Origin: Demequina subtropica
GTDB lineage: Bacteria; Actinomycetota; Actinomycetes; Actinomycetales; Demequinaceae
Direction of reading: 5' to 3'
DNA length: 64,000 bases
Assembly: GCF_000971235.1 (NCBI RefSeq)
Contig: NZ_BBMB01000005.1
Location: 1 to 64,000 of the forward strand
Under the pieces are notes generated by a model that was given only the letters and a program-made list of their open reading frames with translations, was not told where the DNA came from and ran no database searches. This document shows positions 1 through 64,000 of the stretch, one piece after another. How positions within the stretch are numbered: the stretch's first letter is position 1; each line of letters starts with the position of its first letter. The translations under genes were made by a program, and so were the position numbers.

Positions 1-342
1 CGCCTCGTCCCCACCCCTACCGGCGCTCGTGCCGCCGAGCAGGCCGCCGGTCACGATCGCATCGAGCGCCTGCCCGCCCGTGCCGCCCTGACCCTTCGCG
101 ACCATGCCGGTGGCGTTGCGATGACCGTGGCGTCGCGCCATGCCGCCACCCTTGGCCGCCTCGGACCGGCGTGCCACCTCTGCCGCCACGATCGCCTGCG
201 GCAACGCCGCCAGGCGAGCGAACCTCGCCGACAGGTCCAGCAGCCGCGCCAGCTGCTCCTCCGACAGCGTGTCCAGGTCGCAGCCCTCGAACGGCGCGAG
301 CTGCTCACGCGCCGTGTCGATCGCCTCTACCGGGAAGGTCAT
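1..342 (-). CDS. DUF222/13E12-type HNH endonuclease family protein, N-terminal part (runs off left edge)
   Basis: This minus-strand frame opens at ATG 342 and stays open to the window edge, giving 114 residues of the N-terminus. A helical stretch (about residues 20-60, LSEEQLARLLDLSARFARL followed by IVAAEVARRSEA) leads into a Gly-rich ARRHGHRNATGMV segment. That pattern is typical of the N-terminal DUF222 region of the actinobacterial 13E12/HNH endonuclease family, often found in multiple genomic copies. The HNH catalytic part would lie outside the window, so nuclease activity is not shown. The family call is from pattern recognition and is moderately secure. The 246 bp between this start and the next gene show nothing I recognise. 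Confidence 0.6.
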   Translation of the reverse strand, partial: MTFPVEAIDTAREQLAPFEGCDLDTLSEEQLARLLDLSARFARLAALPQAIVAAEVARRSEAAKGGGMARRHGHRNATGMVAKGQGGTGGQALDAIVTGGLLGGTSAGRGGDEA

Positions 343-588
343 GACACCAGTCAACACGGAGGGTCTGACATCCACTCCCAGCCATCCACCCTGGTAGATG
401 TGGAAAACGCCACCGCCTCCCGGCCTGGGGACATCACCTGAAGCACGATGTTCGACAGGTGGCTTCCAGCGGAACTGGACACACGTGGACGCCCTTAGAC
501 AACGGGCTGGTGCATGGTCCGTTTCGCGCTCGCGTGCGCGGGGGCGCGTCGTAGCCACAAGGATCCGGCTGTGCGCCACCATGGGGCC

Positions 589-906
589 ATGCCGACGATG
601 CGCGTCTTCCGCCTGAGCCGGGCTCGACGGCGTCTGCTCCGCGAACACGCCGAGGCGGGCGTGACCGACATCCTGTTCGTGGGCTCCATGAGACTCGCTG
701 GCGTCGCCGCATGGTTCTGCACTGCGACCGATGACGAGCGCGACAAACTCGCGTCTCACCTGCCGGAGCTCGAGCGCCGATTCCGCGAGGTGCTGGGCGA
801 GGTCGGATTCCCCGAGACCCAAGTCGCCGAATGCGGGGCGACCGTCGAGTCACAGGAGACCGTCGATCGCGACTGGGGCTCCAATTGGCGCAAGGCGATG
901 CAGTAG
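589..906 (+). CDS. Hypothetical protein, 105 aa
   Basis: I do not recognise this protein. It starts at ATG 589 (MPTMRVF), with a longer in-frame start at 514 that would add 25 low-complexity residues. The body is a plausible small alpha/beta fold: a basic N-terminus, a short hydrophobic strand (ILFVGSMRLAGVAAWF), then an acidic helix (DDERDKLASHLPELERRFREV). It ends in a Trp-containing basic tail (WGSNWRKAMQ). There are no transmembrane segments and no recognisable catalytic motif. A GACGATGCG word overlaps its fourth codon. Coding status is supported by balanced amino-acid composition, but function is unknown. Confidence 0.5.
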   Translation: MPTMRVFRLSRARRRLLREHAEAGVTDILFVGSMRLAGVAAWFCTATDDERDKLASHLPELERRFREVLGEVGFPETQVAECGATVESQETVDRDWGSNWRKAMQ

Positions 907-1120
907 GCCCGCACCCAAGAGGCTCGCGCCGCCAGACGTTACCGCAGATGTCTTAGCGAGTTGCTCCCTTGGCAATCCTCCTCGCGCTACCGAGCACGCC
1001 CACGAGTGCGTACCCGCAACGGCCCGCGGGGCGCGCCACCCTCCACCCGCACCGCGCTCCCCTGCCACGACCCCGGCGCGCCGCCTGGCGCCCGCGCCCG
1101 GCAAGCGCCAAGATGCAGGC

Positions 1121-1759
1121 ATGTCATCTGCGCGTGTGATCCATGTCACATGGGACGATGCGGCACGAAGGGCCCTCGAGGCCCGCGTCGCACGCGAGAA
1201 CCCGGCCGGGCGGGAGGAGGCCCTGCGCCTCGCCGGCCTGGCCCTGCACCTGTGCACCGACCACGATGACCACGCGGACGAGTCCCGCGCGCTCCTCGAC
1301 CGCTCCGTCACGGTCCCCGGCGCCGAGCCGCACCCGGGCGCGCGTGAGGCCCTCGCCCAGATCGCCGCGGCACGCGGCGACCAGGCCGGTGCGATCTACC
1401 GCTACCGCGAGCTCCTCGCCGAGCACCCCGACGGCGAGGGCACCTCGGGCGGCGTCGAGGTCGCGCTCGCGGAGCTGCTGCTCGACCGCGGCGTGCACGG
1501 CGACGTCGACGAGGCCGTCGACCTGCTTCAGACCTGGCGCAAGCGCCGTCCGCTGCACCTGGACACGCTGATGTTCCGCTGGCACGTCGCCCTGATCCGC
1601 TCGGCGGAGGCGGTGGGCGACGAGCGGACGATGCGCACCGCCGCCTCCACCGCCCTGAGCCTCGCGGAGAGCGCCAAGCGCCTGAGCTTCCACCCCGACT
1701 TCCACGAGATCGACACGGACAAGCCCACCCTCCGCTGGCTTCGCAGCATCGCGGCCTGA
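1121..1759 (+). CDS. TPR-like helical repeat protein, 212 aa, function unknown
   Basis: The frame is longer upstream, but protein-like composition starts at ATG 1121 (MSSARVIHVTW). Residues about 30-200 are a run of amphipathic Ala/Leu-rich helices spaced like tetratricopeptide repeats (for example ALAQIAAARGDQAGAIYRYR and VDEAVDLLQTW), as in small TPR scaffold proteins. No enzyme motif is visible. It lies 34 bp before the YigZ-family gene on the same strand. The 214 bp upstream carry no obvious promoter or terminator. The TPR assignment rests on helix periodicity only. Confidence 0.6.
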   Translation: MSSARVIHVTWDDAARRALEARVARENPAGREEALRLAGLALHLCTDHDDHADESRALLDRSVTVPGAEPHPGAREALAQIAAARGDQAGAIYRYRELLAEHPDGEGTSGGVEVALAELLLDRGVHGDVDEAVDLLQTWRKRRPLHLDTLMFRWHVALIRSAEAVGDERTMRTAASTALSLAESAKRLSFHPDFHEIDTDKPTLRWLRSIAA

Positions 1760-1781
1760 CGCCCGGCGAGCGCGCCGCGGC

Positions 1782-1793
1782 TACCCTGCCTAG
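1782..1793 (+). promoter_or_regulatory. -10-like hexamer at leaderless spacing (YigZ-family gene)
   Basis: TACCCT (1782-1787) matches the actinobacterial TANNNT -10 element and lies exactly 6 nt before the GTG at 1794. Transcription would begin at or next to the start codon, and no Shine-Dalgarno sequence is present. Inferred leaderless promoter. Confidence 0.45.
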
Positions 1794-2447
1794 GTGATCT
1801 CCGACGCCGACCTCCCCTCCACCATCGCGGAGCCGGTGGAGCACACGCTCGAGATCAAGAAGTCGATCTTCCTCACCCATCTCGCGCCCGTCGCCTCGAT
1901 GGAGGAGGCGGACGCGATCATCGCCCGGATCCGCAAGGAACGGTGGGATGCACGTCACCACTGCGTCGCGATGGTGCTGGGCACGCATGCCGACCGTCAG
2001 CGCTCGAGCGACGACGGCGAGCCCGCCGGCACCGCGGGCGTGCCGATGCTGGAGGTGCTGCGTCGCCGCGAGGTCACCGACGTCGTCGCGATCGTGAGCC
2101 GCTGGTTCGGTGGGGTCCTCCTGGGCGCGGGCGGCCTGGTCCGCGCCTACACCGCCGCGGTCGCGGAGACCCTCGACGTCGCCCGCCCCGTGCACCGGAG
2201 GCGCCTCACCGCTGTCACGCTCGACGTGCCGCACGCCGAGGCGGGCCGCCTGCTCGCCTTCTGCCACACCTGGGTCGCGGCCCACGCGGGGAGCCTGGCC
2301 GAGCCCGAGTACGGTGCCACGGCGCGGCTCATCGTCCATGTTCCCCCGGTCGAGCTGTCGACCTTCGACGCCGACCTGGCGGCGGCGACCGCAGGCGCGA
2401 TCGCGCCGCACCACGGCGAGACCGCGGTGGTCGACGTCCCCGCCTGA
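1794..2447 (+). CDS. YigZ/IMPACT family protein (UPF0029)
   Basis: This 217-residue protein has the IMPACT/YigZ layout. The N-terminal UPF0029 domain carries the hallmark run from residue about 50 (KERWDARHHCVAMVLG, then SSDDGEPAGTAGVPMLEVL) and SRWFGGVLLGAGGLVRAY near residue 105. A C-terminal DUF1949-like alpha/beta domain follows. Length matches the bacterial family (about 200-220). Bacterial members are conserved and implicated in translation or stress by analogy with yeast Yih1/IMPACT, but the molecular role is not established. It starts at GTG 1794, six bases after a -10-like TACCCT. Confidence 0.88.
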   Translation: MISDADLPSTIAEPVEHTLEIKKSIFLTHLAPVASMEEADAIIARIRKERWDARHHCVAMVLGTHADRQRSSDDGEPAGTAGVPMLEVLRRREVTDVVAIVSRWFGGVLLGAGGLVRAYTAAVAETLDVARPVHRRRLTAVTLDVPHAEAGRLLAFCHTWVAAHAGSLAEPEYGATARLIVHVPPVELSTFDADLAAATAGAIAPHHGETAVVDVPA

Positions 2448-2452
2448 CGCGC

Positions 2453-2632
2453 CTACGTGTTGAGGAACGCGAAGATGTCGTAGATGAGGAACGCAGGCCA
2501 CACGAGCGCCTGCAGCAGCGCACCCACGTGCTCCCAGAAGCCGTCGGCCTGGTTCCAGAACCACACCGCCGAGCCGATCATCGCGAGGAAGTACCCTCCG
2601 CCGCCCGCTGCGGCACCCGTGTTGCTCGCCAT
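2453..2632 (-). CDS. Small membrane protein, 59 aa
   Basis: A short minus-strand frame runs from ATG 2632 to a TAG at 2453 and encodes 59 residues: a Gly/Ala-rich start, then GYFLAMIGSAVWFWNQADGFW. A second hydrophobic stretch (VGALLQALVWPAFLIYDIFAFL) ends in NT. The two hydrophobic segments, aromatic-rich with an acidic turn between them, suggest a hairpin inner-membrane protein. It resembles the small two-segment membrane proteins common in Micrococcales. The gene is convergent with the YigZ-family gene (5 bp between stops) and lies downstream of zapE on the same strand. Function is unknown; the clear hydrophobic pattern supports it being real. Confidence 0.65.
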   Translation of the reverse strand: MASNTGAAAGGGGYFLAMIGSAVWFWNQADGFWEHVGALLQALVWPAFLIYDIFAFLNT

Positions 2633-2728
2633 CGCCTATCCCCCTGTCGGGTCGATCGGGGACCCGGTTCCTGAGTACCAGGCACCGTCGGACATCGCAA
2701 CGGGACGATGCGCCGCGCGACCGGCGCG

Positions 2729-3727
2729 TCAGACCGGCCGGGTGTGCTCCAGCGCAGCATGCGTCATCGAGGCGAGCCGCGACAGGCACCGCAGGTACTT
2801 CTTGCGGTAGCCGCCCCTCAGCATCTCGGGCGTGAACACGGAATCGAGCGGCGCACCGGAGGCAGCCAGCACCGCGTCCCGGTCGTAGAGCCGGTCCACC
2901 AGCGCCACCACGCGCAGCGCCTGGTTCTGGTCCTCGAGCGCCGCGACGTCGGTGATGGCCAGCGCGGCGATCCCGTCGACGTAGGCGCCGTAGCGCGACG
3001 GGTGCACCTGGGTGAGGTCCTCGAGCAGGTCGGCCCACGCCACCTGGGCTCCCCGCGGCGCACCGGCGACGGCGGCCACCACCTCCGGCGACGCCGGCGC
3101 CGGGAAGTCCAGCTCCCCGCGATGCCGGTAGTCGGGGCCGTCGATGCGGACGGTGGTGAAGACCCGGGCGACCGCCTGCACCTCCCGCTGGAAGTCCTCG
3201 GCGGCGAAGCGTCCCTCGCCCAGCGCATCGGGCAGCGTGTTCGACGTCGCCGCCACGCACACACCCGCGTCGGTGAGCTCGCGCATGAGCCGCGCCATGA
3301 TGAGGGTGTCCCCCGGGTCGTCGAGCTCGAACTCGTCGATGCACACCACGGCGAAGCCGGACAGGGCCTCACGGGCCGCGATGAAGCCGAGCGCGCCCAC
3401 CAGGTTGGTGTACTCGACGAACGTGCCGAACACGGCGCGCGACGGTCCGAGCGCATGCGCGAGCGACGCGAGCAGGTGCGTCTTGCCGACCCCGAAGCCG
3501 CCATCGAGGTACAGCCCGGCGCCGGGTCCCTTGCGCGTCCGCAGCCGCCGCAGGTGCGGCGCCGCGAAGTCGCGCACGGCCGCCAGCGCGGCCGCCTGCG
3601 AGGGATGCTCGGGATCGGGGACGTACGTCGAGAACGACGCCTGACCGAAGTGCGGCGGCGGCACCAGCCCCGCGATGAGGTCCTCGGGTGCGACCACGGG
3701 CCTGCGCCCGATCAGCGGGACGGTCAC
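2729..3727 (-). CDS. zapE: Cell division protein ZapE (AFG1-like ATPase)
   Basis: The 332-residue AAA-type ATPase has a Walker A loop GGFGVGKTH near residue 75 and Walker B VVCIDEFELDD near residue 127. It also has the sensor ATSNTLPDAL, a typical AFG1/ZapE signature. The C-terminus has the family's RCLSRL end. ZapE associates with FtsZ in E. coli and is conserved in actinobacteria, where its role is inferred. It starts at GTG 3727, just downstream of the terminator that follows gnd, so it is probably transcribed separately. Length is normal for the actinobacterial branch. Confidence 0.9.
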   Translation of the reverse strand: MTVPLIGRRPVVAPEDLIAGLVPPPHFGQASFSTYVPDPEHPSQAAALAAVRDFAAPHLRRLRTRKGPGAGLYLDGGFGVGKTHLLASLAHALGPSRAVFGTFVEYTNLVGALGFIAAREALSGFAVVCIDEFELDDPGDTLIMARLMRELTDAGVCVAATSNTLPDALGEGRFAAEDFQREVQAVARVFTTVRIDGPDYRHRGELDFPAPASPEVVAAVAGAPRGAQVAWADLLEDLTQVHPSRYGAYVDGIAALAITDVAALEDQNQALRVVALVDRLYDRDAVLAASGAPLDSVFTPEMLRGGYRKKYLRCLSRLASMTHAALEHTRPV

Positions 3728-3747
3728 CGGGGACCCCCCGAGACGGC

Positions 3748-3781
3748 GCGAGGCGCGCCGGGCATCCCCGGCGCGCCTCGC
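3748..3781 (-). terminator. Terminator hairpin after gnd
   Basis: A perfect 15-bp stem (3748-3762 paired with 3767-3781) closes a 4-nt CATC loop in the gap between the gnd stop (3798) and the zapE start. There is no U-tract, as is usual for actinobacterial intrinsic terminators. A GACGATGCG word overlaps its right end. Confidence 0.8.
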
Positions 3782-3797
3782 ATCGTCATGCGTGCGC

Positions 3798-5234
3798 TCA
3801 GGCCTCGACCTCGGTGCGGTCGCCCGACCACAGCGTGTGGAACGTGCCGTCGCGGTCGACGCGCTTGTAGGTGTGCGCGCCGAAGAAGTCGCGCTGACCC
3901 TGGATCAGCGCGGCGGGCAGTCGCTCGGCACGCAGCGAGTCGTAGTACGCGAGCGACGAGCCGAAGGCGGGCGCCGGCACGCCGGTGAGGGCGGCCTGCG
4001 CGACCACGCGGCGCCACGCGCCCACGCCGCCGGCGATCTCGTCCGAGAAGTACGGGTCCACGAGCAGCGTCGGCAGCTCCGGGTCACGCGTGAACGCGTC
4101 GGTGATGCGGTCGAGGAAGCGTGCGCGGATGATGCAGCCCGCGCGCCAGATCTTCGCCATGTCGCCCAGGGTGATGTCCCAGCCGAACTCCTCGGAGGCG
4201 GCGCAGATCTGGTCGAAGCCCTGCGCGTACGCGACCACCTTCGAGGCGTACAGCGCGAGGCGCACGTCCTCGACGAAGCCCTCGCGGTTGTTGATGTGGA
4301 AGTCGCCGGTCGACGCGGTCAGCACGTCGCGCGCGGCGGCGCGCTGCGCGACCTGCGACGAGATCGCGCGGGCGAACGTCGCCTCGGCGATGCCGGTCAC
4401 GGGCACGCCCAGGTCGAGCGCCGACTTCACGGTCCAGCGACCGGTGCCCTTCTGGCCCGCCTCGTCCTTGATGACGTCGACGAGCGCCTTGCCGGTGATC
4501 GCGTCGTTCTGACGCAGCACCTCGGCGGTGATCTCGATGAGGAAGGACTCGAGGTCGCCCTGGTTCCACTCGGCGAAGATGTCCGCGATCTGGGCGGGCT
4601 CGAGGTCGAGTCCCGTGCGCAGCAGGTCGTACGCCTCGCCGATGAGCTGCATGTCGGCGTACTCGATGCCGTTGTGCACCATCTTGACGAAGTGGCCGGC
4701 GCCGTCGGGGCCGATGTGCACGCAACAGGGCGTGCCGTCCTCCGCCTTCGCGGCGATCTTCTCGAGGATCGGGCCGAGCGTGACGTACGACTCGGCGGGA
4801 CCGCCGGGCATGATCGACGGGCCGAGCAGCGCGCCCTCCTCGCCGCCGGACACGCCCGAGCCCACGAAGTGGAGGCCCTTCGCGGCGAGGTCCTTCTCGC
4901 GGCGCATGGTGTCCGTGTACAGCGCGTTGCCCGCGTCGACGATGATGTCGCCCTGCTCGAGCAGGCCGGTGAGCTGGTCGATGACCGCATCCGTCGGGCC
5001 GCCCGCCTGCACCATGACGACCACGGTGCGCGGCTTCTGGAGCGACGCGACGAAGTCCTCGAGCGTCTCGGAGCCGATGAACGTGCCCTCGTCGCCGTGG
5101 TCCTCGAGAAGCGAGTGCATCTTCTGAGGCGAGCGGTTGTGCACCGCGACCGTGAAGCCGTTGCGCGCGAAGTTCCGGGCCAGGTTGCGTCCCATGACCG
5201 CGAGTCCGGTCACACCGATCTGAGCAAGCGCCAT
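3798..5234 (-). CDS. gnd: 6-phosphogluconate dehydrogenase, decarboxylating
   Basis: This 478-residue enzyme oxidises and decarboxylates 6-phosphogluconate to ribulose 5-phosphate in the pentose phosphate pathway, reducing NADP+. The N-terminal Rossmann fold begins IGVTGLAVMGRNLARNFARN with the NADP-type HNRSPQK. The substrate-site run GSGVSGGEEGA is near residue 128, the catalytic Lys/Asn segment HFVKMVHNGIEYADMQ near 182, and DEAGQKGTGRW near 260. Length is that of the dimeric long-chain form. Start ATG 5234 has AAGGATGG at ribosome-binding spacing. The upstream neighbour is divergent, so gnd is probably monocistronic, ending at the 3748-3781 hairpin. Confidence 0.97.
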   Translation of the reverse strand: MALAQIGVTGLAVMGRNLARNFARNGFTVAVHNRSPQKMHSLLEDHGDEGTFIGSETLEDFVASLQKPRTVVVMVQAGGPTDAVIDQLTGLLEQGDIIVDAGNALYTDTMRREKDLAAKGLHFVGSGVSGGEEGALLGPSIMPGGPAESYVTLGPILEKIAAKAEDGTPCCVHIGPDGAGHFVKMVHNGIEYADMQLIGEAYDLLRTGLDLEPAQIADIFAEWNQGDLESFLIEITAEVLRQNDAITGKALVDVIKDEAGQKGTGRWTVKSALDLGVPVTGIAEATFARAISSQVAQRAAARDVLTASTGDFHINNREGFVEDVRLALYASKVVAYAQGFDQICAASEEFGWDITLGDMAKIWRAGCIIRARFLDRITDAFTRDPELPTLLVDPYFSDEIAGGVGAWRRVVAQAALTGVPAPAFGSSLAYYDSLRAERLPAALIQGQRDFFGAHTYKRVDRDGTFHTLWSGDRTEVEA

Positions 5235-5322
5235 CGTCCATCCTTGTCGTTCCGGGGATACCCGGCCCAGCCTAGACGCTCGCGGTGCGCGTGGCGTACG
5301 TCTCGCCTGGAGGACCCGGGCT

Positions 5323-5334
5323 TAGGCTCCGACT
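5323..5334 (+). promoter_or_regulatory. -10-like hexamer at leaderless spacing (DUF3000 gene)
   Basis: TAGGCT (5323-5328) lies exactly 6 nt before ATG 5335, with no Shine-Dalgarno sequence between. Inferred leaderless promoter for the DUF3000-RNase D pair. Confidence 0.45.
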
Positions 5335-5889
5335 ATGGCCAGCGACCTCGACTCGGCGCCCGCGGATTTCCGCGCCGCGCTGCTGTCGTTGCGCGACGCG
5401 CCCACGCATCCCGCCGTGCGCCTCTCGGAGGTTCCGGCCCCCCACCGCATCGCGCCCTACGCCGCAGCGGTGCAGGGAGAGGTCGAGGGCGTCGAGGCGT
5501 CCGGCCGGTTCGTGATCCTTCACGACCCCGACGGTCAGCCCGCCTGGGACGGGACGATGCGCATCGTCGCCCTCGTGAAGGCAGTTGCCGATCCCGAGGT
5601 CGGGCGCGACGACCTGTGGGGCGAGGTCGCGTGGTCGTGGCTCACGGACGCCCTCGCGGGCACGCCCCACCACGCGCGCGGCGGTACCGTGACCAAGGTG
5701 ACCTCCGAGTCGTTCGGCGAGCTGGCCGAGCGTCCCGGCGAGGTCTCGATCGAGCTACGGGCGTCGTGGACGCCCACCACCACCGATCTGGCACCGCACA
5801 TCGCGGCCTGGACGGAACTCATGGCGGCATGCGCGGGCGTCCCTCCGACGCAGGACGGGGTGCGTGCGCTGCCGGGAAGGACCCTGTGA
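5335..5889 (+). CDS. DUF3000 domain-containing protein
   Basis: This 184-residue protein is recognised as the actinobacterial DUF3000 family from its length, from internal runs such as ASGRFVILHDPDGQPAW and GEVAWSWLTDAL, and from its constant position before an RNase D/HRDC gene. No catalytic motif is evident and the biochemical role is unknown. Its stop overlaps the GTG of the next gene (GTGA), indicating translational coupling. A perfect 16-bp palindrome, GACGATGCGCATCGTC, lies inside the gene at 5553-5568. Confidence 0.8.
   Translation: MASDLDSAPADFRAALLSLRDAPTHPAVRLSEVPAPHRIAPYAAAVQGEVEGVEASGRFVILHDPDGQPAWDGTMRIVALVKAVADPEVGRDDLWGEVAWSWLTDALAGTPHHARGGTVTKVTSESFGELAERPGEVSIELRASWTPTTTDLAPHIAAWTELMAACAGVPPTQDGVRALPGRTL
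5553..5568. repeat. Perfect 16-bp palindrome made of two overlapping GACGATGCG words
   Basis: GACGATGCGCATCGTC is exactly self-complementary. It joins head to head two copies of the word that recurs throughout this window. It lies in the DUF3000 coding region, reading T-M-R-I-V. Confidence 0.85.
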
Positions 5890-7163
5890 CCGAGCCCACC
5901 ACCGCATCGTCCACCGAGGACGATGCGCTCACGCCCATCCCGCTGACCGAGCCGGAGGGCGGCGTCCCCCCGATCATCGACACCCCCGAGGCCCTGGCCG
6001 AGGCGTGCGCCGCCTTCGCCGCGGGCACGGGCCCGGTGGCGGCCGATGCGGAGCGCGCCTCCGGCTTCCGGTACGGGCAGGGCACCTACCTCGCGCAGTT
6101 CAAGCGCGAGGGGGCGGGCATCGCGCTCATCGACACGGCCGCGCTCCCCGACCTCTCGACGTTCGGCGCCGCGCTCGGCGACGCGGAGTGGGTCTTCCAC
6201 GCCGCGAGCCAGGACCTGCCGGGCATGCGCGAGCTCGGCATGACCCCCGGACGCGTCTTCGACACGGAGCTGGGCGCACGCATCCTGGGCTGGCCCCGCG
6301 TGGGCCTCGCCGCCGTGGTCGAGCGCGAGCTGGGCTTCGCGCTCGCGAAGGAGCACTCCGCGCAGGACTGGTCCACGCGCCCCCTCCCCCACGACTGGCT
6401 GGTCTACGCGGCCCTCGACGTCGAGGTGCTCCTCGACCTCCGCGAGCGGCTCGGCGCGCACCTCGAGGCGGCGGGCAAGCTCGCGTGGGCCGAGCAGGAG
6501 TTCGAGGCCGTGCGCCTCGCACCGCCTCCGGAGCCCCGCGAGGAGCCGTGGCGCAGGACCTCGGGCTGCCACCAGGTCCGCGACCAACGCGGGCTCGCGA
6601 TCGTGCGCTCCCTGTGGGAGGCGCGCGACAAGGAGGCCCGCCGGAGGGACGTCTCCCCCGGTCGCGTGCTGCGCGACCAGGCGATCGTCGCGGCGGCGAT
6701 GGCGAAGCCCGCGTCGCTCGACGCGCTCCTGGGCGTGCGCGAGTTCCAGTCGAAGGGCACCAAGCGGCGCGCGCCGCAGTGGTACTCGGCCATCGAGAAG
6801 GCCATGACGCTGACCGAGCGCGAGCTGCCTGCGCGGCGCGCCCCCGCAGGCGACGGCCCGCCGCAGCAGCGCGTGTGGAAGGACAAGCGCCCCGAGGCCT
6901 TCGCCCGGCTCGGCGCCGCGCGCGAGCGCATCGCGGCCCTGGTGGAGACCCACGAGGTCCCCGCGGAGAACCTGCTTCAGCCGGACGCCATGCGCCGCAC
7001 GTGCTGGGAGTACGCGGGAGGCGGCGAGGCCTGGATCCGTGACTTCCTTGCGTCGCGCGGCGCACGCGCGTGGCAGATCGACCTCACCGCGCCCGAGCTC
7101 GCCGCCGCCTTCGTCGAGGCAGAGGCCACGGCAGCCCGGGCCGAGGAGACCCCCGAGGGCTGA
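5886..7163 (+). CDS. RNase D-like 3'-5' exonuclease with HRDC domain
   Basis: The 425-residue protein starts at GTG 5886, overlapping the DUF3000 stop. The DEDD-type exonuclease domain (about residues 30-210) has Exo I D54-x-E56, Exo II H105 to D110 (FHAASQDL) and Exo III Y174 and D178 (YAALDVE), so the DEDDy catalytic residues are present. An HRDC domain follows (about 230-305), then a C-terminal helical region. The family processes 3' ends of structured RNAs. The first 30 residues are an acidic linker containing an inverted pair of GGACGATGCG words, which suggests that segment is free of protein constraint. The gene is usually followed by dxs in relatives; here two accessory genes intervene. 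Confidence 0.9.
   Translation: MTEPTTASSTEDDALTPIPLTEPEGGVPPIIDTPEALAEACAAFAAGTGPVAADAERASGFRYGQGTYLAQFKREGAGIALIDTAALPDLSTFGAALGDAEWVFHAASQDLPGMRELGMTPGRVFDTELGARILGWPRVGLAAVVERELGFALAKEHSAQDWSTRPLPHDWLVYAALDVEVLLDLRERLGAHLEAAGKLAWAEQEFEAVRLAPPPEPREEPWRRTSGCHQVRDQRGLAIVRSLWEARDKEARRRDVSPGRVLRDQAIVAAAMAKPASLDALLGVREFQSKGTKRRAPQWYSAIEKAMTLTERELPARRAPAGDGPPQQRVWKDKRPEAFARLGAARERIAALVETHEVPAENLLQPDAMRRTCWEYAGGGEAWIRDFLASRGARAWQIDLTAPELAAAFVEAEATAARAEETPEG
5903..5927. repeat. Inverted pair of GGACGATGCG words (10-bp stem, 5-nt spacer)
   Basis: CGCATCGTCC at 5903-5912 and GGACGATGCG at 5918-5927 form a perfect 10-bp inverted repeat around ACCGA. The element encodes part of the unconserved N-terminal linker of the RNase D-like protein. 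It could fold as a hairpin just inside the coding region, or be two copies of a protein-binding site. Confidence 0.8.
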
Positions 7164-7166
7164 CCG

Positions 7167-9110
7167 TCAGCCGTTCTCCGGCGCCGCGCCGAGGCCGACG
7201 AACGTGGTGAGACCGTCTCCGCGCTCCAGCGTCAGGTGGGCCCCGAGGGGCAGCACGCGATCGGTCTCGTCGTCGAACCTGTACGACCAGTTCTCCGTCA
7301 TGTCGTCGGTGCTGATCGACACGATCGTGTCTCCCTCGACCACGTAGAGCATCGTCTCGGCGACCCAGAGCGACCCGGTCGAGATCGGGAACGAGGCGGT
7401 CACCTCGCCGTCCGCGAGAGAGACCTGGTGCAGCTCGTCCTCGCCGACGAGGTACACGGAGCCGTCGTGGACGGCGCGCACGCTCACGTCGCCGTCGCCA
7501 TCACCGAAGCCTCGATCCCACGCGCGCTCACCCGTCGCGAGGTCCACCCGCATCAGGTCGACGAGATCGCCTTCCTCGTCCGTGTCCCCGACGAACAGCT
7601 CGCCGCCCTCGATCCGGTAGCTCTCCGTTTCGAGCGCCGAGCCCCAGGCCCCCTCACCCTGCGCATCGAGCGCCATCAGCGTGAATCCGTCCCCGGCCGC
7701 GTCATCGACACGAAGGACCACGCCGTCCACGCTCGTCAGGCTGGTGTCGTCGTCCTCGATGCCGCTGAGAGCGGTCGCCCTGCCGGTGTCCCTGTCGAGC
7801 ATCTCCTCCTCGTCCGAGCTGACCGCGACGAAGCCGCCCCGCGCCGCGATCCACCTCGCGGAGCCGTCGACGTCCTGCACCCAGGCCGGGCCCTCGTCGA
7901 GGCGAGCGAGCGGGTAGCGGGACACCGTCGCCGGTCCGCCCTCGCTGGTCGCCAGGTTCATCACGAACACGTCCTCGCCGTCCGCGTCGACGGTGATCGG
8001 CCCCTCCGGGAGGTCGGCGGAGCCGATGACACTGCCGTCGTCGTGCGCCAGGACCAGCAGCCGACTGGTGAGGTGGTCGTACGCGCCCCGGGTGGTCACG
8101 AGCACGAGCACCGAGGAGTCCTCGCCGTCGCCGATGACGCTCGCGTAGCCGTCGCCGTCGCCCACGTGGTCGCCGAGCGCGGCGGTCCACTGCTCCTCGC
8201 CCGTGAGGAGCGAGAAGAGCGTCACCTCGGGCTCGAACCCGGGGTCCGCCGGTTCGGGCAGCCGGTGCGCGCCCAGGTCGGTGCCGTTGAGCCCATCGGA
8301 GAAGCCGTGGATCAGGCCCCCGTCGATCGCCGGGTCGGGATCCGCGTAGTCGGTGGCGCCCGGCCAGTGGTCCTCGACGTCCGGACGGGATCCGGAGCCG
8401 TCCCGGTACGCGTCGTAGGCCGTCGCGTACTCCGTGCCGGCCTCCCAGCCCGCGTCGTACTGCGCGTCGTAGCCGGGCGTCCACTCGACGTCGTCGTACC
8501 AGTACTCCGCGGCGTCGGGATCGTCCCTGAAGTCCTCGTAGAAGAACGTCGGTGCCACCGCGATCGCGTCTCCACCGATCACCCAGCGTTGCGCGAAGCT
8601 GATGTAGTCGGACTCGACGCCGCGGGTCAGGTCCATGGACCAGATCTCCTCCGGCGTGCCGTCGATGTCCGCGAGGACGGCGGTGTCCGACCCGTCGCCC
8701 CCGAGCAGCGTGACCGCGCCGAGGGCGCCCGCCCCGAGCAGCATCACGACGCCCGCCGCCACGCCCGCGATCACGGCGGGCCTGCGCGAACGCGCCTGCA
8801 CGGGCGCCTCGGACCCGGGATCGGACGATGCGGCGGGCACGGCGGCCGGGGGCGCCAGGGCGGGGACGGGCTGGTAGCTCCCGTCGAGCCCCAGGCGCCA
8901 CTGCTCGAACGAGCCGTCCTCACGCCTGCGGTGGTACACCTGCGTGCCGTCGGGCTGCGGCACGTAGTAGCCGTATGTGCCGTCGGCGAGCTGCTGGTGG
9001 TAGACGAACGTGCCATCGGGCTGCGCCTGATGGAAGCCGTGGCTGCCGTCGGGCTGGAGAACCCACTCCTGCGCGGCAGTACCGGTGGCGGACGTGATCC
9101 CGTCGGTCAT
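7167..9110 (-). CDS. DG-repeat membrane protein with beta-propeller-like outer domain, paralog A
   Basis: This 647-residue protein starts at ATG 9110; an upstream frame start at 9140 adds only unlikely residues. Residues about 18-80 hold six 11-residue units aligned on D-G-[ST] (QPDGTFVYHQQ, LADGTYGYYVP, QPDGTQVYHRR and others). A Pro/Ala linker, basic RSRRP and one membrane helix (PAVIAGVAAGVVMLLGAGALGAV) follow. The remaining 500 residues are very acidic, with many short strands and repeated L-x-T-G-E-x-x-W-like units, as in PQQ/WD-type propellers. Predicted topology is repeats inside, propeller outside. Function is unknown. Its start lies 16 bp after the stop of paralog B, so the two are probably co-transcribed. 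Convergent with the RNase D gene. Confidence 0.75.
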   Translation of the reverse strand: MTDGITSATGTAAQEWVLQPDGSHGFHQAQPDGTFVYHQQLADGTYGYYVPQPDGTQVYHRRREDGSFEQWRLGLDGSYQPVPALAPPAAVPAASSDPGSEAPVQARSRRPAVIAGVAAGVVMLLGAGALGAVTLLGGDGSDTAVLADIDGTPEEIWSMDLTRGVESDYISFAQRWVIGGDAIAVAPTFFYEDFRDDPDAAEYWYDDVEWTPGYDAQYDAGWEAGTEYATAYDAYRDGSGSRPDVEDHWPGATDYADPDPAIDGGLIHGFSDGLNGTDLGAHRLPEPADPGFEPEVTLFSLLTGEEQWTAALGDHVGDGDGYASVIGDGEDSSVLVLVTTRGAYDHLTSRLLVLAHDDGSVIGSADLPEGPITVDADGEDVFVMNLATSEGGPATVSRYPLARLDEGPAWVQDVDGSARWIAARGGFVAVSSDEEEMLDRDTGRATALSGIEDDDTSLTSVDGVVLRVDDAAGDGFTLMALDAQGEGAWGSALETESYRIEGGELFVGDTDEEGDLVDLMRVDLATGERAWDRGFGDGDGDVSVRAVHDGSVYLVGEDELHQVSLADGEVTASFPISTGSLWVAETMLYVVEGDTIVSISTDDMTENWSYRFDDETDRVLPLGAHLTLERGDGLTTFVGLGAAPENG

Positions 9111-9126
9111 GGCTCGACGCCCCCCG

Positions 9127-11115
9127 TCAGGCGTCCGCACCCGAGGCGGCGCCCAGGCCGATCAGCTCGCTCGTCGAGTTGCTCCACAGGACCAGGAAGG
9201 ACCCGAGGCTCGACACCGAGTACGAGTCGTCGTCGAACCTGTACGACCACACGTCCTTCATGTCCTCCGTGCGCACCGCCACGATCTCGTCGCCCTCGAC
9301 CACGAACAGCATGGTCTCGGCGAAGTAGACCCACTCGGCGTCGGCCGGGAAGTCGCCGAGCTCCTCGCCGTCCTTGAGGGACAGCTGGACCAGCGTGTCG
9401 TCCGAGGAGACGTAGACCTTGCCGTCGTGCACGCTCTCGAGCCGCCAGTCGTCACCGTCGACCGCCTGCTCCCATGCCCCCTCGCCGGTGGCGAGGTCCA
9501 CGCGCATGAGGTCCTCGAAGCCGTAGTCGTCGGACTCGTCGCCCACGAACAGCACGCCGCCCATGACGCCGTACATCTCGGCCTCCAGGGGCTCGTCCCA
9601 GAGCTGGTTGCGCTCCTCGTCCACCGCCATGAGAGCGACGTCGCCGTCGTCCTCGCGGTCGATCCGGACGTAGACGTCTCCGATGCGCGTGACCGCGGTG
9701 TCCTCGTCCGTGAGCCTGCTGAGGGGGTGGAGGTCGCCGGTCAGCTGATCGAGCAGCGCGACCTCGTTGGCGTACACCGACACGATCCCGTCCTCGAGGC
9801 CCAGCGAGTACACGCTGCCCTCGATGTCCTCCGACCAGGTCTCGCCGGCGTCGAGGTCCAGGAGCGAGTAGCGGGACACCGTGGTGAAGTACTCCTCGTC
9901 CGAGCTCGTCTCCACCATCACGTACAGGTCGTCGCCCTCCGGCTGCACGCTGATGTAGCCGTCCGGGAGCCGTGCCTCGCCGATGACAGCGCCTCCTTCG
10001 CGGGCCAGCACCACCAGCCGGTTGGCGACGTCCGCGTCGTCGGCCGTGCGCACCAACGCGATCACCGAGGCGCCGTCGGAACCCTCGCGGAGCTGGACCG
10101 ACACCTCACCGGAGCCCGCATAGTCGGCGAGCGGCGCGGTCCACAGCGTCTCCCCCGTCTCGAGGGAGATGAGCGAGGCCTGCGGTGCGAAATCGGGCTC
10201 GACCGGCTCGGGGAGCCTGTGGGCGCCCTGAGAGTAGCCATCGACGCCGTCGCCGAAGCCATGGATGAATCCGCCCTCGGAGGCGTAGTCGCGAGACTCG
10301 TACGATCCGTCTCCGGGCCAGTACTCGTCGACATCCGGCGCCTCGACGTCGGTGTACCAGTACTCGTCCCAGTACTCCGCATCGGCCTCGGCATAGGCCA
10401 CGCCCGCCGCCCAGCCCTCGTCGTACTGCGCGTCGTAGTCCGGCGTCCATTCGACGCCGTCGTACCAGTAGTCCAAGGTGTGCTCGACGTTGAACGCGTA
10501 GTAGTCGAACACCGGGCTCACGGCCAGGGCATCGGTGCCGATCGCCCACGAGCCGGCGTACGACACGTACTGGGACTCCTCGCCCAGCAGCAGGTCGGCG
10601 GTCCAGGCCTCGCCCGGCTTGTCCACGATGTCGGCGAGCACCGCCACATCGTCCCCTGCCGCATCGTCGCCTCCTCCGAGCAGCAGGTAGGCACCGACCG
10701 CACCGCCGGCGAGGAGCACCACGGCGCCCGCCGCCACGCCCGCGATGACGGCCGGCCTGCGCGAGCGCACCGCGGGCACGGGCACCGTCGCGGGGGACGA
10801 TGCGGGGTCCACCGCGGGCGTCGCAGGCGCGGCGGCCACCGGCGCCGGTGCGGGCACAGGCGCGACCGCCTGGAACGTCCCGTCGAGGCCCAGGAGCCAC
10901 TGCTCGAACGAGCCGTCGGGAAGGCGGCGGTGATAGAGCTGCGTGCCGTCGGCCTGCGGGAGGTAGTAGCCGTACGTGCCGTCGGCGAGCTTCTGATGGT
11001 AGACGTACGAGCCGTCCGCCTGAGGCTCGTGGTACCCGTAGGTGCCGTCCGCCTGGAGCGTGTAGTAGCCCTGGTCCGGCCCCTCAGGACGGCGTGCGGT
11101 GTCGTGCTCGGTCAT
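9127..11115 (-). CDS. DG-repeat membrane protein with beta-propeller-like outer domain, paralog B
   Basis: This 662-residue protein is the upstream member of the pair. After MTEHDTARRPEG come six 11-residue repeats in perfect register (QADGTYGYHEP, QADGSYVYHQK, LADGTYGYYLP, QADGTQLYHRR, LPDGSFEQWLL, GLDGTFQAV). A Pro/Ala-rich linker and RSRRP follow, then a membrane helix (AVIAGVAAGAVVLLAGGAVGAYLLLG) and a large acidic, Tyr-rich outer region with propeller-like strands (VDLATGEGAWEQAV, MKDVWSYRFDDDS). It matches paralog A along its whole length, including the GAHRLPEP segment, so the pair arose by tandem duplication. I know of no characterised homolog. Confidence 0.75.
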   Translation of the reverse strand: MTEHDTARRPEGPDQGYYTLQADGTYGYHEPQADGSYVYHQKLADGTYGYYLPQADGTQLYHRRLPDGSFEQWLLGLDGTFQAVAPVPAPAPVAAAPATPAVDPASSPATVPVPAVRSRRPAVIAGVAAGAVVLLAGGAVGAYLLLGGGDDAAGDDVAVLADIVDKPGEAWTADLLLGEESQYVSYAGSWAIGTDALAVSPVFDYYAFNVEHTLDYWYDGVEWTPDYDAQYDEGWAAGVAYAEADAEYWDEYWYTDVEAPDVDEYWPGDGSYESRDYASEGGFIHGFGDGVDGYSQGAHRLPEPVEPDFAPQASLISLETGETLWTAPLADYAGSGEVSVQLREGSDGASVIALVRTADDADVANRLVVLAREGGAVIGEARLPDGYISVQPEGDDLYVMVETSSDEEYFTTVSRYSLLDLDAGETWSEDIEGSVYSLGLEDGIVSVYANEVALLDQLTGDLHPLSRLTDEDTAVTRIGDVYVRIDREDDGDVALMAVDEERNQLWDEPLEAEMYGVMGGVLFVGDESDDYGFEDLMRVDLATGEGAWEQAVDGDDWRLESVHDGKVYVSSDDTLVQLSLKDGEELGDFPADAEWVYFAETMLFVVEGDEIVAVRTEDMKDVWSYRFDDDSYSVSSLGSFLVLWSNSTSELIGLGAASGADA

Positions 11116-11284
11116 GACCGGATGCCCCTCAGCTCGGCGGAAGCGGCGGCTCGTCGAGCCACCGTCCCGTTCTCGTCGCCGAGCACTCTAGCGATCCCCG
11201 AGAAGGCCGGGCAACGCACCGTGACGGGGATCACCCCTGGTCAGAGCCGTTCCGTGCCGTTTGGGCGTGTTGTCCCGGCCCGCG

Positions 11285-13147
11285 TCAGCGCTCGTGCAGC
11301 AGCGCGATGGTGCCGGCCGCGATCGCCGAGGGGTCGAGGCCCATGTCGTCGATCAGCTGGGCGCGCGAAGCGTGCTGGAGGAACTCTCGCGGCACACCGT
11401 GGTGCGCCCACGCGGCGGTGAGCCCGTGCAGGCGCGCGTAGGACGCCCATTCCTCGCCCAGCCCCGCATCCGTGAGGCCGTCCTCGACCGTCACCACGAG
11501 CTCGGCGTCGCGCACCAGGTCCTCGAGGCCGTCGGGCACCGGGTGCACCCACGTCGCGGTCGCCGCGAGCGTGGCGATCCCCTCGGCGGCGATCTTGTCC
11601 GCCGCGGCGATCGCGGTCGCCGCCATCGAGCCCAGCCCGACCACGACGACGCGCGGGCCGTCGCCGTGCTCCGCGAGGACCTCGAGGTCGCCGACGGTCC
11701 GCACGGACGGGAGCGGATCGCCCACCGCGCCCTTGGGGTAGCGCACCACCGTCGGGGCGTCGTCGACGTCGAGCGCGTCCCGGAAGGCCTGGCGCAGCGT
11801 CGCCTCGTCGCGAGGCGCTGCGAGCCGCAGGCCCGGGACGTGGCGCAGGAGTGCCATGTCCCACATGCCGTTGTGGCTGGGGCCGTCGTCGCCGGTGATG
11901 CCGGCGCGGTCGAGCATGAAGGTCACGCCCGCGCGGTGGAGGGCCACATCCATGAGCACCTGGTCGAAGGCACGGTTCAGGAACGTCGCGTACACCGCGA
12001 CCACAGGGTGAAGGCCCGCATACGCGAGCCCCGCGGCGCTCGTCACGGCGTGCTGCTCCGCGATGCCGACGTCGATCACCCGGTCGGGGTACGCATCGGC
12101 GAGCGGCTGGAGTCCCACGGGCGCGAGCATCGCCGCGGTGAGCGCCACCACGTCCGGCCGCTCCTCGGCCGCCGCGAGGATCTCGTCAGCGAACACCGAG
12201 GTCCACCCGAAGCGGGACGGCTCGATCGGCAGCCCGGTCTCGGGGTGGATCTTCCCCACCGCGTGGAACCGGTCGGCGACGTCCTGCTCCGCCGGCGAGT
12301 AGCCGCGCCCCTTCTCCGTGAGGACGTGGACGATCACGGGCTCGCCGAACTCGTGCGCCTGACGCAGCGCCCGCTCGACCTGGCGCTGATCGTGCCCGTC
12401 GATGGGGCCGATGTACTTGAGCCCCAGGTCGGAGAACACGCCGTCCTCGGTGAGCAGGCCCTTGAGCGCCCGCTTGGCGTGCATGACCGTCTGATAGGTG
12501 AAGTTGCGGAACCGCCCGCGCCGCTCGAACGTGCGCTTGCCCCACCCGAGGAACTCCTCGTACCGGCGGTCGGTGCGGATGCCGTCGAGCTTGCGCGCGA
12601 GCCCGCCGATGGTCGGCGCATACGAGCGGCCGTTGTCGTTGATGACCACCACCACGCGGTCGCGTGAGGCGCCAAGCGAGTTGAGCGCCTCCCAGGCCAT
12701 CCCGCCCGTGAGGGCGCCGTCGCCGATCACGGCGACCGTGCTGCGCGCGCGCTCGCCCCGCAGCGTGTGCCCCCGCGCGATGCCGGCGGCCCAGGACAGC
12801 GCGGTCGACGCGTGCGAGTTCTCCACGATGTCGTGGACGCTCTCCTGGCGGTCGGGGTATCCCGAGAGCCCGCCGCGGCGGCGCAGCGTCGAGAAGTCCT
12901 GGCGGCCGGTCAGCAGCTTGTGCACGTAGGCCTGGTGCCCGGTGTCGAAGACGATCGAGTCGTGCGGCGAGTGGAACACGCGATGGATCCCGATGGTGAG
13001 CTCGACCACCCCGAGGTTGGGCCCGAGGTGGCCGCCCGTGCGCGACACGCTGTCGACAAGGGTGGTGCGGATCTCCGCGGCGAGCTCCGCCAGCTCCTCG
13101 TAGGTCAGCCCGCGAAGGTCCGCGGGCGACCCGATGCGTTCCAGCAC
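11285..13147 (-). CDS. dxs: 1-deoxy-D-xylulose-5-phosphate synthase
   Basis: Dxs condenses pyruvate and glyceraldehyde 3-phosphate, using thiamine diphosphate, in the first step of the MEP isoprenoid pathway. The 620-residue protein has the ThDP-Mg motif GDGALTGGMAWEALN near residue 150 and VVVINDNGRSYAP after it. The N-terminal DTGHQAYVHKLLTGR carries a catalytic His. The central transketolase domain has GIAEQHAV near 385 and DRAGITGDDGPSHNGMWD near 430. Start GTG 13147 has GTGAGGAG at ribosome-binding distance. Length is typical. A polyprenyl synthase that would use its products lies at 40.3 kb. Confidence 0.97.
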   Translation of the reverse strand: MLERIGSPADLRGLTYEELAELAAEIRTTLVDSVSRTGGHLGPNLGVVELTIGIHRVFHSPHDSIVFDTGHQAYVHKLLTGRQDFSTLRRRGGLSGYPDRQESVHDIVENSHASTALSWAAGIARGHTLRGERARSTVAVIGDGALTGGMAWEALNSLGASRDRVVVVINDNGRSYAPTIGGLARKLDGIRTDRRYEEFLGWGKRTFERRGRFRNFTYQTVMHAKRALKGLLTEDGVFSDLGLKYIGPIDGHDQRQVERALRQAHEFGEPVIVHVLTEKGRGYSPAEQDVADRFHAVGKIHPETGLPIEPSRFGWTSVFADEILAAAEERPDVVALTAAMLAPVGLQPLADAYPDRVIDVGIAEQHAVTSAAGLAYAGLHPVVAVYATFLNRAFDQVLMDVALHRAGVTFMLDRAGITGDDGPSHNGMWDMALLRHVPGLRLAAPRDEATLRQAFRDALDVDDAPTVVRYPKGAVGDPLPSVRTVGDLEVLAEHGDGPRVVVVGLGSMAATAIAAADKIAAEGIATLAATATWVHPVPDGLEDLVRDAELVVTVEDGLTDAGLGEEWASYARLHGLTAAWAHHGVPREFLQHASRAQLIDDMGLDPSAIAAGTIALLHER

Positions 13148-13229
13148 CTGGTGCTCCTCACTGCTGTATGACGTTCCACTGTACGGCCTCGTCCCCCTGA
13201 CCCACGGCGGCGGCCGTCACGACCAAGGA

Positions 13230-13265
13230 AGCGGCCCCGCCCGGCTTGTGCCGGACGGGGCCGCT
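13230..13265 (-). terminator. Terminator hairpin after acnA
   Basis: AGCGGCCCCG (13230-13239) pairs with CGGGGCCGCT (13256-13265). After one mismatch a further 5 bp (CCGGC with GCCGG) closes a TTGT loop. It sits 15 bp beyond the acnA stop and in front of dxs. Confidence 0.8.
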
Positions 13266-13280
13266 CGGGCCTGGTCGCGG

Positions 13281-16076
<2,796 letters not shown>

Positions 16077-16164
16077 GCGTCTCCTCCGTGGTTCGGGGTG
16101 TCCCAGCTTCGGGTCTGGCGTCATCCTATCGGGGCGGATGCCAGCGGCATTCTCCCCGCCCGGC

Positions 16165-17364
16165 CTACTCCTTGACGAACGTCGCGACCGTCTCGATGTG
16201 ATGCGTCATCGGGAACAGGTCGAGGCCCTGCGCCTCCTCGAGCGCATAACCGTGGCCGGCGAGCAGCGCGGTGTCGCGGGCGAGCGCGACCGGGTCGCAT
16301 GCGACATAGACGATGCGGCCCGCGCCGACCCTCGCGAGCACGTCGATGGTCTTCGCGCCGGCGCCCGAGCGCGGTGGGTCGAGCACCACGGCGTCGGCCG
16401 TGACGCCCGTGGCGTCCAGGAACGCGCGCGTGTCGGCGTGGACGATGCTCGCGCCCGGGACGTCGTGCGCGTTGCGTCGCGCGTCGCGCGAGGCCCGCGC
16501 ATCGGACTCGACCGACGTCACGGACCGGCCGCCGGCGGCGAGGGGGACGGTGAACAGGCCCGCGCCCGCGTAGAGGTCGAGCACGGTCTCCGCATCGCCC
16601 ACGCGGGACAGCACCGCGTCGACGAGCACCGCGGGCGCCTCGCGGTGGACCTGCCAGAACCCCTCGGCGTCGACCTGGAAGTCCCACTCCCCGCGCGGCG
16701 TGCTCACGTGCTCGCGGACCCGCCGCGGCGCGTTGTCGCGGCGGTCGGGACGGCCTCCCTTCCACGGCGTGCCGTCGACCACCAGGCGAGGATCCTCGCC
16801 CGCGGGGGCGACGCCCTGGATGTGGGACGCGGCGGGGAAACGCGTGCCCAGGACCAGCTCCTCGAGCGCCGGCGCGGCGATCGGGAGCGAGTCGAGCGCC
16901 TTGACAGCGCGGGAGCGGTGGACGTGCATGGCCGCCCGCCCGTCGGGTCCGGCCACCACCGTGACGCGCGTGCGGTAGCCGAGCCCGCCGCGCTCGTCGT
17001 CGCCGGGAGCCGCGACCACGTCGCCCGGGAACTCGCGATCCGCGAAGCGCGTGAAGGCCTCCCGCAGCACGTCGTGCTTCCAGCGCCGCTGAGCGGGCAG
17101 CGCCACATGCGACAGCTCGCCGCCGCCCACGCCTCCCGGTCCCGCATCTGGCCACGCGCTCGGCACCCGGTCCGGCGACGCCACGAGGACCTCGACGGCG
17201 TCGGCGCGCCACAGCCGCGCATCGTCCCCCGCCTCGGTCAGTCGGGCGCGCACCACCTCGCCCGGGAGCGCGTGGCGCACGAACACCACGCGGCCCTCGT
17301 GCCGTGCCACGCAGTGGCCACCGTGGGCCACCGCACCGATCTCGAGCTCGAGCAGCTCACGCAT
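16165..17364 (-). CDS. TRAM-domain class I SAM-dependent RNA (uracil-5-)methyltransferase
   Basis: This 399-residue protein of the RlmD/TrmA (RumA-like) group transfers methyl from S-adenosylmethionine to a uracil C5 of rRNA or tRNA. An N-terminal TRAM/OB segment (about residues 1-60, [21 protein letters not shown]) precedes the Rossmann methyltransferase domain. The SAM loop is [16 protein letters not shown] and the substrate motif is DPPRSGAG. The catalytic Cys lies in [11 protein letters not shown] and the general base region in [17 protein letters not shown] 17364 overlaps the preceding permease stop by 8 bp, so the two are coupled. The exact target nucleotide cannot be told from sequence. 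Confidence 0.9.
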
Positions 17365-19270
17365 GGGTCGCCTCGTCCTTCTCCAGTCGCGGGAGCTCCC
17401 GCGTGACCGGCTCGCCGTCGAGCACCGCGAGCGACGACGACAGGTGCCACGGCACCGCCGCCACGACCACGCGCGGCACGGACAGGAGCTTGGCGCGCAG
17501 ACGCATGGTCGCGCGGTTGTGCAGGAACCTCTCCCACCAGCGTCCCACGATGTACTCGGGCACGTACACGACCACCATGTCGCGCGGCGACTCGCGGTGG
17601 ATCGAGCGCACGTGGTCGAGCACGGGCGCGACGAGGTCGCGGTACGGCGAGTCGAGCACCACGAGCGGGATGCTGAGCCCGAGCTCGCCCCACCGTCGCT
17701 GGAGGACGCGCGTCGCGGCGGGGTCGACCTGCACCGCGACGGCCTCGAGCGACGAGTGGCGTGCGGCCTTGGCATACGCGATCGCCCGCAGCGCGGGCCG
17801 ATGCAGCTGCGCGACCAGCACGATGCCGTGGGTCGCGCTCGGACGCGCCGATGCGGGATCGTCGGGAAGGATCGCGAGCTGCTCCTTCACGTCCGCGTAG
17901 TGGCGGTGGATCCCCCGCATGAGGAAGACGAGCGCCGTGACGAGCACGAGCGCGAACCACGCGCCCGCCACGAAGTTGAAGATAGCGATGACGAGCCAGA
18001 CCGCCGCCGCGACCACGGCCGCGGAGGCATGCAGCACGCGCGTGCCCTTCATGCGCAGGCGGGTGCGTCCGCTCGGCTCGAGCGCGATGCGAAGGCTCTG
18101 GTAGCGCACCATCGCGACCTGGCTCAGCACGATCGCCGCGAACGCGCCGATGAGGTACATGTGCACGAGCTGCTGGAGCCGCGCGCCCGTCACCACCACG
18201 ATCACCGCGGAGGCGAGCGCGACCCAGAGGACGCCGCCGCGCAGCACCAGGCGGTCGTTCTGCTGCGAGAGCTGGCGCGGCAGGTAGGAGTCGCTCGCGA
18301 GCAGGCTCGTGAGGTCGGCGAAGCGGCGGAACACGGCCGAGGCGGCGGCGTACAGGATCGCGACGGACGGGATCGCGACCAGCCAGACGGGCCACGACGC
18401 CTCGAAGATGCGCTCGGCTGTCTGCAGCAGCACCGGCCCCGACGCCCAGCCGGAGACGCGGTAGCGCCACACCATGACGATCACCGCGGAGAACGCGACG
18501 GCGCCCGCGAGCACGGCCAGGATGAGGGTGCGCCCCGCACGCTTGCCGCGCGGCTCCGCGTGGGCGGGCCCGGACGACGCCAGGTGCTCGATGCCCGTGA
18601 GCATCACCGCGCCGGACGCGATGGCGCCGGCGAACGCGATGGCGGTGGACCACGTCGGCTCGGGCGGGGTGGTGTTGAGCGGCGCGATCTCGTCCCGCGT
18701 GGCGCCGATGACGAGCTGGAGCAGGATCACGCCGAGGAAGCCGAACCACACCACCAGCAGCAGGTGCGCCCGCTCGCGCACGCCGCGCAGGTTGGCGAGC
18801 GTCATCACCAGGATGGCGCCCACCGCGATCGAGGTGTGCGCGTTGTCGAGGCCGGGCACCACGAACGCGATGAACTGCGCGATCGCCGCGACCGACACCG
18901 CGACCGTGAACACGTAGTCGACGAGCAGCGAGGCCCCGGTGACGAGCGCCGCCTCGGGTCCGAGCTTGTCGGACACGAGCCCGTAGTCGCCGCGTGCGTC
19001 GGGCCTCTTGCGGACGTTCGACCGGTACGCGAACCCCAGCAGGAGCATGATCGCGACCACGCCGAGCGCCATGAGCGGCAACGTCGATTGGACACCGCCC
19101 TTGCGCAGCGCGTCCACCACCGCGTCGGGAGCGTATGTCACGGTGGACAGCAGGCTCGCGCCGAACACGGGTAGCGCGAGGCGGCTGCGCAGTTGCGCAC
19201 GCTGGATCCGCCCCGTCGCGATGGGCCGCCCGAACACCAGCAGTTTCAGGGTCGCCAGAAACCTTCGCAC
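17357..19270 (-). CDS. APC-family permease with C-terminal cytoplasmic domain
   Basis: This 637-residue protein has about twelve hydrophobic helices in residues 40-440 in the amino acid-polyamine-organocation superfamily arrangement. Typical runs are FGASLLSTVTYAPDAVV and GLVSDKLGPEAALVTGASLLVDYVFTVAVSVAA. A cytoplasmic tail of about 160 residues has a USP-like alpha/beta look (IVLVAQLHRPALRAIAYAKAAR, MVVVYVPEYIVG). In actinobacteria this permease normally sits divergently from the two TrkA genes, suggesting a K+ or amino-acid transport partnership; the substrate is unknown. I prefer GTG 19270 (VRRFLATLKLL), with AGGATGG upstream, over a TTG at 19291. Confidence 0.88.
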   Translation of the reverse strand: MRRFLATLKLLVFGRPIATGRIQRAQLRSRLALPVFGASLLSTVTYAPDAVVDALRKGGVQSTLPLMALGVVAIMLLLGFAYRSNVRKRPDARGDYGLVSDKLGPEAALVTGASLLVDYVFTVAVSVAAIAQFIAFVVPGLDNAHTSIAVGAILVMTLANLRGVRERAHLLLVVWFGFLGVILLQLVIGATRDEIAPLNTTPPEPTWSTAIAFAGAIASGAVMLTGIEHLASSGPAHAEPRGKRAGRTLILAVLAGAVAFSAVIVMVWRYRVSGWASGPVLLQTAERIFEASWPVWLVAIPSVAILYAAASAVFRRFADLTSLLASDSYLPRQLSQQNDRLVLRGGVLWVALASAVIVVVTGARLQQLVHMYLIGAFAAIVLSQVAMVRYQSLRIALEPSGRTRLRMKGTRVLHASAAVVAAAVWLVIAIFNFVAGAWFALVLVTALVFLMRGIHRHYADVKEQLAILPDDPASARPSATHGIVLVAQLHRPALRAIAYAKAARHSSLEAVAVQVDPAATRVLQRRWGELGLSIPLVVLDSPYRDLVAPVLDHVRSIHRESPRDMVVVYVPEYIVGRWWERFLHNRATMRLRAKLLSVPRVVVAAVPWHLSSSLAVLDGEPVTRELPRLEKDEATHA

Positions 19271-19311
19271 GTCGCACCATCCTAGGCTCAAGGGGTATAC
19301 GGTGGGTTGCC

Positions 19312-19977
19312 GTGCACATCGTGATCATGGGTTGTGGCCGCACCGGCGCGACGCTGGCGACCGAGTTCGAGGCCCGTGGCCACACCGTGGCGGTGATCGA
19401 CCAGTCGGGCGACGCCTTCCGCCGCCTCCCCTCGGGGTTCGCAGGTCAGCGCATCACAGGCGTCGGCTTCGACCGCGACACGCTCGTCTCGGCCGGCGTC
19501 GAGGACGCCTATGCGTTCGCGGCCGTGTCCGACGGCGACAACTCGAACATCCTCGCGGCGCGCGTGGTGCGCGAGACCTACGGGATCGACAACGTGGTGG
19601 CGCGCATCGCGGACTTCGGCCGCGCCGAGGTCTACCGACGGCTCGGCATCCCCACCGTCGCGCCCGTGCCATGGACCTCCGCGCAGATCGTGTCGAGGCT
19701 CCTGCCCGGAGGCTCCGACGCGCTGTACCACGATCCGAGCGCGGGCGTGAGCCTCAACCGCCTGCCGATCGACTCCGGCTGGGTGGGCAAGCGCTACACG
19801 CAGCTCGAGGCGCAGACGCGCGCCCGCGTCGCGTACCTCGTGCGCTTCGGCGAGGCGCTGCTGCCCGATGCGGACACGCTCGTCCAGGAGGGCGACGAGG
19901 CCTACTTCACGATGCTGCCCGGCGCCGGCTCGGTGCCCGCGCGCGTCGCCGGCCGTTCCCCGGAGGTGACCCGATGA
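19312..19977 (+). CDS. TrkA-family potassium uptake regulator (CeoB-like)
   Basis: This 221-residue peripheral protein gates K+ transport through nucleotide binding. The RCK-N Rossmann start is VHIVIMGCGRTGATLATEFEARGHTVAVID, with GxGxxG-like GCGRTG. It also has SDGDNSNILAARVVRETYG and, after residue about 130, an RCK-C domain (ARVAYLVRFGEALLPDADTLVQEGDEAYF). It is divergent from the APC-type permease with 41 bp between starts and overlaps the second TrkA gene by ATGA. This is the standard tandem TrkA arrangement of actinobacteria. Confidence 0.92.
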   Translation: MHIVIMGCGRTGATLATEFEARGHTVAVIDQSGDAFRRLPSGFAGQRITGVGFDRDTLVSAGVEDAYAFAAVSDGDNSNILAARVVRETYGIDNVVARIADFGRAEVYRRLGIPTVAPVPWTSAQIVSRLLPGGSDALYHDPSAGVSLNRLPIDSGWVGKRYTQLEAQTRARVAYLVRFGEALLPDADTLVQEGDEAYFTMLPGAGSVPARVAGRSPEVTR

Positions 19978-20660
19978 AGGTGATGATCGCCGGGGCGGGC
20001 TCCGTCGGCCGCTCGATCGCCCGCGACCTGCTCGAGCACGGGCATGAGGTTCTCCTCATCGACTCGAACCCCGCCGCCATGCGCGTCGCGCAGGTCGCGG
20101 AGGCCGAGTGGATGCTCGCGGACGTGTGCGAGATGTCCGCGCTGCGCGACGCGCAGATCGAGACCATGGACGTCGTGGTCGCGGCCACGGGCGACGACAA
20201 GGCGAACCTGGTCGTGTCCTTCCTCGCCAAGACGGAGTTCGGCGTGCCGCGCACGGTCGCGCGCGTCAACAACCCCCGCAACGAGTGGATGTACGACGCC
20301 CAGTGGGGCGTCGACGTGGCCGTGTCGACCCCGCGCATCATGACCGCGATGGTCGAGGAGGCGGTGGCGGTCGGCGACCTCGTGCGCGTGTTCACGTTCC
20401 GCCAGTCCGGCGCCGCGATGGTCGAGGTGACCCTGCCCGCATCGTCACCCGTCGTGGGCGTGCTCCTGCGCGAGATCCAGTGGCCCGTCGACATCGTGCT
20501 CGCGTGCATCATCCGCGGCGACCGCACCCTCTCGCCCACGCCCGACGACACCCTCGAGGCTCACGACGAGCTGCTGTTCATCGTGTCGTCGGAGGCGGAT
20601 CCCGAGGCTCTCGAGCAGGCCCTGCGTCGCGGGACAGCAGCCATACGCCCCACAGCGTGA
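19974..20660 (+). CDS. TrkA-family potassium uptake regulator (CeoC-like)
   Basis: The second of two TrkA genes encodes 228 residues. It has a full RCK-N domain (MKVMIAGAGSVGRSIARDLL, ATGDDKANLVVSFLAKTEF, ARVNNPRNEWMYDAQWGVD) and an RCK-C domain (VEVTLPASSPVVGVLLREI, then DDTLEAHDELLFIV). It is expected to pair with the upstream TrkA protein on a Trk/Ktr-type channel or transporter. The start overlaps the previous stop (ATGA). Its 3' end overlaps the 3' end of the convergent DUF3159 gene by 83 bp, which is unusually long. Confidence 0.92.
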   Translation: MKVMIAGAGSVGRSIARDLLEHGHEVLLIDSNPAAMRVAQVAEAEWMLADVCEMSALRDAQIETMDVVVAATGDDKANLVVSFLAKTEFGVPRTVARVNNPRNEWMYDAQWGVDVAVSTPRIMTAMVEEAVAVGDLVRVFTFRQSGAAMVEVTLPASSPVVGVLLREIQWPVDIVLACIIRGDRTLSPTPDDTLEAHDELLFIVSSEADPEALEQALRRGTAAIRPTA

Positions 20661-21252
20661 GCGCGAAGAGAGGCACGCCCATGGCGAGCTTGACGGTGCC
20701 GAGCACCGCGAGCTGACCCGCGAGGAGCAGCGGCAGCTGCACCGCGAGGCGCAGCGCGAACATCGCCGCGAGGACGCCGGACGCGAGCTGGTACCGGCGC
20801 CGCTCCCCCGCGCGCTGACGCCACGAGGTGCCCTCGCCGTGGATGAGTCCCATGACGATGCCGACCACGGGCCACCCCGCCACCATCGAGACGAGGATCC
20901 CCGCGAGGTACGCGGCGTTGATCCACATCCCGGGCTCGAAGTAGCCGGCGGCGTCGCCCGAACGCCAGGCCCAGATCGCACCGATCGCGACTCCCGCCGC
21001 GCCGGCGAGGGCCTGCGTGATCGGCGTGCGCTGGATGAGGCGCACGATGACGAGCAGCACCATCACCGCGGCCGCGGCGAGCACGGGCGCACGGAAGCCG
21101 CCCCACACCAGGTAGGCGACCACGAAGACGATGCCGGGGAGCGACGACTCGACGAAGCCCCGCCAGCCGCCGATCGCGGCGTGGAGGTCGAAGGACTCGC
21201 CTCCGAGCAGGCTCGCGGCCCGGTTCTCGGTGGCTGGTCGCTCGCCGGTCAT
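20578..21252 (-). CDS. DUF3159 family membrane protein
   Basis: This 224-residue integral membrane protein of the actinobacterial DUF3159 family has six hydrophobic segments. It starts SFDLHAAIGGWRGFVESSLPGIVFVVAYL and includes ITQALAGAAGVAIGAIWAWRSGDAAGYFEPGMW... in the family style. Function is unknown; the family consistently sits between an OB-fold gene and trkA genes, as here. ATG 21252 overlaps the OB-fold stop (ATGA). Its last 27 codons overlap trkA on the other strand and encode a basic Pro-rich tail, so the natural C-terminus may have been extended by loss of an earlier stop. Confidence 0.85.
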   Translation of the reverse strand: MTGERPATENRAASLLGGESFDLHAAIGGWRGFVESSLPGIVFVVAYLVWGGFRAPVLAAAAVMVLLVIVRLIQRTPITQALAGAAGVAIGAIWAWRSGDAAGYFEPGMWINAAYLAGILVSMVAGWPVVGIVMGLIHGEGTSWRQRAGERRRYQLASGVLAAMFALRLAVQLPLLLAGQLAVLGTVKLAMGVPLFALTLWGVWLLSRDAGPAREPRDPPPTTR

Positions 21253-21536
21253 GATGCGTGCATCAGCTCGTAGCGGGGGTTGTACAGGCGCGGCACGGAC
21301 TCGGTCGCGCACACGCGGCCCTCGACGGCGAGCTCGACGCCGGGTGCGATGCCGGGCACGTCCCGCCGCCCCATGAACACGGCGTCGATGCGGCCGGTCC
21401 GGTCCTCGAGCCGCACGGTGAACGCCGGGGGCGCGTCGCTCGGCTCCACCTGGATCGCCACCACGCGGCCCTCGACGCGGGCGACCCCGCGGGGCTCGAC
21501 ATCCGCGATGGCGCACGTGGGGGCCGCGGACGTCAC
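21249..21536 (-). CDS. OB-fold nucleic-acid-binding protein
   Basis: This 95-residue protein starts at GTG 21536. The run GVARVEGRVVAIQVEPSD, then FTVRLEDRTGRIDAVFMGRR, then GVELAVEGRVCA gives the five strands of an RecG/tRNA-anticodon-type OB fold. The family occurs downstream of dut in actinobacteria. The binding target is unknown. It overlaps both neighbours by four bases (GTGA with dut, ATGA with DUF3159), so dut, this gene and DUF3159 form a tightly coupled unit. Confidence 0.85.
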   Translation of the reverse strand: MTSAAPTCAIADVEPRGVARVEGRVVAIQVEPSDAPPAFTVRLEDRTGRIDAVFMGRRDVPGIAPGVELAVEGRVCATESVPRLYNPRYELMHAS

Positions 21537-21994
21537 GCGGAGGCCTCCGCGGTCGCGACGCCGGTCGATCCGAAGCCGCCCTCGCCGCGGTGCGACCCGG
21601 GCAGGTCCTCCACGGGGACGAACTCGGCCAGCTCGACGCGCTGGATCACCAGCTGCGCGATGCGGTCGCCGCGGGCCAGCGTCACGGGCTCGTGGGCGTC
21701 GGTGTTGAGCAGGGTCACCGCGATCTCGCCGCGGTAGCCCGCGTCGACGGTGCCGGGTGCGTTCACCACGGTCACGCCGTGGCGAGCTGCGAGCCCCGAG
21801 CGCGGGTGGACGAACGCCGCATAGCCATGAGGGAGCGCGATGCGCAGCCCCGTGGGCACGGTGGCGCGCTCGCCGGGAGCGAGGTGCACGTCGACGCGGG
21901 TCGTGATGTCGGCACCAGCGTCACCGGGATGCGAGTACCGCGGGAGCGGCACGTCCGGCTCGGTCGTGCTGACGAGGATCTCGAGGTCGGCCAT
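21533..21994 (-). CDS. dut: Deoxyuridine 5'-triphosphate nucleotidohydrolase (dUTPase)
   Basis: This 153-residue dUTPase hydrolyses dUTP to dUMP and pyrophosphate, keeping uracil out of DNA. The trimeric-dUTPase motifs are in order: HPGDAGADI, then PRSGLAARHGVTVVNAPGTVDAGYRGEI (with the catalytic Asp), RIAQLVIQ and the C-terminal motif 5 GSHRGEGGFGSTG. The start is only 3 bp after the DUF4193 stop. In related genomes a DUF3093 gene usually lies between dut and DUF4193, and a DUF3710 gene after dut; neither is present here. Confidence 0.97.
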   Translation of the reverse strand: MADLEILVSTTEPDVPLPRYSHPGDAGADITTRVDVHLAPGERATVPTGLRIALPHGYAAFVHPRSGLAARHGVTVVNAPGTVDAGYRGEIAVTLLNTDAHEPVTLARGDRIAQLVIQRVELAEFVPVEDLPGSHRGEGGFGSTGVATAEASA

Positions 21995-21997
21995 GCG

Positions 21998-22297
21998 TCA
22001 GGCCGCGCACTCCGAGCAGATCGGCTGATCGTTCTTGAAGGTCGCGAGCTGGCTGCGGTGGTGCACCAGGAAGCACGACATGCACGTGAACTCGTCCTGC
22101 TGCGCCGGAAGCACGCGGACCGAGAGCTCCTCGCCCGACAGATCGGCGCCCGGGAGCTCGAAGCCCTCTGCGGCCTCGGTCTCGTCCTCATCGACCACGC
22201 CGGAGGTCTTGTCCGCCCGACGGGCCTTCAGCTCCTCGATGGAGTCGGCCGAGATCTCGTCGTCGGTCTTGCGCGGCGCGTCGTAATCGGTTGCCAT
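21998..22297 (-). CDS. DUF4193 family protein
   Basis: This 99-residue acidic protein belongs to DUF4193. It begins MATDYDAPRKTDDE and ends with a zinc-ribbon-like pair of CxxC motifs (FTCMSCFLVHHRSQL and PICSECAA). The family is near-universal in actinobacteria and has no assigned biochemical role. The ends are at the expected conserved positions, so the start is reliable. It leads the DUF4193-dut-OB-DUF3159 transcription unit; the 126 bp upstream probably hold its promoter but I could not identify it. Confidence 0.9.
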   Translation of the reverse strand: MATDYDAPRKTDDEISADSIEELKARRADKTSGVVDEDETEAAEGFELPGADLSGEELSVRVLPAQQDEFTCMSCFLVHHRSQLATFKNDQPICSECAA

Positions 22298-22423
22298 ACG
22301 GCTGAAGTCCCTTCCACGTAACCTGTGGCTGTCTAATGCCCGGCGAGGACCTTTTGTTCCCGCGCGGCTGACGCATTCTGCACCATCCCGGAGAAGATTG
22401 CGACCTGTAGCGCGTGCCGCGCC

Positions 22424-23230
22424 TCAGAACGGCCGGATGCCCGCCGCGACGAGCGCATCGCGCAGCTCCTCCCATGCGGCCGGCATCGCCGCGATCACCA
22501 GCGACTCGTCCGGGGGCCCGCCGTCGACGGACCCCACGCGCACGCCGGCCTCGGACGCGATGAGCGCCGCCGCGGCGAAGTCCCACGGGTGCAGGCCCTG
22601 CTCGTAGTAAGCGTCCACCAGGCCGGCGGCGACGTTGCACAGGTCGACCGACGCGGAGCCGAGCCGGCGGATGTCCCTCACCTGGGGCAGCAGCCGCGCG
22701 ACGAGCGCACCCTGCTGGGCGCGCCGCTCGGCGATGTACTGGAAGCCCGTCGCGACGAGCGTGCGGTCGAGCGGCGGCGCATCGTCCCGATGCAGGCGCT
22801 GCCCGTCGCGCCAGGCGCCCTCGCCGCGCGCCGCCGTCCACAGCACCCCCGACCCGTCGCGCACCGCTCCCGCCTCGACGGTCCAGCGACGCGGGTCGGG
22901 GTCCCCGCTGACCGCCGCCACGGACACGGAGTAGTGCGGGATCCCGTAGAGGTAGTTGACGGTGCCGTCGATGGGATCGAGCACCCACGTGATGCCGGAC
23001 GTGCCCACCACGTCCTCGCCCTCCTCGCCCAGGATCCCGTCGTCCGGGCGGAGCACCGCGAGACGCTCCCGCAGGAGGCGCTCGGCGGCGAGGTCCATCT
23101 GGGTGACGATGTCGACCGAGGAGGACTTGGTGTCCGCGACGCGGGCGGAACCGCGTCCCGTCACGATGAGCCGGCCCACCTCCTCCGCGAGGGCCGAGGC
23201 GACGTCGAGCAGCGCGGAGGGAGTCGTCAT
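22424..23230 (-). CDS. Inositol monophosphatase family protein
   Basis: This 268-residue Mg2+-dependent phosphatase of the inositol monophosphatase (SuhB-like) family has metal-binding motifs GEEGEDVVG (loop Glu), WVLDPIDGTVNYLYGIPHYSVSVA (the DPIDGT signature) and, near residue 210, HPWDFAAAALIASEAG. Substrates in the family include inositol phosphates, histidinol phosphate and nucleotides; the true one is unclear here. Start ATG 23230 lies six bases after TACGAT and has no ribosome-binding site, consistent with a leaderless message. Confidence 0.92.
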   Translation of the reverse strand: MTTPSALLDVASALAEEVGRLIVTGRGSARVADTKSSSVDIVTQMDLAAERLLRERLAVLRPDDGILGEEGEDVVGTSGITWVLDPIDGTVNYLYGIPHYSVSVAAVSGDPDPRRWTVEAGAVRDGSGVLWTAARGEGAWRDGQRLHRDDAPPLDRTLVATGFQYIAERRAQQGALVARLLPQVRDIRRLGSASVDLCNVAAGLVDAYYEQGLHPWDFAAAALIASEAGVRVGSVDGGPPDESLVIAAMPAAWEELRDALVAAGIRPF

Positions 23231-23242
23231 GCGCTCATCGTA
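23231..23242 (-). promoter_or_regulatory. -10-like hexamer at leaderless spacing (inositol monophosphatase gene)
   Basis: On the minus strand TACGAT (23242-23237) is followed by 6 nt and ATG 23230. Fits the TANNNT-N6-ATG pattern seen at several genes here. Confidence 0.4.
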
Positions 23243-23318
23243 GGAGGCGGCCTCGAGGGCGATACCGACAATCGGGCCGATCCGGGGTGTCGCGGCGGCA
23301 GGGGCGCGAGCGCGTGGC

Positions 23319-23329
23319 ACCCTGATGCC
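23319..23329 (+). promoter_or_regulatory. -10-like element at leaderless spacing (sepH)
   Basis: CACCCT (23319-23323 with the following T) then GATGCC precede ATG 23330. The same CCCTGATGCCATG string recurs at the polyprenyl synthase start (40278), where the hexamer is TACCCT. Confidence 0.4.
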
Positions 23330-24391
23330 ATGACTCGCCTCTCGCTCGTGGGCCCCTCCGAGGATGGCCTCCACCTCGTGGTGGAGACCGAGTCCGGCGA
23401 CCGCTTCGAGCTCCCCCTTTCCGATGAGCTGCGCCACGCCGTGCGCTACACGCGGCCGGCGAGCACCGCGGCCGCGGCCCGCGCGGACGAGCCGGACGGC
23501 CCGACCATGACGCCCCGCGAGATCCAGCAGCGCATCCGTGCGGGCCTCAGCGCCGCCGAGCTCTCGGAGCTCACCGGCGCCTCGCTGTCCTCGATCGAGA
23601 AGTACGAGGGCCCGGTCGCCGCCGAGCGCCGGTACATCGCGGATCTCGCTCGCGAGACCCGCATCGGGCGCGACCCGAGCGCCCCGCAGCTGGGAGACCT
23701 CGTGACGGACCGCCTGGCGGCGCGCGGGGTGGACCCGGAGTCGGTGACGTGGGACGCCTGGCGCGAGGTCGACGAGCCCTGGCGCGTCGCGGCCGACTAC
23801 CGCGTGTCCGGTCGAGGCGTGCGCGCGCTGTGGACGTTCGACCACTCGGCACGCACGCTGACCGCCGAGGACGAGGAGGCGCGCTGGCTCTCGGAGACCG
23901 AGCTGCTCGACGTGCCGATCCCCCGCCGCCACCTGAGCGCGGTGCGCGACGGCGAGGCCGACGCCGCACGTCCGCTCCAGGCCACGCGCCCGCCCGCCCC
24001 CACCGAGCCCGTCCCGCTCGTCGAGGAGCCCGACGCAGGCGCGGAGGCGGAGGCCCCGGCGCCCGTGCGTGCGCCCGAGCCGACCCAGACCGAGCTGCTG
24101 CTCGACGACCTCGACCTGCGCCGCGGCACGCGCGAGAGCGTCCCCGAGCCCGAGGAGGACGACGAGGACGAGGACGATGCGTTCGAGGGCTTCGGTCCCG
24201 CGCAGCGGGCCCGCCAGGCCGACACCGGCTTCGCCCACCCGGCGGCGCGGAAGAGCGCTCCTGAGCCCGAGCCCGCCCCGGCGCCCGCGAAGCCCGAGGA
24301 GCCGGCGGACCGCCGCTCCTCGAAGCGCGGCCGCGCGTCGGTGCCGAGCTGGGACGAGATCGTCTTCGGCGCCAAGAACGACCAGGGCTGA
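23330..24391 (+). CDS. sepH: Septation protein SepH
   Basis: SepH is an actinobacterial division protein that stimulates FtsZ assembly. The 353-residue protein has the DUF3071 N-terminal domain. It begins LSLVGPSEDGLHLVVETESGDRFELPL and includes the helix-turn-helix-like MTPREIQQRIRAGLSAAELSELTG, followed by RYIADLARETRIG. A long acidic Pro/Glu/Asp-rich linker (about residues 215-330) ends in the conserved RASVPSWDEIVFG tail near the C-terminus. The linker carries a GGACGATGCG word at 24172. Start chosen by family N-terminus; it fits a leaderless message. Confidence 0.93.
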   Translation: MTRLSLVGPSEDGLHLVVETESGDRFELPLSDELRHAVRYTRPASTAAAARADEPDGPTMTPREIQQRIRAGLSAAELSELTGASLSSIEKYEGPVAAERRYIADLARETRIGRDPSAPQLGDLVTDRLAARGVDPESVTWDAWREVDEPWRVAADYRVSGRGVRALWTFDHSARTLTAEDEEARWLSETELLDVPIPRRHLSAVRDGEADAARPLQATRPPAPTEPVPLVEEPDAGAEAEAPAPVRAPEPTQTELLLDDLDLRRGTRESVPEPEEDDEDEDDAFEGFGPAQRARQADTGFAHPAARKSAPEPEPAPAPAKPEEPADRRSSKRGRASVPSWDEIVFGAKNDQG

Positions 24392-24419
24392 GCGACGCTC
24401 CCCTGCCGCCCGCCATCTT

Positions 24420-24617
24420 GAAAGTGGTAGGTGAGAGTCGGTTCTGCGACGTTTCGCCCTCACCGTGGTGGATGGTTGCCGGTCCGGACGGCGCGCACGA
24501 CCGTTGAACCGCCGGTCACGCCGTCACCGGTGGGCACAGCGTCGGCAAGGGACCGCGACAACAGGCCACCACTGCGGCGCCGCGACCTTGCGAGACCGAC
24601 CACCAGGTACCACTTTC
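24420..24617. repeat. Noncoding segment bounded by a 10-bp inverted repeat
   Basis: GAAAGTGGTA at 24420-24429 and its exact complement TACCACTTTC at 24608-24617 bound about 198 bp of noncoding DNA between the convergent ends of sepH and a phosphodiesterase-like gene. Locally the sequence is less GC-biased than the genes. It contains no open frame with family likeness. Possibilities are a degenerate mobile element end pair, a large folded RNA, or chance. No second copy occurs in the window. Confidence 0.45.
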
Positions 24618-24645
24618 GCGATGCGGCGTGGGTGGGCTGCCGGGC

Positions 24646-25818
24646 TCAGCCGTCGTAGGCGACGAGCAGCGGGATCTCGAGCTCCTCGCGCGTGAGGGAG
24701 CCGTGGACGCCGACGAGCGCGATCGCCTCGGGCGTCTGGGTACGGGAGTCGACCACCGTCGCGCGGCCCGCCATCGCCACCACCACGTCGCCGATCCGGT
24801 CCTCGACGTGGTCCGCGACCACCGGGCCGAACAGCCCCAGCGCCACCGCCTCGGATCGCAGCAGCACCGCGGCATCCGCCCCGAGCACGCCGCGCCAGCG
24901 CTCCGCGACCGCGGGCGCGACCGCCGCATCGTCCGTATGGAGGTGCAGCATGCGCGGCTCCCCCGCCACGAGCCGGACGTCGCGCGCGAGCGAGGGCTCC
25001 GCGGCGATGTCCCAGCGCGGCGCTCCCGGGACGTCGACCATCCCGTGGTCGGCGGTGACGACGATCGCGGCGTGGCGCGGGAGCCGCGCGCGCAGGCGCC
25101 GCAGCTCCTGGTCCACGTCCTCGAGCGCCGCCGTCCACGCCTCCGACTGCCAGCCATGCTTGTGGCCCATGCGGTCGATATCGCCCCAGTAGAGGTACGT
25201 GAGGCCCGGCGTGCGGGCCCGCCTGATGGCCTCGTCCACGCGCTCGGCCAGCCGCGCGCGACCGACGAACTCACCGCCCGACAGCGCCGCGCGCGTGAGC
25301 CCCGATCCCGCGAACTTGGCCTTGCCGAGGGTCGAGACCGCGAGGCCGCCCTCATGGGCCGTGCGCAGCAGGGACGGCTCGCGCTGCCAGCGCTCGGGAT
25401 CGTCGGCGCCGTCCCATGACACGAGGTTCGCGGCGGCGCCGGTACGCGGGTTGTGCGCGGTGTATCCGGTCATCCCCGTGGCGCCCGACGCGCGGCCCGT
25501 GCCGAACAGCGCCAGCGAGGTCGCCGTGGTGGTCGGGAAGCCCGCCGTGATGACGGCGGACTCGGTGGTCCGCAGGAAGGGCGCGTGGCCCTTGCGCGCG
25601 TCGAGCTGGCGGTGGCCGAGCCCGTCGATGAGCACCACCACCACGTGCTCGGCACGCGGGATCCCCAGGCGGACCCTGTCGGCCTCGGCGTCCCGGGCCG
25701 CGACCGCATCGGCCGCGCCGACCGCCGCGAGGGCGCCCGGGAGGACCGCACCGAGCTCGAGGCCTCCGTAGTCGGGGACGGACAGCCCCGCGGCGGCCAG
25801 CCGTTCCCCGGGGGTCAC
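24646..25818 (-). CDS. Alkaline phosphatase-superfamily phosphodiesterase (nucleotide pyrophosphatase-like)
   Basis: This 390-residue protein has the metal-dependent phosphodiesterase fold. VVVVLIDGLGHRQL near residue 62 has the first metal Asp. AGFPTTTATSLALFGTG has the nucleophile Thr. YLYWGDIDRMGHKHG and VVTADHGMVDV supply further metal ligands. There is no signal peptide, so it is probably cytoplasmic. In actinobacteria this gene usually precedes or overlaps a DUF5998 gene near topoisomerase IV. GTG 25818 overlaps the DUF5998 stop. The substrate is unknown. Confidence 0.88.
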   Translation of the reverse strand: MTPGERLAAAGLSVPDYGGLELGAVLPGALAAVGAADAVAARDAEADRVRLGIPRAEHVVVVLIDGLGHRQLDARKGHAPFLRTTESAVITAGFPTTTATSLALFGTGRASGATGMTGYTAHNPRTGAAANLVSWDGADDPERWQREPSLLRTAHEGGLAVSTLGKAKFAGSGLTRAALSGGEFVGRARLAERVDEAIRRARTPGLTYLYWGDIDRMGHKHGWQSEAWTAALEDVDQELRRLRARLPRHAAIVVTADHGMVDVPGAPRWDIAAEPSLARDVRLVAGEPRMLHLHTDDAAVAPAVAERWRGVLGADAAVLLRSEAVALGLFGPVVADHVEDRIGDVVVAMAGRATVVDSRTQTPEAIALVGVHGSLTREELEIPLLVAYDG

Positions 25819-26381
25819 CCCCGCGCCCCGATCGCCCCCTGGAGCACGGACGCGAAGTCCTGGAGCGCGCGGATCGAGGGCTCGCCGTCCGCGATGAGGC
25901 TCACACGCACCAGGATGTCGTCGGACGTGAGCGTGCCGGTGTAGCCGTGGTCGGCCTCGCAGCTCTGGTCGCCGCAGCTCGCCGGCTCGAGGTCGAGCCG
26001 CGAGTGGACGGACCCGCCGACCGCGAGCACGAGCTCGCTCGGGAGGTCTCCCTCCTTGAAGTGCTCGGGCTCGTGCACCACGTGGGTCATCGCGGTGTTG
26101 CGGATCGCGGTGAGCGCGGTGGCCTCGACCGTCGCGGAGGCCTCGTGGCCGCCCTCGGAGCCGTGCCCCGCGCCGTCGTCCATGTGGACCCGCAGCAGCC
26201 GCGTCGCCGTGATGACCAGCACGGTCATGTGGCGACGCACCTCGCGGTCGTCGAAGGTCGTCTCGGCGTGGACGAAGTGCCCGAGCACCGTCTCGGCGCC
26301 GATCGCGGAACGGAGGACGGAGGTCGCCAGCGCCGGGTAGTAGCCCGCGATGCGTACGGCCTGGTCGAGGGTCTGTGACAT
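25815..26381 (-). CDS. DUF5998 family protein
   Basis: This 188-residue protein matches DUF5998 by length and by features such as AVRIAGYYPALATSVLRSAIGAETVLGHFVHAETTFD (read in parts), VLVITATRLLRVHMDD and a Cys pair in SCGDQSCEADHGY. Its gene context is also right. No function is known. It starts at ATG 26381 and its stop overlaps the next gene's GTG. The 148-bp divergent gap to parC carries GAGACAATA on both strands (minus strand about 26388-26395, plus strand about 26482-26490), plausible paired -10 regions, and one GGACGATGCG word. Confidence 0.82.
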   Translation of the reverse strand: MSQTLDQAVRIAGYYPALATSVLRSAIGAETVLGHFVHAETTFDDREVRRHMTVLVITATRLLRVHMDDGAGHGSEGGHEASATVEATALTAIRNTAMTHVVHEPEHFKEGDLPSELVLAVGGSVHSRLDLEPASCGDQSCEADHGYTGTLTSDDILVRVSLIADGEPSIRALQDFASVLQGAIGARG

Positions 26382-26529
26382 GGCCGCTATTGTCTCACCT
26401 TCGGGGGCGGCCGGCCGCGATCCCTGCGGACGATGCGCAGGCCCGCCCCGCGAGCCTGTGCGCGCGTGTCCGACGGACGCGAGACAATACGGGCTGGCCC
26501 TGACCGACCGAGCAGATCCGAGGTGACTG

Positions 26530-28973
<2,444 letters not shown>

Positions 28974-28977
<4 letters not shown>

Positions 28978-29387
28978 CGCTCGAGTATCGGACCGATGCG
29001 CCCGTCACCGCGGCGCAGTACGTGGACGCGCTCGACCGGTCGACGCTAGGCGAGCGGCGACCCACGGATGATCTCGCGGTGTTCGAGCGGGCGCTCGCGG
29101 CCTCGAACCTGCTGGTGACGGCGTGGGACGGGACGCTGCTCGTGGGCTTCGCGCGCGCTCTGACGGACTTCGAGCTCATGTGCTACCTCCAGGACCTCGG
29201 GGTCGACGCCGGGTACCAGCGCCGCGGCATCGGGCTCGAGCTGCAGCGGCTCATGCGCGCGCAGCTCGGGCCTCACTGCAAGGTGCGCCTGTCGGCCGCA
29301 CCCGCGGCGGCGGACTACTACCCCGGCATCGGCTACCGGCGCCACGACCGCTCGTGGGAGCTGCTGCCCGGGGATCCGCTGGGCTGA
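28974..29387 (+). CDS. GNAT-family N-acetyltransferase
   Basis: This 137-residue acetyltransferase has the GNAT core: [24 protein letters not shown] (strands 3-4) and the acetyl-CoA loop [14 protein letters not shown] near residue 82. A C-terminal [16 protein letters not shown] completes it. The acceptor is unknown. GTG 28974 overlaps the parC stop by GTGA, so it is translated from the parC message. It is convergent with a hypothetical gene 21 bp away. Confidence 0.88.
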
Positions 29388-29408
29388 CGCCTGTCCCGGC
29401 GCACGTGC

Positions 29409-30239
29409 TCAGGTGAGCGGCGCCTCGGCGGCCCCCACGCTCGAGCGGAGCCTTACGGAGTCGCCGACCAGCAGCACGTCGCCCCGGAAGAACCGCAGCA
29501 GCCACAGCACCGCGTCGACGTTCGCGTCGCGCTGGAGCCGTGCGGGCGCGCCGGGCTCCGCCCGTGACGAGCGGCGGCCGATCACGTCGAGCACCGAGTG
29601 GACCGCGAGCGTGTACTGGCCGCGCAGCACCGTCTCGAGCGGGTTCGCGACCTTGCGGTAGCGCACCTTGACGCCGCGGCGCCCGGCCTCGACGTCCGCG
29701 AGGTGACCCACCTCTGCGGTGCGCCGCACGTAGAGCCCCTTCTTGGGAAGGATGCGCGCGACGGCGACGCCCCGGCGCATCGCGATCTCGGCCGCGAAGG
29801 CGAGCCCGTAGCCCGACGCCTCCCCGGTGTTGGAGAACACCGCGACGTCGCCCGCGACCTCGTGGTCGCGCATCACCAGCACGGCGACCGTGGGGTGACC
29901 GGCCTCGGCTGCGTCGATGGCGCCGTTGACCGCGAGGTGGAGGAACCGGCGCCGACGCGGCGGCGGCGGGACCGCGAGCAGCACGCAGCCGAGCTCGGCG
30001 GCCCGCGACACGGCCTCGCGCACATCGCCCCGCACCAGCCCGCCGTCGACGACCTCGAGGTCGGGCGCGACATCGTGGAAGCGCTCCGTGGCGTCGAACA
30101 GGGCGTCGGTGGTGAGCAGGACCAGCCGGGACGCCGCACCGGCGAGCCGGGCGGCCGCGCGCGGGCTCAGCCGGTGCGCGTCCAGGACCGCGATGCTGCG
30201 CGTGGTCTCGAGGACCTCCGCGGTCTCCGCCTCACCCAC
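29409..30239 (-). CDS. Conserved hypothetical protein, 276 aa
   Basis: I cannot assign this protein to a named family. It starts at GTG 30239, overlapping the ThrE-like exporter stop by 8 bp. The N-terminal half looks alpha/beta (SIAVLDAHRLSPRAAARLAG, LVLLTTDALFDATERF, GCVLLAVPPPPRRRR). The middle has VAVFSNTGEASGYGLAFAAEIAMRRGV and the basic ILPKKGLYVRR. The C-terminus contains DAVLWLLRFFRGDVLLVGDSVRLR. It has no membrane helices or signal peptide. Coupling to the exporter gene suggests a linked role, but this is inference only. Confidence 0.65.
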   Translation of the reverse strand: MGEAETAEVLETTRSIAVLDAHRLSPRAAARLAGAASRLVLLTTDALFDATERFHDVAPDLEVVDGGLVRGDVREAVSRAAELGCVLLAVPPPPRRRRFLHLAVNGAIDAAEAGHPTVAVLVMRDHEVAGDVAVFSNTGEASGYGLAFAAEIAMRRGVAVARILPKKGLYVRRTAEVGHLADVEAGRRGVKVRYRKVANPLETVLRGQYTLAVHSVLDVIGRRSSRAEPGAPARLQRDANVDAVLWLLRFFRGDVLLVGDSVRLRSSVGAAEAPLT

Positions 30240-31518
30240 GGTCGAACGCCCACTGGCGATCGGTGAAGAGCTTCGCGATCACGAGGCCGACCATGATCGA
30301 CAGCACCACGAGCACCACCTGGAGGATCGCGCCGATCGTCGCCGTGTAGTCGCCCTCGTTGAGGCTCACCACCGACTGGAAGGCGAGCACCCCGGGGATC
30401 ATCACGAGCACCGCGGGGACCTGGAGCGTGATGATCGGCGACGGCGTCCGCGGCGCAGCCGCGGCGACCAGCACGCCGACCAGCACGCACGCGAGGACGG
30501 TGGCCATCTGGATCATCACGCCGTGGTCCGCCATGTACAGGCGCGCGGTGTTGGACACCATGCCGATGAGCGCGGCCGAGACCGCCATGCGCAGGGGCGA
30601 GTTGAACATGAGCGCGAAGCCCAGCACGCCCACGAAGCTCGCGGCGGCCATCATCGCGTAGTGGGGGAAGGCATCGAGCGCGATGGGCTCGCGCGTGCTC
30701 GCGTCGAGCGCCCCGATGAGCGTGAGGCCCCATACCGACAGCGCGGCGCCGACGATCATCATCGTGGCGAACACCAGGCGGGATATTCCGGCGGAGAAGT
30801 CGAGCTTGGCCATGTCGAGCGCGGCCGTGATGAGCGGGAAGCCGGGCAGCAGGAACAGCGTGCATGCGATGTACCCCGACGCGTGGACGTCGACGCCGAG
30901 CCCGAACGCGCCGTAGAGGGCGACGGACGCGAGGTACAGGCCGCATGCGAGGGCCGCGGCGACCAGCGTGGTCCCGAAGGGGTTGAAGCCACGATGCGCG
31001 AGGGCGCGGCGCAGGAACTGACCCGCCGTCGCGGCGACGAGCACCGCGATCACCTCGAGCGGTCGCGCGTTGTTGAGGACCCCGAACGCCGCGCACGCGG
31101 CGCCCGCGGAGAGCGCGTTCGCCGCGGCCGGGTAGAGCGCCGGCTTGGCCTCGATCCGGTCGAGCTCGGCGTGGACCTCGTCGACCGTGATGCGCTCGGG
31201 CAAACCCGAGCGGAAGTCGTCCAGCAGCTTGATGCGCTCCGCGTTGACGCCGAACTTGCGCACCTCGGTGACCTCGGTGCGGAAGATCGCCCCGCGATGG
31301 GTGGTCGCCGTGATCTCCGTCAACGTGACCGCGGCCGTGTGCCTGTCGACGCCGAGCGCGTGCGCGACGGCCGCCATCGCCTCCTTGACGCGGTAGCTCG
31401 CGGTCCCGGCCGCGAGCATCATGCGACCCATCCGGAGGATCGCGCCCGACTGCCCGATCAGCCCGACGGGCTCGAGCGAATGCTCGGGATCCCGGTGCTC
31501 AGCGGCTGGTTCTGCCAT
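30232..31518 (-). CDS. Threonine/serine exporter family protein (ThrE-like)
   Basis: This 428-residue membrane protein fuses the two ThrE domains. A cytoplasmic N-terminal part (RMGRMMLAAGTASYRVKEAM, then TLTEITATTHRGAIFRTEVTEVR in ThrE style) precedes about ten transmembrane helices. These include FLLPGFPLITAALDMAKLDFSAGISRL and a C-terminal IPGVLAFQSVVSL segment. ThrE of Corynebacterium exports threonine and serine; the substrate here is inferred. The start has GAGGGGTG as ribosome-binding site. Overlaps the downstream hypothetical gene. Confidence 0.9.
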   Translation of the reverse strand: MAEPAAEHRDPEHSLEPVGLIGQSGAILRMGRMMLAAGTASYRVKEAMAAVAHALGVDRHTAAVTLTEITATTHRGAIFRTEVTEVRKFGVNAERIKLLDDFRSGLPERITVDEVHAELDRIEAKPALYPAAANALSAGAACAAFGVLNNARPLEVIAVLVAATAGQFLRRALAHRGFNPFGTTLVAAALACGLYLASVALYGAFGLGVDVHASGYIACTLFLLPGFPLITAALDMAKLDFSAGISRLVFATMMIVGAALSVWGLTLIGALDASTREPIALDAFPHYAMMAAASFVGVLGFALMFNSPLRMAVSAALIGMVSNTARLYMADHGVMIQMATVLACVLVGVLVAAAAPRTPSPIITLQVPAVLVMIPGVLAFQSVVSLNEGDYTATIGAILQVVLVVLSIMVGLVIAKLFTDRQWAFDRG

Positions 31519-31583
31519 GTCACCCCTCGTATCGATGCGGCGGCGAGGCCGCGTGGTTCTCCGGGGACTTCATTGTGGCAGTC

Positions 31584-32033
31584 TCAGCGAGGCACGCCCA
31601 CGCGCTTGTGCCAGTCGCGGATGCGCCAGAGCCGCGTGCGGAGCAGCACCGCCTCGGCCCGCGACACCGCGAGGATCGCGGCGGCCGCGCCGAGCGCGAT
31701 GCCCGTGAACCCTCCGACCGGGACCTCGGCGACCGCGGCGATCACGAGCGCCGTGGTCGCGCCCATGCCCGCCAGGGCCGTGAGCGGACGGCCCGAGGAC
31801 GCGCGCTCGCGCACCCAGAGCTCGTCGAGGAGGTCGAGCTCGCGCTCGGCCTCCATGAGCTCCTCCTCGAGCAGCGCGCAGCGGCGCGGGACACCGAGCA
31901 CCGAGGCGTCACGGAACACCCGGTGCTTGCCCACCGGGTTGACGCGTGGCGTGAGGTGGTAGCCGTACGGGTGCACGGGGCACGCCGGCGCGCCCTCATG
32001 CGCCTCGGCGGCGCGCCCGGGAAGGCCGCTCAT
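31584..32033 (-). CDS. Hypothetical membrane protein, 149 aa
   Basis: ATG 32033 overlaps the parE stop (ATGA), so it is coupled to parE. The N-terminal 60 residues are hydrophilic with CPVHPYGYHLTPRVNPVG. A helical segment (CALLEEELMEAERELDLLDELW) follows, probably a short coiled coil. Two hydrophobic helices (PLTALAGMGATTALVIAAVAEVPV and FTGIALGAAAAILAV) come next, then a basic tail. I know of no named family. Its small size and position after parE suggest an accessory membrane protein of unknown role. Confidence 0.65.
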   Translation of the reverse strand: MSGLPGRAAEAHEGAPACPVHPYGYHLTPRVNPVGKHRVFRDASVLGVPRRCALLEEELMEAERELDLLDELWVRERASSGRPLTALAGMGATTALVIAAVAEVPVGGFTGIALGAAAAILAVSRAEAVLLRTRLWRIRDWHKRVGVPR

Positions 32034-34135
32034 GCGTCGATCCTCGAGTGGTCGAGCGAGGCCGCGCCCGCGATGATGAAGTCGCGCCGCGGCGCCACGT
32101 CGTTGCCCATGAGGAGCTCGAACACGCGCTCCGCGGCCGCCGCATCGGCGCTCGTGACGCGGCGCAGCGTGCGCTTGGTCGGGTCCATCGTGGTCTCCGC
32201 GAGCTGGTCGGCGTCCATCTCACCGAGTCCCTTGTACCGCTGGATGTCGTCCTTGTACCGGCGGCCGGCGCGCTTGAGGTCGCGCAGCGTCTCCGCGAGC
32301 TCCTTCTCGGAGTACGTGTAGACGTACTCCTTCTCGCGACGGGCCGATCCCGACACCTCGATGCGGTGCAGCGGCGGGACCGCGGCGAACACGCGACCCG
32401 CGTCGACGAGCGGGCGCATGTACCGGAAGAACAGCGTGAGCAGCAGCGTCCGGATGTGGGCGCCGTCGACGTCCGCGTCCGTCATGAGGATGATCTTCCC
32501 GTAGCGCGCTGCATCGAGGTCGAAGGTGCGGCCGGAGCCCGCGCCCACCACCTGGATGATCGACGCGCACTCGGCGTTGTGCAGCATGTCCGTCACGGAC
32601 GCCTTCTGCACGTTGAGGATCTTGCCGCGGATGGGCAGCAGCGCCTGGAAGTCGGAACGGCGGGCCAGCTTGGCCGTGCCGAGCGCCGAGTCGCCCTCGA
32701 CGATGAACAGCTCGGACTGCTCGACGTCGTTCGAGCGGCAGTCCGCGAGCTTCGCGGGCAGCGACGAGGTCTCGAGCGCGTTCTTGCGCCGCGAGATCTC
32801 CTTCTGCTTGCGGGCGGCGACACGCGCGCGCATCTCCGCGACCACCTTCTCCAGCACCGTGTTGGCCTGAGCCTTCGTGTCGCGCTTCGAGGAGGTGAGG
32901 ATGGCGGTGAGCTCCTGCTCGACCACCTTGGCGACGATGCCGCGCACGGGTCCCGTGCCGAGCACCTCCTTGGTCTGGCCCTCGAACTGGGGCTCCGGGA
33001 TCCGGACCGTCACCACGGCGGTGAGGCCCGCCATGATGTCGTCCTTCTCGATGCGCTCGGCGCCGTCCTTGCCCGTGAGCTTGAGGCGACGCGCATTCGC
33101 GGTGATCTGCGCTCGCAGCACCTTGACGATGCCCTGCTCGAAGCCGGCCAGGTGGGTGCCGCCCTTGGGCGTCGAGATGATGTTGACGAACGATCGGGCC
33201 TCGGACTCGTAGCCGGTGCCCCAGCGCAGCGCGATGTCGACCGCGCACTCGCGCTCGACCTCCTCGGACACCAGGTGACCGTTGGGCTTGAGCACGGGCA
33301 CGGTCTCCTTGTACGTCCCGTGGCCCGTGAGCTCCCAGGTGTCGGTGACCGCGGTATCGGTCGCGATGAAGTCCACGAAGTCCTTCGCGCCGCCCTCGTA
33401 GCGGAAGGTCTCCTCGCTCACGTTGGCCGCGTCGCGCTCGTCGCGCACCACGAGCGCGAGGCCGGGCACCAGGAAGGCCGTCTGCCGCGCACGCACCAGG
33501 AGGTCGTCGTAGCTGAAGGTGGCGCCCTTGTTGAAGATCTGCCGGTCCGCCCAGTAGCGGATGCGCGTGCCGGTGCGCGCCTTCGCGACCTTGCCGACGA
33601 TCGCGAGCTCGGACCCCGTGACGAACGGCACGAACTCGGCGTCCGGCACCGGGCCGGAGGCGGGGTCCTGGAAGTAGCCGGGCTCGCCGCGGCGGAACCC
33701 CATGTGGTGCGTCTTCCCGCCGCGGTCCACCCATACGTCCAGGCGCTCCGACAGCGCGTTCACCACCGAGGCGCCGACGCCGTGGAGGCCGCCGGAGGCC
33801 GCGTACGAGCCGCCGCCGAACTTGCCGCCCGCATGGAGCTTGGTCATGACGACCTCGACGCCCGTGAGGCCCGTCTTGGGCTCGACGTCGACCGGGATGC
33901 CGCGACCGAGGTCTCGGACCTCGACCGAGTCGTCCGGGTGCAGCACGATCTCGATACGGTCGCCGAAGCCGCCGAGGGCCTCGTCGACCGAGTTGTCGAT
34001 GATCTCCCACAGGCAGTGCATGAGGCCACGAGAGTCCGTGGTGCCGATGTACATGCCGGGTCGCTTGCGCACCGCCTCGAGGCCCTCGAGGACGGACAGA
34101 TGCCTAGCGGAGTAGTCGTTCGCCACGGCGGACAT
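32030..34135 (-). CDS. parE: DNA topoisomerase IV subunit B
   Basis: This 701-residue ATPase subunit begins SARHLSVLEGLEAVRKRPGMYIGTTD and has the GHKL fold. The Mg-binding EIIDNSVDEALGG is near residue 45, GRGIPVD and GLHGVGASVVNALS follow, and a transducer domain comes next. The TOPRIM domain has EGDSALGTAKLARR and MTDADVDGAHIRTLLLT. The closing RYKGLGEMDADQL is the standard type IIA end. Proximity to rpoD and the separate parC gene fit topoisomerase IV rather than gyrase. I use ATG 34135; a GTG at 34126 is an alternative start. Confidence 0.92.
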   Translation of the reverse strand: MSAVANDYSARHLSVLEGLEAVRKRPGMYIGTTDSRGLMHCLWEIIDNSVDEALGGFGDRIEIVLHPDDSVEVRDLGRGIPVDVEPKTGLTGVEVVMTKLHAGGKFGGGSYAASGGLHGVGASVVNALSERLDVWVDRGGKTHHMGFRRGEPGYFQDPASGPVPDAEFVPFVTGSELAIVGKVAKARTGTRIRYWADRQIFNKGATFSYDDLLVRARQTAFLVPGLALVVRDERDAANVSEETFRYEGGAKDFVDFIATDTAVTDTWELTGHGTYKETVPVLKPNGHLVSEEVERECAVDIALRWGTGYESEARSFVNIISTPKGGTHLAGFEQGIVKVLRAQITANARRLKLTGKDGAERIEKDDIMAGLTAVVTVRIPEPQFEGQTKEVLGTGPVRGIVAKVVEQELTAILTSSKRDTKAQANTVLEKVVAEMRARVAARKQKEISRRKNALETSSLPAKLADCRSNDVEQSELFIVEGDSALGTAKLARRSDFQALLPIRGKILNVQKASVTDMLHNAECASIIQVVGAGSGRTFDLDAARYGKIILMTDADVDGAHIRTLLLTLFFRYMRPLVDAGRVFAAVPPLHRIEVSGSARREKEYVYTYSEKELAETLRDLKRAGRRYKDDIQRYKGLGEMDADQLAETTMDPTKRTLRRVTSADAAAAERVFELLMGNDVAPRRDFIIAGAASLDHSRIDA

Positions 34136-34233
34136 CTTAGTTGGGGCGACGGACGACCGGGCGCAGCCGCACCGTCGGACGTGCGGATCGTATGCAGATA
34201 TGGGAGCGTGATGCCTGGCAGGATGGGGGCACG

Positions 34234-35091
34234 ATGACGGTGGACACGCAATGGCGCATCTCTCCGGGCGACCTGGCCGCGCGCGGGCTGGTGGCCGTCG
34301 CCACCGTGCTCGCGCTCGTCGGAGCCGCCTGGGCGACGGGCTCGTTCGGCGGGACCCCGCTCGACGAGGTCGTCGACGGCGCGCTCGCGCCCGGCGCGAC
34401 GCTGCTCTCGCCCGCCGCATCGTCCGCGGGCATCCGCGGCGTCATCGGCATCGCGCTCGCGGCGTTCGCGATCGCGCAGGCGGTCCCGATGCCCGGTTCT
34501 CGCGCACGCGTGCGTGCCGCCTCGCTCCCCATGCTCCTCGCGATGCTCCTCACCTTTGCGTGGGGGTTCGCGGTGCAGCACGAGGCGCTCGCCGCGTCCA
34601 TCGTGATCGACGCCGGCATCCTCGCGTGCCTTGGCTGGGCCGCCGCGATGCTCGTGCGCTCGCCCGCCGCGTCGATCCTCGAGGCGGCCGCGATCGACCT
34701 GCCCGTCGGGCTGTACCTCGGGTGGGGCGCCGCCGCGACCGTCTCGCATGTGACGGCCCTCGGCGCCTGGTGGCTCGGCACCCCGCCGGACGCCGGCGTC
34801 GCCGCCGCGGTCGGGGTGCTCATCGGCACCGGCTTCCTGGGCATCGCGATCGCACGGGACCTCTCCCCCGCGCCCGTGCTCGCGTGGGCGATGACGGTGG
34901 GATTCGTGTGGGTGCTCGCGTGGATCGCCGACGGCCGCCTGCACGGCGCTCCTCGCGACGCGATCGCCGGGTGGACGGCGCTGATCGCCGGCGGCGCCGT
35001 GGTGCTCACCACGGCGGTCGCGACGGTGGCGGCCGGCATCCGCACGCAGCGGCGTGCGCGGCGCCTGCGCGGGGACGTCGCCGACGGCTAG
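34234..35091 (+). CDS. Multi-pass membrane protein, TspO/MBR-like
   Basis: This 285-residue protein has about eight hydrophobic helices and a basic C-terminal tail (RTQRRARRLRGD). The segment DLPVGLYLGWGAAATVSHVTALGAWWLG resembles the lPfgiYlGWitvAtianvta stretch of actinobacterial tryptophan-rich sensory (TspO-related) proteins, which is my only basis for the tentative family. No ligand or catalytic residues can be named. It starts at ATG 34234 and is convergent with a GNAT gene. A CGCATCGTCC word at 34416 encodes A-S-S in a loop. Confidence 0.6.
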   Translation: MTVDTQWRISPGDLAARGLVAVATVLALVGAAWATGSFGGTPLDEVVDGALAPGATLLSPAASSAGIRGVIGIALAAFAIAQAVPMPGSRARVRAASLPMLLAMLLTFAWGFAVQHEALAASIVIDAGILACLGWAAAMLVRSPAASILEAAAIDLPVGLYLGWGAAATVSHVTALGAWWLGTPPDAGVAAAVGVLIGTGFLGIAIARDLSPAPVLAWAMTVGFVWVLAWIADGRLHGAPRDAIAGWTALIAGGAVVLTTAVATVAAGIRTQRRARRLRGDVADG

Positions 35092-35097
35092 CGCAAG

Positions 35098-35568
35098 CTA
35101 GCGCCGGGGCCTGAGCCGCTGCGACGTCATCGCGACGTTGTCATGCTTGATGAAGAATCCGAGGTCCTGGTACAGGTGCAGGCCGGCGGGGCTGGCGTGC
35201 AGCTCGACCACCTCGATGCCGCGCCGGTCGGTCTCGGCCAGCAGGGCCTCCATGATGGCCCGCGCGTAGCCCTTCCGCTGGTGCTGCGGCGCGGTCGAGA
35301 CCCACTGGATGTAGCCCATCTGGTGCGCCTGCGCGCCGGGGCGTGCCAAGCGGTGGGCGATGTTGACCAGCCCGCACGCCGCGAGGCCGCCCTCGGGAGC
35401 GTCGATCACCATGCCGAACAGGTCCGCGCCCAGGCGCTCGCGCACGGTGCGCGTCGACTCGACGGCCCACGTCGGCGTGGGCTTGGCGCCTACCGCCTTG
35501 TACATGAGCGCGCCCAGGTGGACGATCTCCGCGGCGTCCTGCTGCGTGGCGGGACGGACCTCCGTCAC
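35098..35568 (-). CDS. GNAT-family N-acetyltransferase
   Basis: This 156-residue acetyltransferase has MGYIQWVSTAPQHQRKGYARAIMEALL as strand 4 plus the acetyl-CoA pyrophosphate loop (QHQRKGYA), then VVELHASPAGLHLYQDLGF, a textbook GNAT C-terminus. The substrate is unknown. It starts at GTG 35568, one base after the stop of the upstream small membrane protein, so both are on one transcript. The protein ends in a basic RLRPRR tail. Confidence 0.9.
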   Translation of the reverse strand: MTEVRPATQQDAAEIVHLGALMYKAVGAKPTPTWAVESTRTVRERLGADLFGMVIDAPEGGLAACGLVNIAHRLARPGAQAHQMGYIQWVSTAPQHQRKGYARAIMEALLAETDRRGIEVVELHASPAGLHLYQDLGFFIKHDNVAMTSQRLRPRR

Positions 35569-35569
35569 C

Positions 35570-35923
35570 TCAGCGCCACGCGACGGCGACGACGATGTTG
35601 ACCAGCGTGAGGCCGCCGATCAGCCAGAACGGCACCACGGGGTTCTCGCGCTTGCGAGTCGCCTCCGCGAGGCCCGCGATCGCGAGCGCGATGAGGAGCT
35701 TGACGGCGATCTTCACATGGTCGGGCTCGAAGCCCGTCTCGTCGGCGCGCGCGTACGCCACGCCGGTGAGGGCGAGGCCGGTCAGGATCTGGGCGCGGGC
35801 GCCCCACACCATCACCGTGGTGATGCGCTTGACCTGCTCCTTGAGCTGTTCCATGAACGGCCCGAGGATCGCGGCAAGACCGACGAAGTGGAGCACGAGC
35901 AGGGCGTAGCGCAGGGCGGTCAC
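35570..35923 (-). CDS. Small membrane protein, 117 aa
   Basis: The protein has four hydrophobic helices: RYALLVLHFVGLAAILGPFM, RAQILTGLALTGVAYA, KIAVKLLIALAIAGLAEA and PFWLIGGLTLVNIVVAVAW. It starts at GTG 35923, with GGAG seven bases upstream; the frame extends to 35998 but those residues are charged and unlike a membrane protein start. The K-x-x-v-K-L-L-i-a-l-a-l pattern is common in small conserved actinobacterial membrane proteins of unknown role. It is co-transcribed with the GNAT gene. Confidence 0.7.
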   Translation of the reverse strand: MTALRYALLVLHFVGLAAILGPFMEQLKEQVKRITTVMVWGARAQILTGLALTGVAYARADETGFEPDHVKIAVKLLIALAIAGLAEATRKRENPVVPFWLIGGLTLVNIVVAVAWR

Positions 35924-36051
35924 GGGCTTCTCCTCGGATGGGGTGGGCGAACGGGACGATGCTATCGCCCGCCGGCGGCTGAGAGCACCGCCGCGCACGC
36001 GCTGCTCGCCACCGGGCGCGAATCCCGGCAGCGACCTAGCCTAGGAGGCCT

Positions 36052-37527
36052 ATGAGCGACGTCGAGGCGTGGATCGTCACCTCCAGCGACACCTTGTGGA
36101 CCTGGATCGTGCTTCCGCTCGTCGGGGTGCTCGGCATCTCCTTCACCCTGCGCTCCGGCGCCGTGCAGCTGAGGATGCTCCCCCAGATGATCCGGGGCCT
36201 CACCGACCGCACGCCGACGGACGAGGCGGGGCACGCGCAGTCGCTGTCCGCGTTCCAGGCCTTCACCGTGTCCGCGGCCTCCCGCGTGGGCATCGGGAAC
36301 ATCGCCGGGGTCGGCACCGCGATCGCGGTCGGCGGGCCGGGAGCGATCGCCTGGATGTGGCTCATGGCGATCTTCGGCTCGGCCACCGGCTTCGTCGAGG
36401 CCACGCTCGCCCAGCTCTACAAGCATCGCGACGCGACGGGCTTCCGGGGCGGGCCGGCGTACTACATCCAGCGGGGCCTCGGGCAGCGATGGCTCGGCTT
36501 CGTGCTCGCGATCGTGCTCATCGTCGCCGCGCCCTTCGCGGTCAACATGCTGCAGTCGTTCACCATCGTGGAGACGGTCACCTCGAGCGTGAGCGGTGGG
36601 GCGCCAGGCTGGGTCGGGCCCTCGGTCGCATGCCTGGTCGCCATCGCGACGGCGGCCGTGGTGCTGGGCGGCACGCACCGCATCGCGCTCGTCACGGAGA
36701 CGCTGGTGCCGGCGATGGCCGTCCTCTACCTGGTGCTCGGGGTGGTGATCGTCGCGCTCCACGTCGACGCGGTCGGGCCGGTTCTCGCCGCGATCCTCCA
36801 CGACGCGGTCTCGGGCCAGGCGGTGGCGGGCGGCGCGATCGGCACGGTGATCCTCACGGGCGTGCAACGCGGCATGTTCTCGAACGAGGCCGGGTTCGGC
36901 ACCGCGCCCAACGCGGCGGCGAGCGCCGCGACGACGCACCCGGTGAAGCAAGGGCTGGTGCAGACCCTCGGCGTCTACTTCGACACCTTCTTCGTGTGCT
37001 CGATCACGGCGTTCATCATCCTCGTGACGCGCCCCGACCTCTCCGAGGCGGAGCCGGGCATCGCCCTCACGCACGATGCGATCGTGGGCTCGCTCGGCAG
37101 CTGGGCGGGCGCGCTGCTCTCGGTCATCGTCTTCATGCTCGCCTTCAGCACCATCCTGGGGCTGTACTTCTACGGCGAGGCGAACGTCGAGTTCATGACG
37201 CGACGCGCATGGGCCCTCTGGCTGTACCGCGTGCTCGTCGTGGCGGCGGTGCTCATCGGCGGCGTCGTCTCCGCGTCGGTGGTGTGGTCCCTCGCGGATC
37301 TGCTGCTCGGGGTGCTCGCGGTGGTCAACCTCCTCGCCCTCGCGCCGCTCTCTCGCCATGCGTTCGCGCTGCTCAGGGACTTCTCCGCGCAGCGGCGCGG
37401 CGGCCGGGACCCCGTCTTCACGCGCGACCGGCTGCCTGGCCTCCGCGGAGTCGAGGTCTGGGAGGACGAGCGCAGCGTCACGGGCCTGCCGCCCGCGGAC
37501 GATGCGCAGGCCCCTCCCGTGCGCTGA
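36052..37527 (+). CDS. Alanine/glycine:cation symporter (AGCS) family protein
   Basis: This 491-residue sodium-coupled amino acid symporter begins with a membrane helix and FTLRSGAVQLRMLPQMIRGL. It then has the AGCS signature SAFQAFTVSAASRVGIGNIAGVGTAIAVGGPGAI, split here for reading. The central GMFSNEAGFGTAPNAAASA and about eleven helices complete the fold. Family members carry alanine or glycine with Na+ or H+; the substrate is inferred. AGGAGG lies at ribosome-binding spacing before ATG 36052. It ends at the strong hairpin 37525-37560. The last residues carry a GGACGATGCG word. Confidence 0.92.
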   Translation: MSDVEAWIVTSSDTLWTWIVLPLVGVLGISFTLRSGAVQLRMLPQMIRGLTDRTPTDEAGHAQSLSAFQAFTVSAASRVGIGNIAGVGTAIAVGGPGAIAWMWLMAIFGSATGFVEATLAQLYKHRDATGFRGGPAYYIQRGLGQRWLGFVLAIVLIVAAPFAVNMLQSFTIVETVTSSVSGGAPGWVGPSVACLVAIATAAVVLGGTHRIALVTETLVPAMAVLYLVLGVVIVALHVDAVGPVLAAILHDAVSGQAVAGGAIGTVILTGVQRGMFSNEAGFGTAPNAAASAATTHPVKQGLVQTLGVYFDTFFVCSITAFIILVTRPDLSEAEPGIALTHDAIVGSLGSWAGALLSVIVFMLAFSTILGLYFYGEANVEFMTRRAWALWLYRVLVVAAVLIGGVVSASVVWSLADLLLGVLAVVNLLALAPLSRHAFALLRDFSAQRRGGRDPVFTRDRLPGLRGVEVWEDERSVTGLPPADDAQAPPVR

Positions 37528-37560
37528 GGCGCCCTCCCCCGCTCGGGGAAGGGCGCCTCA
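37525..37560. terminator. Bidirectional terminator between AGCS gene and rpoD
   Basis: TGAGGCGCCCT (37525-37535) pairs with AGGGCGCCTCA (37550-37560). An inner CCCC/GGGG stem closes a GCTC loop. The stop codon of the symporter lies in the left arm, and rpoD converges from the other side. Confidence 0.88.
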
Positions 37561-37593
37561 GAGCTACCGTGCCGGACGCTCGGCTCAGGAGTA

Positions 37594-39024
<1,431 letters not shown>

Positions 39025-39093
39025 GGCTTCCCTCTCGACCTGTCACGGAGTGGATGGTGAGGCCCCGCTGATCGCCTCGCGCAAATCCATTAG

Positions 39094-39125
39094 ATTGTAA
39101 CGCCCACGTCAAGCGGTTGGTTCCC
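39094..39125 (-). promoter_or_regulatory. Putative SigH/SigR-type promoter of rpoD
   Basis: On the minus strand GGGAAC (39125-39120) and GTT (39101-39099) are separated by 18 nt, matching the stress sigma factor pattern GGAAY-N18-GTT. hrdB of Streptomyces is known to have such a promoter. A TACAAT (39099-39094) overlaps it, but the nearby TTGACG is only 7 nt away, too close for a sigma70 promoter. Confidence 0.4.
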
Positions 39126-39169
39126 GCCGCGCCGGGTCCGTCGGCGCATGCCTCCGCCGACGTGGTCCG

Positions 39170-40159
39170 TCACAGCCCCCGCCGCTCGGCATCGATGAGG
39201 GCGAGCACGAGGAGCGCTAGACGATACTCCCGATCATGCTCGAGCGCGATCGCGCACCACGCGCGTGCGACGCTCGCGGACTCGCACCACCACGCGATCA
39301 CGGCCAGGGTGCCCGCGGCGGGCGCGCAGAGGCGCGCCGGCGCATGCTCGAGGACCGTGACCAGCAGGCTCCGGGCCCTGTCGACGAGCTCCGGCCGCGG
39401 TGGGGACGACGGGACGAGCCCGCTCCCCAGCGCCCGCGCGACGGCGTCCGAGTCGCGGCCCGCGAGGGCGTCGCGCACCGCGTCGTCCGCGTCCGGGACC
39501 AGCATCAGGAGGACGGCGTCCCGCACGCGGACGTCGGCGAGCGAGGCCGCGAGGGCACCCATCGCGGCGGGACCCGTCGGCGCATCGTCCAGAGCGGTTC
39601 GCCAGCGCTCCGCGGACGTCCGCCGCCATGCGCCGCGGTCCCCCGCCGCCCTGGCCTCCCAGCGGCGCGCGGCACGCGCGGCGAGGCGCCGCTGAGCTGC
39701 CGGCGCGCGCGACGGCCCGGGGTCCCTACGCACGCGGACCTCGCCCGCCGCTGCGCGCGCGGCCCCGGGAACCGGCCTGCCGCCGGGCGGGCAGCACCAC
39801 GGGTCCTCGCACCCCGGGCTGAAGTAACGGCCGTCGAGCACGACCCACGCCTCGACCGAAGCCACCCTCTCCTCCAGAGCGCGCACGGCGAGGTCGATCG
39901 CCGCGAGCGCGAGGTCCGCGTCCTCGGTGTACGCGAGCACCACCGCCCGGCGGGCGCCTTCGCGCATCGCATGGACCGCCAGCGCATGCGCGACCTCCTC
40001 GCCGTCCTCCCCGAGCAGATCGCGTTCGTCCCACCTCAGGAGCGCGCCGAGCTCGCCGCGTTCACGGATGAGCACCGCGACCAGCGACTCCGCGGGATCG
40101 AAGCCGATGAGGGAGGGGACGAGCGAGGCGAGCTCGCCGGGACCGGTGATCGTCGTCAT
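39170..40159 (-). CDS. DUF4192 domain-containing protein
   Basis: This 329-residue protein has the DUF4192 N-terminal signature TITGPGELASLVPSLIGFDPAESLVAVLI. The mid-protein Cys-containing stretch DGRYFSPGCEDPWCCPPGGRPVPG follows, then an Ala/Arg-rich helical C-terminal half. The family is conserved next to rpoD in many actinobacteria; no function is known. It starts at ATG 40159 and is transcribed toward rpoD's promoter region. Divergent from the polyprenyl synthase gene with 118 bp between starts. Confidence 0.9.
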   Translation of the reverse strand: MTTITGPGELASLVPSLIGFDPAESLVAVLIRERGELGALLRWDERDLLGEDGEEVAHALAVHAMREGARRAVVLAYTEDADLALAAIDLAVRALEERVASVEAWVVLDGRYFSPGCEDPWCCPPGGRPVPGAARAAAGEVRVRRDPGPSRAPAAQRRLAARAARRWEARAAGDRGAWRRTSAERWRTALDDAPTGPAAMGALAASLADVRVRDAVLLMLVPDADDAVRDALAGRDSDAVARALGSGLVPSSPPRPELVDRARSLLVTVLEHAPARLCAPAAGTLAVIAWWCESASVARAWCAIALEHDREYRLALLVLALIDAERRGL

Positions 40160-40265
40160 GGGACGAGCGTGCGGGGGCGCGCGGACGGGCCGCGCGCCAC
40201 TCCGCGCGGACGTGGACTGGGCCTTCGCGCGCGAGGGCTGGGGACATCGCGGCCGTCCGCGCCCC

Positions 40266-40277
40266 TACCCTGATGCC
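40266..40277 (+). promoter_or_regulatory. -10-like hexamer at leaderless spacing (polyprenyl synthase gene)
   Basis: TACCCT (40266-40271), six bases, then ATG 40278. No ribosome-binding site. Same TACCCT-N6-start pattern as at 1794 and 41719. Confidence 0.5.
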
Positions 40278-41333
40278 ATGCACGCGACACCCACGGACGC
40301 CCGCGCCGTCATCGCCGACCGCACCGCCGAGCTGCTCGCGTGGGCCGCGGCGGCCATGGCACCCGGGCTGGAGGCGGCGCACGAGCTCGCCGCGCAGCTC
40401 GCCGCGTCCTCGGCCGGCGGCAAGGCCTTCCGCGGCCGGCTCCTGCTCGCGGCCTTCGAGGCCGCGGAAGGCGGCGACCGCCTGCCCGCGGAGCAGCTGG
40501 CGGGTGCGCTCGAGCTGTTCCAGACGGCCGCGCTGCTCCACGACGACGTGCTCGACGGCTCGGACACCCGGCGCGGCCGCCCCGCCGCGCACCGCGCGTT
40601 CGAGGCGCTTCATCGCGCGGCCGGCTGGCCGGGCGACGCCGCCGCCTACGGCCGCGCGGGCGCGATCCTCGCGGGCGACGTCGCGCTGGTGGCGGCGATG
40701 CGAGGCGCCGCGGTCGCCGCACGCCGTGCCGGCGACACCGTCGCGGACCTGTTCGACGAGATGGCGGCCCTGGTGACCGCCGGCCAGCATCTCGACATGC
40801 GAGTCGCGGCCGCGCCGTGGACCGACCTCGACTCGCTCGAGCACGACATCCGCGCGGTGATGCGCGCCAAGACGGCCTCGTACACGGCAGAGTTCCCCCT
40901 CGCGCTCGGTGCGGCCGCGGCAGGCGCGTCCCCCGCGACCGTGAACGCGCTGCGCACGGCGGGCCTGCCGTTGGGCGTCGCGTTCCAGCTGCGTGACGAT
41001 GTGCTCGGGCTCACGGGAAGCCCCGAGACCACGGGCAAGCCCGTGGGCGACGATCTGCGCGAGGGCAAGCGGACGCTGCTCGTCTGGCACGCCCTTGCTC
41101 ATGGCGACCCCGCGGAGCGCAAGGCCGTCCACGCGGTGCTGGGCGATCCCGCCGCGACCGCGGAGGCCACGTCCGCGGCGATCGCGGCGATCGAGTCGTC
41201 GGGCGCGCTCGCCGCCGCCGAGCGTGAGATCGCGGCGCAGGCCGGCCACGCCCGCGAGGCGCTGAACGCGGCGCTCGACCGCCCCGGTCCGGTCCTCGCG
41301 CTCGTCGACGCCGCGGTGGATCGCACCGCCTGA
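40278..41333 (+). CDS. Polyprenyl (geranylgeranyl-type) diphosphate synthase
   Basis: This 351-residue trans-isoprenyl diphosphate synthase condenses isopentenyl diphosphate with allylic diphosphates. The first Asp-rich motif is LLHDDVLDGSDTRRGRPAAH near residue 92, with only three residues between the outer Asp pairs. The second is FQLRDDVLGLTG near 240, followed by GDDLREGKRTLL. Catalytic Lys/Gln segments are in place. Product chain length (GGPP or longer, for carotenoids or quinones) cannot be fixed. It depends on the MEP pathway served by dxs at 11.3 kb. It starts at ATG 40278 in a leaderless context. Confidence 0.92.
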   Translation: MHATPTDARAVIADRTAELLAWAAAAMAPGLEAAHELAAQLAASSAGGKAFRGRLLLAAFEAAEGGDRLPAEQLAGALELFQTAALLHDDVLDGSDTRRGRPAAHRAFEALHRAAGWPGDAAAYGRAGAILAGDVALVAAMRGAAVAARRAGDTVADLFDEMAALVTAGQHLDMRVAAAPWTDLDSLEHDIRAVMRAKTASYTAEFPLALGAAAAGASPATVNALRTAGLPLGVAFQLRDDVLGLTGSPETTGKPVGDDLREGKRTLLVWHALAHGDPAERKAVHAVLGDPAATAEATSAAIAAIESSGALAAAEREIAAQAGHAREALNAALDRPGPVLALVDAAVDRTA

Positions 41334-41371
41334 GCCGGCGGCGGGCCTCTCCGGGCCCGCTCAGCGCCGCT

Positions 41372-41719
41372 CTACAGGAGCGACTGCGCGATGCGGCGCA
41401 CGTGCGCGCGCCGCCCCTCGCGGAGCGCGTCGAGGGGAGCCATGCCGAGCTCGGGCTCGTCGGCCATGAGCCACTCCGCCGCCTCCGCATCGTCCATGCC
41501 GGCGTCCCGCAGGAGCGTGAGGGTGCCACGCAGCGTCGCGAGTACCTCCGGACCGCGCTCGCCGTCGACGATCACGCCCGCGGGCACCTGGAGCGTCTGC
41601 CGCTCCCCACGGCGCACCGCGAGGAGCTCGCCCTCGCGGAGCATCTCGCGCACCTTGCTCGGGGTGGTCCCCAGGCGGTCGGCGAAGTCGGGCACGGTAA
41701 GCCAGGCGGCGTCAGTCAT
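41372..41719 (-). CDS. Rv2175c-family DNA-binding transcriptional regulator
   Basis: This 115-residue protein matches the Rv2175c family. An N-terminal winged helix-turn-helix (WLTVPDFADRLGTTPSKVREMLREGELLAVRRG) precedes a C-terminal helical domain (EVLATLRGTLTLLRDAGMDDAEAAEWLM). In M. tuberculosis Rv2175c binds DNA and is phosphorylated by the kinase PknL. Here a PASTA kinase gene lies 1.5 kb away, so a similar link is possible. Start ATG 41719 lies six bases from TACCCT. The GMDDAE segment is one of the GGACGATGCG sites. Confidence 0.87.
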   Translation of the reverse strand: MTDAAWLTVPDFADRLGTTPSKVREMLREGELLAVRRGERQTLQVPAGVIVDGERGPEVLATLRGTLTLLRDAGMDDAEAAEWLMADEPELGMAPLDALREGRRAHVRRIAQSLL

Positions 41720-41731
41720 GGCTCCAGGGTA
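41720..41731 (-). promoter_or_regulatory. -10-like hexamer at leaderless spacing (Rv2175c-type gene)
   Basis: Minus-strand TACCCT (41731-41726), then 6 nt, then ATG 41719. No ribosome-binding site. Confidence 0.5.
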
Positions 41732-41772
41732 CTGACACCTGCGGCACGCCTTGCGGCGCGAGCGACCTCGGG

Positions 41773-41802
41773 GTTACCGTCACTTTTGTCACATCTGTCA
41801 CA
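41773..41802 (+). promoter_or_regulatory. MtrA-like operator: three GTCAC repeats with 9-bp period
   Basis: GTCACT (41779-41784), GTCACA (41788-41793) and GTCACA (41797-41802) are direct repeats each separated by 3 nt, preceded by GTTACC at 41773-41778. The GTCACA-N3-GTCACA pair fits the MtrA response-regulator box known from mycobacteria and corynebacteria. It lies 31 bp before the start of a LysM/transglycosylase gene, the kind of cell-wall gene MtrA controls. Confidence 0.6.
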
Positions 41803-41832
41803 TCGGCACCATCACTCACACTGGAGGCACGC

Positions 41833-43164
41833 ATGGCAGCGACGTCACCCCTCGCGCAGACCCGCCCCGCAGCGACCACCGCCGCTCTCGCGACGGTCGT
41901 CGGTCTCGCATCGGCCTCCCCCGCGCTGGCGGACGAGCAGCACCGCGTCCAGCCCGGCGACACTGTCTCGGCCCTCGCGGACCGCTACGGCAGCACGATC
42001 CCCGCGATCGTCGCCGCGAACGACCTCGACACGCGCGCGACCATCTACGTGGGCACCACCGTCACGGTGCCGAACGGAAGCACCACCGCGGCGCGCTCGA
42101 GCGTGACGAGCCTCTCGGCGACGTACACGGTCAAGGCGGGCGACACCCTCTCGGAGATCGCGCACCGCCACGGCACCACGGTCGCGACGCTCGCCCGCGA
42201 CAACCGCCTCGCGAACGCCTCGCTCATCTTCCCCGGCCAGCGCCTCACCATCGGCGGCGGCGGGCAGGCGCAGCAGTCCCCCGCACGCGCCGCCACGACC
42301 TCCACCCGGTCGAGCACCAGCTACACGGTCAAGGCCGGCGACACCCTCTCGGAGATCGCGCACCGCCACGGCACCACGGTCGCGTCCCTCGCGAAGGCGA
42401 ACACCCTCGCGAACGCCTCGCTCATCACGATCGGCCAGCGCCTCACCATCCCCGGCACGTCCGCCACACCCGCGCGCTCCACCGCCACGAGCACGCGCAG
42501 CGCTCCGCGAGCGACGACGCCGACCTACTACACGGTCAAGGCGGGCGACACGCTCGCGGCCATCGCCCAGCGCCACGGCACCACGGTCGCGACGCTCGCG
42601 CGGCAGAACTCGCTCGCGAACGCCTCTCTCATCCGGATCGGCCAGCGCCTGGCCGTGCCCGGCGACGCCACCGAGCCGCTCGTCGGCTCGACCTTCGCCG
42701 GCCGCACCTACGCCAGCGAGGTGGTGCGGGCCGCGAACCAGAACAAGGCGGTGCTGCTGAGCCGCACCGTCCCCTCACGCGAGAAGATGCAGGACATCAT
42801 CGTCGCGACCGCGCGGCAGCACGGCGTCGACCCGGCGCTCGCGCAGGCGATCTCCTACCAGGAGTCGGGCTTCGACATGCGCGCGGTGTCGCCCGCGAAC
42901 GCCGTGGGCGTGATGCAGGTGATCCCGACCTCGGGCGAGTGGGCGTCGGACATGGCCGGGCGTCGCCTCGACCTGCTCGACCCGCGCGACAACGTGCTCG
43001 CCGGCGTGCTGATCCTGCGCGCGCTCGACCGCACGTTCACGAGCGTCGACGATGCGATCGCGGGCTACTACCAGGGCGCCGCCGCGGTCATCGACCACGG
43101 CTACCACTACGACACCGTCGGCTACGTCGCGAGCGTCAAGGCGCTCATGTCCCGCTTCCGCTGA
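41833..43164 (+). CDS. Secreted LysM-repeat lytic transglycosylase
   Basis: This 443-residue exported cell-wall protein starts with a signal peptide (about 1-34, ending SPALA before DEQ). Four LysM domains follow (starting near residues 36, 96, 164 and 233; typical YTVKAGDTLSEIAHRHGTTV), joined by Ser/Thr/Arg linkers. The C-terminal SLT domain has the catalytic Glu in ISYQESGFDMRAVS, then GVMQVIPTS and NVLAGVLILRAL. It should bind peptidoglycan and cleave the MurNAc-GlcNAc bond. The LysM copies are nearly identical at DNA level, indicating recent duplication. An MtrA-like site precedes it and a PASTA kinase gene follows. Confidence 0.93.
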   Translation: MAATSPLAQTRPAATTAALATVVGLASASPALADEQHRVQPGDTVSALADRYGSTIPAIVAANDLDTRATIYVGTTVTVPNGSTTAARSSVTSLSATYTVKAGDTLSEIAHRHGTTVATLARDNRLANASLIFPGQRLTIGGGGQAQQSPARAATTSTRSSTSYTVKAGDTLSEIAHRHGTTVASLAKANTLANASLITIGQRLTIPGTSATPARSTATSTRSAPRATTPTYYTVKAGDTLAAIAQRHGTTVATLARQNSLANASLIRIGQRLAVPGDATEPLVGSTFAGRTYASEVVRAANQNKAVLLSRTVPSREKMQDIIVATARQHGVDPALAQAISYQESGFDMRAVSPANAVGVMQVIPTSGEWASDMAGRRLDLLDPRDNVLAGVLILRALDRTFTSVDDAIAGYYQGAAAVIDHGYHYDTVGYVASVKALMSRFR

Positions 43165-43237
43165 CCCGGTGCGCGGTGCGAGCGCGACCCGCGGGACGCG
43201 CCGCGCACGCACCGCCGGAGCCGCCCTGCGTCCCGCC

Positions 43238-43250
43238 TAGAATGGACCCC
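43238..43250 (+). promoter_or_regulatory. -10 element at leaderless spacing (PASTA kinase)
   Basis: TAGAAT (43238-43243) lies 7 nt before GTG 43251. It covers the alternative ATG at 43242, which argues for the GTG start. Confidence 0.5.
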
Positions 43251-45209
43251 GTGTCCAGCACCCTCACCGATCCCCTGCTCGGCCGCGTGATCGACGGCCG
43301 GTACGAGGTGCGCGAGCGCATCGCCGCCGGGGGGATGGCGACCGTCTACCTCGCATTCGACCGGAGGCTCGAGCGCGACATCGCGCTCAAGGTCATGCAC
43401 CGCCACCTCGAGGTCGACCCGAACTCCCGCGAGTTCGTCGCGCGGTTCCGTCGCGAGGCCAAGGCCGCCGCACGCCTCACCCACCCCGGCGTGGTGCGCG
43501 TGTACGACCAGGGCATCGACCAGGACATCTCGTACCTCACGATGGAGTACGTCGACGGCGAGAACCTGCGCGAGGTCCTCGCGCACGAGGCGACGCTGCC
43601 GCTCGGCGTGGCCCTGTCCACGGTCGAGCACGTGCTCGACGCGCTCGGCTCGGCGCACCGCCAGGGCCTGGTCCACCAGGACGTCAAGCCCGAGAACGTC
43701 CTCATCGACTCCGAGGGACGTCCGCGCGTCGCCGACTTCGGCCTCGCGCGGGCCGTCACCGAGGTGACGTCGAGCACCTCCGGCACCATCCTCGGCACGG
43801 TCGCCTACCTGGGGCCCGAGCTGATCTCCAACGGCGTCTCCGACGCCCGGACCGACGTCTACGCCGCGGGCGTGCTCCTGTACGAGCTCATCACGGGGCG
43901 ACAGCCCCACACCGGCACCACCGCGATCCAGGTCGCGACCAAGCACGTCCACGACGACGTGCCCGCGCCCTCGAGCGTGGTCGCGTGGCTGCCGACCGAG
44001 ATCGACGACCTCATCGCGGCGCTGACCGCGCGCGACCCCGACCAGCGCCCGCAGGACGCGGGCGCGGCGCTCCAGCTGGTGCGGCGCACCCACGGCCTGC
44101 TCGACGAGCCGACTCTCGACCGCCGCGCGGACCCGCCCTCGGGCGCCACGCCGGTGGTGAGGGACGACGACGCGACGGCGGTGCTCACCACCGCCTCGCC
44201 GGGCAGCACCGTGGCGCTCCCCATCGGCCTGGGCCACCCGTTCCCTGCCGTCGGCACGGACCTCGCGGCGCTGCCAGACGACGACCCCGAGGCCCGCGAG
44301 CCCAAGCGCACCGAGCGGCGCGCCGGCTGGTGGATCGCGGCCGTCATGGTCGCGCTCCTGGTCCTCGGCGGCGGGGGCCTGTGGTGGTACAACTCGATCG
44401 GCCCGGGCGCCTACACCACGGTCCCGTCCGTGGTGAGCGAGACCGAGGACGATGCGACCGCGATCATCCGCGGCGCCGGCCTCACCCCCTCGGTCGAGCA
44501 TGCCTTCGATGACGACGTCCCCGAGGGCATCGTGATCTCGGCGACGCCTGCGGCGCAGGAACGGGTGCTCAACAACGCGATCGTCACCATCACCGTGTCG
44601 GACGGCCCCCGCATGACCACGGTGCCCAAGCTCGTGGGCGAGCAGCAGGACGATGCCGAGGCGCGTCTCGAGGAGCTCGGCCTGCCGCTCGGCGAGGTCG
44701 AGGGCAAGAGCTCCGACACCGTCCCCGAGGGCGAGGTCATGTCGATCTCCCCCGCCGCGGGCGAGTCGGTGCGGCACGACACCCCGGTGGACCTGGTCGT
44801 CTCGAGCGGCCCCGCGCCCATCGAGTTCCCGGACGTCGCGGACATGACCGAGGCGGACGCGGTCGCGCTGCTCGAGGACGAGTACGCCCTGGACGTCACG
44901 GTCGACCACGCGCGCACGGAGGATGCGGACAAGGGCATCGTCTTCGCCCAGTCGCCCGCGGCCGGCGACGCCGGGCACCGCCTCGACTCCATCACCATCA
45001 CGGTCTCCGACGGCCCGCCGCTTGTCACGGTCGACGACTACGTCGGCATGGAGGTCGACGCCGCCGAGAGCGCCGCCCGGGCGGCCGGCCTCGACGTCCA
45101 GCTCTACGCGTTCTGGCCGTGGAGCTCGAAGGGATCGATCGTCGACCAGTCGCTCATCCCGGGCAACCAGGTCGAGCGCGGCACGACCATCACGTTCAAG
45201 TACAACTGA
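43251..45209 (+). CDS. PASTA-domain Ser/Thr protein kinase (PknB-like)
   Basis: This 652-residue membrane kinase has the Gly loop IAAGGMATVYLAF (25-37) and Lys47 in ALKVMH. The catalytic loop is VHQDVKPENV (H142-N150), the metal motif DFG at 162-164, and TSGTILGTVAYLGPEL the activation segment. One transmembrane helix (about 360-380) and four extracellular PASTA repeats follow; PASTA domains sense muropeptide or lipid II in this family. The usual HRD is HQD here and APE is GPE. It sits beside a LysM transglycosylase, so control of wall growth is likely. Start GTG 43251 is preferred over ATG 43242. Ends at the 45231-45266 hairpin. Confidence 0.92.
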   Translation: MSSTLTDPLLGRVIDGRYEVRERIAAGGMATVYLAFDRRLERDIALKVMHRHLEVDPNSREFVARFRREAKAAARLTHPGVVRVYDQGIDQDISYLTMEYVDGENLREVLAHEATLPLGVALSTVEHVLDALGSAHRQGLVHQDVKPENVLIDSEGRPRVADFGLARAVTEVTSSTSGTILGTVAYLGPELISNGVSDARTDVYAAGVLLYELITGRQPHTGTTAIQVATKHVHDDVPAPSSVVAWLPTEIDDLIAALTARDPDQRPQDAGAALQLVRRTHGLLDEPTLDRRADPPSGATPVVRDDDATAVLTTASPGSTVALPIGLGHPFPAVGTDLAALPDDDPEAREPKRTERRAGWWIAAVMVALLVLGGGGLWWYNSIGPGAYTTVPSVVSETEDDATAIIRGAGLTPSVEHAFDDDVPEGIVISATPAAQERVLNNAIVTITVSDGPRMTTVPKLVGEQQDDAEARLEELGLPLGEVEGKSSDTVPEGEVMSISPAAGESVRHDTPVDLVVSSGPAPIEFPDVADMTEADAVALLEDEYALDVTVDHARTEDADKGIVFAQSPAAGDAGHRLDSITITVSDGPPLVTVDDYVGMEVDAAESAARAAGLDVQLYAFWPWSSKGSIVDQSLIPGNQVERGTTITFKYN

Positions 45210-45230
45210 CGCGGCGCATCGTCCGACGAA

Positions 45231-45266
45231 GAAGGCCCCGCCCGGGATCACCGGGACGGGGCCTTC
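45231..45266. terminator. Bidirectional terminator between PASTA kinase and aroG
   Basis: GAAGGCCCCG (45231-45240) pairs with CGGGGCCTTC (45257-45266). After a single bulged A, CCCGG pairs with CCGGG around GATCA. Convergent genes end on both sides. Confidence 0.85.
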
Positions 45267-45293
45267 TCCGTCTGCGTCTGGTCAATGCGCGGG

Positions 45294-46676
45294 TTACGCG
45301 AGCTCCTCGACCGGATGCGGCTGGAGCGCGTTGTGCCGGGCCAGCAGGTCCGACACGAGGAACGCGAGCTCGAGCGACTGCTGGTGGTTGAGGCGCGGGT
45401 CCACCTTGGTCTCGTAGCGGCGGGCCAGGCCCTCGTCGTCGATCTTCTCGGTGCCGCCCATCACCTCGGTGACGTCGTCACCCGTGAGCTCCACGTGGAG
45501 GCCGCCCGGGACGGTGCCCAGCGCCTCGTGCACCTCGAAGAAGCCCGTGACCTCATCGAGGATCGTGTCGAACTTGCGCGTCTTGTAGCCCGAGTCCGAC
45601 GTGAACGTGTTGCCGTGCATCGGGTCGGTGAGCCACGTCACCGTCACTCCCGAGTCGCGCACGCCCTCGACGATGGCGGGGAGCGCATCGCGCACCTTGT
45701 CGGCGCCCATGCGGGCCACGAACGTGAGGCGACCCGGGATGTTCTCCGGGTTGAGACGCTCCGCGAGCTCGACCGCATCGGCCGACGTGGCCGTCGGTCC
45801 CAGCTTCACCGCGAGGGGGTTGTGCACCTTCGACAGGAACTCGACGTGCGCGCCGTCGAGCTGGCGCGTGCGCTCCCCGATCCACAGGAAGTGGGCCGAG
45901 CAGTCGTAGGCGAGACCCGAGCGCGAGTCGATGCGCGTGAGCGCACGCTCGTAGTCGAGCAGCAGGGCCTCGTGGCTCGAGAAGAGCTCGACCGTCTTGA
46001 GCGCCTCGAAGTCGCCGCCCGCCGCGCCCATGAAGCGCACCGCGCGGTCGATCTCCTGCGACAGCTGCTCGTACTTGGCGTACGCAGGGTTCGCCGCGAA
46101 GCCCTTGTTCCACTGGTGCACGCGGCGCAGGTCGGCGAAGCCGCCCTGCGTGAAGGCGCGGATCAGGTTGAGCGTCGACGCGGACACGTGGTACGCGTCG
46201 ACCAGCCGATCCGGGTTCGGGATCCGCTCCTCCTCGGTGAAGCCCGAGGAGTTGACGATGTCGCCCCGGTACACGGGCAGCGTCACGCCGTCACGGGTCT
46301 CCGTGTCCGACGAGCGCGGCTTCGCGTACTGGCCCGCCATGCGGCCGATCTTCACGACGGGCGTCGAGGCGCCGTACGTGAGGATCACGGCCATCTGGAG
46401 GATGGTCTTGATCTTGTTGCGGATGCGGTCGGCCGTGGCCTCCGCGAAGATCTCGGCGCAGTCGCCGCCCTGGAGGACAAAGGCCTCGCCGCGCGACGCG
46501 GCGGCCAGCTGCTCTCGCAGCCGGTCCGCCTCGCCCGCGAACACCAGAGGGGGGACCTGCGTGAGACGGTCGGTCGCGCGTCGCAGCGCAGCGGCATCGG
46601 GCCACTGCGGCTGCTGCCTCGCCTCCTTCGAGAGGTACGAGTCGACGCCCGCCGCCGCCAGGGCAGCCTCTGTCAT
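45294..46676 (-). CDS. aroG: 3-deoxy-7-phosphoheptulonate synthase, class II
   Basis: Class II DAHP synthase condenses phosphoenolpyruvate and erythrose 4-phosphate in the first shikimate-pathway step. The 460-residue protein has PPLVFAGEADRLREQL, AFVLQGGDCAEIFAE (metal-binding Cys), VVKIGRMAGQYAKPRSSD and SSHEALLLDYERALTR. WLTDPMHGNTF supplies the metal His near residue 350, and GGLHVELTGDDVTEVMGG a metal Glu. Length and motifs match the actinobacterial AroG type. It begins 4 bp after the pfp stop, so it is the last gene of the ROK-plsC-pfp-aroG unit. Confidence 0.97.
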   Translation of the reverse strand: MTEAALAAAGVDSYLSKEARQQPQWPDAAALRRATDRLTQVPPLVFAGEADRLREQLAAASRGEAFVLQGGDCAEIFAEATADRIRNKIKTILQMAVILTYGASTPVVKIGRMAGQYAKPRSSDTETRDGVTLPVYRGDIVNSSGFTEEERIPNPDRLVDAYHVSASTLNLIRAFTQGGFADLRRVHQWNKGFAANPAYAKYEQLSQEIDRAVRFMGAAGGDFEALKTVELFSSHEALLLDYERALTRIDSRSGLAYDCSAHFLWIGERTRQLDGAHVEFLSKVHNPLAVKLGPTATSADAVELAERLNPENIPGRLTFVARMGADKVRDALPAIVEGVRDSGVTVTWLTDPMHGNTFTSDSGYKTRKFDTILDEVTGFFEVHEALGTVPGGLHVELTGDDVTEVMGGTEKIDDEGLARRYETKVDPRLNHQQSLELAFLVSDLLARHNALQPHPVEELA

Positions 46677-46680
46677 GTGA

Positions 46681-47880
46681 TTACGCCTGCCCGATCGCCT
46701 CGAGGGTCTCGACGTACCACGGGGTCGTGGTGTCGAAGGGCTTGTGGCCCGCGATGCGCGGGAACGGGATCGCCTTGAGACGGTCGCCGTCCTCCTCGTC
46801 GTGGCCGATCACGCCGGGCTCGCCGCGCAGCGCGCACTCGACCGCGTAGTCGGTCATCGACTTGATGAGGCGCAGGTCCTCGGCGTTCGCGGCCGCGGCA
46901 CGCGAGAAGTAGCCCGACTTCTGGACCATGACCTTCTCCGCGCCCAGCTTCTCCGCGAACTGCTTGGCGAACCACTGGCCCGGGTTGATCTCGTCGAGGC
47001 GCACGTGGCCGAACGGGTCGCGCTTGACCTCCTGGCCCGTGGCCTCCATCTCCGCGATGATCTCGGGCACGCCGGCGCCCTCGGACAGGAAGATGTTAAC
47101 GTTGCCGACCTCGTCCATCACCGTGCGCAGGCGCGCGGCCTCGGCGTCGATGTCGAGGTGCTGCTCGGGGACGTACACGGCGTGGATGTCCCAGCGCTCC
47201 TTGGTGAGGCCGATGCCGGGGAGGAACGTGCGGGTCTCGAGGTCCTCGCGGTACTTCATCGCGGCGGCGGCGGTGAGCCAGCCGCACGCACGGCCCATGA
47301 CCTCGTGGATGATGAGCATGCGCGGGCCCGAGCGGTGCTCGCCGATGATGTTGCGGCCGAACTTCGCGGCCTCCTCGGCCGCGGTCCACGCACCGAGCGA
47401 CTGGCGGATCGGCACCACGTCGTTGTCGATGGTCTTGGGAAGGCCCACCACGGTGAGGCCGTAGTCGTTCTCCGCGAGGTAGGCGGCCAGGTCCGCGGCG
47501 GTCGTGTTCGTGTCGTCGCCACCGATGGTGTGGAGCACGTCGACGCCGTCGGCCTTGAGCTGCTCCGCGGCGACCGCGAGCGGGTCCTCGCCGTCCTTGA
47601 CCAGGCCGCGCTTGACGCAGTCCGCGACGTTGGTGAGCTTGACGCGCGAGTTGCCGATCGGCGAGCCGCCGAACTCGTGCAGGAGGCCCGCGTGCTTGCG
47701 GACCTCGTCGTCGATCACGATCTTCTTGCCGAGCAGCAGACCCCAGTAGCCGTGCTCATAGGCGATGATCTCCACCTCGGGGGCGATCTCGGTGTAGCGC
47801 TCGATCAGGCCTCCCACCGCGGAGGAGAGGCAGGGGGCGAACCCACCGGCGGTCAGGAGTGCAACGCGGCGAACCGACAT
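46681..47880 (-). CDS. pfp: Pyrophosphate-dependent 6-phosphofructokinase
   Basis: This 399-residue enzyme phosphorylates fructose 6-phosphate. The donor loop reads TIGGDDTNTTAADL: Asp in the GGDD position marks pyrophosphate rather than ATP as donor. VGLPKTIDNDVVP carries the Lys and catalytic Asp, and HEVMGRACGWLTAAAA follows. The reaction is reversible, working in glycolysis and gluconeogenesis. Its products feed PEP to AroG, encoded just downstream. It starts at ATG 47880. The protein lacks a long insert, as in the short actinobacterial PPi-PFK class. Confidence 0.93.
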   Translation of the reverse strand: MSVRRVALLTAGGFAPCLSSAVGGLIERYTEIAPEVEIIAYEHGYWGLLLGKKIVIDDEVRKHAGLLHEFGGSPIGNSRVKLTNVADCVKRGLVKDGEDPLAVAAEQLKADGVDVLHTIGGDDTNTTAADLAAYLAENDYGLTVVGLPKTIDNDVVPIRQSLGAWTAAEEAAKFGRNIIGEHRSGPRMLIIHEVMGRACGWLTAAAAMKYREDLETRTFLPGIGLTKERWDIHAVYVPEQHLDIDAEAARLRTVMDEVGNVNIFLSEGAGVPEIIAEMEATGQEVKRDPFGHVRLDEINPGQWFAKQFAEKLGAEKVMVQKSGYFSRAAAANAEDLRLIKSMTDYAVECALRGEPGVIGHDEEDGDRLKAIPFPRIAGHKPFDTTTPWYVETLEAIGQA

Positions 47881-47962
47881 GACGGACCTTTCGTTGTGTG
47901 TCTTGCGGATTTCGTGGTCATTCTAGGCGCGCGACAGGGCGCCGGGAGCCGGGACGGGGGAC

Positions 47963-48679
47963 CTACTCCCCCGCCTCCCGGGACTGCTGCTCCTTCTCGA
48001 GCTCGCGCTTGACGAGCGCGGCGTCGCGTTCGACGTACTCCTGGCCGGAGAGCTCGGCGATGGCCGCCATGATCCGGTCCGTCGCCTCGCGCAGTGCGGC
48101 GCGGTCCTCCTGACGCCCGTCGAACTCCGACAGGTCGATGGGGGCGCCGATGCGCACGCCGATCGGGTGGCGCTTGGGAACCTTCTGCCCGATGGGCTGC
48201 GCGATGTGCGTGTCGATCATCGCGACGGGGATCACCGGCGCGCCCGACTCGATCGCGAGGCGCGCGACGCCGGTCTTGCCGCGGTACAGGCGGCCGTCGG
48301 GGCTGCGCGTGCCCTCGGGGTAGATGCCGAGCAGCTCGCCGCCCTGCACCACCTGGAGGCCGGTGCGGAGCGCCGCCTCGGACGCGCGCCCGCCCCCACG
48401 GTGCACGGGGATGGTGCCCACGCCCTCCATGAACGCCTTCGTCGCGTAGCCCTTGACGCCCTTGCCGGTGAAGTACTCCTCCTTGCCCAGGAACACCACC
48501 TTGCGGCTGATGACCACGGGCAGGAACACGGAGTCCGAGAAGGACAGGTGGTTGGAGGCGAGGATCGCGCCCCCCGTCTCGGGGATGTTCTCCTGCCCCT
48601 CGACCCAGGGCTTGTACACGCCCTTGAGCGCGGGGCCCAGCAGCACGTGCTTGAAGAGGCGGTAGTAGGTGTCGCTCAT
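47963..48679 (-). CDS. plsC: 1-acyl-sn-glycerol-3-phosphate acyltransferase
   Basis: This 238-residue acyltransferase adds the second acyl chain in phosphatidic acid synthesis. The NHxxxxD motif is ILASNHLSFSDSVFLP near residue 38. The phosphate-binding block is LLGIYPEGTRSPDGRLYRGKTG near 115, and VIPVAMIDT and PIGVRIGAPIDLSEF follow. There is no clear membrane helix beyond a hydrophobic N-terminal half. It lies 17 bp after the ROK gene and 82 bp before pfp on the same strand. Confidence 0.9.
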   Translation of the reverse strand: MSDTYYRLFKHVLLGPALKGVYKPWVEGQENIPETGGAILASNHLSFSDSVFLPVVISRKVVFLGKEEYFTGKGVKGYATKAFMEGVGTIPVHRGGGRASEAALRTGLQVVQGGELLGIYPEGTRSPDGRLYRGKTGVARLAIESGAPVIPVAMIDTHIAQPIGQKVPKRHPIGVRIGAPIDLSEFDGRQEDRAALREATDRIMAAIAELSGQEYVERDAALVKRELEKEQQSREAGE

Positions 48680-48696
48680 GATGTCCGGGGAGGTTC

Positions 48697-49659
48697 CTAG
48701 CGGTTGGCGGAGGCGATGCGGGCGAGGTCGGCCGCGCCGACGATCCCCGCATCGTTGCCCATCTCTGCTGCGACGATGGGGACGATGGGACGGTGGCCGC
48801 GCGCGGGCAGGTTCGCCTCGAACGCCTTGCGGGCCGGGTGGAGCAGCAGGTCGCCGGCGGCGACGACGCCGCCGCCGATGACGAAGAGCTCGGGGTCAAG
48901 CGCGGCGGCCAGCGATGCGGAGCCCTCGCCGATCCAACGGCCCAGCTCGGCGAGGAGCTCGAGGCCCAGCTCGTCGCCGTCCATGGCGATCTGGGTGACG
49001 TGCGGGCCCGTGATCGCGGTGGCGTCGCCGCCCGCGAGCTCGAGCAGGCCGGCGGCGCGCACCGGGCGGTCCATGGCCGCGCGGCGCGCCTCGCGGGTCA
49101 GCGCGGATCCCGAGGCGTACTGCTCCCAGCAGCCGTGGAGGCCGCAGCCGCACGGGTGGCCGTTCGGCACCACGCGCAGGTGGCCCAGCTCGGCCGCGAA
49201 GCCGTACGCGCCGCGCACGAGCTTCCCGTCGACCACCAGCGCGGCGCCCAGCCCCGTGCCGATGGTGAGCAGCACCATGTGCTTGGCGTCGCGCGCCGCG
49301 CCGAAGGCGAACTCCGCCCAGCCGGCCGCGTTCGCATCGTTCTCGACCACGACGGCGACGTCGTCGCGGCCGATGAGCGCGCGCACGTTCGTCGCGAGCG
49401 GGTAGTCGCGCCACGCGATGTTCGGCGCGAACAGCACGTTCTCCTGGTCCGAGGAGACGAATCCGGCCGCTGCCAGGCCCACCGCGTGGAACTCGTGGTC
49501 GGCCGCGAGCTCCGCCACCGCATCGGCGATCGCGGCGTCGATGCCCGCCGGATCCTGCGGCTTGGTCTTGCGCTTGGTCTTGGCAATGATGGCGCCGTCC
49601 TCGTCGACCACACCGACCGCGATCTTGGTGCCGCCGATGTCTACGCCGATTGCATGCAT
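48697..49659 (-). CDS. ROK-family glucokinase
   Basis: This 320-residue sugar kinase has the ATP-binding start IGVDIGGTKIAVGVVD and GTGLGAALVVDGKLVRGAYGFAAELGHLRV, which holds the catalytic region and Glu/His. The ROK zinc-binding motif CGCGLHGCWEQYASG is near residue 172. Glucose is the likely substrate, giving glucose 6-phosphate; other hexoses cannot be excluded. It is the first gene of a unit with plsC, pfp and aroG, and divergent from an acyl-CoA ligase gene (86 bp between starts). Confidence 0.9.
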   Translation of the reverse strand: MHAIGVDIGGTKIAVGVVDEDGAIIAKTKRKTKPQDPAGIDAAIADAVAELAADHEFHAVGLAAAGFVSSDQENVLFAPNIAWRDYPLATNVRALIGRDDVAVVVENDANAAGWAEFAFGAARDAKHMVLLTIGTGLGAALVVDGKLVRGAYGFAAELGHLRVVPNGHPCGCGLHGCWEQYASGSALTREARRAAMDRPVRAAGLLELAGGDATAITGPHVTQIAMDGDELGLELLAELGRWIGEGSASLAAALDPELFVIGGGVVAAGDLLLHPARKAFEANLPARGHRPIVPIVAAEMGNDAGIVGAADLARIASANR

Positions 49660-49745
49660 TCTCTATGGCCTTCCGCTACCTCGCTGGGACTCAGTCAAGG
49701 CTATCGTCTGACGCGTCCCCCCTACTGCCATGGGAGTCCTAAAGC

Positions 49746-51539
49746 ATGAGCCAGCCCTCGCACACCGACGACGCCGCGAACATCGTCGACCTCATCTCGC
49801 AGGCGTGGCGCACCCACGCCGACCGCGTGGTGATGCGCTACACCGACGCGGACGACGCGTGGATCGACGTCACCGGCGCGCAGGCCCAGGCCTGGGTCAC
49901 CGAGGTCGCGAAGGGGCTCATCGCGCGCGGGATCGAGCCGGGACAGAGCGTCGGGATCATGGCGCGCACGCGCATCGAGTGGTCGATCCTCGACGTCGCC
50001 ATCTGGACCGTGGGCGCGCTCCCCGTCCCCATCTACGACACGTCGTCGGCCTCGCAGATCGACTGGATCACGTCGGATGCCGACATCGCGGTGCTGTTCG
50101 TCGAGACCGAGGCGCACGCGGCGCTCGCCCACCAGGTGGCGAGCGACCCCGAGAGCCCGCTGCGCGAGATCCTCGTGATCGACCGTGGCTGCGTCGACGA
50201 CCTGCGCGCCGCGGGCACCGGGATCCCTGACACGCTCGTCGCGGAGCGGGCGGCGCTCGCTACGCTCGAGGACCCGGCCACGATCGTGTACACGTCGGGC
50301 ACCACCGGCCGCCCCAAGGGCGCCGTGCTCACGCACCGGAACTTCGTGGTGCACACGCGGGGCATCCATGTGGAGCTCGAGGACGTGCTGCTCCGGCCCG
50401 AGTCGAGCTCGGTGCTCTTCCTCACGCTCGCGCACTCGCTCGCGCGGCTGGTCGAGGTGGTGCTGCTCGCGGGCGGCACGACCATCGGCTACTGCCCCGA
50501 CACGCGCAAGCTCGTGCCGTACATCGGGTCCTTCCACCCCACGCTGCTGCTCGCGGTGCCGCGCGTGTTCGAGAAGGTCTACAACGCGGCCGAGCAGAAG
50601 GCCGCCGCCGGCGGGAAGGTGAAGATCTTCCGGTGGGCCGCGAAGCAGTCCATCGACTACTCGCGCGCGCTCGACACGCAGGCCGGCCCCTCGTTCGCCC
50701 TCAAGGCGCGTCACGCGGTGGCTGACCGGCTGGTGCTCGCGAAGATCCGCGAGGTGCTGGGAGGCAAGGCCGTCCACGCCATCTCGGGGTCCGCCCCGCT
50801 CGGCGAGCGTCTGGGCCACTTCTACAACGGCCTCGGCCTCCAGGTGATGGAGGGGTACGGCCTCACCGAGGTCACGGCCGCGGCCCACGTGAACCGCACG
50901 ACCAGGTCCAAGATCGGCACCGTCGGCCCCGCCCTGCCGGGCTTCGAGACCGTCATCGCCGAGGACGGCGAGGTGCTCATGCGCGGCGACATGCTGTTCC
51001 AGGGGTACCACCGGAACCCCGAGGCGACCGCCGAGGCGATGCGCGACGGGTGGTTCCACACGGGCGACATCGGGCAGCTCGACGACGAGGGCTTCCTCAC
51101 GATCACCGGCCGCAAGAAGGAGATCATCGTGACCGCGGCGGGCAAGAACGTCGCGCCCGCGGTGCTCGAGGACCGCCTGCGCGGCTACGCGCTCGTCAGC
51201 CAGTGCGTGGTCGTGGGCGAGGCGAAGCCCTTCATCGGCGCGCTCATCACGCTCGACGAGGAGGCCCTGCCGGGCTGGCTCACCAGCCACGGGCTGCCCA
51301 CGATGCCGGTGGCCGAGGCCGCGACCCACCCCGTGGTGCGCGAGCACCTCGACAACGCCGTCACCAGGGCGAACGGCGCGGTGTCGCGCGCCGAGTCGAT
51401 CCGCCGCTGGGAGATCCTGCCCACCGACTTCACGGTCGAGGCGGGGCACCTCACGCCGTCGCTCAAGGTCAAGCGCGCGCAGGTGCTGCGCGACTTCGCG
51501 GCGGACGTCGAGGCGCTGTACACGACGGCGACACGCTGA
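49746..51539 (+). CDS. Long-chain fatty acid--CoA ligase
   Basis: This 597-residue AMP-forming ligase activates fatty acids to acyl-CoA via an acyl-adenylate. The P-loop is ATIVYTSGTTGRPKGAVLTH near residue 180. The A5 motif is VMEGYGLTEVTAAAHVN near 370. GWFHTGDIGQLDDEGFLTITGRKKEII (read in parts) spans A7-A8, and a C-terminal Lys lies in LTPSLKVKR. It resembles the FadD15 group of actinobacteria. It starts at ATG 49746; the upstream gap is shared with the divergent ROK gene. It ends at the 51547-51580 hairpin. Confidence 0.94.
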   Translation: MSQPSHTDDAANIVDLISQAWRTHADRVVMRYTDADDAWIDVTGAQAQAWVTEVAKGLIARGIEPGQSVGIMARTRIEWSILDVAIWTVGALPVPIYDTSSASQIDWITSDADIAVLFVETEAHAALAHQVASDPESPLREILVIDRGCVDDLRAAGTGIPDTLVAERAALATLEDPATIVYTSGTTGRPKGAVLTHRNFVVHTRGIHVELEDVLLRPESSSVLFLTLAHSLARLVEVVLLAGGTTIGYCPDTRKLVPYIGSFHPTLLLAVPRVFEKVYNAAEQKAAAGGKVKIFRWAAKQSIDYSRALDTQAGPSFALKARHAVADRLVLAKIREVLGGKAVHAISGSAPLGERLGHFYNGLGLQVMEGYGLTEVTAAAHVNRTTRSKIGTVGPALPGFETVIAEDGEVLMRGDMLFQGYHRNPEATAEAMRDGWFHTGDIGQLDDEGFLTITGRKKEIIVTAAGKNVAPAVLEDRLRGYALVSQCVVVGEAKPFIGALITLDEEALPGWLTSHGLPTMPVAEAATHPVVREHLDNAVTRANGAVSRAESIRRWEILPTDFTVEAGHLTPSLKVKRAQVLRDFAADVEALYTTATR

Positions 51540-51546
51540 CAGACGA

Positions 51547-51580
51547 CCCTGGGGGCACGCGGTGCCTGATGCCCCCAGGG
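51547..51580 (+). terminator. Terminator hairpin after the acyl-CoA ligase gene
   Basis: CCCTGGGGGCA (51547-51557) and TGCCCCCAGGG (51570-51580) form a perfect 11-bp stem with a 12-nt loop, 8 bp after the stop codon. It abuts the GTGGCACCAC element that begins at 51584, so part of it could instead be an operator. Confidence 0.7.
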
Positions 51581-51583
51581 GTA

Positions 51584-51601
51584 GTGGCACCACAAGTCGG
51601 G
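51584..51601 (+). promoter_or_regulatory. Shared 18-bp upstream element, copy 1
   Basis: GTGGCACCACAAGTCGGG ends 58 nt before the ATG at 51660. An identical 18-mer stands at 52073-52090, 61 nt before the next gene's start. The left half contains GTGG-N2-CCAC dyad symmetry. Likely a promoter or regulator-binding site common to both genes. Confidence 0.6.
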
Positions 51602-51659
51602 GCTGTCCGGGCGCGGCCGATCCGCCGAGCCTGGAGGCACCACCGACCCGGAGGACACC

Positions 51660-51953
51660 ATGCCCTACCTCATCTCCACCCCGTCAGCACCCGACAGCGC
51701 GACCGCGTCCGTGACCCGCGAGCTGCCCATCGCCCGCTCGCACGTGATCCCGGCGCCCGTCGGCGCGCGCTTCGCCCGCGCCGCGGCCGCTGAGACCCGG
51801 ACGCGGCTCTACCGCCGGGCCCTGCGCCCGCGATACGCCGTGGGTGCGCGCTTCCCGCGACGCGACGCGGCGGACAGGGCCGAGCTCGCGCTCGTGCTCG
51901 TCCCGCTCGGCTCGCCGCGACCGCGACCGGTCGGGGCCCGCTTCCCCCGCTGA
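51660..51953 (+). CDS. Small basic protein with three VGARF repeats, 97 aa
   Basis: I do not recognise this protein. It starts at ATG 51660 with a good CGGAGGA ribosome-binding site. Three copies of VGARF-[AP]-R occur (PVGARFARA near residue 33, AVGARFPRR near 61 and PVGARFPR at the very C-terminus). They are separated by Arg/Ala-rich segments, and Cys is absent. Repeats ending in Arg raise the possibility of a processed peptide precursor or a nucleic-acid-binding tail, but nothing confirms either. Its upstream element is shared with the FAD oxidase gene that follows 198 bp later. Confidence 0.5.
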   Translation: MPYLISTPSAPDSATASVTRELPIARSHVIPAPVGARFARAAAAETRTRLYRRALRPRYAVGARFPRRDAADRAELALVLVPLGSPRPRPVGARFPR

Positions 51954-52072
51954 CCCGGACCCGCCGACACGGCCCGGAGGCCTGTCCGCCCTCGACGACG
52001 CCCGCCGCCCGCTTGGGGCCGCGGGCATCGTCACGCTCCCGCGGCATCGCGTGCCCGATGCCCCCCGCTCGG

Positions 52073-52090
52073 GTGGCACCACAAGTCGGG
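52073..52090 (+). promoter_or_regulatory. Shared 18-bp upstream element, copy 2
   Basis: Second exact copy of GTGGCACCACAAGTCGGG, 61 nt before the FAD oxidase start at 52152. The preceding nine bases (GATGCCCCC) are also shared with copy 1. Confidence 0.6.
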
Positions 52091-52151
52091 TCTGGTGGGA
52101 CGAATCGGACGAGGCGAGCATGATCCGGAATCCAACCCGGAGGTTCCCACC

Positions 52152-53603
52152 ATGTCCCTGTCCACCGATGCGCCCGCGCTCACCGAGCCCGAGTGCACCA
52201 CCGTCTCCAACCCCCGTCGCACGACGCTCGCGGGCGGCATCGCCGGCACCGCCCTCGGCACCGCGCTCGACGACCTCGCCGCGCGCCTCGACGGCGGCAT
52301 CGTCCGCCCCGCCGACCAGGACTGGGACGCCGCGCGTGCCGCGTGGCAGCTCGGGGTGGATCAGCACCCCGTGGCCGTGGTGCTCGCCGCGTCCGAGGCC
52401 GATGTCGCCCGCACGCTTCGGCTCGCCACGCGCCTCGGCGTACGGGTGGCGCCGCAATCCTCGGGCCATGGCGCCGTGGCGCTCGGTCCGCTCGAGGGCG
52501 CCATCCTGCTGCGCACGAGCGCGCTCTCGACCGTGTCGGTCGACGCCGTCGCCCGCACCGCGACCGTCGGTGCGGGCGCCACGTGGGGCGACGTCGCGGA
52601 CGCCGCCGCGCCCCACGGGCTCGCGGGTCTGGCGGGCTCGTCACGCACCGTCGGCGTCGTCGGCTACTGCCTCGGCGGAGGGCTCGGCTGGCTGGGACGC
52701 CTCCACGGGCTGGGCGCAGGATCGATCCTGTCCGCGCGTGTCGCGTTGCCCGGCGGCGCCGTCGTGATCGCCTCGGCGTCCGAGCACGCCGACCTCTGGT
52801 GGGCGCTGCGGGGCGGCGGCGGGGCGGGCGTGGTCACCGAGCTGACGCTCCGCCTGGTCGAGGTCCCCGACCTGACCGCCGGCACCCTGTGGTGGCCGCG
52901 TGCGCGCGCCGCCGAGGTCCTCAAGGCCTGGGCACGCCTCATCCCGGTCCTGCCGCGCGAGATCACGACCGTCGCGCGCGTCCTGACCTTCCCCGACATC
53001 GAGGAGCTCCCGCCGCACCTGCGAGGAGCGCAGATGGTGCTCGTGCAGGCGGCCGTCGTAGGCTCGGCCGCTCTCGCCGACCGCCTGCTCGCGCCGCTCC
53101 GTGGGCTCGAGCCGGTGATGGACGACATCGCGCCCGTCTCCCCCGACGCGCTCGGCCACCTGGCGATGGACCCGCCCGACCCGTCGGCGGGCGCCGCGGA
53201 GGGCGTGGTCCTCGCAACATTCGGCGAGGCGGCCGTCGACGCATGGCTCGAGGCGCTCGACGGCCCTGCGTGCGCGGGAGTCGTGGCGGCGGATCTCCGC
53301 CAGCTGGGCGGGGCCCTGTCTCCAGAGTCCGGCCACGATGCGGCGCTCACCGGGCTCGCGGGCGCGGTCGCGGCGGTCGCCGTCGCGCCGGTGACGCCCG
53401 TGGCCGACGCCGCAGCCGCCGCCCAGGCGGTCGCCGCGGCGCTCGCAGCGCTCGCGCCCTGGGCGAGCGCGCACCAGTACGCGAACTTCGTCGAGCAGCC
53501 CGCCGACGAGGAGACGCTCGTGGGCACCGCGCACGACAGGCTCGACACGATCCGTCTGTCGTACGACCCGGACGGCACGGTGCTCCGCCGCCACGGCGGC
53601 TGA
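52152..53603 (+). CDS. FAD-linked oxidase (PCMH-type, berberine-bridge-like)
   Basis: This 483-residue flavoprotein has a PCMH FAD-binding domain. ADVARTLRLATRLGVRVAPQSSGHGAVAL (read in parts) provides the His usually bonded to FAD. AGATWGDVADAAAPHGLAGLAGSSRTVGVVGYCLGGGLGWLGR follows, again read in parts, then WWALRGGGGAGVVTELTLRL. The C-terminal HQYANFVEQ corresponds to the BBE domain. The second covalent Cys position appears as VVGYCLGGG. The substrate is unknown (sugars or secondary metabolites in relatives). It starts at ATG 52152 with a CGGAGG site and shares its upstream element with the small VGARF gene. Confidence 0.9.
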   Translation: MSLSTDAPALTEPECTTVSNPRRTTLAGGIAGTALGTALDDLAARLDGGIVRPADQDWDAARAAWQLGVDQHPVAVVLAASEADVARTLRLATRLGVRVAPQSSGHGAVALGPLEGAILLRTSALSTVSVDAVARTATVGAGATWGDVADAAAPHGLAGLAGSSRTVGVVGYCLGGGLGWLGRLHGLGAGSILSARVALPGGAVVIASASEHADLWWALRGGGGAGVVTELTLRLVEVPDLTAGTLWWPRARAAEVLKAWARLIPVLPREITTVARVLTFPDIEELPPHLRGAQMVLVQAAVVGSAALADRLLAPLRGLEPVMDDIAPVSPDALGHLAMDPPDPSAGAAEGVVLATFGEAAVDAWLEALDGPACAGVVAADLRQLGGALSPESGHDAALTGLAGAVAAVAVAPVTPVADAAAAAQAVAAALAALAPWASAHQYANFVEQPADEETLVGTAHDRLDTIRLSYDPDGTVLRRHGG

Positions 53604-53629
53604 CCGGCCCTCGGTCGAAGGGGGCTGGG

Positions 53630-53654
53630 GCGAGCCGCTGGTACCGTGGCTCGC
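53630..53654 (+). terminator. Weak terminator-like hairpin after FAD oxidase
   Basis: GCGAGCC (53630-53636) pairs with GGCTCGC (53648-53654) around an 11-nt loop, 27 bp after the stop codon. Short stem, so tentative. Confidence 0.4.
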
Positions 53655-53725
53655 CTCAGGACACCTCGCCCAGCGGCCGCTCGCGTCCCGGCCTAGCTCC
53701 CGCTGCGCATGAAAGGCAGGATCAC

Positions 53726-54643
53726 ATGCGCGCTGTCGAGCCGCGGATGGTCTTCGTCGGCGGGGCCCACCGGAGCGGCACCACGGTGCTCGCGCAGGTC
53801 ATGGCCGCATCGCCCGAGCTCGCGGGGCTGGTCGGCACCGGCGTGCCGATGGACGAGGGCCAGCACCTGCAGAGCGTGCTCCCCACCGCAGCGGCCCTGG
53901 GCGGTGCCGCGCGCTGGGCCCTGGACCCCCGGGCGCACGCGGTCGAGGCGGATCCCGGCGATCGCGCCGCGATGCGCTCCGCGATCTCCGACGCCTGGCA
54001 GCCCTTCTGGTCCTCGGATGCGGCGTTGCGGGTGGAGAAGTCGCCGCCCAACGTCACGCGCATGCGCTTCCTGCAGTCGCTGTGGCCCGATGCACGGTTC
54101 ATCGTCATCACACGGCACCCCATGATCCAGTCGCTCGCCATCCAGAAGTGGGACCACTCCCTGCCGGGCTTCCTGCCCAAGCTGGGCCTCGGCATCGACA
54201 AGACCCTCGAGAACTGGTGCGAGATCCACGACATGCTCGCGGCGGACGCTCCGCACCTCGACCGCCTGCTGGTGCTGCGCTACGAGCACCTCATGGCGGA
54301 CCCGCAGGGCGAACTCGCGAAGGTCTCGGACTTCCTCGAGCTCTCGGAGCCGCTCGACGCGGATCGCATCCAGCCGAGCCGCGGTGACACCTACCGCACA
54401 TTTGTCGAGGGCCAACGGGACCGGCGGTGGGGGCCCCACGTCCCCGTGATGGCACCGAAGCCCTTCACCACCGCTCGACGCCGCGCCGCGTTCCGCGCGA
54501 GCTGGGAGGCGGTGAGCAGGTACGACGCGCTTACAGGCCGCTACTCGCGCCTCGCCCGACGCTTCGAGGAGCGCGCGCGCACGCACGGCTACTCAATGCT
54601 CGACCTTGACGCGGTCGCCGCGTTCCCCGCGCACGGCGCATGA
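53726..54643 (+). CDS. Sulfotransferase family protein
   Basis: This 305-residue PAPS-dependent sulfotransferase has the 5'-phosphosulfate loop MVFVGGAHRSGTTVLAQVMAASPEL near residue 8. It has the EKSPPN segment and the 3'-phosphate motif FIVITRHPMIQSLAIQKWDHSL near 130, then LLVLRYEHLMADPQGELAKVSDFLEL. Such cytoplasmic enzymes sulfate glycolipids, polysaccharides or metabolites. The acceptor here is unknown. It starts at ATG 53726 with AGG upstream. Isolated between accessory genes, it is a candidate horizontally acquired gene, though its base use looks like its neighbours. Confidence 0.85.
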   Translation: MRAVEPRMVFVGGAHRSGTTVLAQVMAASPELAGLVGTGVPMDEGQHLQSVLPTAAALGGAARWALDPRAHAVEADPGDRAAMRSAISDAWQPFWSSDAALRVEKSPPNVTRMRFLQSLWPDARFIVITRHPMIQSLAIQKWDHSLPGFLPKLGLGIDKTLENWCEIHDMLAADAPHLDRLLVLRYEHLMADPQGELAKVSDFLELSEPLDADRIQPSRGDTYRTFVEGQRDRRWGPHVPVMAPKPFTTARRRAAFRASWEAVSRYDALTGRYSRLARRFEERARTHGYSMLDLDAVAAFPAHGA

Positions 54644-54647
54644 CCCC

Positions 54648-54848
54648 CTAGCTCGCGCGCGGCGGCCTCACGAGTCGCAACGGCGGCACGAGCCCACCTG
54701 CGGCGAGCGCGTCGAGGGCGTGCGCCTGCTCCTCGTCGAGTTCGACAGTCGAACGATCCGACGGCCGCACCTCGATGGTGAGGAACGAGACGACGCAGTC
54801 GCCGCAGCTCCTGCCCCTCATCTCGCATGAGTCACAGTCGATCAGCAT
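54648..54848 (-). CDS. Small CxxC protein, 66 aa
   Basis: The protein starts at ATG 54848 with a strong GGAGGAG site upstream; the frame extends to 54920 but the extension is Arg-rich noise. It begins MLIDCDSCEMRGRSCGDCVV, giving two CxxC pairs at residues 5/8 and 14/17, a likely metal site. An acidic helix (VELDEEQAHALDALAAGGLV) and PPLRLVRP follow. I recognise the pattern from small actinobacterial proteins of unknown role encoded near this exonuclease gene. It is convergent with the sulfotransferase gene and divergent from the exonuclease fusion gene. Confidence 0.75.
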   Translation of the reverse strand: MLIDCDSCEMRGRSCGDCVVSFLTIEVRPSDRSTVELDEEQAHALDALAAGGLVPPLRLVRPPRAS

Positions 54849-55025
54849 GGCCACGCCCCTCTCCTCCAGGTCCGGCGTCGGTGCATGCCGCGCTCGCGCG
54901 GCACGCCGTGCGTGGGGCACGGATCACGGTCGATCACCATGCCTCCCAGGCTAGGGAGGGGGTCTGACATCGCAACGTCATGCCTGGTGCATCCACTGGT
55001 GCAAGGCGTTGTCGGAGGGGGGCCG

Positions 55026-55037
55026 TACCGTCGGCGT
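55026..55037 (+). promoter_or_regulatory. -10-like hexamer at leaderless spacing (exonuclease fusion gene)
   Basis: TACCGT (55026-55031), then 6 nt, then ATG 55038; no ribosome-binding site. A direct repeat TGGTGCA occurs about 40 bp upstream. Confidence 0.45.
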
Positions 55038-56765
55038 ATGACCTCCCCCGCCGAGACCGTCGAGCAGCTGCTCCATCAGCAGCGCTCGCTCGAGGACGTC
55101 GGCGAGCCGCTGCATCGCACCACCTTCGTGGTCGTCGACCTCGAGACCACCGGGACCTCGCCCGACAGGGCCTGCATCACGGAGATCGGAGCGGTCAAGA
55201 CGCGCGGAGGCGAGGTCGTCGGAGAGTTCCAGACCCTGGTGGACCCCGGTTCGCCCATCCCGCCGTTCATCGTCGCCCTCACCGGCATCACGGACGCGAT
55301 GGTCGTCGCGGCGCCGCGGATCGAGCAGGTCCTGCCGTCCTTCCTCGAGTTCCTCGGCGACGCGGTCCTGGTCGCCCACAACGCCCCGTTCGACACGGGC
55401 TTCCTGCGCGCCGCGTGCCGCGCGCACGGGTACCGATGGCCTGGCAACCAGGTGGTCGACACGGTCACGCTCGCCCGCCGCGCCACCACCAAGGAGGAGG
55501 CGCCCAACAAGAAGCTGTCGACCCTCGCGCGGGTGTTCGGCACCGTGGTCGAGCCCAACCACCGCGCGCTCGAGGATGCGCGCGCGACATCGGAGATCCT
55601 CCACCGGATGCTCGAGCGGGTCGCGGCGTTCGGCATCACGCACCGCGAGGACCTCGACGCGCTGCGCAACCCCATGCCCGAACGCATCCGCAAGAAGGCC
55701 GCCATGGCCGATCGCGTGCCCGCGAAGCCGGGCGTGTACGTCTTCCGGGGCCCACGCGGCGAGCGCCTGTACGTGGGGACGTCGAAGAACCTCCGCTCGC
55801 GCGTGAAGTCCTACTTCACCACCGGCGAGCAACGCCGCTCCGTGCGCGACATGCTCGAGCTCGCCGTGGACGTCGACACCCTGGTGTGCGCGACCGAGCT
55901 CGAGGCCAACGTGCGTGAGGTCCGTCTCATCGCGGAGCACCGCCCGCGCTACAACCGCAGGTCGGCGCGGCCGGAGCGGACGCCGTGGGTCCGCATCACG
56001 GATGAGCGCTATCCCCGCCTCGCGGTGTCGCGCGCCGTCGCCGGCCCAGAGGGCTCGCTGGGGCCGATGCGCTCGGCAGCGGACGCGCGCCTCGCGATCG
56101 AGGCGGTCCAGTCCGCGCTCGGCGTGCGGACGTGCACCACGCGCCTGCCGATCACGCCGCGCGCGAACGCCCGCGCGTGCCTGCTCAAGGACCTGGGCGC
56201 GTGCGCCGCGCCCTGTGTGCGCGGTGACGCGTCGGGCTACGACACCACCGCGCAGGCCATGCGCGACGCGCTCGCCGCCGACCCGTCGCCCGTGGTGAGC
56301 GCGCTCGAGCGCCAGATCGCCGAGCGTGCCGAGGCGCTCGACTACGAGCGCGCCGCCGAGCTCCGAGACGGCGTGAGCGCCGTGGTGGACGGCGCGATGC
56401 GGGCACAGCGGCTCGCCTCGCTCGCCCGATGCTCCATCGTCGCGGTCCGACCGGATGGGGACGCGTGGGACGTCGCCGCCTTCCGCCGCGGCGCGCTCGC
56501 CGGCAGCGAGCGCGTGTCGGAGAAGGTCTGGGACGCCGCTGACCGCCTGCGGACCCTCACCGACGACCTCGACGTGACCCGCGAGGTCCTGGTCGAGGAG
56601 CGCGAGCTGGTGGCCCGGTGGCTCGAGGCGCCAGGTACGCGGCTGCTCTACGTCGACGGCGAGTGGTCGAACCCCGTCAACGGCGCTGGGCGTCATGCGC
56701 GGTGGGTCGAGGCTCGCCGGGCGGACCGCGACGCCCGCCCGCTCACCCGGCGCGCGGAGGGCTGA
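55038..56765 (+). CDS. DEDDh exonuclease fused to GIY-YIG (UvrC/Cho-like) nuclease
   Basis: This 575-residue two-nuclease protein has an N-terminal DnaQ-type exonuclease: VVVDLETTGTSP (Exo I, Asp/Glu near 34), VLVAHNAPFDTGFL (Exo II) and PNHRALEDARAT (Exo III His and Asp). Near residue 230 a GIY-YIG domain begins VPAKPGVYVFRGPRGERLYVGTSKNLRSRV, followed by UvrC-like helices and a UVR-type motif (SALERQIAERAEALDYERAAELRDGV). The architecture matches the mycobacterial Rv2191 type. It probably acts in DNA repair; the exact substrate is unknown. It begins six bases after a TACCGT -10-like element. Confidence 0.9.
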   Translation: MTSPAETVEQLLHQQRSLEDVGEPLHRTTFVVVDLETTGTSPDRACITEIGAVKTRGGEVVGEFQTLVDPGSPIPPFIVALTGITDAMVVAAPRIEQVLPSFLEFLGDAVLVAHNAPFDTGFLRAACRAHGYRWPGNQVVDTVTLARRATTKEEAPNKKLSTLARVFGTVVEPNHRALEDARATSEILHRMLERVAAFGITHREDLDALRNPMPERIRKKAAMADRVPAKPGVYVFRGPRGERLYVGTSKNLRSRVKSYFTTGEQRRSVRDMLELAVDVDTLVCATELEANVREVRLIAEHRPRYNRRSARPERTPWVRITDERYPRLAVSRAVAGPEGSLGPMRSAADARLAIEAVQSALGVRTCTTRLPITPRANARACLLKDLGACAAPCVRGDASGYDTTAQAMRDALAADPSPVVSALERQIAERAEALDYERAAELRDGVSAVVDGAMRAQRLASLARCSIVAVRPDGDAWDVAAFRRGALAGSERVSEKVWDAADRLRTLTDDLDVTREVLVEERELVARWLEAPGTRLLYVDGEWSNPVNGAGRHARWVEARRADRDARPLTRRAEG

Positions 56766-56774
56766 ACCGAGCCC

Positions 56775-57596
56775 CTATGCGGTGACGGCGGCCGGCACGA
56801 GCGACGCGCCGGCCGTGTCGGTCGCGCCGCGCCTGCGGTAGAGACCCATGGCCACGACGACCCACACGCCGGTGATCGCCCATCCCGCCCAGATGTCGAT
56901 CACCCAGTGGTTCGCGGTCAGGATCACCACCACGCCGGTGATGAGCGCGTAGGACACGGCCACGACGCGCAGCCAGAGCCGACGCGTCATGATGCACACC
57001 GCCAGCGCGACCCACAGCGACCACCCCGCGTGCAGCGAGGGGAAGGCCGCGAGCTCGTTCGTGGTGCTCGACAGACCGTCGGCGCCCTGCGGACCCCGAT
57101 CCCAGAAGCCCATCCGGCCTGTCTCCTCGAGCACGTCGACGAAGCCGCGCATGAGCCGCGGCGGGGCCGTGGGCAGCACGATGAACATGACGAGCGCGGT
57201 GAGCGTGGTGCCGGCGAGCGCCACGAACAGCGGCCTGTAGAGCGAACGATGGCGCGTCCACAGCACCACGAGCACCCCGATCGTCGCGACGAAGTGCCAG
57301 GTCGCGTACCAGAGCGCGGTGGCGAAGGCGACCCCGGGCGTATCGACCGCCCAGCGGTTCCACGACTGCTCGATGTCGATGCCGAGCCACTGCTCGAAAC
57401 GATGGATGTCGGTCGCCGTGGAGGTGGCCACCCCGAAGTCGCCCTGGGCGGCGAGCCGCGCGAGCGAGTAGACGCCGTAGAGCATCAGCACGAAGACGAT
57501 CTCTCGGGCCGCGCCTGAACCCAGCCACGACCTCCACGAGGGCCATTGCCTCACCACGTCGGGCGAAGCGGGGCCTTCGCGAACAGAATCGATCAC
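56775..57596 (-). CDS. PAP2-superfamily phosphatase-like membrane protein
   Basis: This 273-residue protein has about six membrane helices. The PAP2 motifs are ELAAFPSLHAGWSLWVALA (C2, with conserved Ser-Leu-His) and LTANHWVIDIWAGWAI (C3, His and Asp). The N-terminal C1 Lys/Arg region is weaker (TAPPRLMRGF). It resembles the inositol phosphorylceramide synthase/Aur1-like branch, so it may transfer or remove a lipid phosphate head group; substrate not determinable. It is convergent with the exonuclease fusion gene (9 bp between stops). Confidence 0.85.
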   Translation of the reverse strand: MIDSVREGPASPDVVRQWPSWRSWLGSGAAREIVFVLMLYGVYSLARLAAQGDFGVATSTATDIHRFEQWLGIDIEQSWNRWAVDTPGVAFATALWYATWHFVATIGVLVVLWTRHRSLYRPLFVALAGTTLTALVMFIVLPTAPPRLMRGFVDVLEETGRMGFWDRGPQGADGLSSTTNELAAFPSLHAGWSLWVALAVCIMTRRLWLRVVAVSYALITGVVVILTANHWVIDIWAGWAITGVWVVVAMGLYRRRGATDTAGASLVPAAVTA

Positions 57597-57668
57597 CGCC
57601 GCAGTCTAAGGGCAGGTGACGCTCAGGCAAACGTCAGGTGACGAGGATGCCACGAACGGGCGATGCGC

Positions 57669-58709
57669 CTAAGCCTGGGTGGCGGCCACCCAGCGGTCGA
57701 GCACGTCGGCGGCGGCCCCCGAGTCCACGGCGCGCGCCGCGTGCTCCAGACCCGCCTCGAAACGCTCGACGAGCGTGCCGCTCGACGTGCCGGCGAGCGT
57801 CGCGTCCGCGACGAGGCCCGACGCCGCGTTGAGCAGCACCGTGTCGCGCACGGCGCCCGGGGCGCCCGCAAGCACGCTGCGCACCACGGCAGCGTTCTCC
57901 TCGGCCTCGCCGCCGCGCAGGTCGTCGATCGTGATGCGCGCGAGCCCGAGGTCGCTCACCGGGTCGAGACGCATCTCGGTCACGCCGCCGCCACGGACCT
58001 CCCAGACGGTCGCCGCGCCCGTCGCCGCGAGCTCGTCGAGACCGTCGTCGCCGTGGAAGACCAGCGCCTCACGGCCCTGCTGCGCGATCACGCCCGCGAG
58101 CACGGGCGAGACGCGCAACGACGACGACCCGATGGCCGTCGCCTGCGGCTGCGCGGGGTTGGTGAGCGGGCCCAGGATGTTGAAGGTGGTCGGGATGCCC
58201 AGCTCCTTGCGGATCGGCATCGCGAAGCGCATGGACGGGTGGAACACCTGCGCGAAGCAGAACGTGATGCCCACCTCGGTCGCCAGCTCCCGCACCCGCT
58301 CGACCGGGAGGTCGAGCCGGACTCCCAGCGCGCCGAGCACATCGGCCGACCCCGACTTCGAGGTGGCGGCGCGGTTGCCGTGCTTCACCACGGTCGGGCC
58401 GGCGCCCGCGATCACGATCGACGCCATCGTGGAGATGTTCACCGTGTGCGCGCCGTCGCCGCCGGTGCCGACGATGTCGACGGTCCGTCCGGGCACCTCG
58501 AACCGCACGGCGTGGGCGAGCATCGCCTGGGCGAGCCCGGCGACCTCGGCGGGCGTCTCGCGCTTGACGCGCAACGCCGCGAGGAACGCCCCCATCGCCA
58601 CGGGCGAGGCGGAGTCGGTGAGGACCGAGTCCATGACCGCCGCGGTCTCCTCCGCGGTGAGGTCCTCATGCTCGACGAGGCGCGCGAGCAGGTCCTGGAG
58701 CGTCGCCAT
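57669..58709 (-). CDS. trpD: Anthranilate phosphoribosyltransferase
   Basis: TrpD joins anthranilate and PRPP in tryptophan synthesis. The 346-residue protein has the PRPP loop VDIVGTGGDGAHTVNIST near residue 78, VVKHGNRAATSKSGSADVL near 107, FNILGPLTNPA near 175 and the HGDDGLDEL metal site near 220. No other trp gene lies nearby. It starts at ATG 58709, 11 bp after the stop of the response-regulator-like gene, so they are probably co-transcribed. The same neighbour order is found in other actinobacteria. Confidence 0.95.
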   Translation of the reverse strand: MATLQDLLARLVEHEDLTAEETAAVMDSVLTDSASPVAMGAFLAALRVKRETPAEVAGLAQAMLAHAVRFEVPGRTVDIVGTGGDGAHTVNISTMASIVIAGAGPTVVKHGNRAATSKSGSADVLGALGVRLDLPVERVRELATEVGITFCFAQVFHPSMRFAMPIRKELGIPTTFNILGPLTNPAQPQATAIGSSSLRVSPVLAGVIAQQGREALVFHGDDGLDELAATGAATVWEVRGGGVTEMRLDPVSDLGLARITIDDLRGGEAEENAAVVRSVLAGAPGAVRDTVLLNAASGLVADATLAGTSSGTLVERFEAGLEHAARAVDSGAAADVLDRWVAATQA

Positions 58710-58720
58710 CGTCGCGGGCC

Positions 58721-59143
58721 TCAGGCGCTCGCGGGCGCGAAGAACGAGTCGACCGCGTCGCGCAGGACGAACGGGTCGAGCGGGTGGGACACGGCGGCGT
58801 CGGCCTCGGACCAGGTCGCGAGCCACGCGTCGCCGGGCCGGCCGACGAGCAGCAGGATCGGCGGGCACACGTAGAGCTCGTTCTTCATCTGGCGCGCGAC
58901 GGCCATGCCTCCGACCTTCGCGGTCTCGCCGTCGAGGATCACCAGATCGAAGGACCCGGAGTCGAGCTGCTCCGTCACCGCCGCGTGCGTCGCGGTCTCG
59001 GTCCACTCGATCGGCTGACCGTGGGTGGTCGGGCCGACCGCGAAGCGCACCTTCTCGCGTACGTTGCGATCGTCGCTGTACAGAAGGATGCGTGCCTTGC
59101 GGACGGTGACGTCCCCGGACTCGTGCTTGACCACGTCGCTCAT
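58721..59143 (-). CDS. Atypical response-regulator receiver protein
   Basis: This 140-residue single-domain receiver starts RILLYSDDRNVREKVRFAVG, with the acidic pair Asp24-Asp25. The phospho-acceptor candidate is Asp71 in FDLVILDGETAKVGGMAVA. The usual switch Thr/Ser is replaced (ILLLVGRPGD) and the invariant Lys is His (VSHPLDPFVL), so normal phosphorylation is doubtful. It has no output domain and no histidine kinase nearby. It sits between trpD and the cytochrome oxidase genes, divergent from ctaE. Its role is unknown; it may act through protein contacts. Confidence 0.8.
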   Translation of the reverse strand: MSDVVKHESGDVTVRKARILLYSDDRNVREKVRFAVGPTTHGQPIEWTETATHAAVTEQLDSGSFDLVILDGETAKVGGMAVARQMKNELYVCPPILLLVGRPGDAWLATWSEADAAVSHPLDPFVLRDAVDSFFAPASA

Positions 59144-59270
59144 GGCGCCCATTCTGGCACGCCCGGTGCCTGGTCCATGCCGGTTCTCGCGCCCTGCCCG
59201 GGCATATCGGAACACGTGCGGGAACGTCGCGGCACGCCTGCACGTTGCTTGGTGAGTCCCGGGTGCTCCG

Positions 59271-59276
59271 TACGCT
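59271..59276 (+). promoter_or_regulatory. Putative -10 of ctaE
   Basis: TACGCT lies 16 nt after TTGGTG (about 59249-59254), a plausible sigma70-type pair. The expected start of transcription near 59282 falls between the two candidate ATGs (59280 and 59289), favouring the second. Confidence 0.4.
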
Positions 59277-59288
59277 TTAATGGGACCT

Positions 59289-59918
59289 ATGTCCCACGCC
59301 ACGACTGCGCCGTCGCCCATCCACGCGACCCGGCCCAATCAGGTAGCCGTCGGCACCATCGTGTGGCTGAGCTCCGAGCTGATGTTCTTCGCAGGCCTGT
59401 TCGCGATGTACTTCACGCTCCGGGCTCAGGTACCCGAGGTCTGGGCCGACAAGACCGAGCTGCTGAACATCCCCTTCGCCGCACTCAACACCTCCGTGCT
59501 GGTGCTCTCCTCCTTCACCGCCCAGGCGGGCGTGTGGGCGGCCGAGCGCTACCAGCGCCGCCGCACCGGCAAGCTCTACCAGCTCAAGGGCTGGGGCATG
59601 CACGAGTGGTTCGTGCTGACCTACATCATGGGATCGGTGTTCATCGCCGGCCAGGTGTACGAGTACGCGATGCTCATCTCCGAGGGCCTCACCATCTCGT
59701 CGAGCCCGTACGGCTCCGTCTTCTACCTCACCACCGGCTTCCACGGCCTCCACGTGCTCGGCGGCCTGATCGCCATGCTGTTCGTGCTGGCGCGCTCGTT
59801 CGCGGCGAAGAAGTTCGGGACGCATGAGGCGACCACGGCGATCGTGGTCTCGTACTACTGGCACTTCGTCGACGTGGTGTGGATCGCGCTGTTCGCCGTG
59901 ATCTACATCCTGCAGTAA
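59289..59918 (+). CDS. ctaE: Cytochrome c oxidase subunit III
   Basis: This 209-residue membrane subunit of the aa3-type oxidase has five hydrophobic helices. [31 protein letters not shown] opens helix 1 (read in parts), then [21 protein letters not shown]. Further runs are [35 protein letters not shown] and [22 protein letters not shown], as in subunit III. Subunits I, II and IV are outside the window. The order ctaE-qcrC-qcrA-qcrB is the actinobacterial standard, reflecting the bc1-aa3 supercomplex. I take ATG 59289; ATG 59280 would add three residues. Confidence 0.94.
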
Positions 59919-59929
59919 GGGACCTCACC

Positions 59930-60718
59930 GTGAACGCACTCGCACGTCACCGCTACCACCGCGCGGCCCCGGTCGTCCTCGTCCTGCTGCTGCTCGCCCT
60001 CATCACGGGCATCGCCGCCGCCGTCTCCACCGCATCGTCCGCCGATGCCGCGACCGCGACCACCGCTGAGGACGCGGCCGAGGGCCAGAAGCTCTTCGCC
60101 GCCAACTGCGCCTCGTGCCACGGCCTCGACGCCACGGGCACCGACGGCGTCGCGCCGTCGCTCGTCGGCGTGGGCGCCGCGGCCGTCGACTTCCAGGTCG
60201 GCACCGGCCGCATGCCCATGCAGTCCTCGGGCCCGCAGGCCATCGCCAAGCGCGCGCAGTTCTCCGAGGAGGAGATCTCGCAGCTCGCCGCGTACGTCGC
60301 CTCGCTGGGCGCCGGCCCCGCCATCCCCACCGCCGAGCAGGTCGACCCCGAGCTGGGCGACGCGGCCAACGGCATGGAGCTCTTCCGCACCAACTGCGCC
60401 ATGTGCCACGGCTCGGTCGGCGGCGGCGGCGCCCTCACGCAGGGCAAGTACGCGCCGAACCTCTGGGAGACCACTCCCACGCACATCTACGAGGCGATGC
60501 TCACCGGCCCGCAGTCCATGCCGGTGTTCAACGACGCCAACATCACGCCCGAGGGCAAGCGCGACATCATCGCCTACCTCAAGGCTCAGGACGAGGGCTC
60601 GCCGGGCGGTCTCCGCCTCGGCACCATCGGCCCCGTCGCCGAGGGCATGTGGGGGTGGCTCGTCGCCCTCGGACTCATCATCGCCAGCACCGTGTGGATC
60701 GGAGCCCGTTCTTCATGA
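59930..60718 (+). CDS. qcrC: Diheme cytochrome c subunit of the bc1 complex
   Basis: This 262-residue subunit QcrC carries two c-type hemes. It starts at GTG 59930, 11 bp after ctaE. An N-terminal membrane helix (VVLVLLLLALITGIAAAVS) is followed by the first heme site CASCHGLDATG near residue 60 and the second CAMCHGSVGGGG near 157. A C-terminal anchor follows (GMWGWLVALGLIIASTVWIG). The two CxxCH sites replace the separate cytochrome c in actinobacteria and pass electrons to the aa3 oxidase. Its stop overlaps the qcrA ATG. Confidence 0.95.
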   Translation: MNALARHRYHRAAPVVLVLLLLALITGIAAAVSTASSADAATATTAEDAAEGQKLFAANCASCHGLDATGTDGVAPSLVGVGAAAVDFQVGTGRMPMQSSGPQAIAKRAQFSEEEISQLAAYVASLGAGPAIPTAEQVDPELGDAANGMELFRTNCAMCHGSVGGGGALTQGKYAPNLWETTPTHIYEAMLTGPQSMPVFNDANITPEGKRDIIAYLKAQDEGSPGGLRLGTIGPVAEGMWGWLVALGLIIASTVWIGARSS

Positions 60719-61794
60719 GCACCACTGAGAACCCGACCTCGCACGAGTCGGAGCACACCACCCCCGAGTCCTTCGAGGACCCGGGCCTCCCCTATCACCG
60801 TCCCCGCCGCGCGGACGTCGACCCGAAGGCCGAGAAGAAGGCCGAGCGTCAGGTCGCCGCGCTGTTCGCGGTCTCCATCGTGGGCACGATCGTCGCGATC
60901 GGCTCCTACATGGCCCTCGACATGACGGACGAGATCGACTCGATCCGGTTCGTCAACATGATGATCGGCCTCGGCATCTTCCTCGCCATGATCGGCATCG
61001 GCTTCGGCGCGATCCACTGGGCGAAGACGCTGATGCGCGACCACGAGATGGTCGAGGAGCGCCACGCGCTCCGCTCCTCCGAGGAGTCCCGCGCCGGCGC
61101 GATCCAGAATCTCAAGGACGGCGTCGAGGACTCCGGCATCTCCGGTGTCAAGCGTCGCCCCGTCCTCGTGGGCACGGGCCTGTCCGCCCTCCTGCTCGCG
61201 CCGCTCGCGGTCCTGTGGCCGCAGATCGGCAACATGGGCGCCGACTGGAACACGTCGAACTTCGGCCACACGATGTGGCGCAAGGGCATGCGTCTGACGC
61301 GCGACCCCGACGGCACGCCCATCAAGGCGTCCGACGTCACCATCGGCTCGGCGTTCCACGTGATCCCCGAGGGGCTCAACGAGCTCGAGCACCACAAGAT
61401 CGAGGAGAAGGCCAAGGCCGTCGTCCTCCTGCTGCGCCTCGACCCGCGTGACCTCAAGATCCCGGACGACCGCAAGGACTGGTCGTTCGACGGCATCGTC
61501 GCGTACTCCAAGATCTGCACCCACGTCGGCTGCCCCGTGGCGCTGTACGAGCAGCAGACCCACCACCTGCTCTGCCCCTGCCACCAGTCGACCTTCGACG
61601 TCTCCGACGGCGCCAAGGTGGTCTTCGGCCCCGCGAAGCGTCCGCTCCCGCAGCTGCCGATCGCGGTCGACGACGAGGGCTACATCATCGCGCAGAGCGA
61701 CTTCCACGAGCCGATCGGCCCGTCCTACTGGACGCGCCTCAAGGACACGTCAGACGGCATGCACGCCGACGACTCCGAGGGGAGCAGCCACTGA
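60715..61794 (+). CDS. qcrA: Rieske iron-sulfur subunit of the bc1 complex
   Basis: The 359-residue actinobacterial QcrA has three membrane helices (ALFAVSIVGTIVAIGSYMAL, FVNMMIGLGIFLAMIGIGFGAI and PVLVGTGLSALLLAPLAVLW). The C-terminal Rieske domain has 2Fe-2S ligands in ICTHVGCPV near residue 265 and CPCHQSTFD near 285, so both Cys-His pairs are present. The long polar N-terminus is normal for the phylum. It overlaps qcrC by ATGA and qcrB by one base of its TGA stop, so the three are tightly coupled. Confidence 0.96.
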   Translation: MSTTENPTSHESEHTTPESFEDPGLPYHRPRRADVDPKAEKKAERQVAALFAVSIVGTIVAIGSYMALDMTDEIDSIRFVNMMIGLGIFLAMIGIGFGAIHWAKTLMRDHEMVEERHALRSSEESRAGAIQNLKDGVEDSGISGVKRRPVLVGTGLSALLLAPLAVLWPQIGNMGADWNTSNFGHTMWRKGMRLTRDPDGTPIKASDVTIGSAFHVIPEGLNELEHHKIEEKAKAVVLLLRLDPRDLKIPDDRKDWSFDGIVAYSKICTHVGCPVALYEQQTHHLLCPCHQSTFDVSDGAKVVFGPAKRPLPQLPIAVDDEGYIIAQSDFHEPIGPSYWTRLKDTSDGMHADDSEGSSH

Positions 61795-63416
61795 TGGGCG
61801 CTCGCGTCAACACCGCCGCCGCCGGCACCGCGAACTGGGTCGACGAGCGCACCTCCATCGGTGGCTTCGTCAAGTTCTTCGCCCGCAAGCTCTTCCCGGA
61901 CCACTGGTCGTTCATGCTGGGCGAGATCGCCCTGTACTCGTTCGTGGTCCTGCTGCTCTCGGGCGTGTTCCTCACGGCGTTCTTCGTGCCGTCGATGACC
62001 ATCGTCGAGTACGACGGCCCGCTCGCGACCATGCAGGGCGTGGAGATGTCCGAGGCCTTCGCCTCGACGCTGCACATGTCCTTCGAGGTCCCCGGCGGCC
62101 TCCTCATGCGCCAGATCCACCACTGGTCGGCGCTGCTGTTCACCGCGGCGATCGTCACGCACATGGCGCGCGTGTTCTTCACCGGCGCGTTCCGCAAGCC
62201 GCGCGAGCTCAACTGGCTCGTCGGCTTCACGCTGATGATCCTGTCGCTCGCGGCGGGCTTCTCGGGCTACTCGCTCCCGGACGACGTCCTCTCCGGCAAC
62301 GGCCTGCGCATCATCGAGGGCGTCACCCGGTCGATCCCGATCGTCGGCGAGTACATCTCGTACTGGATCTTCGGCGGCGAGTTCCCGGGTGAGATCCTCA
62401 TCCCCCGCCTCTTCACCATGCACGTCCTGCTGGTGCCGGGCCTCATCCTCGTGCTCGTCGCGCTGCACCTGTTCCTGGTGTTCCTGCACAAGCACACGCA
62501 GTACCCTGGCGGCGGCCGCAAGGACACCAACGTCGTGGGCCTCCCCCTCTTCCCGGTGTACACCGCGAAGGCCGGCGGCTTCTTCTTCGTGGTGTTCGGC
62601 ATCATCGCGCTCGTCGCGGCCATCTTCACCATCAACCCGGTGTGGAACTACGGCCCCTACGACCCGTCGCCGGTCTCCGCGGGCACCCAGCCCGACTGGT
62701 ACATCCTGTTCGTCGACGGCGCCCTGCGCCTCATGCCGGGCTGGCTGTTCGACATCATCCCGATGGAGTGGGAGTTCTGGGGCTACACGCTCTCGCTGAA
62801 CATCCTCATCCCGGCGCTGATCCTGCCCGGCCTGTTCTTCGGCTTCCTGGCGCTGTACCCCTGGATCGAGGCGTGGGCCACCGGCGACCGCGGCGAGAAG
62901 CACGTGCTCGACCGTCCGCGCAACGCCCCGGTCCGCACCGGCATCGGCGTCGCCCTGATCTCGTTCTACGTGATCCTGGTGATGGAGGGCTCGAACGACA
63001 TCATCGCGAACCTGTTCCACCTGTCGCTCAACGACCTCACGTACTTCTTCCGGATCGGCATCTTCGTGATCCCGGCCCTCGCATTCTGGATCACCCGTCG
63101 CCTCGCGATCGGCCTCCAGCGCAAGGACCGCGAGCTGGTGCTGCACGGCAAGGAGACGGGCCGCATCGTCCGTCACGAGCACGGCGAGTACCAGGAGGTC
63201 CACGAGCCGCTCACCGATCAGGAGCGCTGGATCCTCGTCTCCTACGACGACATCGCACCGCTCGAGATCGAGCCCGAGTACAACGACCGCGGCGTGCGCC
63301 GCAAGGGGTACCGCTGGGACCACTTCAAGCAGCGGCTCTCGCGGATCTACTTCGAGAAGCGCATCTCCCCCGTCACCCCGGAGGAGCTCGCGGAGGCGCA
63401 GCACGCGCACCACTGA
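61794..63416 (+). CDS. qcrB: Cytochrome b subunit of the bc1 complex
   Basis: This 540-residue QcrB carries hemes bL and bH and the quinol sites. Helix ligands lie in STLHMSFEVPGGLLMRQIHHWSALLFTAAIVTHMARVF (His pairs; read in parts) and in TMHVLLVPGLILVLVALHLFLVFLHKHTQ. The PEWY-like Qo site reads PDWYILF. A C-terminal cytoplasmic extension of about 130 residues is typical of actinobacteria. It starts at ATG 61794, sharing its A with the qcrA stop. It ends at the hairpin 63427-63462. QcrB is the binding site of telacebec-type inhibitors in mycobacteria. Confidence 0.97.
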   Translation: MGARVNTAAAGTANWVDERTSIGGFVKFFARKLFPDHWSFMLGEIALYSFVVLLLSGVFLTAFFVPSMTIVEYDGPLATMQGVEMSEAFASTLHMSFEVPGGLLMRQIHHWSALLFTAAIVTHMARVFFTGAFRKPRELNWLVGFTLMILSLAAGFSGYSLPDDVLSGNGLRIIEGVTRSIPIVGEYISYWIFGGEFPGEILIPRLFTMHVLLVPGLILVLVALHLFLVFLHKHTQYPGGGRKDTNVVGLPLFPVYTAKAGGFFFVVFGIIALVAAIFTINPVWNYGPYDPSPVSAGTQPDWYILFVDGALRLMPGWLFDIIPMEWEFWGYTLSLNILIPALILPGLFFGFLALYPWIEAWATGDRGEKHVLDRPRNAPVRTGIGVALISFYVILVMEGSNDIIANLFHLSLNDLTYFFRIGIFVIPALAFWITRRLAIGLQRKDRELVLHGKETGRIVRHEHGEYQEVHEPLTDQERWILVSYDDIAPLEIEPEYNDRGVRRKGYRWDHFKQRLSRIYFEKRISPVTPEELAEAQHAHH

Positions 63417-63426
63417 GGCATCCGAT

Positions 63427-63462
63427 CGAAGGGGCGTCCGGCATCTGCCGGGCGCCCCTTCG
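63427..63462 (+). terminator. Terminator hairpin after qcrB
   Basis: CGAAGGGGCG (63427-63436) pairs with CGCCCCTTCG (63453-63462), with inner CCGGC/GCCGG pairing around a short loop, 10 bp after the stop codon. Confidence 0.85.
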
Positions 63463-63851
63463 GCGTTCTCCGGGGACGATGCGCGGCTCGCAGTCCACCC
63501 CACCGTCGCACGCCGGGCTCCTGGAATGGGGCGCTCAGCGTCGCTCTGGAGTGATCGCTGCGCGCCTTGGGGCATCCACGTTCGTCGCCGTCGGGCGAGC
63601 GACCACCGATGCCCCATGGCGGACCGCGCACGTCAGGAAGCGACGGTGGACGCCCCATCTCCCCGAGGGCGCGGGGTGGGCGCGCGGGCGGCAGGTGCGG
63701 ACGCGGGCTGCACCTGGAATGCCCTGGCACCCGCTCCGGTTGGAGTGGATGTCCCATCACGCTCCGGCCCCGGTCACCGCTAGGCTCGGAACGTTCCCGG
63801 AAACCCGGCCGCGTCGCCCACCTGGCAGCGCGGCCCGACCATGGAGGAAGA
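63463..63851 (+). other. 389-bp noncoding region upstream of the superoxide dismutase gene
   Basis: No frame here has family likeness. It contains a GGACGATGCG word at 63474-63483 (just after the hairpin) and a cluster of short repeats at about 63525-63760. An AGGCTCGGAACG stretch and a good GGAGGAAG ribosome-binding site (about 63843-63850) precede the dismutase ATG. I could not fix the promoter. Confidence 0.6.
63525..63760. repeat. Cluster of dispersed GATGGGGCATCCAC-like repeats
   Basis: Four good copies and two weaker ones of a 13-14 bp word occur in both orientations: TTGGGGCATCCAC (+, 63567-63579), GATGCCCCATGG (-, 63608-63619), GTGGACGCCCCATC (-, 63646-63659) and GTGGATGTCCCATCAC (-, 63745-63760). 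ATGGGGCG (+, 63526-63533) and GGAATGCCC (-, about 63717-63725) are partial. This looks like an array of binding sites for one protein. No copies occur in the neighbouring genes. Confidence 0.55.
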
Positions 63852-64000
63852 ATGGCCGACTACACGCTGCCGGACCTCAGCTACGACTACGGCGCCCTCG
63901 ACCCGTACATCGCGGGCGAGATCATGGAGCTCCACCACAGCAAGCACCACGCGGCGTACGTCGCCGGCGCGAACACGGCGCTCGAGAAGATGGCGGGCGC
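63852..64000 (+). CDS. Fe/Mn superoxide dismutase, N-terminal part (runs off right edge)
   Basis: The first 49 residues, starting at ATG 63852 with GGAGGAAG upstream, read [19 protein letters not shown], then [26 protein letters not shown] in the Fe/Mn family style. The first metal-binding His is in [14 protein letters not shown]. The enzyme converts superoxide to hydrogen peroxide and oxygen. Metal type cannot be told from this part. It sits just beyond the respiratory qcr genes, behind a repeat-rich noncoding region that may control it. Confidence 0.93.

Follow-up and report, generated by a model that had tools for sequence, protein, structure and literature searches.

The window is a 64,000-nucleotide stretch of Demequina subtropica DNA. 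The locus studied here reads as an AMP-binding (fadD-like) gene, a small gene preceded by a short element, a flavin oxidase gene preceded by the same element, and a gene that by eye resembles a DNA-processing gene. The 18-mer GTGGCACCACAAGTCGGG occurs in exact copies on the forward strand at 51584–51601 and 52073–52090, ending 58 nt before the ATG of the small gene at 51660 and 61 nt before the ATG of the oxidase gene at 52152. The original prediction had given these copies, coordinates and gaps, and re-reading the sequence bore all of them out. Each 18-mer is part of a 22-bp element on the same strand, GTGGCACCACAAGTCGGGGCTG at 51584–51605 and GTGGCACCACAAGTCGGGTCTG at 52073–52094, and the Demequina consensus of the element is GTGGCACCACAASTCGGGKCTG. 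Even with three mismatches allowed, only these two 18-mers matched in the window, where 0.12 matches were expected and two matches were reached in one of 100 shuffles. The shared extension further upstream is present at both copies but is longer than first described. It reads GTGCC-N-GATGCCCCC and lies on the forward strand at 51562–51576 (GTGCCTGATGCCCCC) and 52051–52065 (GTGCCCGATGCCCCC), starting 22 bp before each copy of the element, and variants of it are found 5' of the element in relatives. A hairpin with an 11-bp stem follows the acyl-CoA synthetase gene at 51547–51580 (forward strand; RNA fold of 51540–51662) and overlaps the first upstream block. It is a possible transcript end without a T run; T-tract terminators were sought and none was found.

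The small gene (51660–51953, stop included, forward strand) encodes 97 amino acids with three GARF motifs, 18 arginines and no lysine, and is preceded by the ribosome-binding site GGAGG at 51650–51654. Its annotation is based on this site, the orthologs, pN/pS and composition. The proteins of the six orthologs have 90–98 residues with 14–20 arginines and no lysine, and each has three GARF motifs that lie 27–30 residues apart, the last near the C-terminus. The repeats are (V/I)GARFP(R/H)-like and outlast the diverging linkers. Values of pN/pS of 0.29, 0.37 and 0.56 in the three closest gene pairs speak for a protein-coding gene; distant pairs reach values of about 1. The protein has no Pfam or NCBIfam match, its structure model is of low confidence (pLDDT 64, pTM 0.41) and gave no significant fold match, and no relative was found in viral contigs. 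Across the order, with 12 candidates scored per listed genome, the protein was found in 6 of 396 genomes, all of them Demequina. This sample, if it is the same as the one searched for the 18-mer, holds 35 of the 47 family genomes; none of the 12 family genomes outside it has the element before an oxidase. A literature search found nothing on the element or the GARF protein, and the letters VGARF appeared in two papers with titles on influenza antibodies and calf virology.

The oxidase gene (52152–53603, stop included, forward strand) encodes a FAD-dependent oxidase/oxygenase of 483 amino acids, as judged from Pfam, NCBIfam and PDB relatives. A mechanical list of open reading frames placed its start at GTG 52095; ATG 52152, which together with its GGAGG at 52139–52143 is conserved in relatives, was adopted instead. 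The protein matches Pfam FAD_binding_4 (3.5e-22). The nearest NCBIfam models are BagK/FevA1 and BagG/FevA2, both below cut-off; the match to BagK/FevA1 (5.2e-66) reaches 222.9 bits against a cut-off of 800, so the protein falls outside that family as defined. Its nearest solved relatives in the PDB are mitomycin radical oxidase and EncM, which align over most of the length with E values of 1e-45 to 4e-36. A sulfotransferase gene (Sulfotransfer_3, 7.5e-25) lies at 53726–54646 on the forward strand, between the oxidase gene and the conserved gene that follows. In the nine other oxidase-bearing genomes a motif search found none at that place.

A close ortholog of the oxidase (73–100% identity) is present in 10 of the 47 genomes of the family, and the element precedes it in all ten at 61–62 nt from the ATG. 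The small gene is present in six genomes, each time with the element 58–60 nt from its ATG, and over both genes and all Demequina copies the distance is 58–62 nt. Eight of the ten genomes match the 22-bp consensus throughout, and G008 and G019 each differ from it by one base. In the ten oxidase promoters 14 of the 16 core columns are invariant; one of the two varying columns is G or C, and the other has a single A-to-G change in G019. In the oxidase genes only 12 of 185 fourfold-degenerate columns are invariant, with at most five in any 16 consecutive ones. This difference between core and fourfold columns argues for selection rather than chance, and its binomial value of 2e-15 is indicative only, as the columns share one tree. 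The flanks of the element have six invariant columns in the 43 bp upstream and 15 in the 38 bp downstream. In an alignment of 16 promoter rows, the next shared sequence after the element is a partly invariant AGC.TGG 26–27 nt past the core, and the CCCGGAGG ribosome-binding region is also shared. The two promoters are similar beyond the element, and this similarity may partly reflect their shared descent.

The element is nearly restricted to these two promoters. The window's genome (G000; 3,075,577 bases in 23 contigs) has five sites within three mismatches of the 18-mer, namely the two exact copies and three sites with three mismatches each, and no further copy with two or fewer mismatches was found in its 3.08 Mb. 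Each of the three weaker sites lies within a called ORF, the caller being a crude one based on GC bias that may also call antisense frames. In the ten oxidase-bearing genomes, the 16-mer core with up to two mismatches gave 54 sites. The promoter copies account for 16 of them (15 exact, one with one mismatch); among the remaining 38, all have two mismatches except one, which has a single mismatch. Sixteen of these 38 were examined; 15 lie in called ORFs and one is intergenic (L138). The position of the L134 site within its locus differs from the one used by the script, but it is covered by the same ORF. A reversed-pattern control gave more matches than the true pattern in all ten genomes, which places the non-promoter sites at chance level. 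The original prediction had proposed a scan of the genome and its relatives, and had held that copies scattered inside genes would count against it. The scan found the element before both genes across the genus, and elsewhere only partial matches at chance level and a single 21-of-22 match.

In the 396 genomes sampled from the order, the 18-mer with no more than one mismatch has 21 sites in 15 genomes. Besides the 16 promoter copies there is one site in G012, and two other genera contribute the remaining four. Of the latter, L154 was opened and lies in a called ORF; the reversed control also matched in many genomes of the sample. The exact 20-bp form GGCACCACAASTCGGGKCTG was found in 12 stretches of the GTDB collection, ten from Demequina and two from unrelated MAGs, in a scan that may leave out the window's own records. 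The 22-mer with up to three mismatches has 20 sites in the 47 family genomes, and 16 of them are the promoter copies. Of the other four, three have three mismatches and lie in called ORFs (two in G023, one in G007), and the fourth, in G012, has a single mismatch. As the reversed control reached 64 matches in this search, the three-mismatch sites are uninformative. The site in G012 (L159; G012:C1:675449-675470, minus strand) is an inverted 21-of-22 match outside any credited gene; it adjoins a tRNA-Thr gene and lies 48 bp ahead of a gene whose product looks secreted. This genome has no oxidase match at E ≤ 1e-20, and the site could be either a stray occurrence or a further target.

Our data suggest that the small gene and the oxidase gene are probably switched together by one regulator. 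The original prediction had attributed the repeated element to common control by one regulator or a specialised sigma factor. Shared control has strong support, with the element and its distance conserved far beyond fourfold sites, and we tentatively favour the regulator over the sigma factor. With a probability of about 0.6, the 22-bp element is the binding site of one transcription factor that acts on two single-gene transcripts. The element would then be the operator of a trans-acting factor, most likely an activator rather than a repressor, and the GARF-repeat gene and the oxidase gene would be transcribed separately and co-induced by it. A simple consensus scan of 51500–52200 found no sigma-70 hexamers (TTGACA/TATAAT-like, 16–18 nt apart), and this is compatible with an activator-dependent promoter. 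AGCCTGG at 51628–51634 (forward strand), 26 nt past the 16-mer core before the small gene, has three invariant columns (A, T and G) in the 16-row alignment and is a possible -10 or start region. The same alignment places AGCATGATC at 52117–52125 (forward strand), again 26 nt past the core, before the oxidase gene; it has no full sigma-70 match, and the CATGAT within it is a putative -10-like hexamer. Both -10 assignments are weak, the one for the small gene more so. If the -10 does lie in AGCMTGG 26–27 nt downstream, the centre of the element would be about 45–48 bp before the predicted transcription start, and an activator bound there could stand in for the missing -35.

As originally stated, no regulator gene is adjacent, and this holds among the called genes of the window. 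Demequina has eight FAD-B paralogs that are 38–42% identical to the oxidase, and each is divergent from a gene for a LuxR protein of 373–385 residues. That related oxidases have their own regulators, in eight of eight cases, lends support to the element being an operator. One of the LuxR neighbours was scanned and has a GerE domain and as a protein is related to BagY/FevT, and six further ones are 68–77% identical to it. The FevT-like LuxR protein is found in 8 of the 47 family genomes, each time beside a FAD-B paralog. Profile models A1 (E ≤ 1e-30) and A2 (E ≤ 0.01) detected none in G000, and the FevT-like protein was rejected as the factor because it was not found there even at the looser threshold. 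G000 has ten GerE matches, of which by eye eight are response-regulator-like or LAL and two are sigma-factor-like. Distribution was tested for one of these proteins, of LAL type; it occurs in five of the ten element genomes and in two of the 37 others, which is the wrong distribution for the factor. A resemblance of the element to the operators expected in the intergenic regions of the LuxR/FAD-B pairs was also considered and dropped. In an ungapped comparison with mononucleotide shuffles as the control, the best of eight LuxR-paired intergenic sequences was equalled by 9% of shuffles and the rest by 49–95%. The best dyad of the element was equalled by 56% of shuffles, and no inverted repeat as expected of LuxR/NarL-type sites was found in it. 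The negative regulator searches, the ordinary dyad and the non-significant likeness to LuxR-paired intergenic sequences weaken the case for an operator.

The paralog loci have features of their own. The promoters of L049, L050 and L055–L058 have a common ATCCCAYANTT-TGGGG and a later GGGAT, a pattern that is likely the operator of the FevT-like LuxR protein. In L048 (G021), four tandem TTGTGGGGGCAC repeats lie between the LuxR gene and the FAD-B paralog, at about 1255–1320 in the orientation of the oxidase. In other families of the order, LuxR-like proteins lie by eye beside 3 of the 19 oxidase homologs listed (L118, L123 and L128). The homologs L113, L114, L115, L117, L119, L120, L122 and L125 of family f19 have another upstream pattern, by eye roughly CCCTGA, about 20 bp and CACTGA. 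Of the ten element genomes, the six without a LuxR/FAD-B pair (G000, G006, G010, G014, G015 and G020) have the small gene and the four with the pair (G008, G019, G024 and G025) lack it. Mutual exclusion of the small gene and the pair was rejected as a conclusion, as the tree offers only two independent contrasts (sign test p 0.5).

The element could be read in other ways. The element might be the -35 side of a promoter for an alternative sigma factor of ECF type, with AGCMTGG or a nearer sequence as the -10. The near-fixed distance to both starts, the failure to find a sigma-70 promoter, the conserved columns 26–27 nt downstream and at least two ECF-like proteins seen by eye in G000 (L109 and L110) are consistent with this. 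However, conservation runs through a single, nearly invariant block of 22 bp and does not fall into two hexamers 16–18 bp apart, and a sigma factor with two sites per genome would have a very small regulon. ECF promoters have an AAC-type -35, and none is apparent in the element. We consider this explanation unlikely. It is also conceivable that the element acts in the leader RNA, where its TCGGG side would pair with the CCCGGAGG ribosome-binding region until a ligand or protein freed translation of both genes. A consensus fold does pair element columns 14–18 with ribosome-binding columns 66–70 in 15 or 16 of the 16 leaders, and the spacing to the start codon is nearly fixed. Yet none of the eight pairs shows a compensatory change, although six of them never vary and are thus uninformative. 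The oxidase leader of the window folds no better than shuffles (z 0.69), and the value of -1.92 for the small-gene leader is attributed to the upstream hairpin. Rfam gave no family above threshold, its only hits in 51400–52300 being sub-threshold P37 matches at 51978–52033, outside the element. In addition, GGCACCACAA is conserved as much as the pairing part. Control by the leader RNA is quite improbable in our view.

Another reading places the element at the boundary of a recombining cassette, in which the small gene between direct repeats is gained, lost or swapped and the repeat is kept as a crossover site. Where the small gene is present (six genomes), 609–663 bp separate the fadD-like gene from the oxidase ATG, as against 123 (G008), 124 (G025), 152 (G024) and 162 bp (G019) in those with a single element. 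G020 also has a mosaic appearance. Its sequence is nearest to G010/G015 as far as element 1 (0.88–0.97) and once more before element 2; in five of six windows of columns 200–440, within the small gene, G014 is nearest (0.82–0.88). Against this, the three windows from element 1 to column 200 have no consistently closest genome and in the window after them G000 comes slightly nearer than G014, leaving no clear switch point there, and an AU test on the small protein did not reject a G010/G015/G020 clade (p 0.17). The element is intact 61–62 nt from the oxidase ATG in the four genomes that lack the cassette, no recombinase was seen by eye among the genes called nearby, and ordinary homologous recombination in conserved sequence would suffice. 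Loss or exchange of the small gene as a unit, with the oxidase retaining its own element, is possible, but conservation of the element as a crossover site is very unlikely. Finally, the two exact copies could be due to chance or to a recent, functionless promoter duplication. The similarity of the promoters beyond the element makes a common origin possible, but the 14 invariant core columns stand beside oxidase genes that differ at 26–44% of synonymous sites (15 pairs among six of the ten genomes), and the probability of this explanation is negligible.

With the element read as the operator of one factor, the locus appears to be a minimal regulon, in which one 22-bp element with at most two clear targets per genome is conserved in ten species. 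Through it an uncharacterised repeat protein, restricted to the genus, is linked to a FevA/EncM-type flavin oxidase, and this is the first functional lead for that protein. The three GARF repeats adjoin the flavin oxidase gene, and one may speculate, as a long shot, that the EncM/FevA-like oxidase, being co-regulated, acts on the GARF protein as its substrate or needs it as an obligatory partner. The two would then belong to a genus-restricted, element-bounded cassette, possibly for a new kind of ribosomally synthesised, oxidatively modified peptide (RiPP) with repeated cores.

Known systems resemble this locus in part. According to one paper (PMC6692506), the bag, fev, gri and nsp clusters share the BagK/FevA1/GriA/NspA and BagY/FevT/GriT/NspT genes. 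Like these, the window oxidase, the FAD-B paralog L049 and its divergent LuxR neighbour score on the NCBIfam models BagK/FevA1 and BagY/FevT, although far under the cut-offs (222.9 of 800 bits for the window oxidase and 171.2 of 700 for the LuxR protein). Unlike them, the window oxidase has no LuxR gene alongside, and the FevT type was not found in G000. We found no report of a FevT operator in the literature with which the element could be compared. EncM and mitomycin radical oxidase are the nearest solved sequence relatives of the window oxidase, but the genes called in the 44–64 kb part of the window, inspected by eye, show no apparent biosynthetic cluster. As for the promoters, activator-dependent class II promoters have a site that overlaps the -35 or lies just above it. 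The element differs from such sites in having no significant dyad, and its factor and start site are predictions here. Like them, it is conserved and precedes a promoter region in which no -35 is recognisable.
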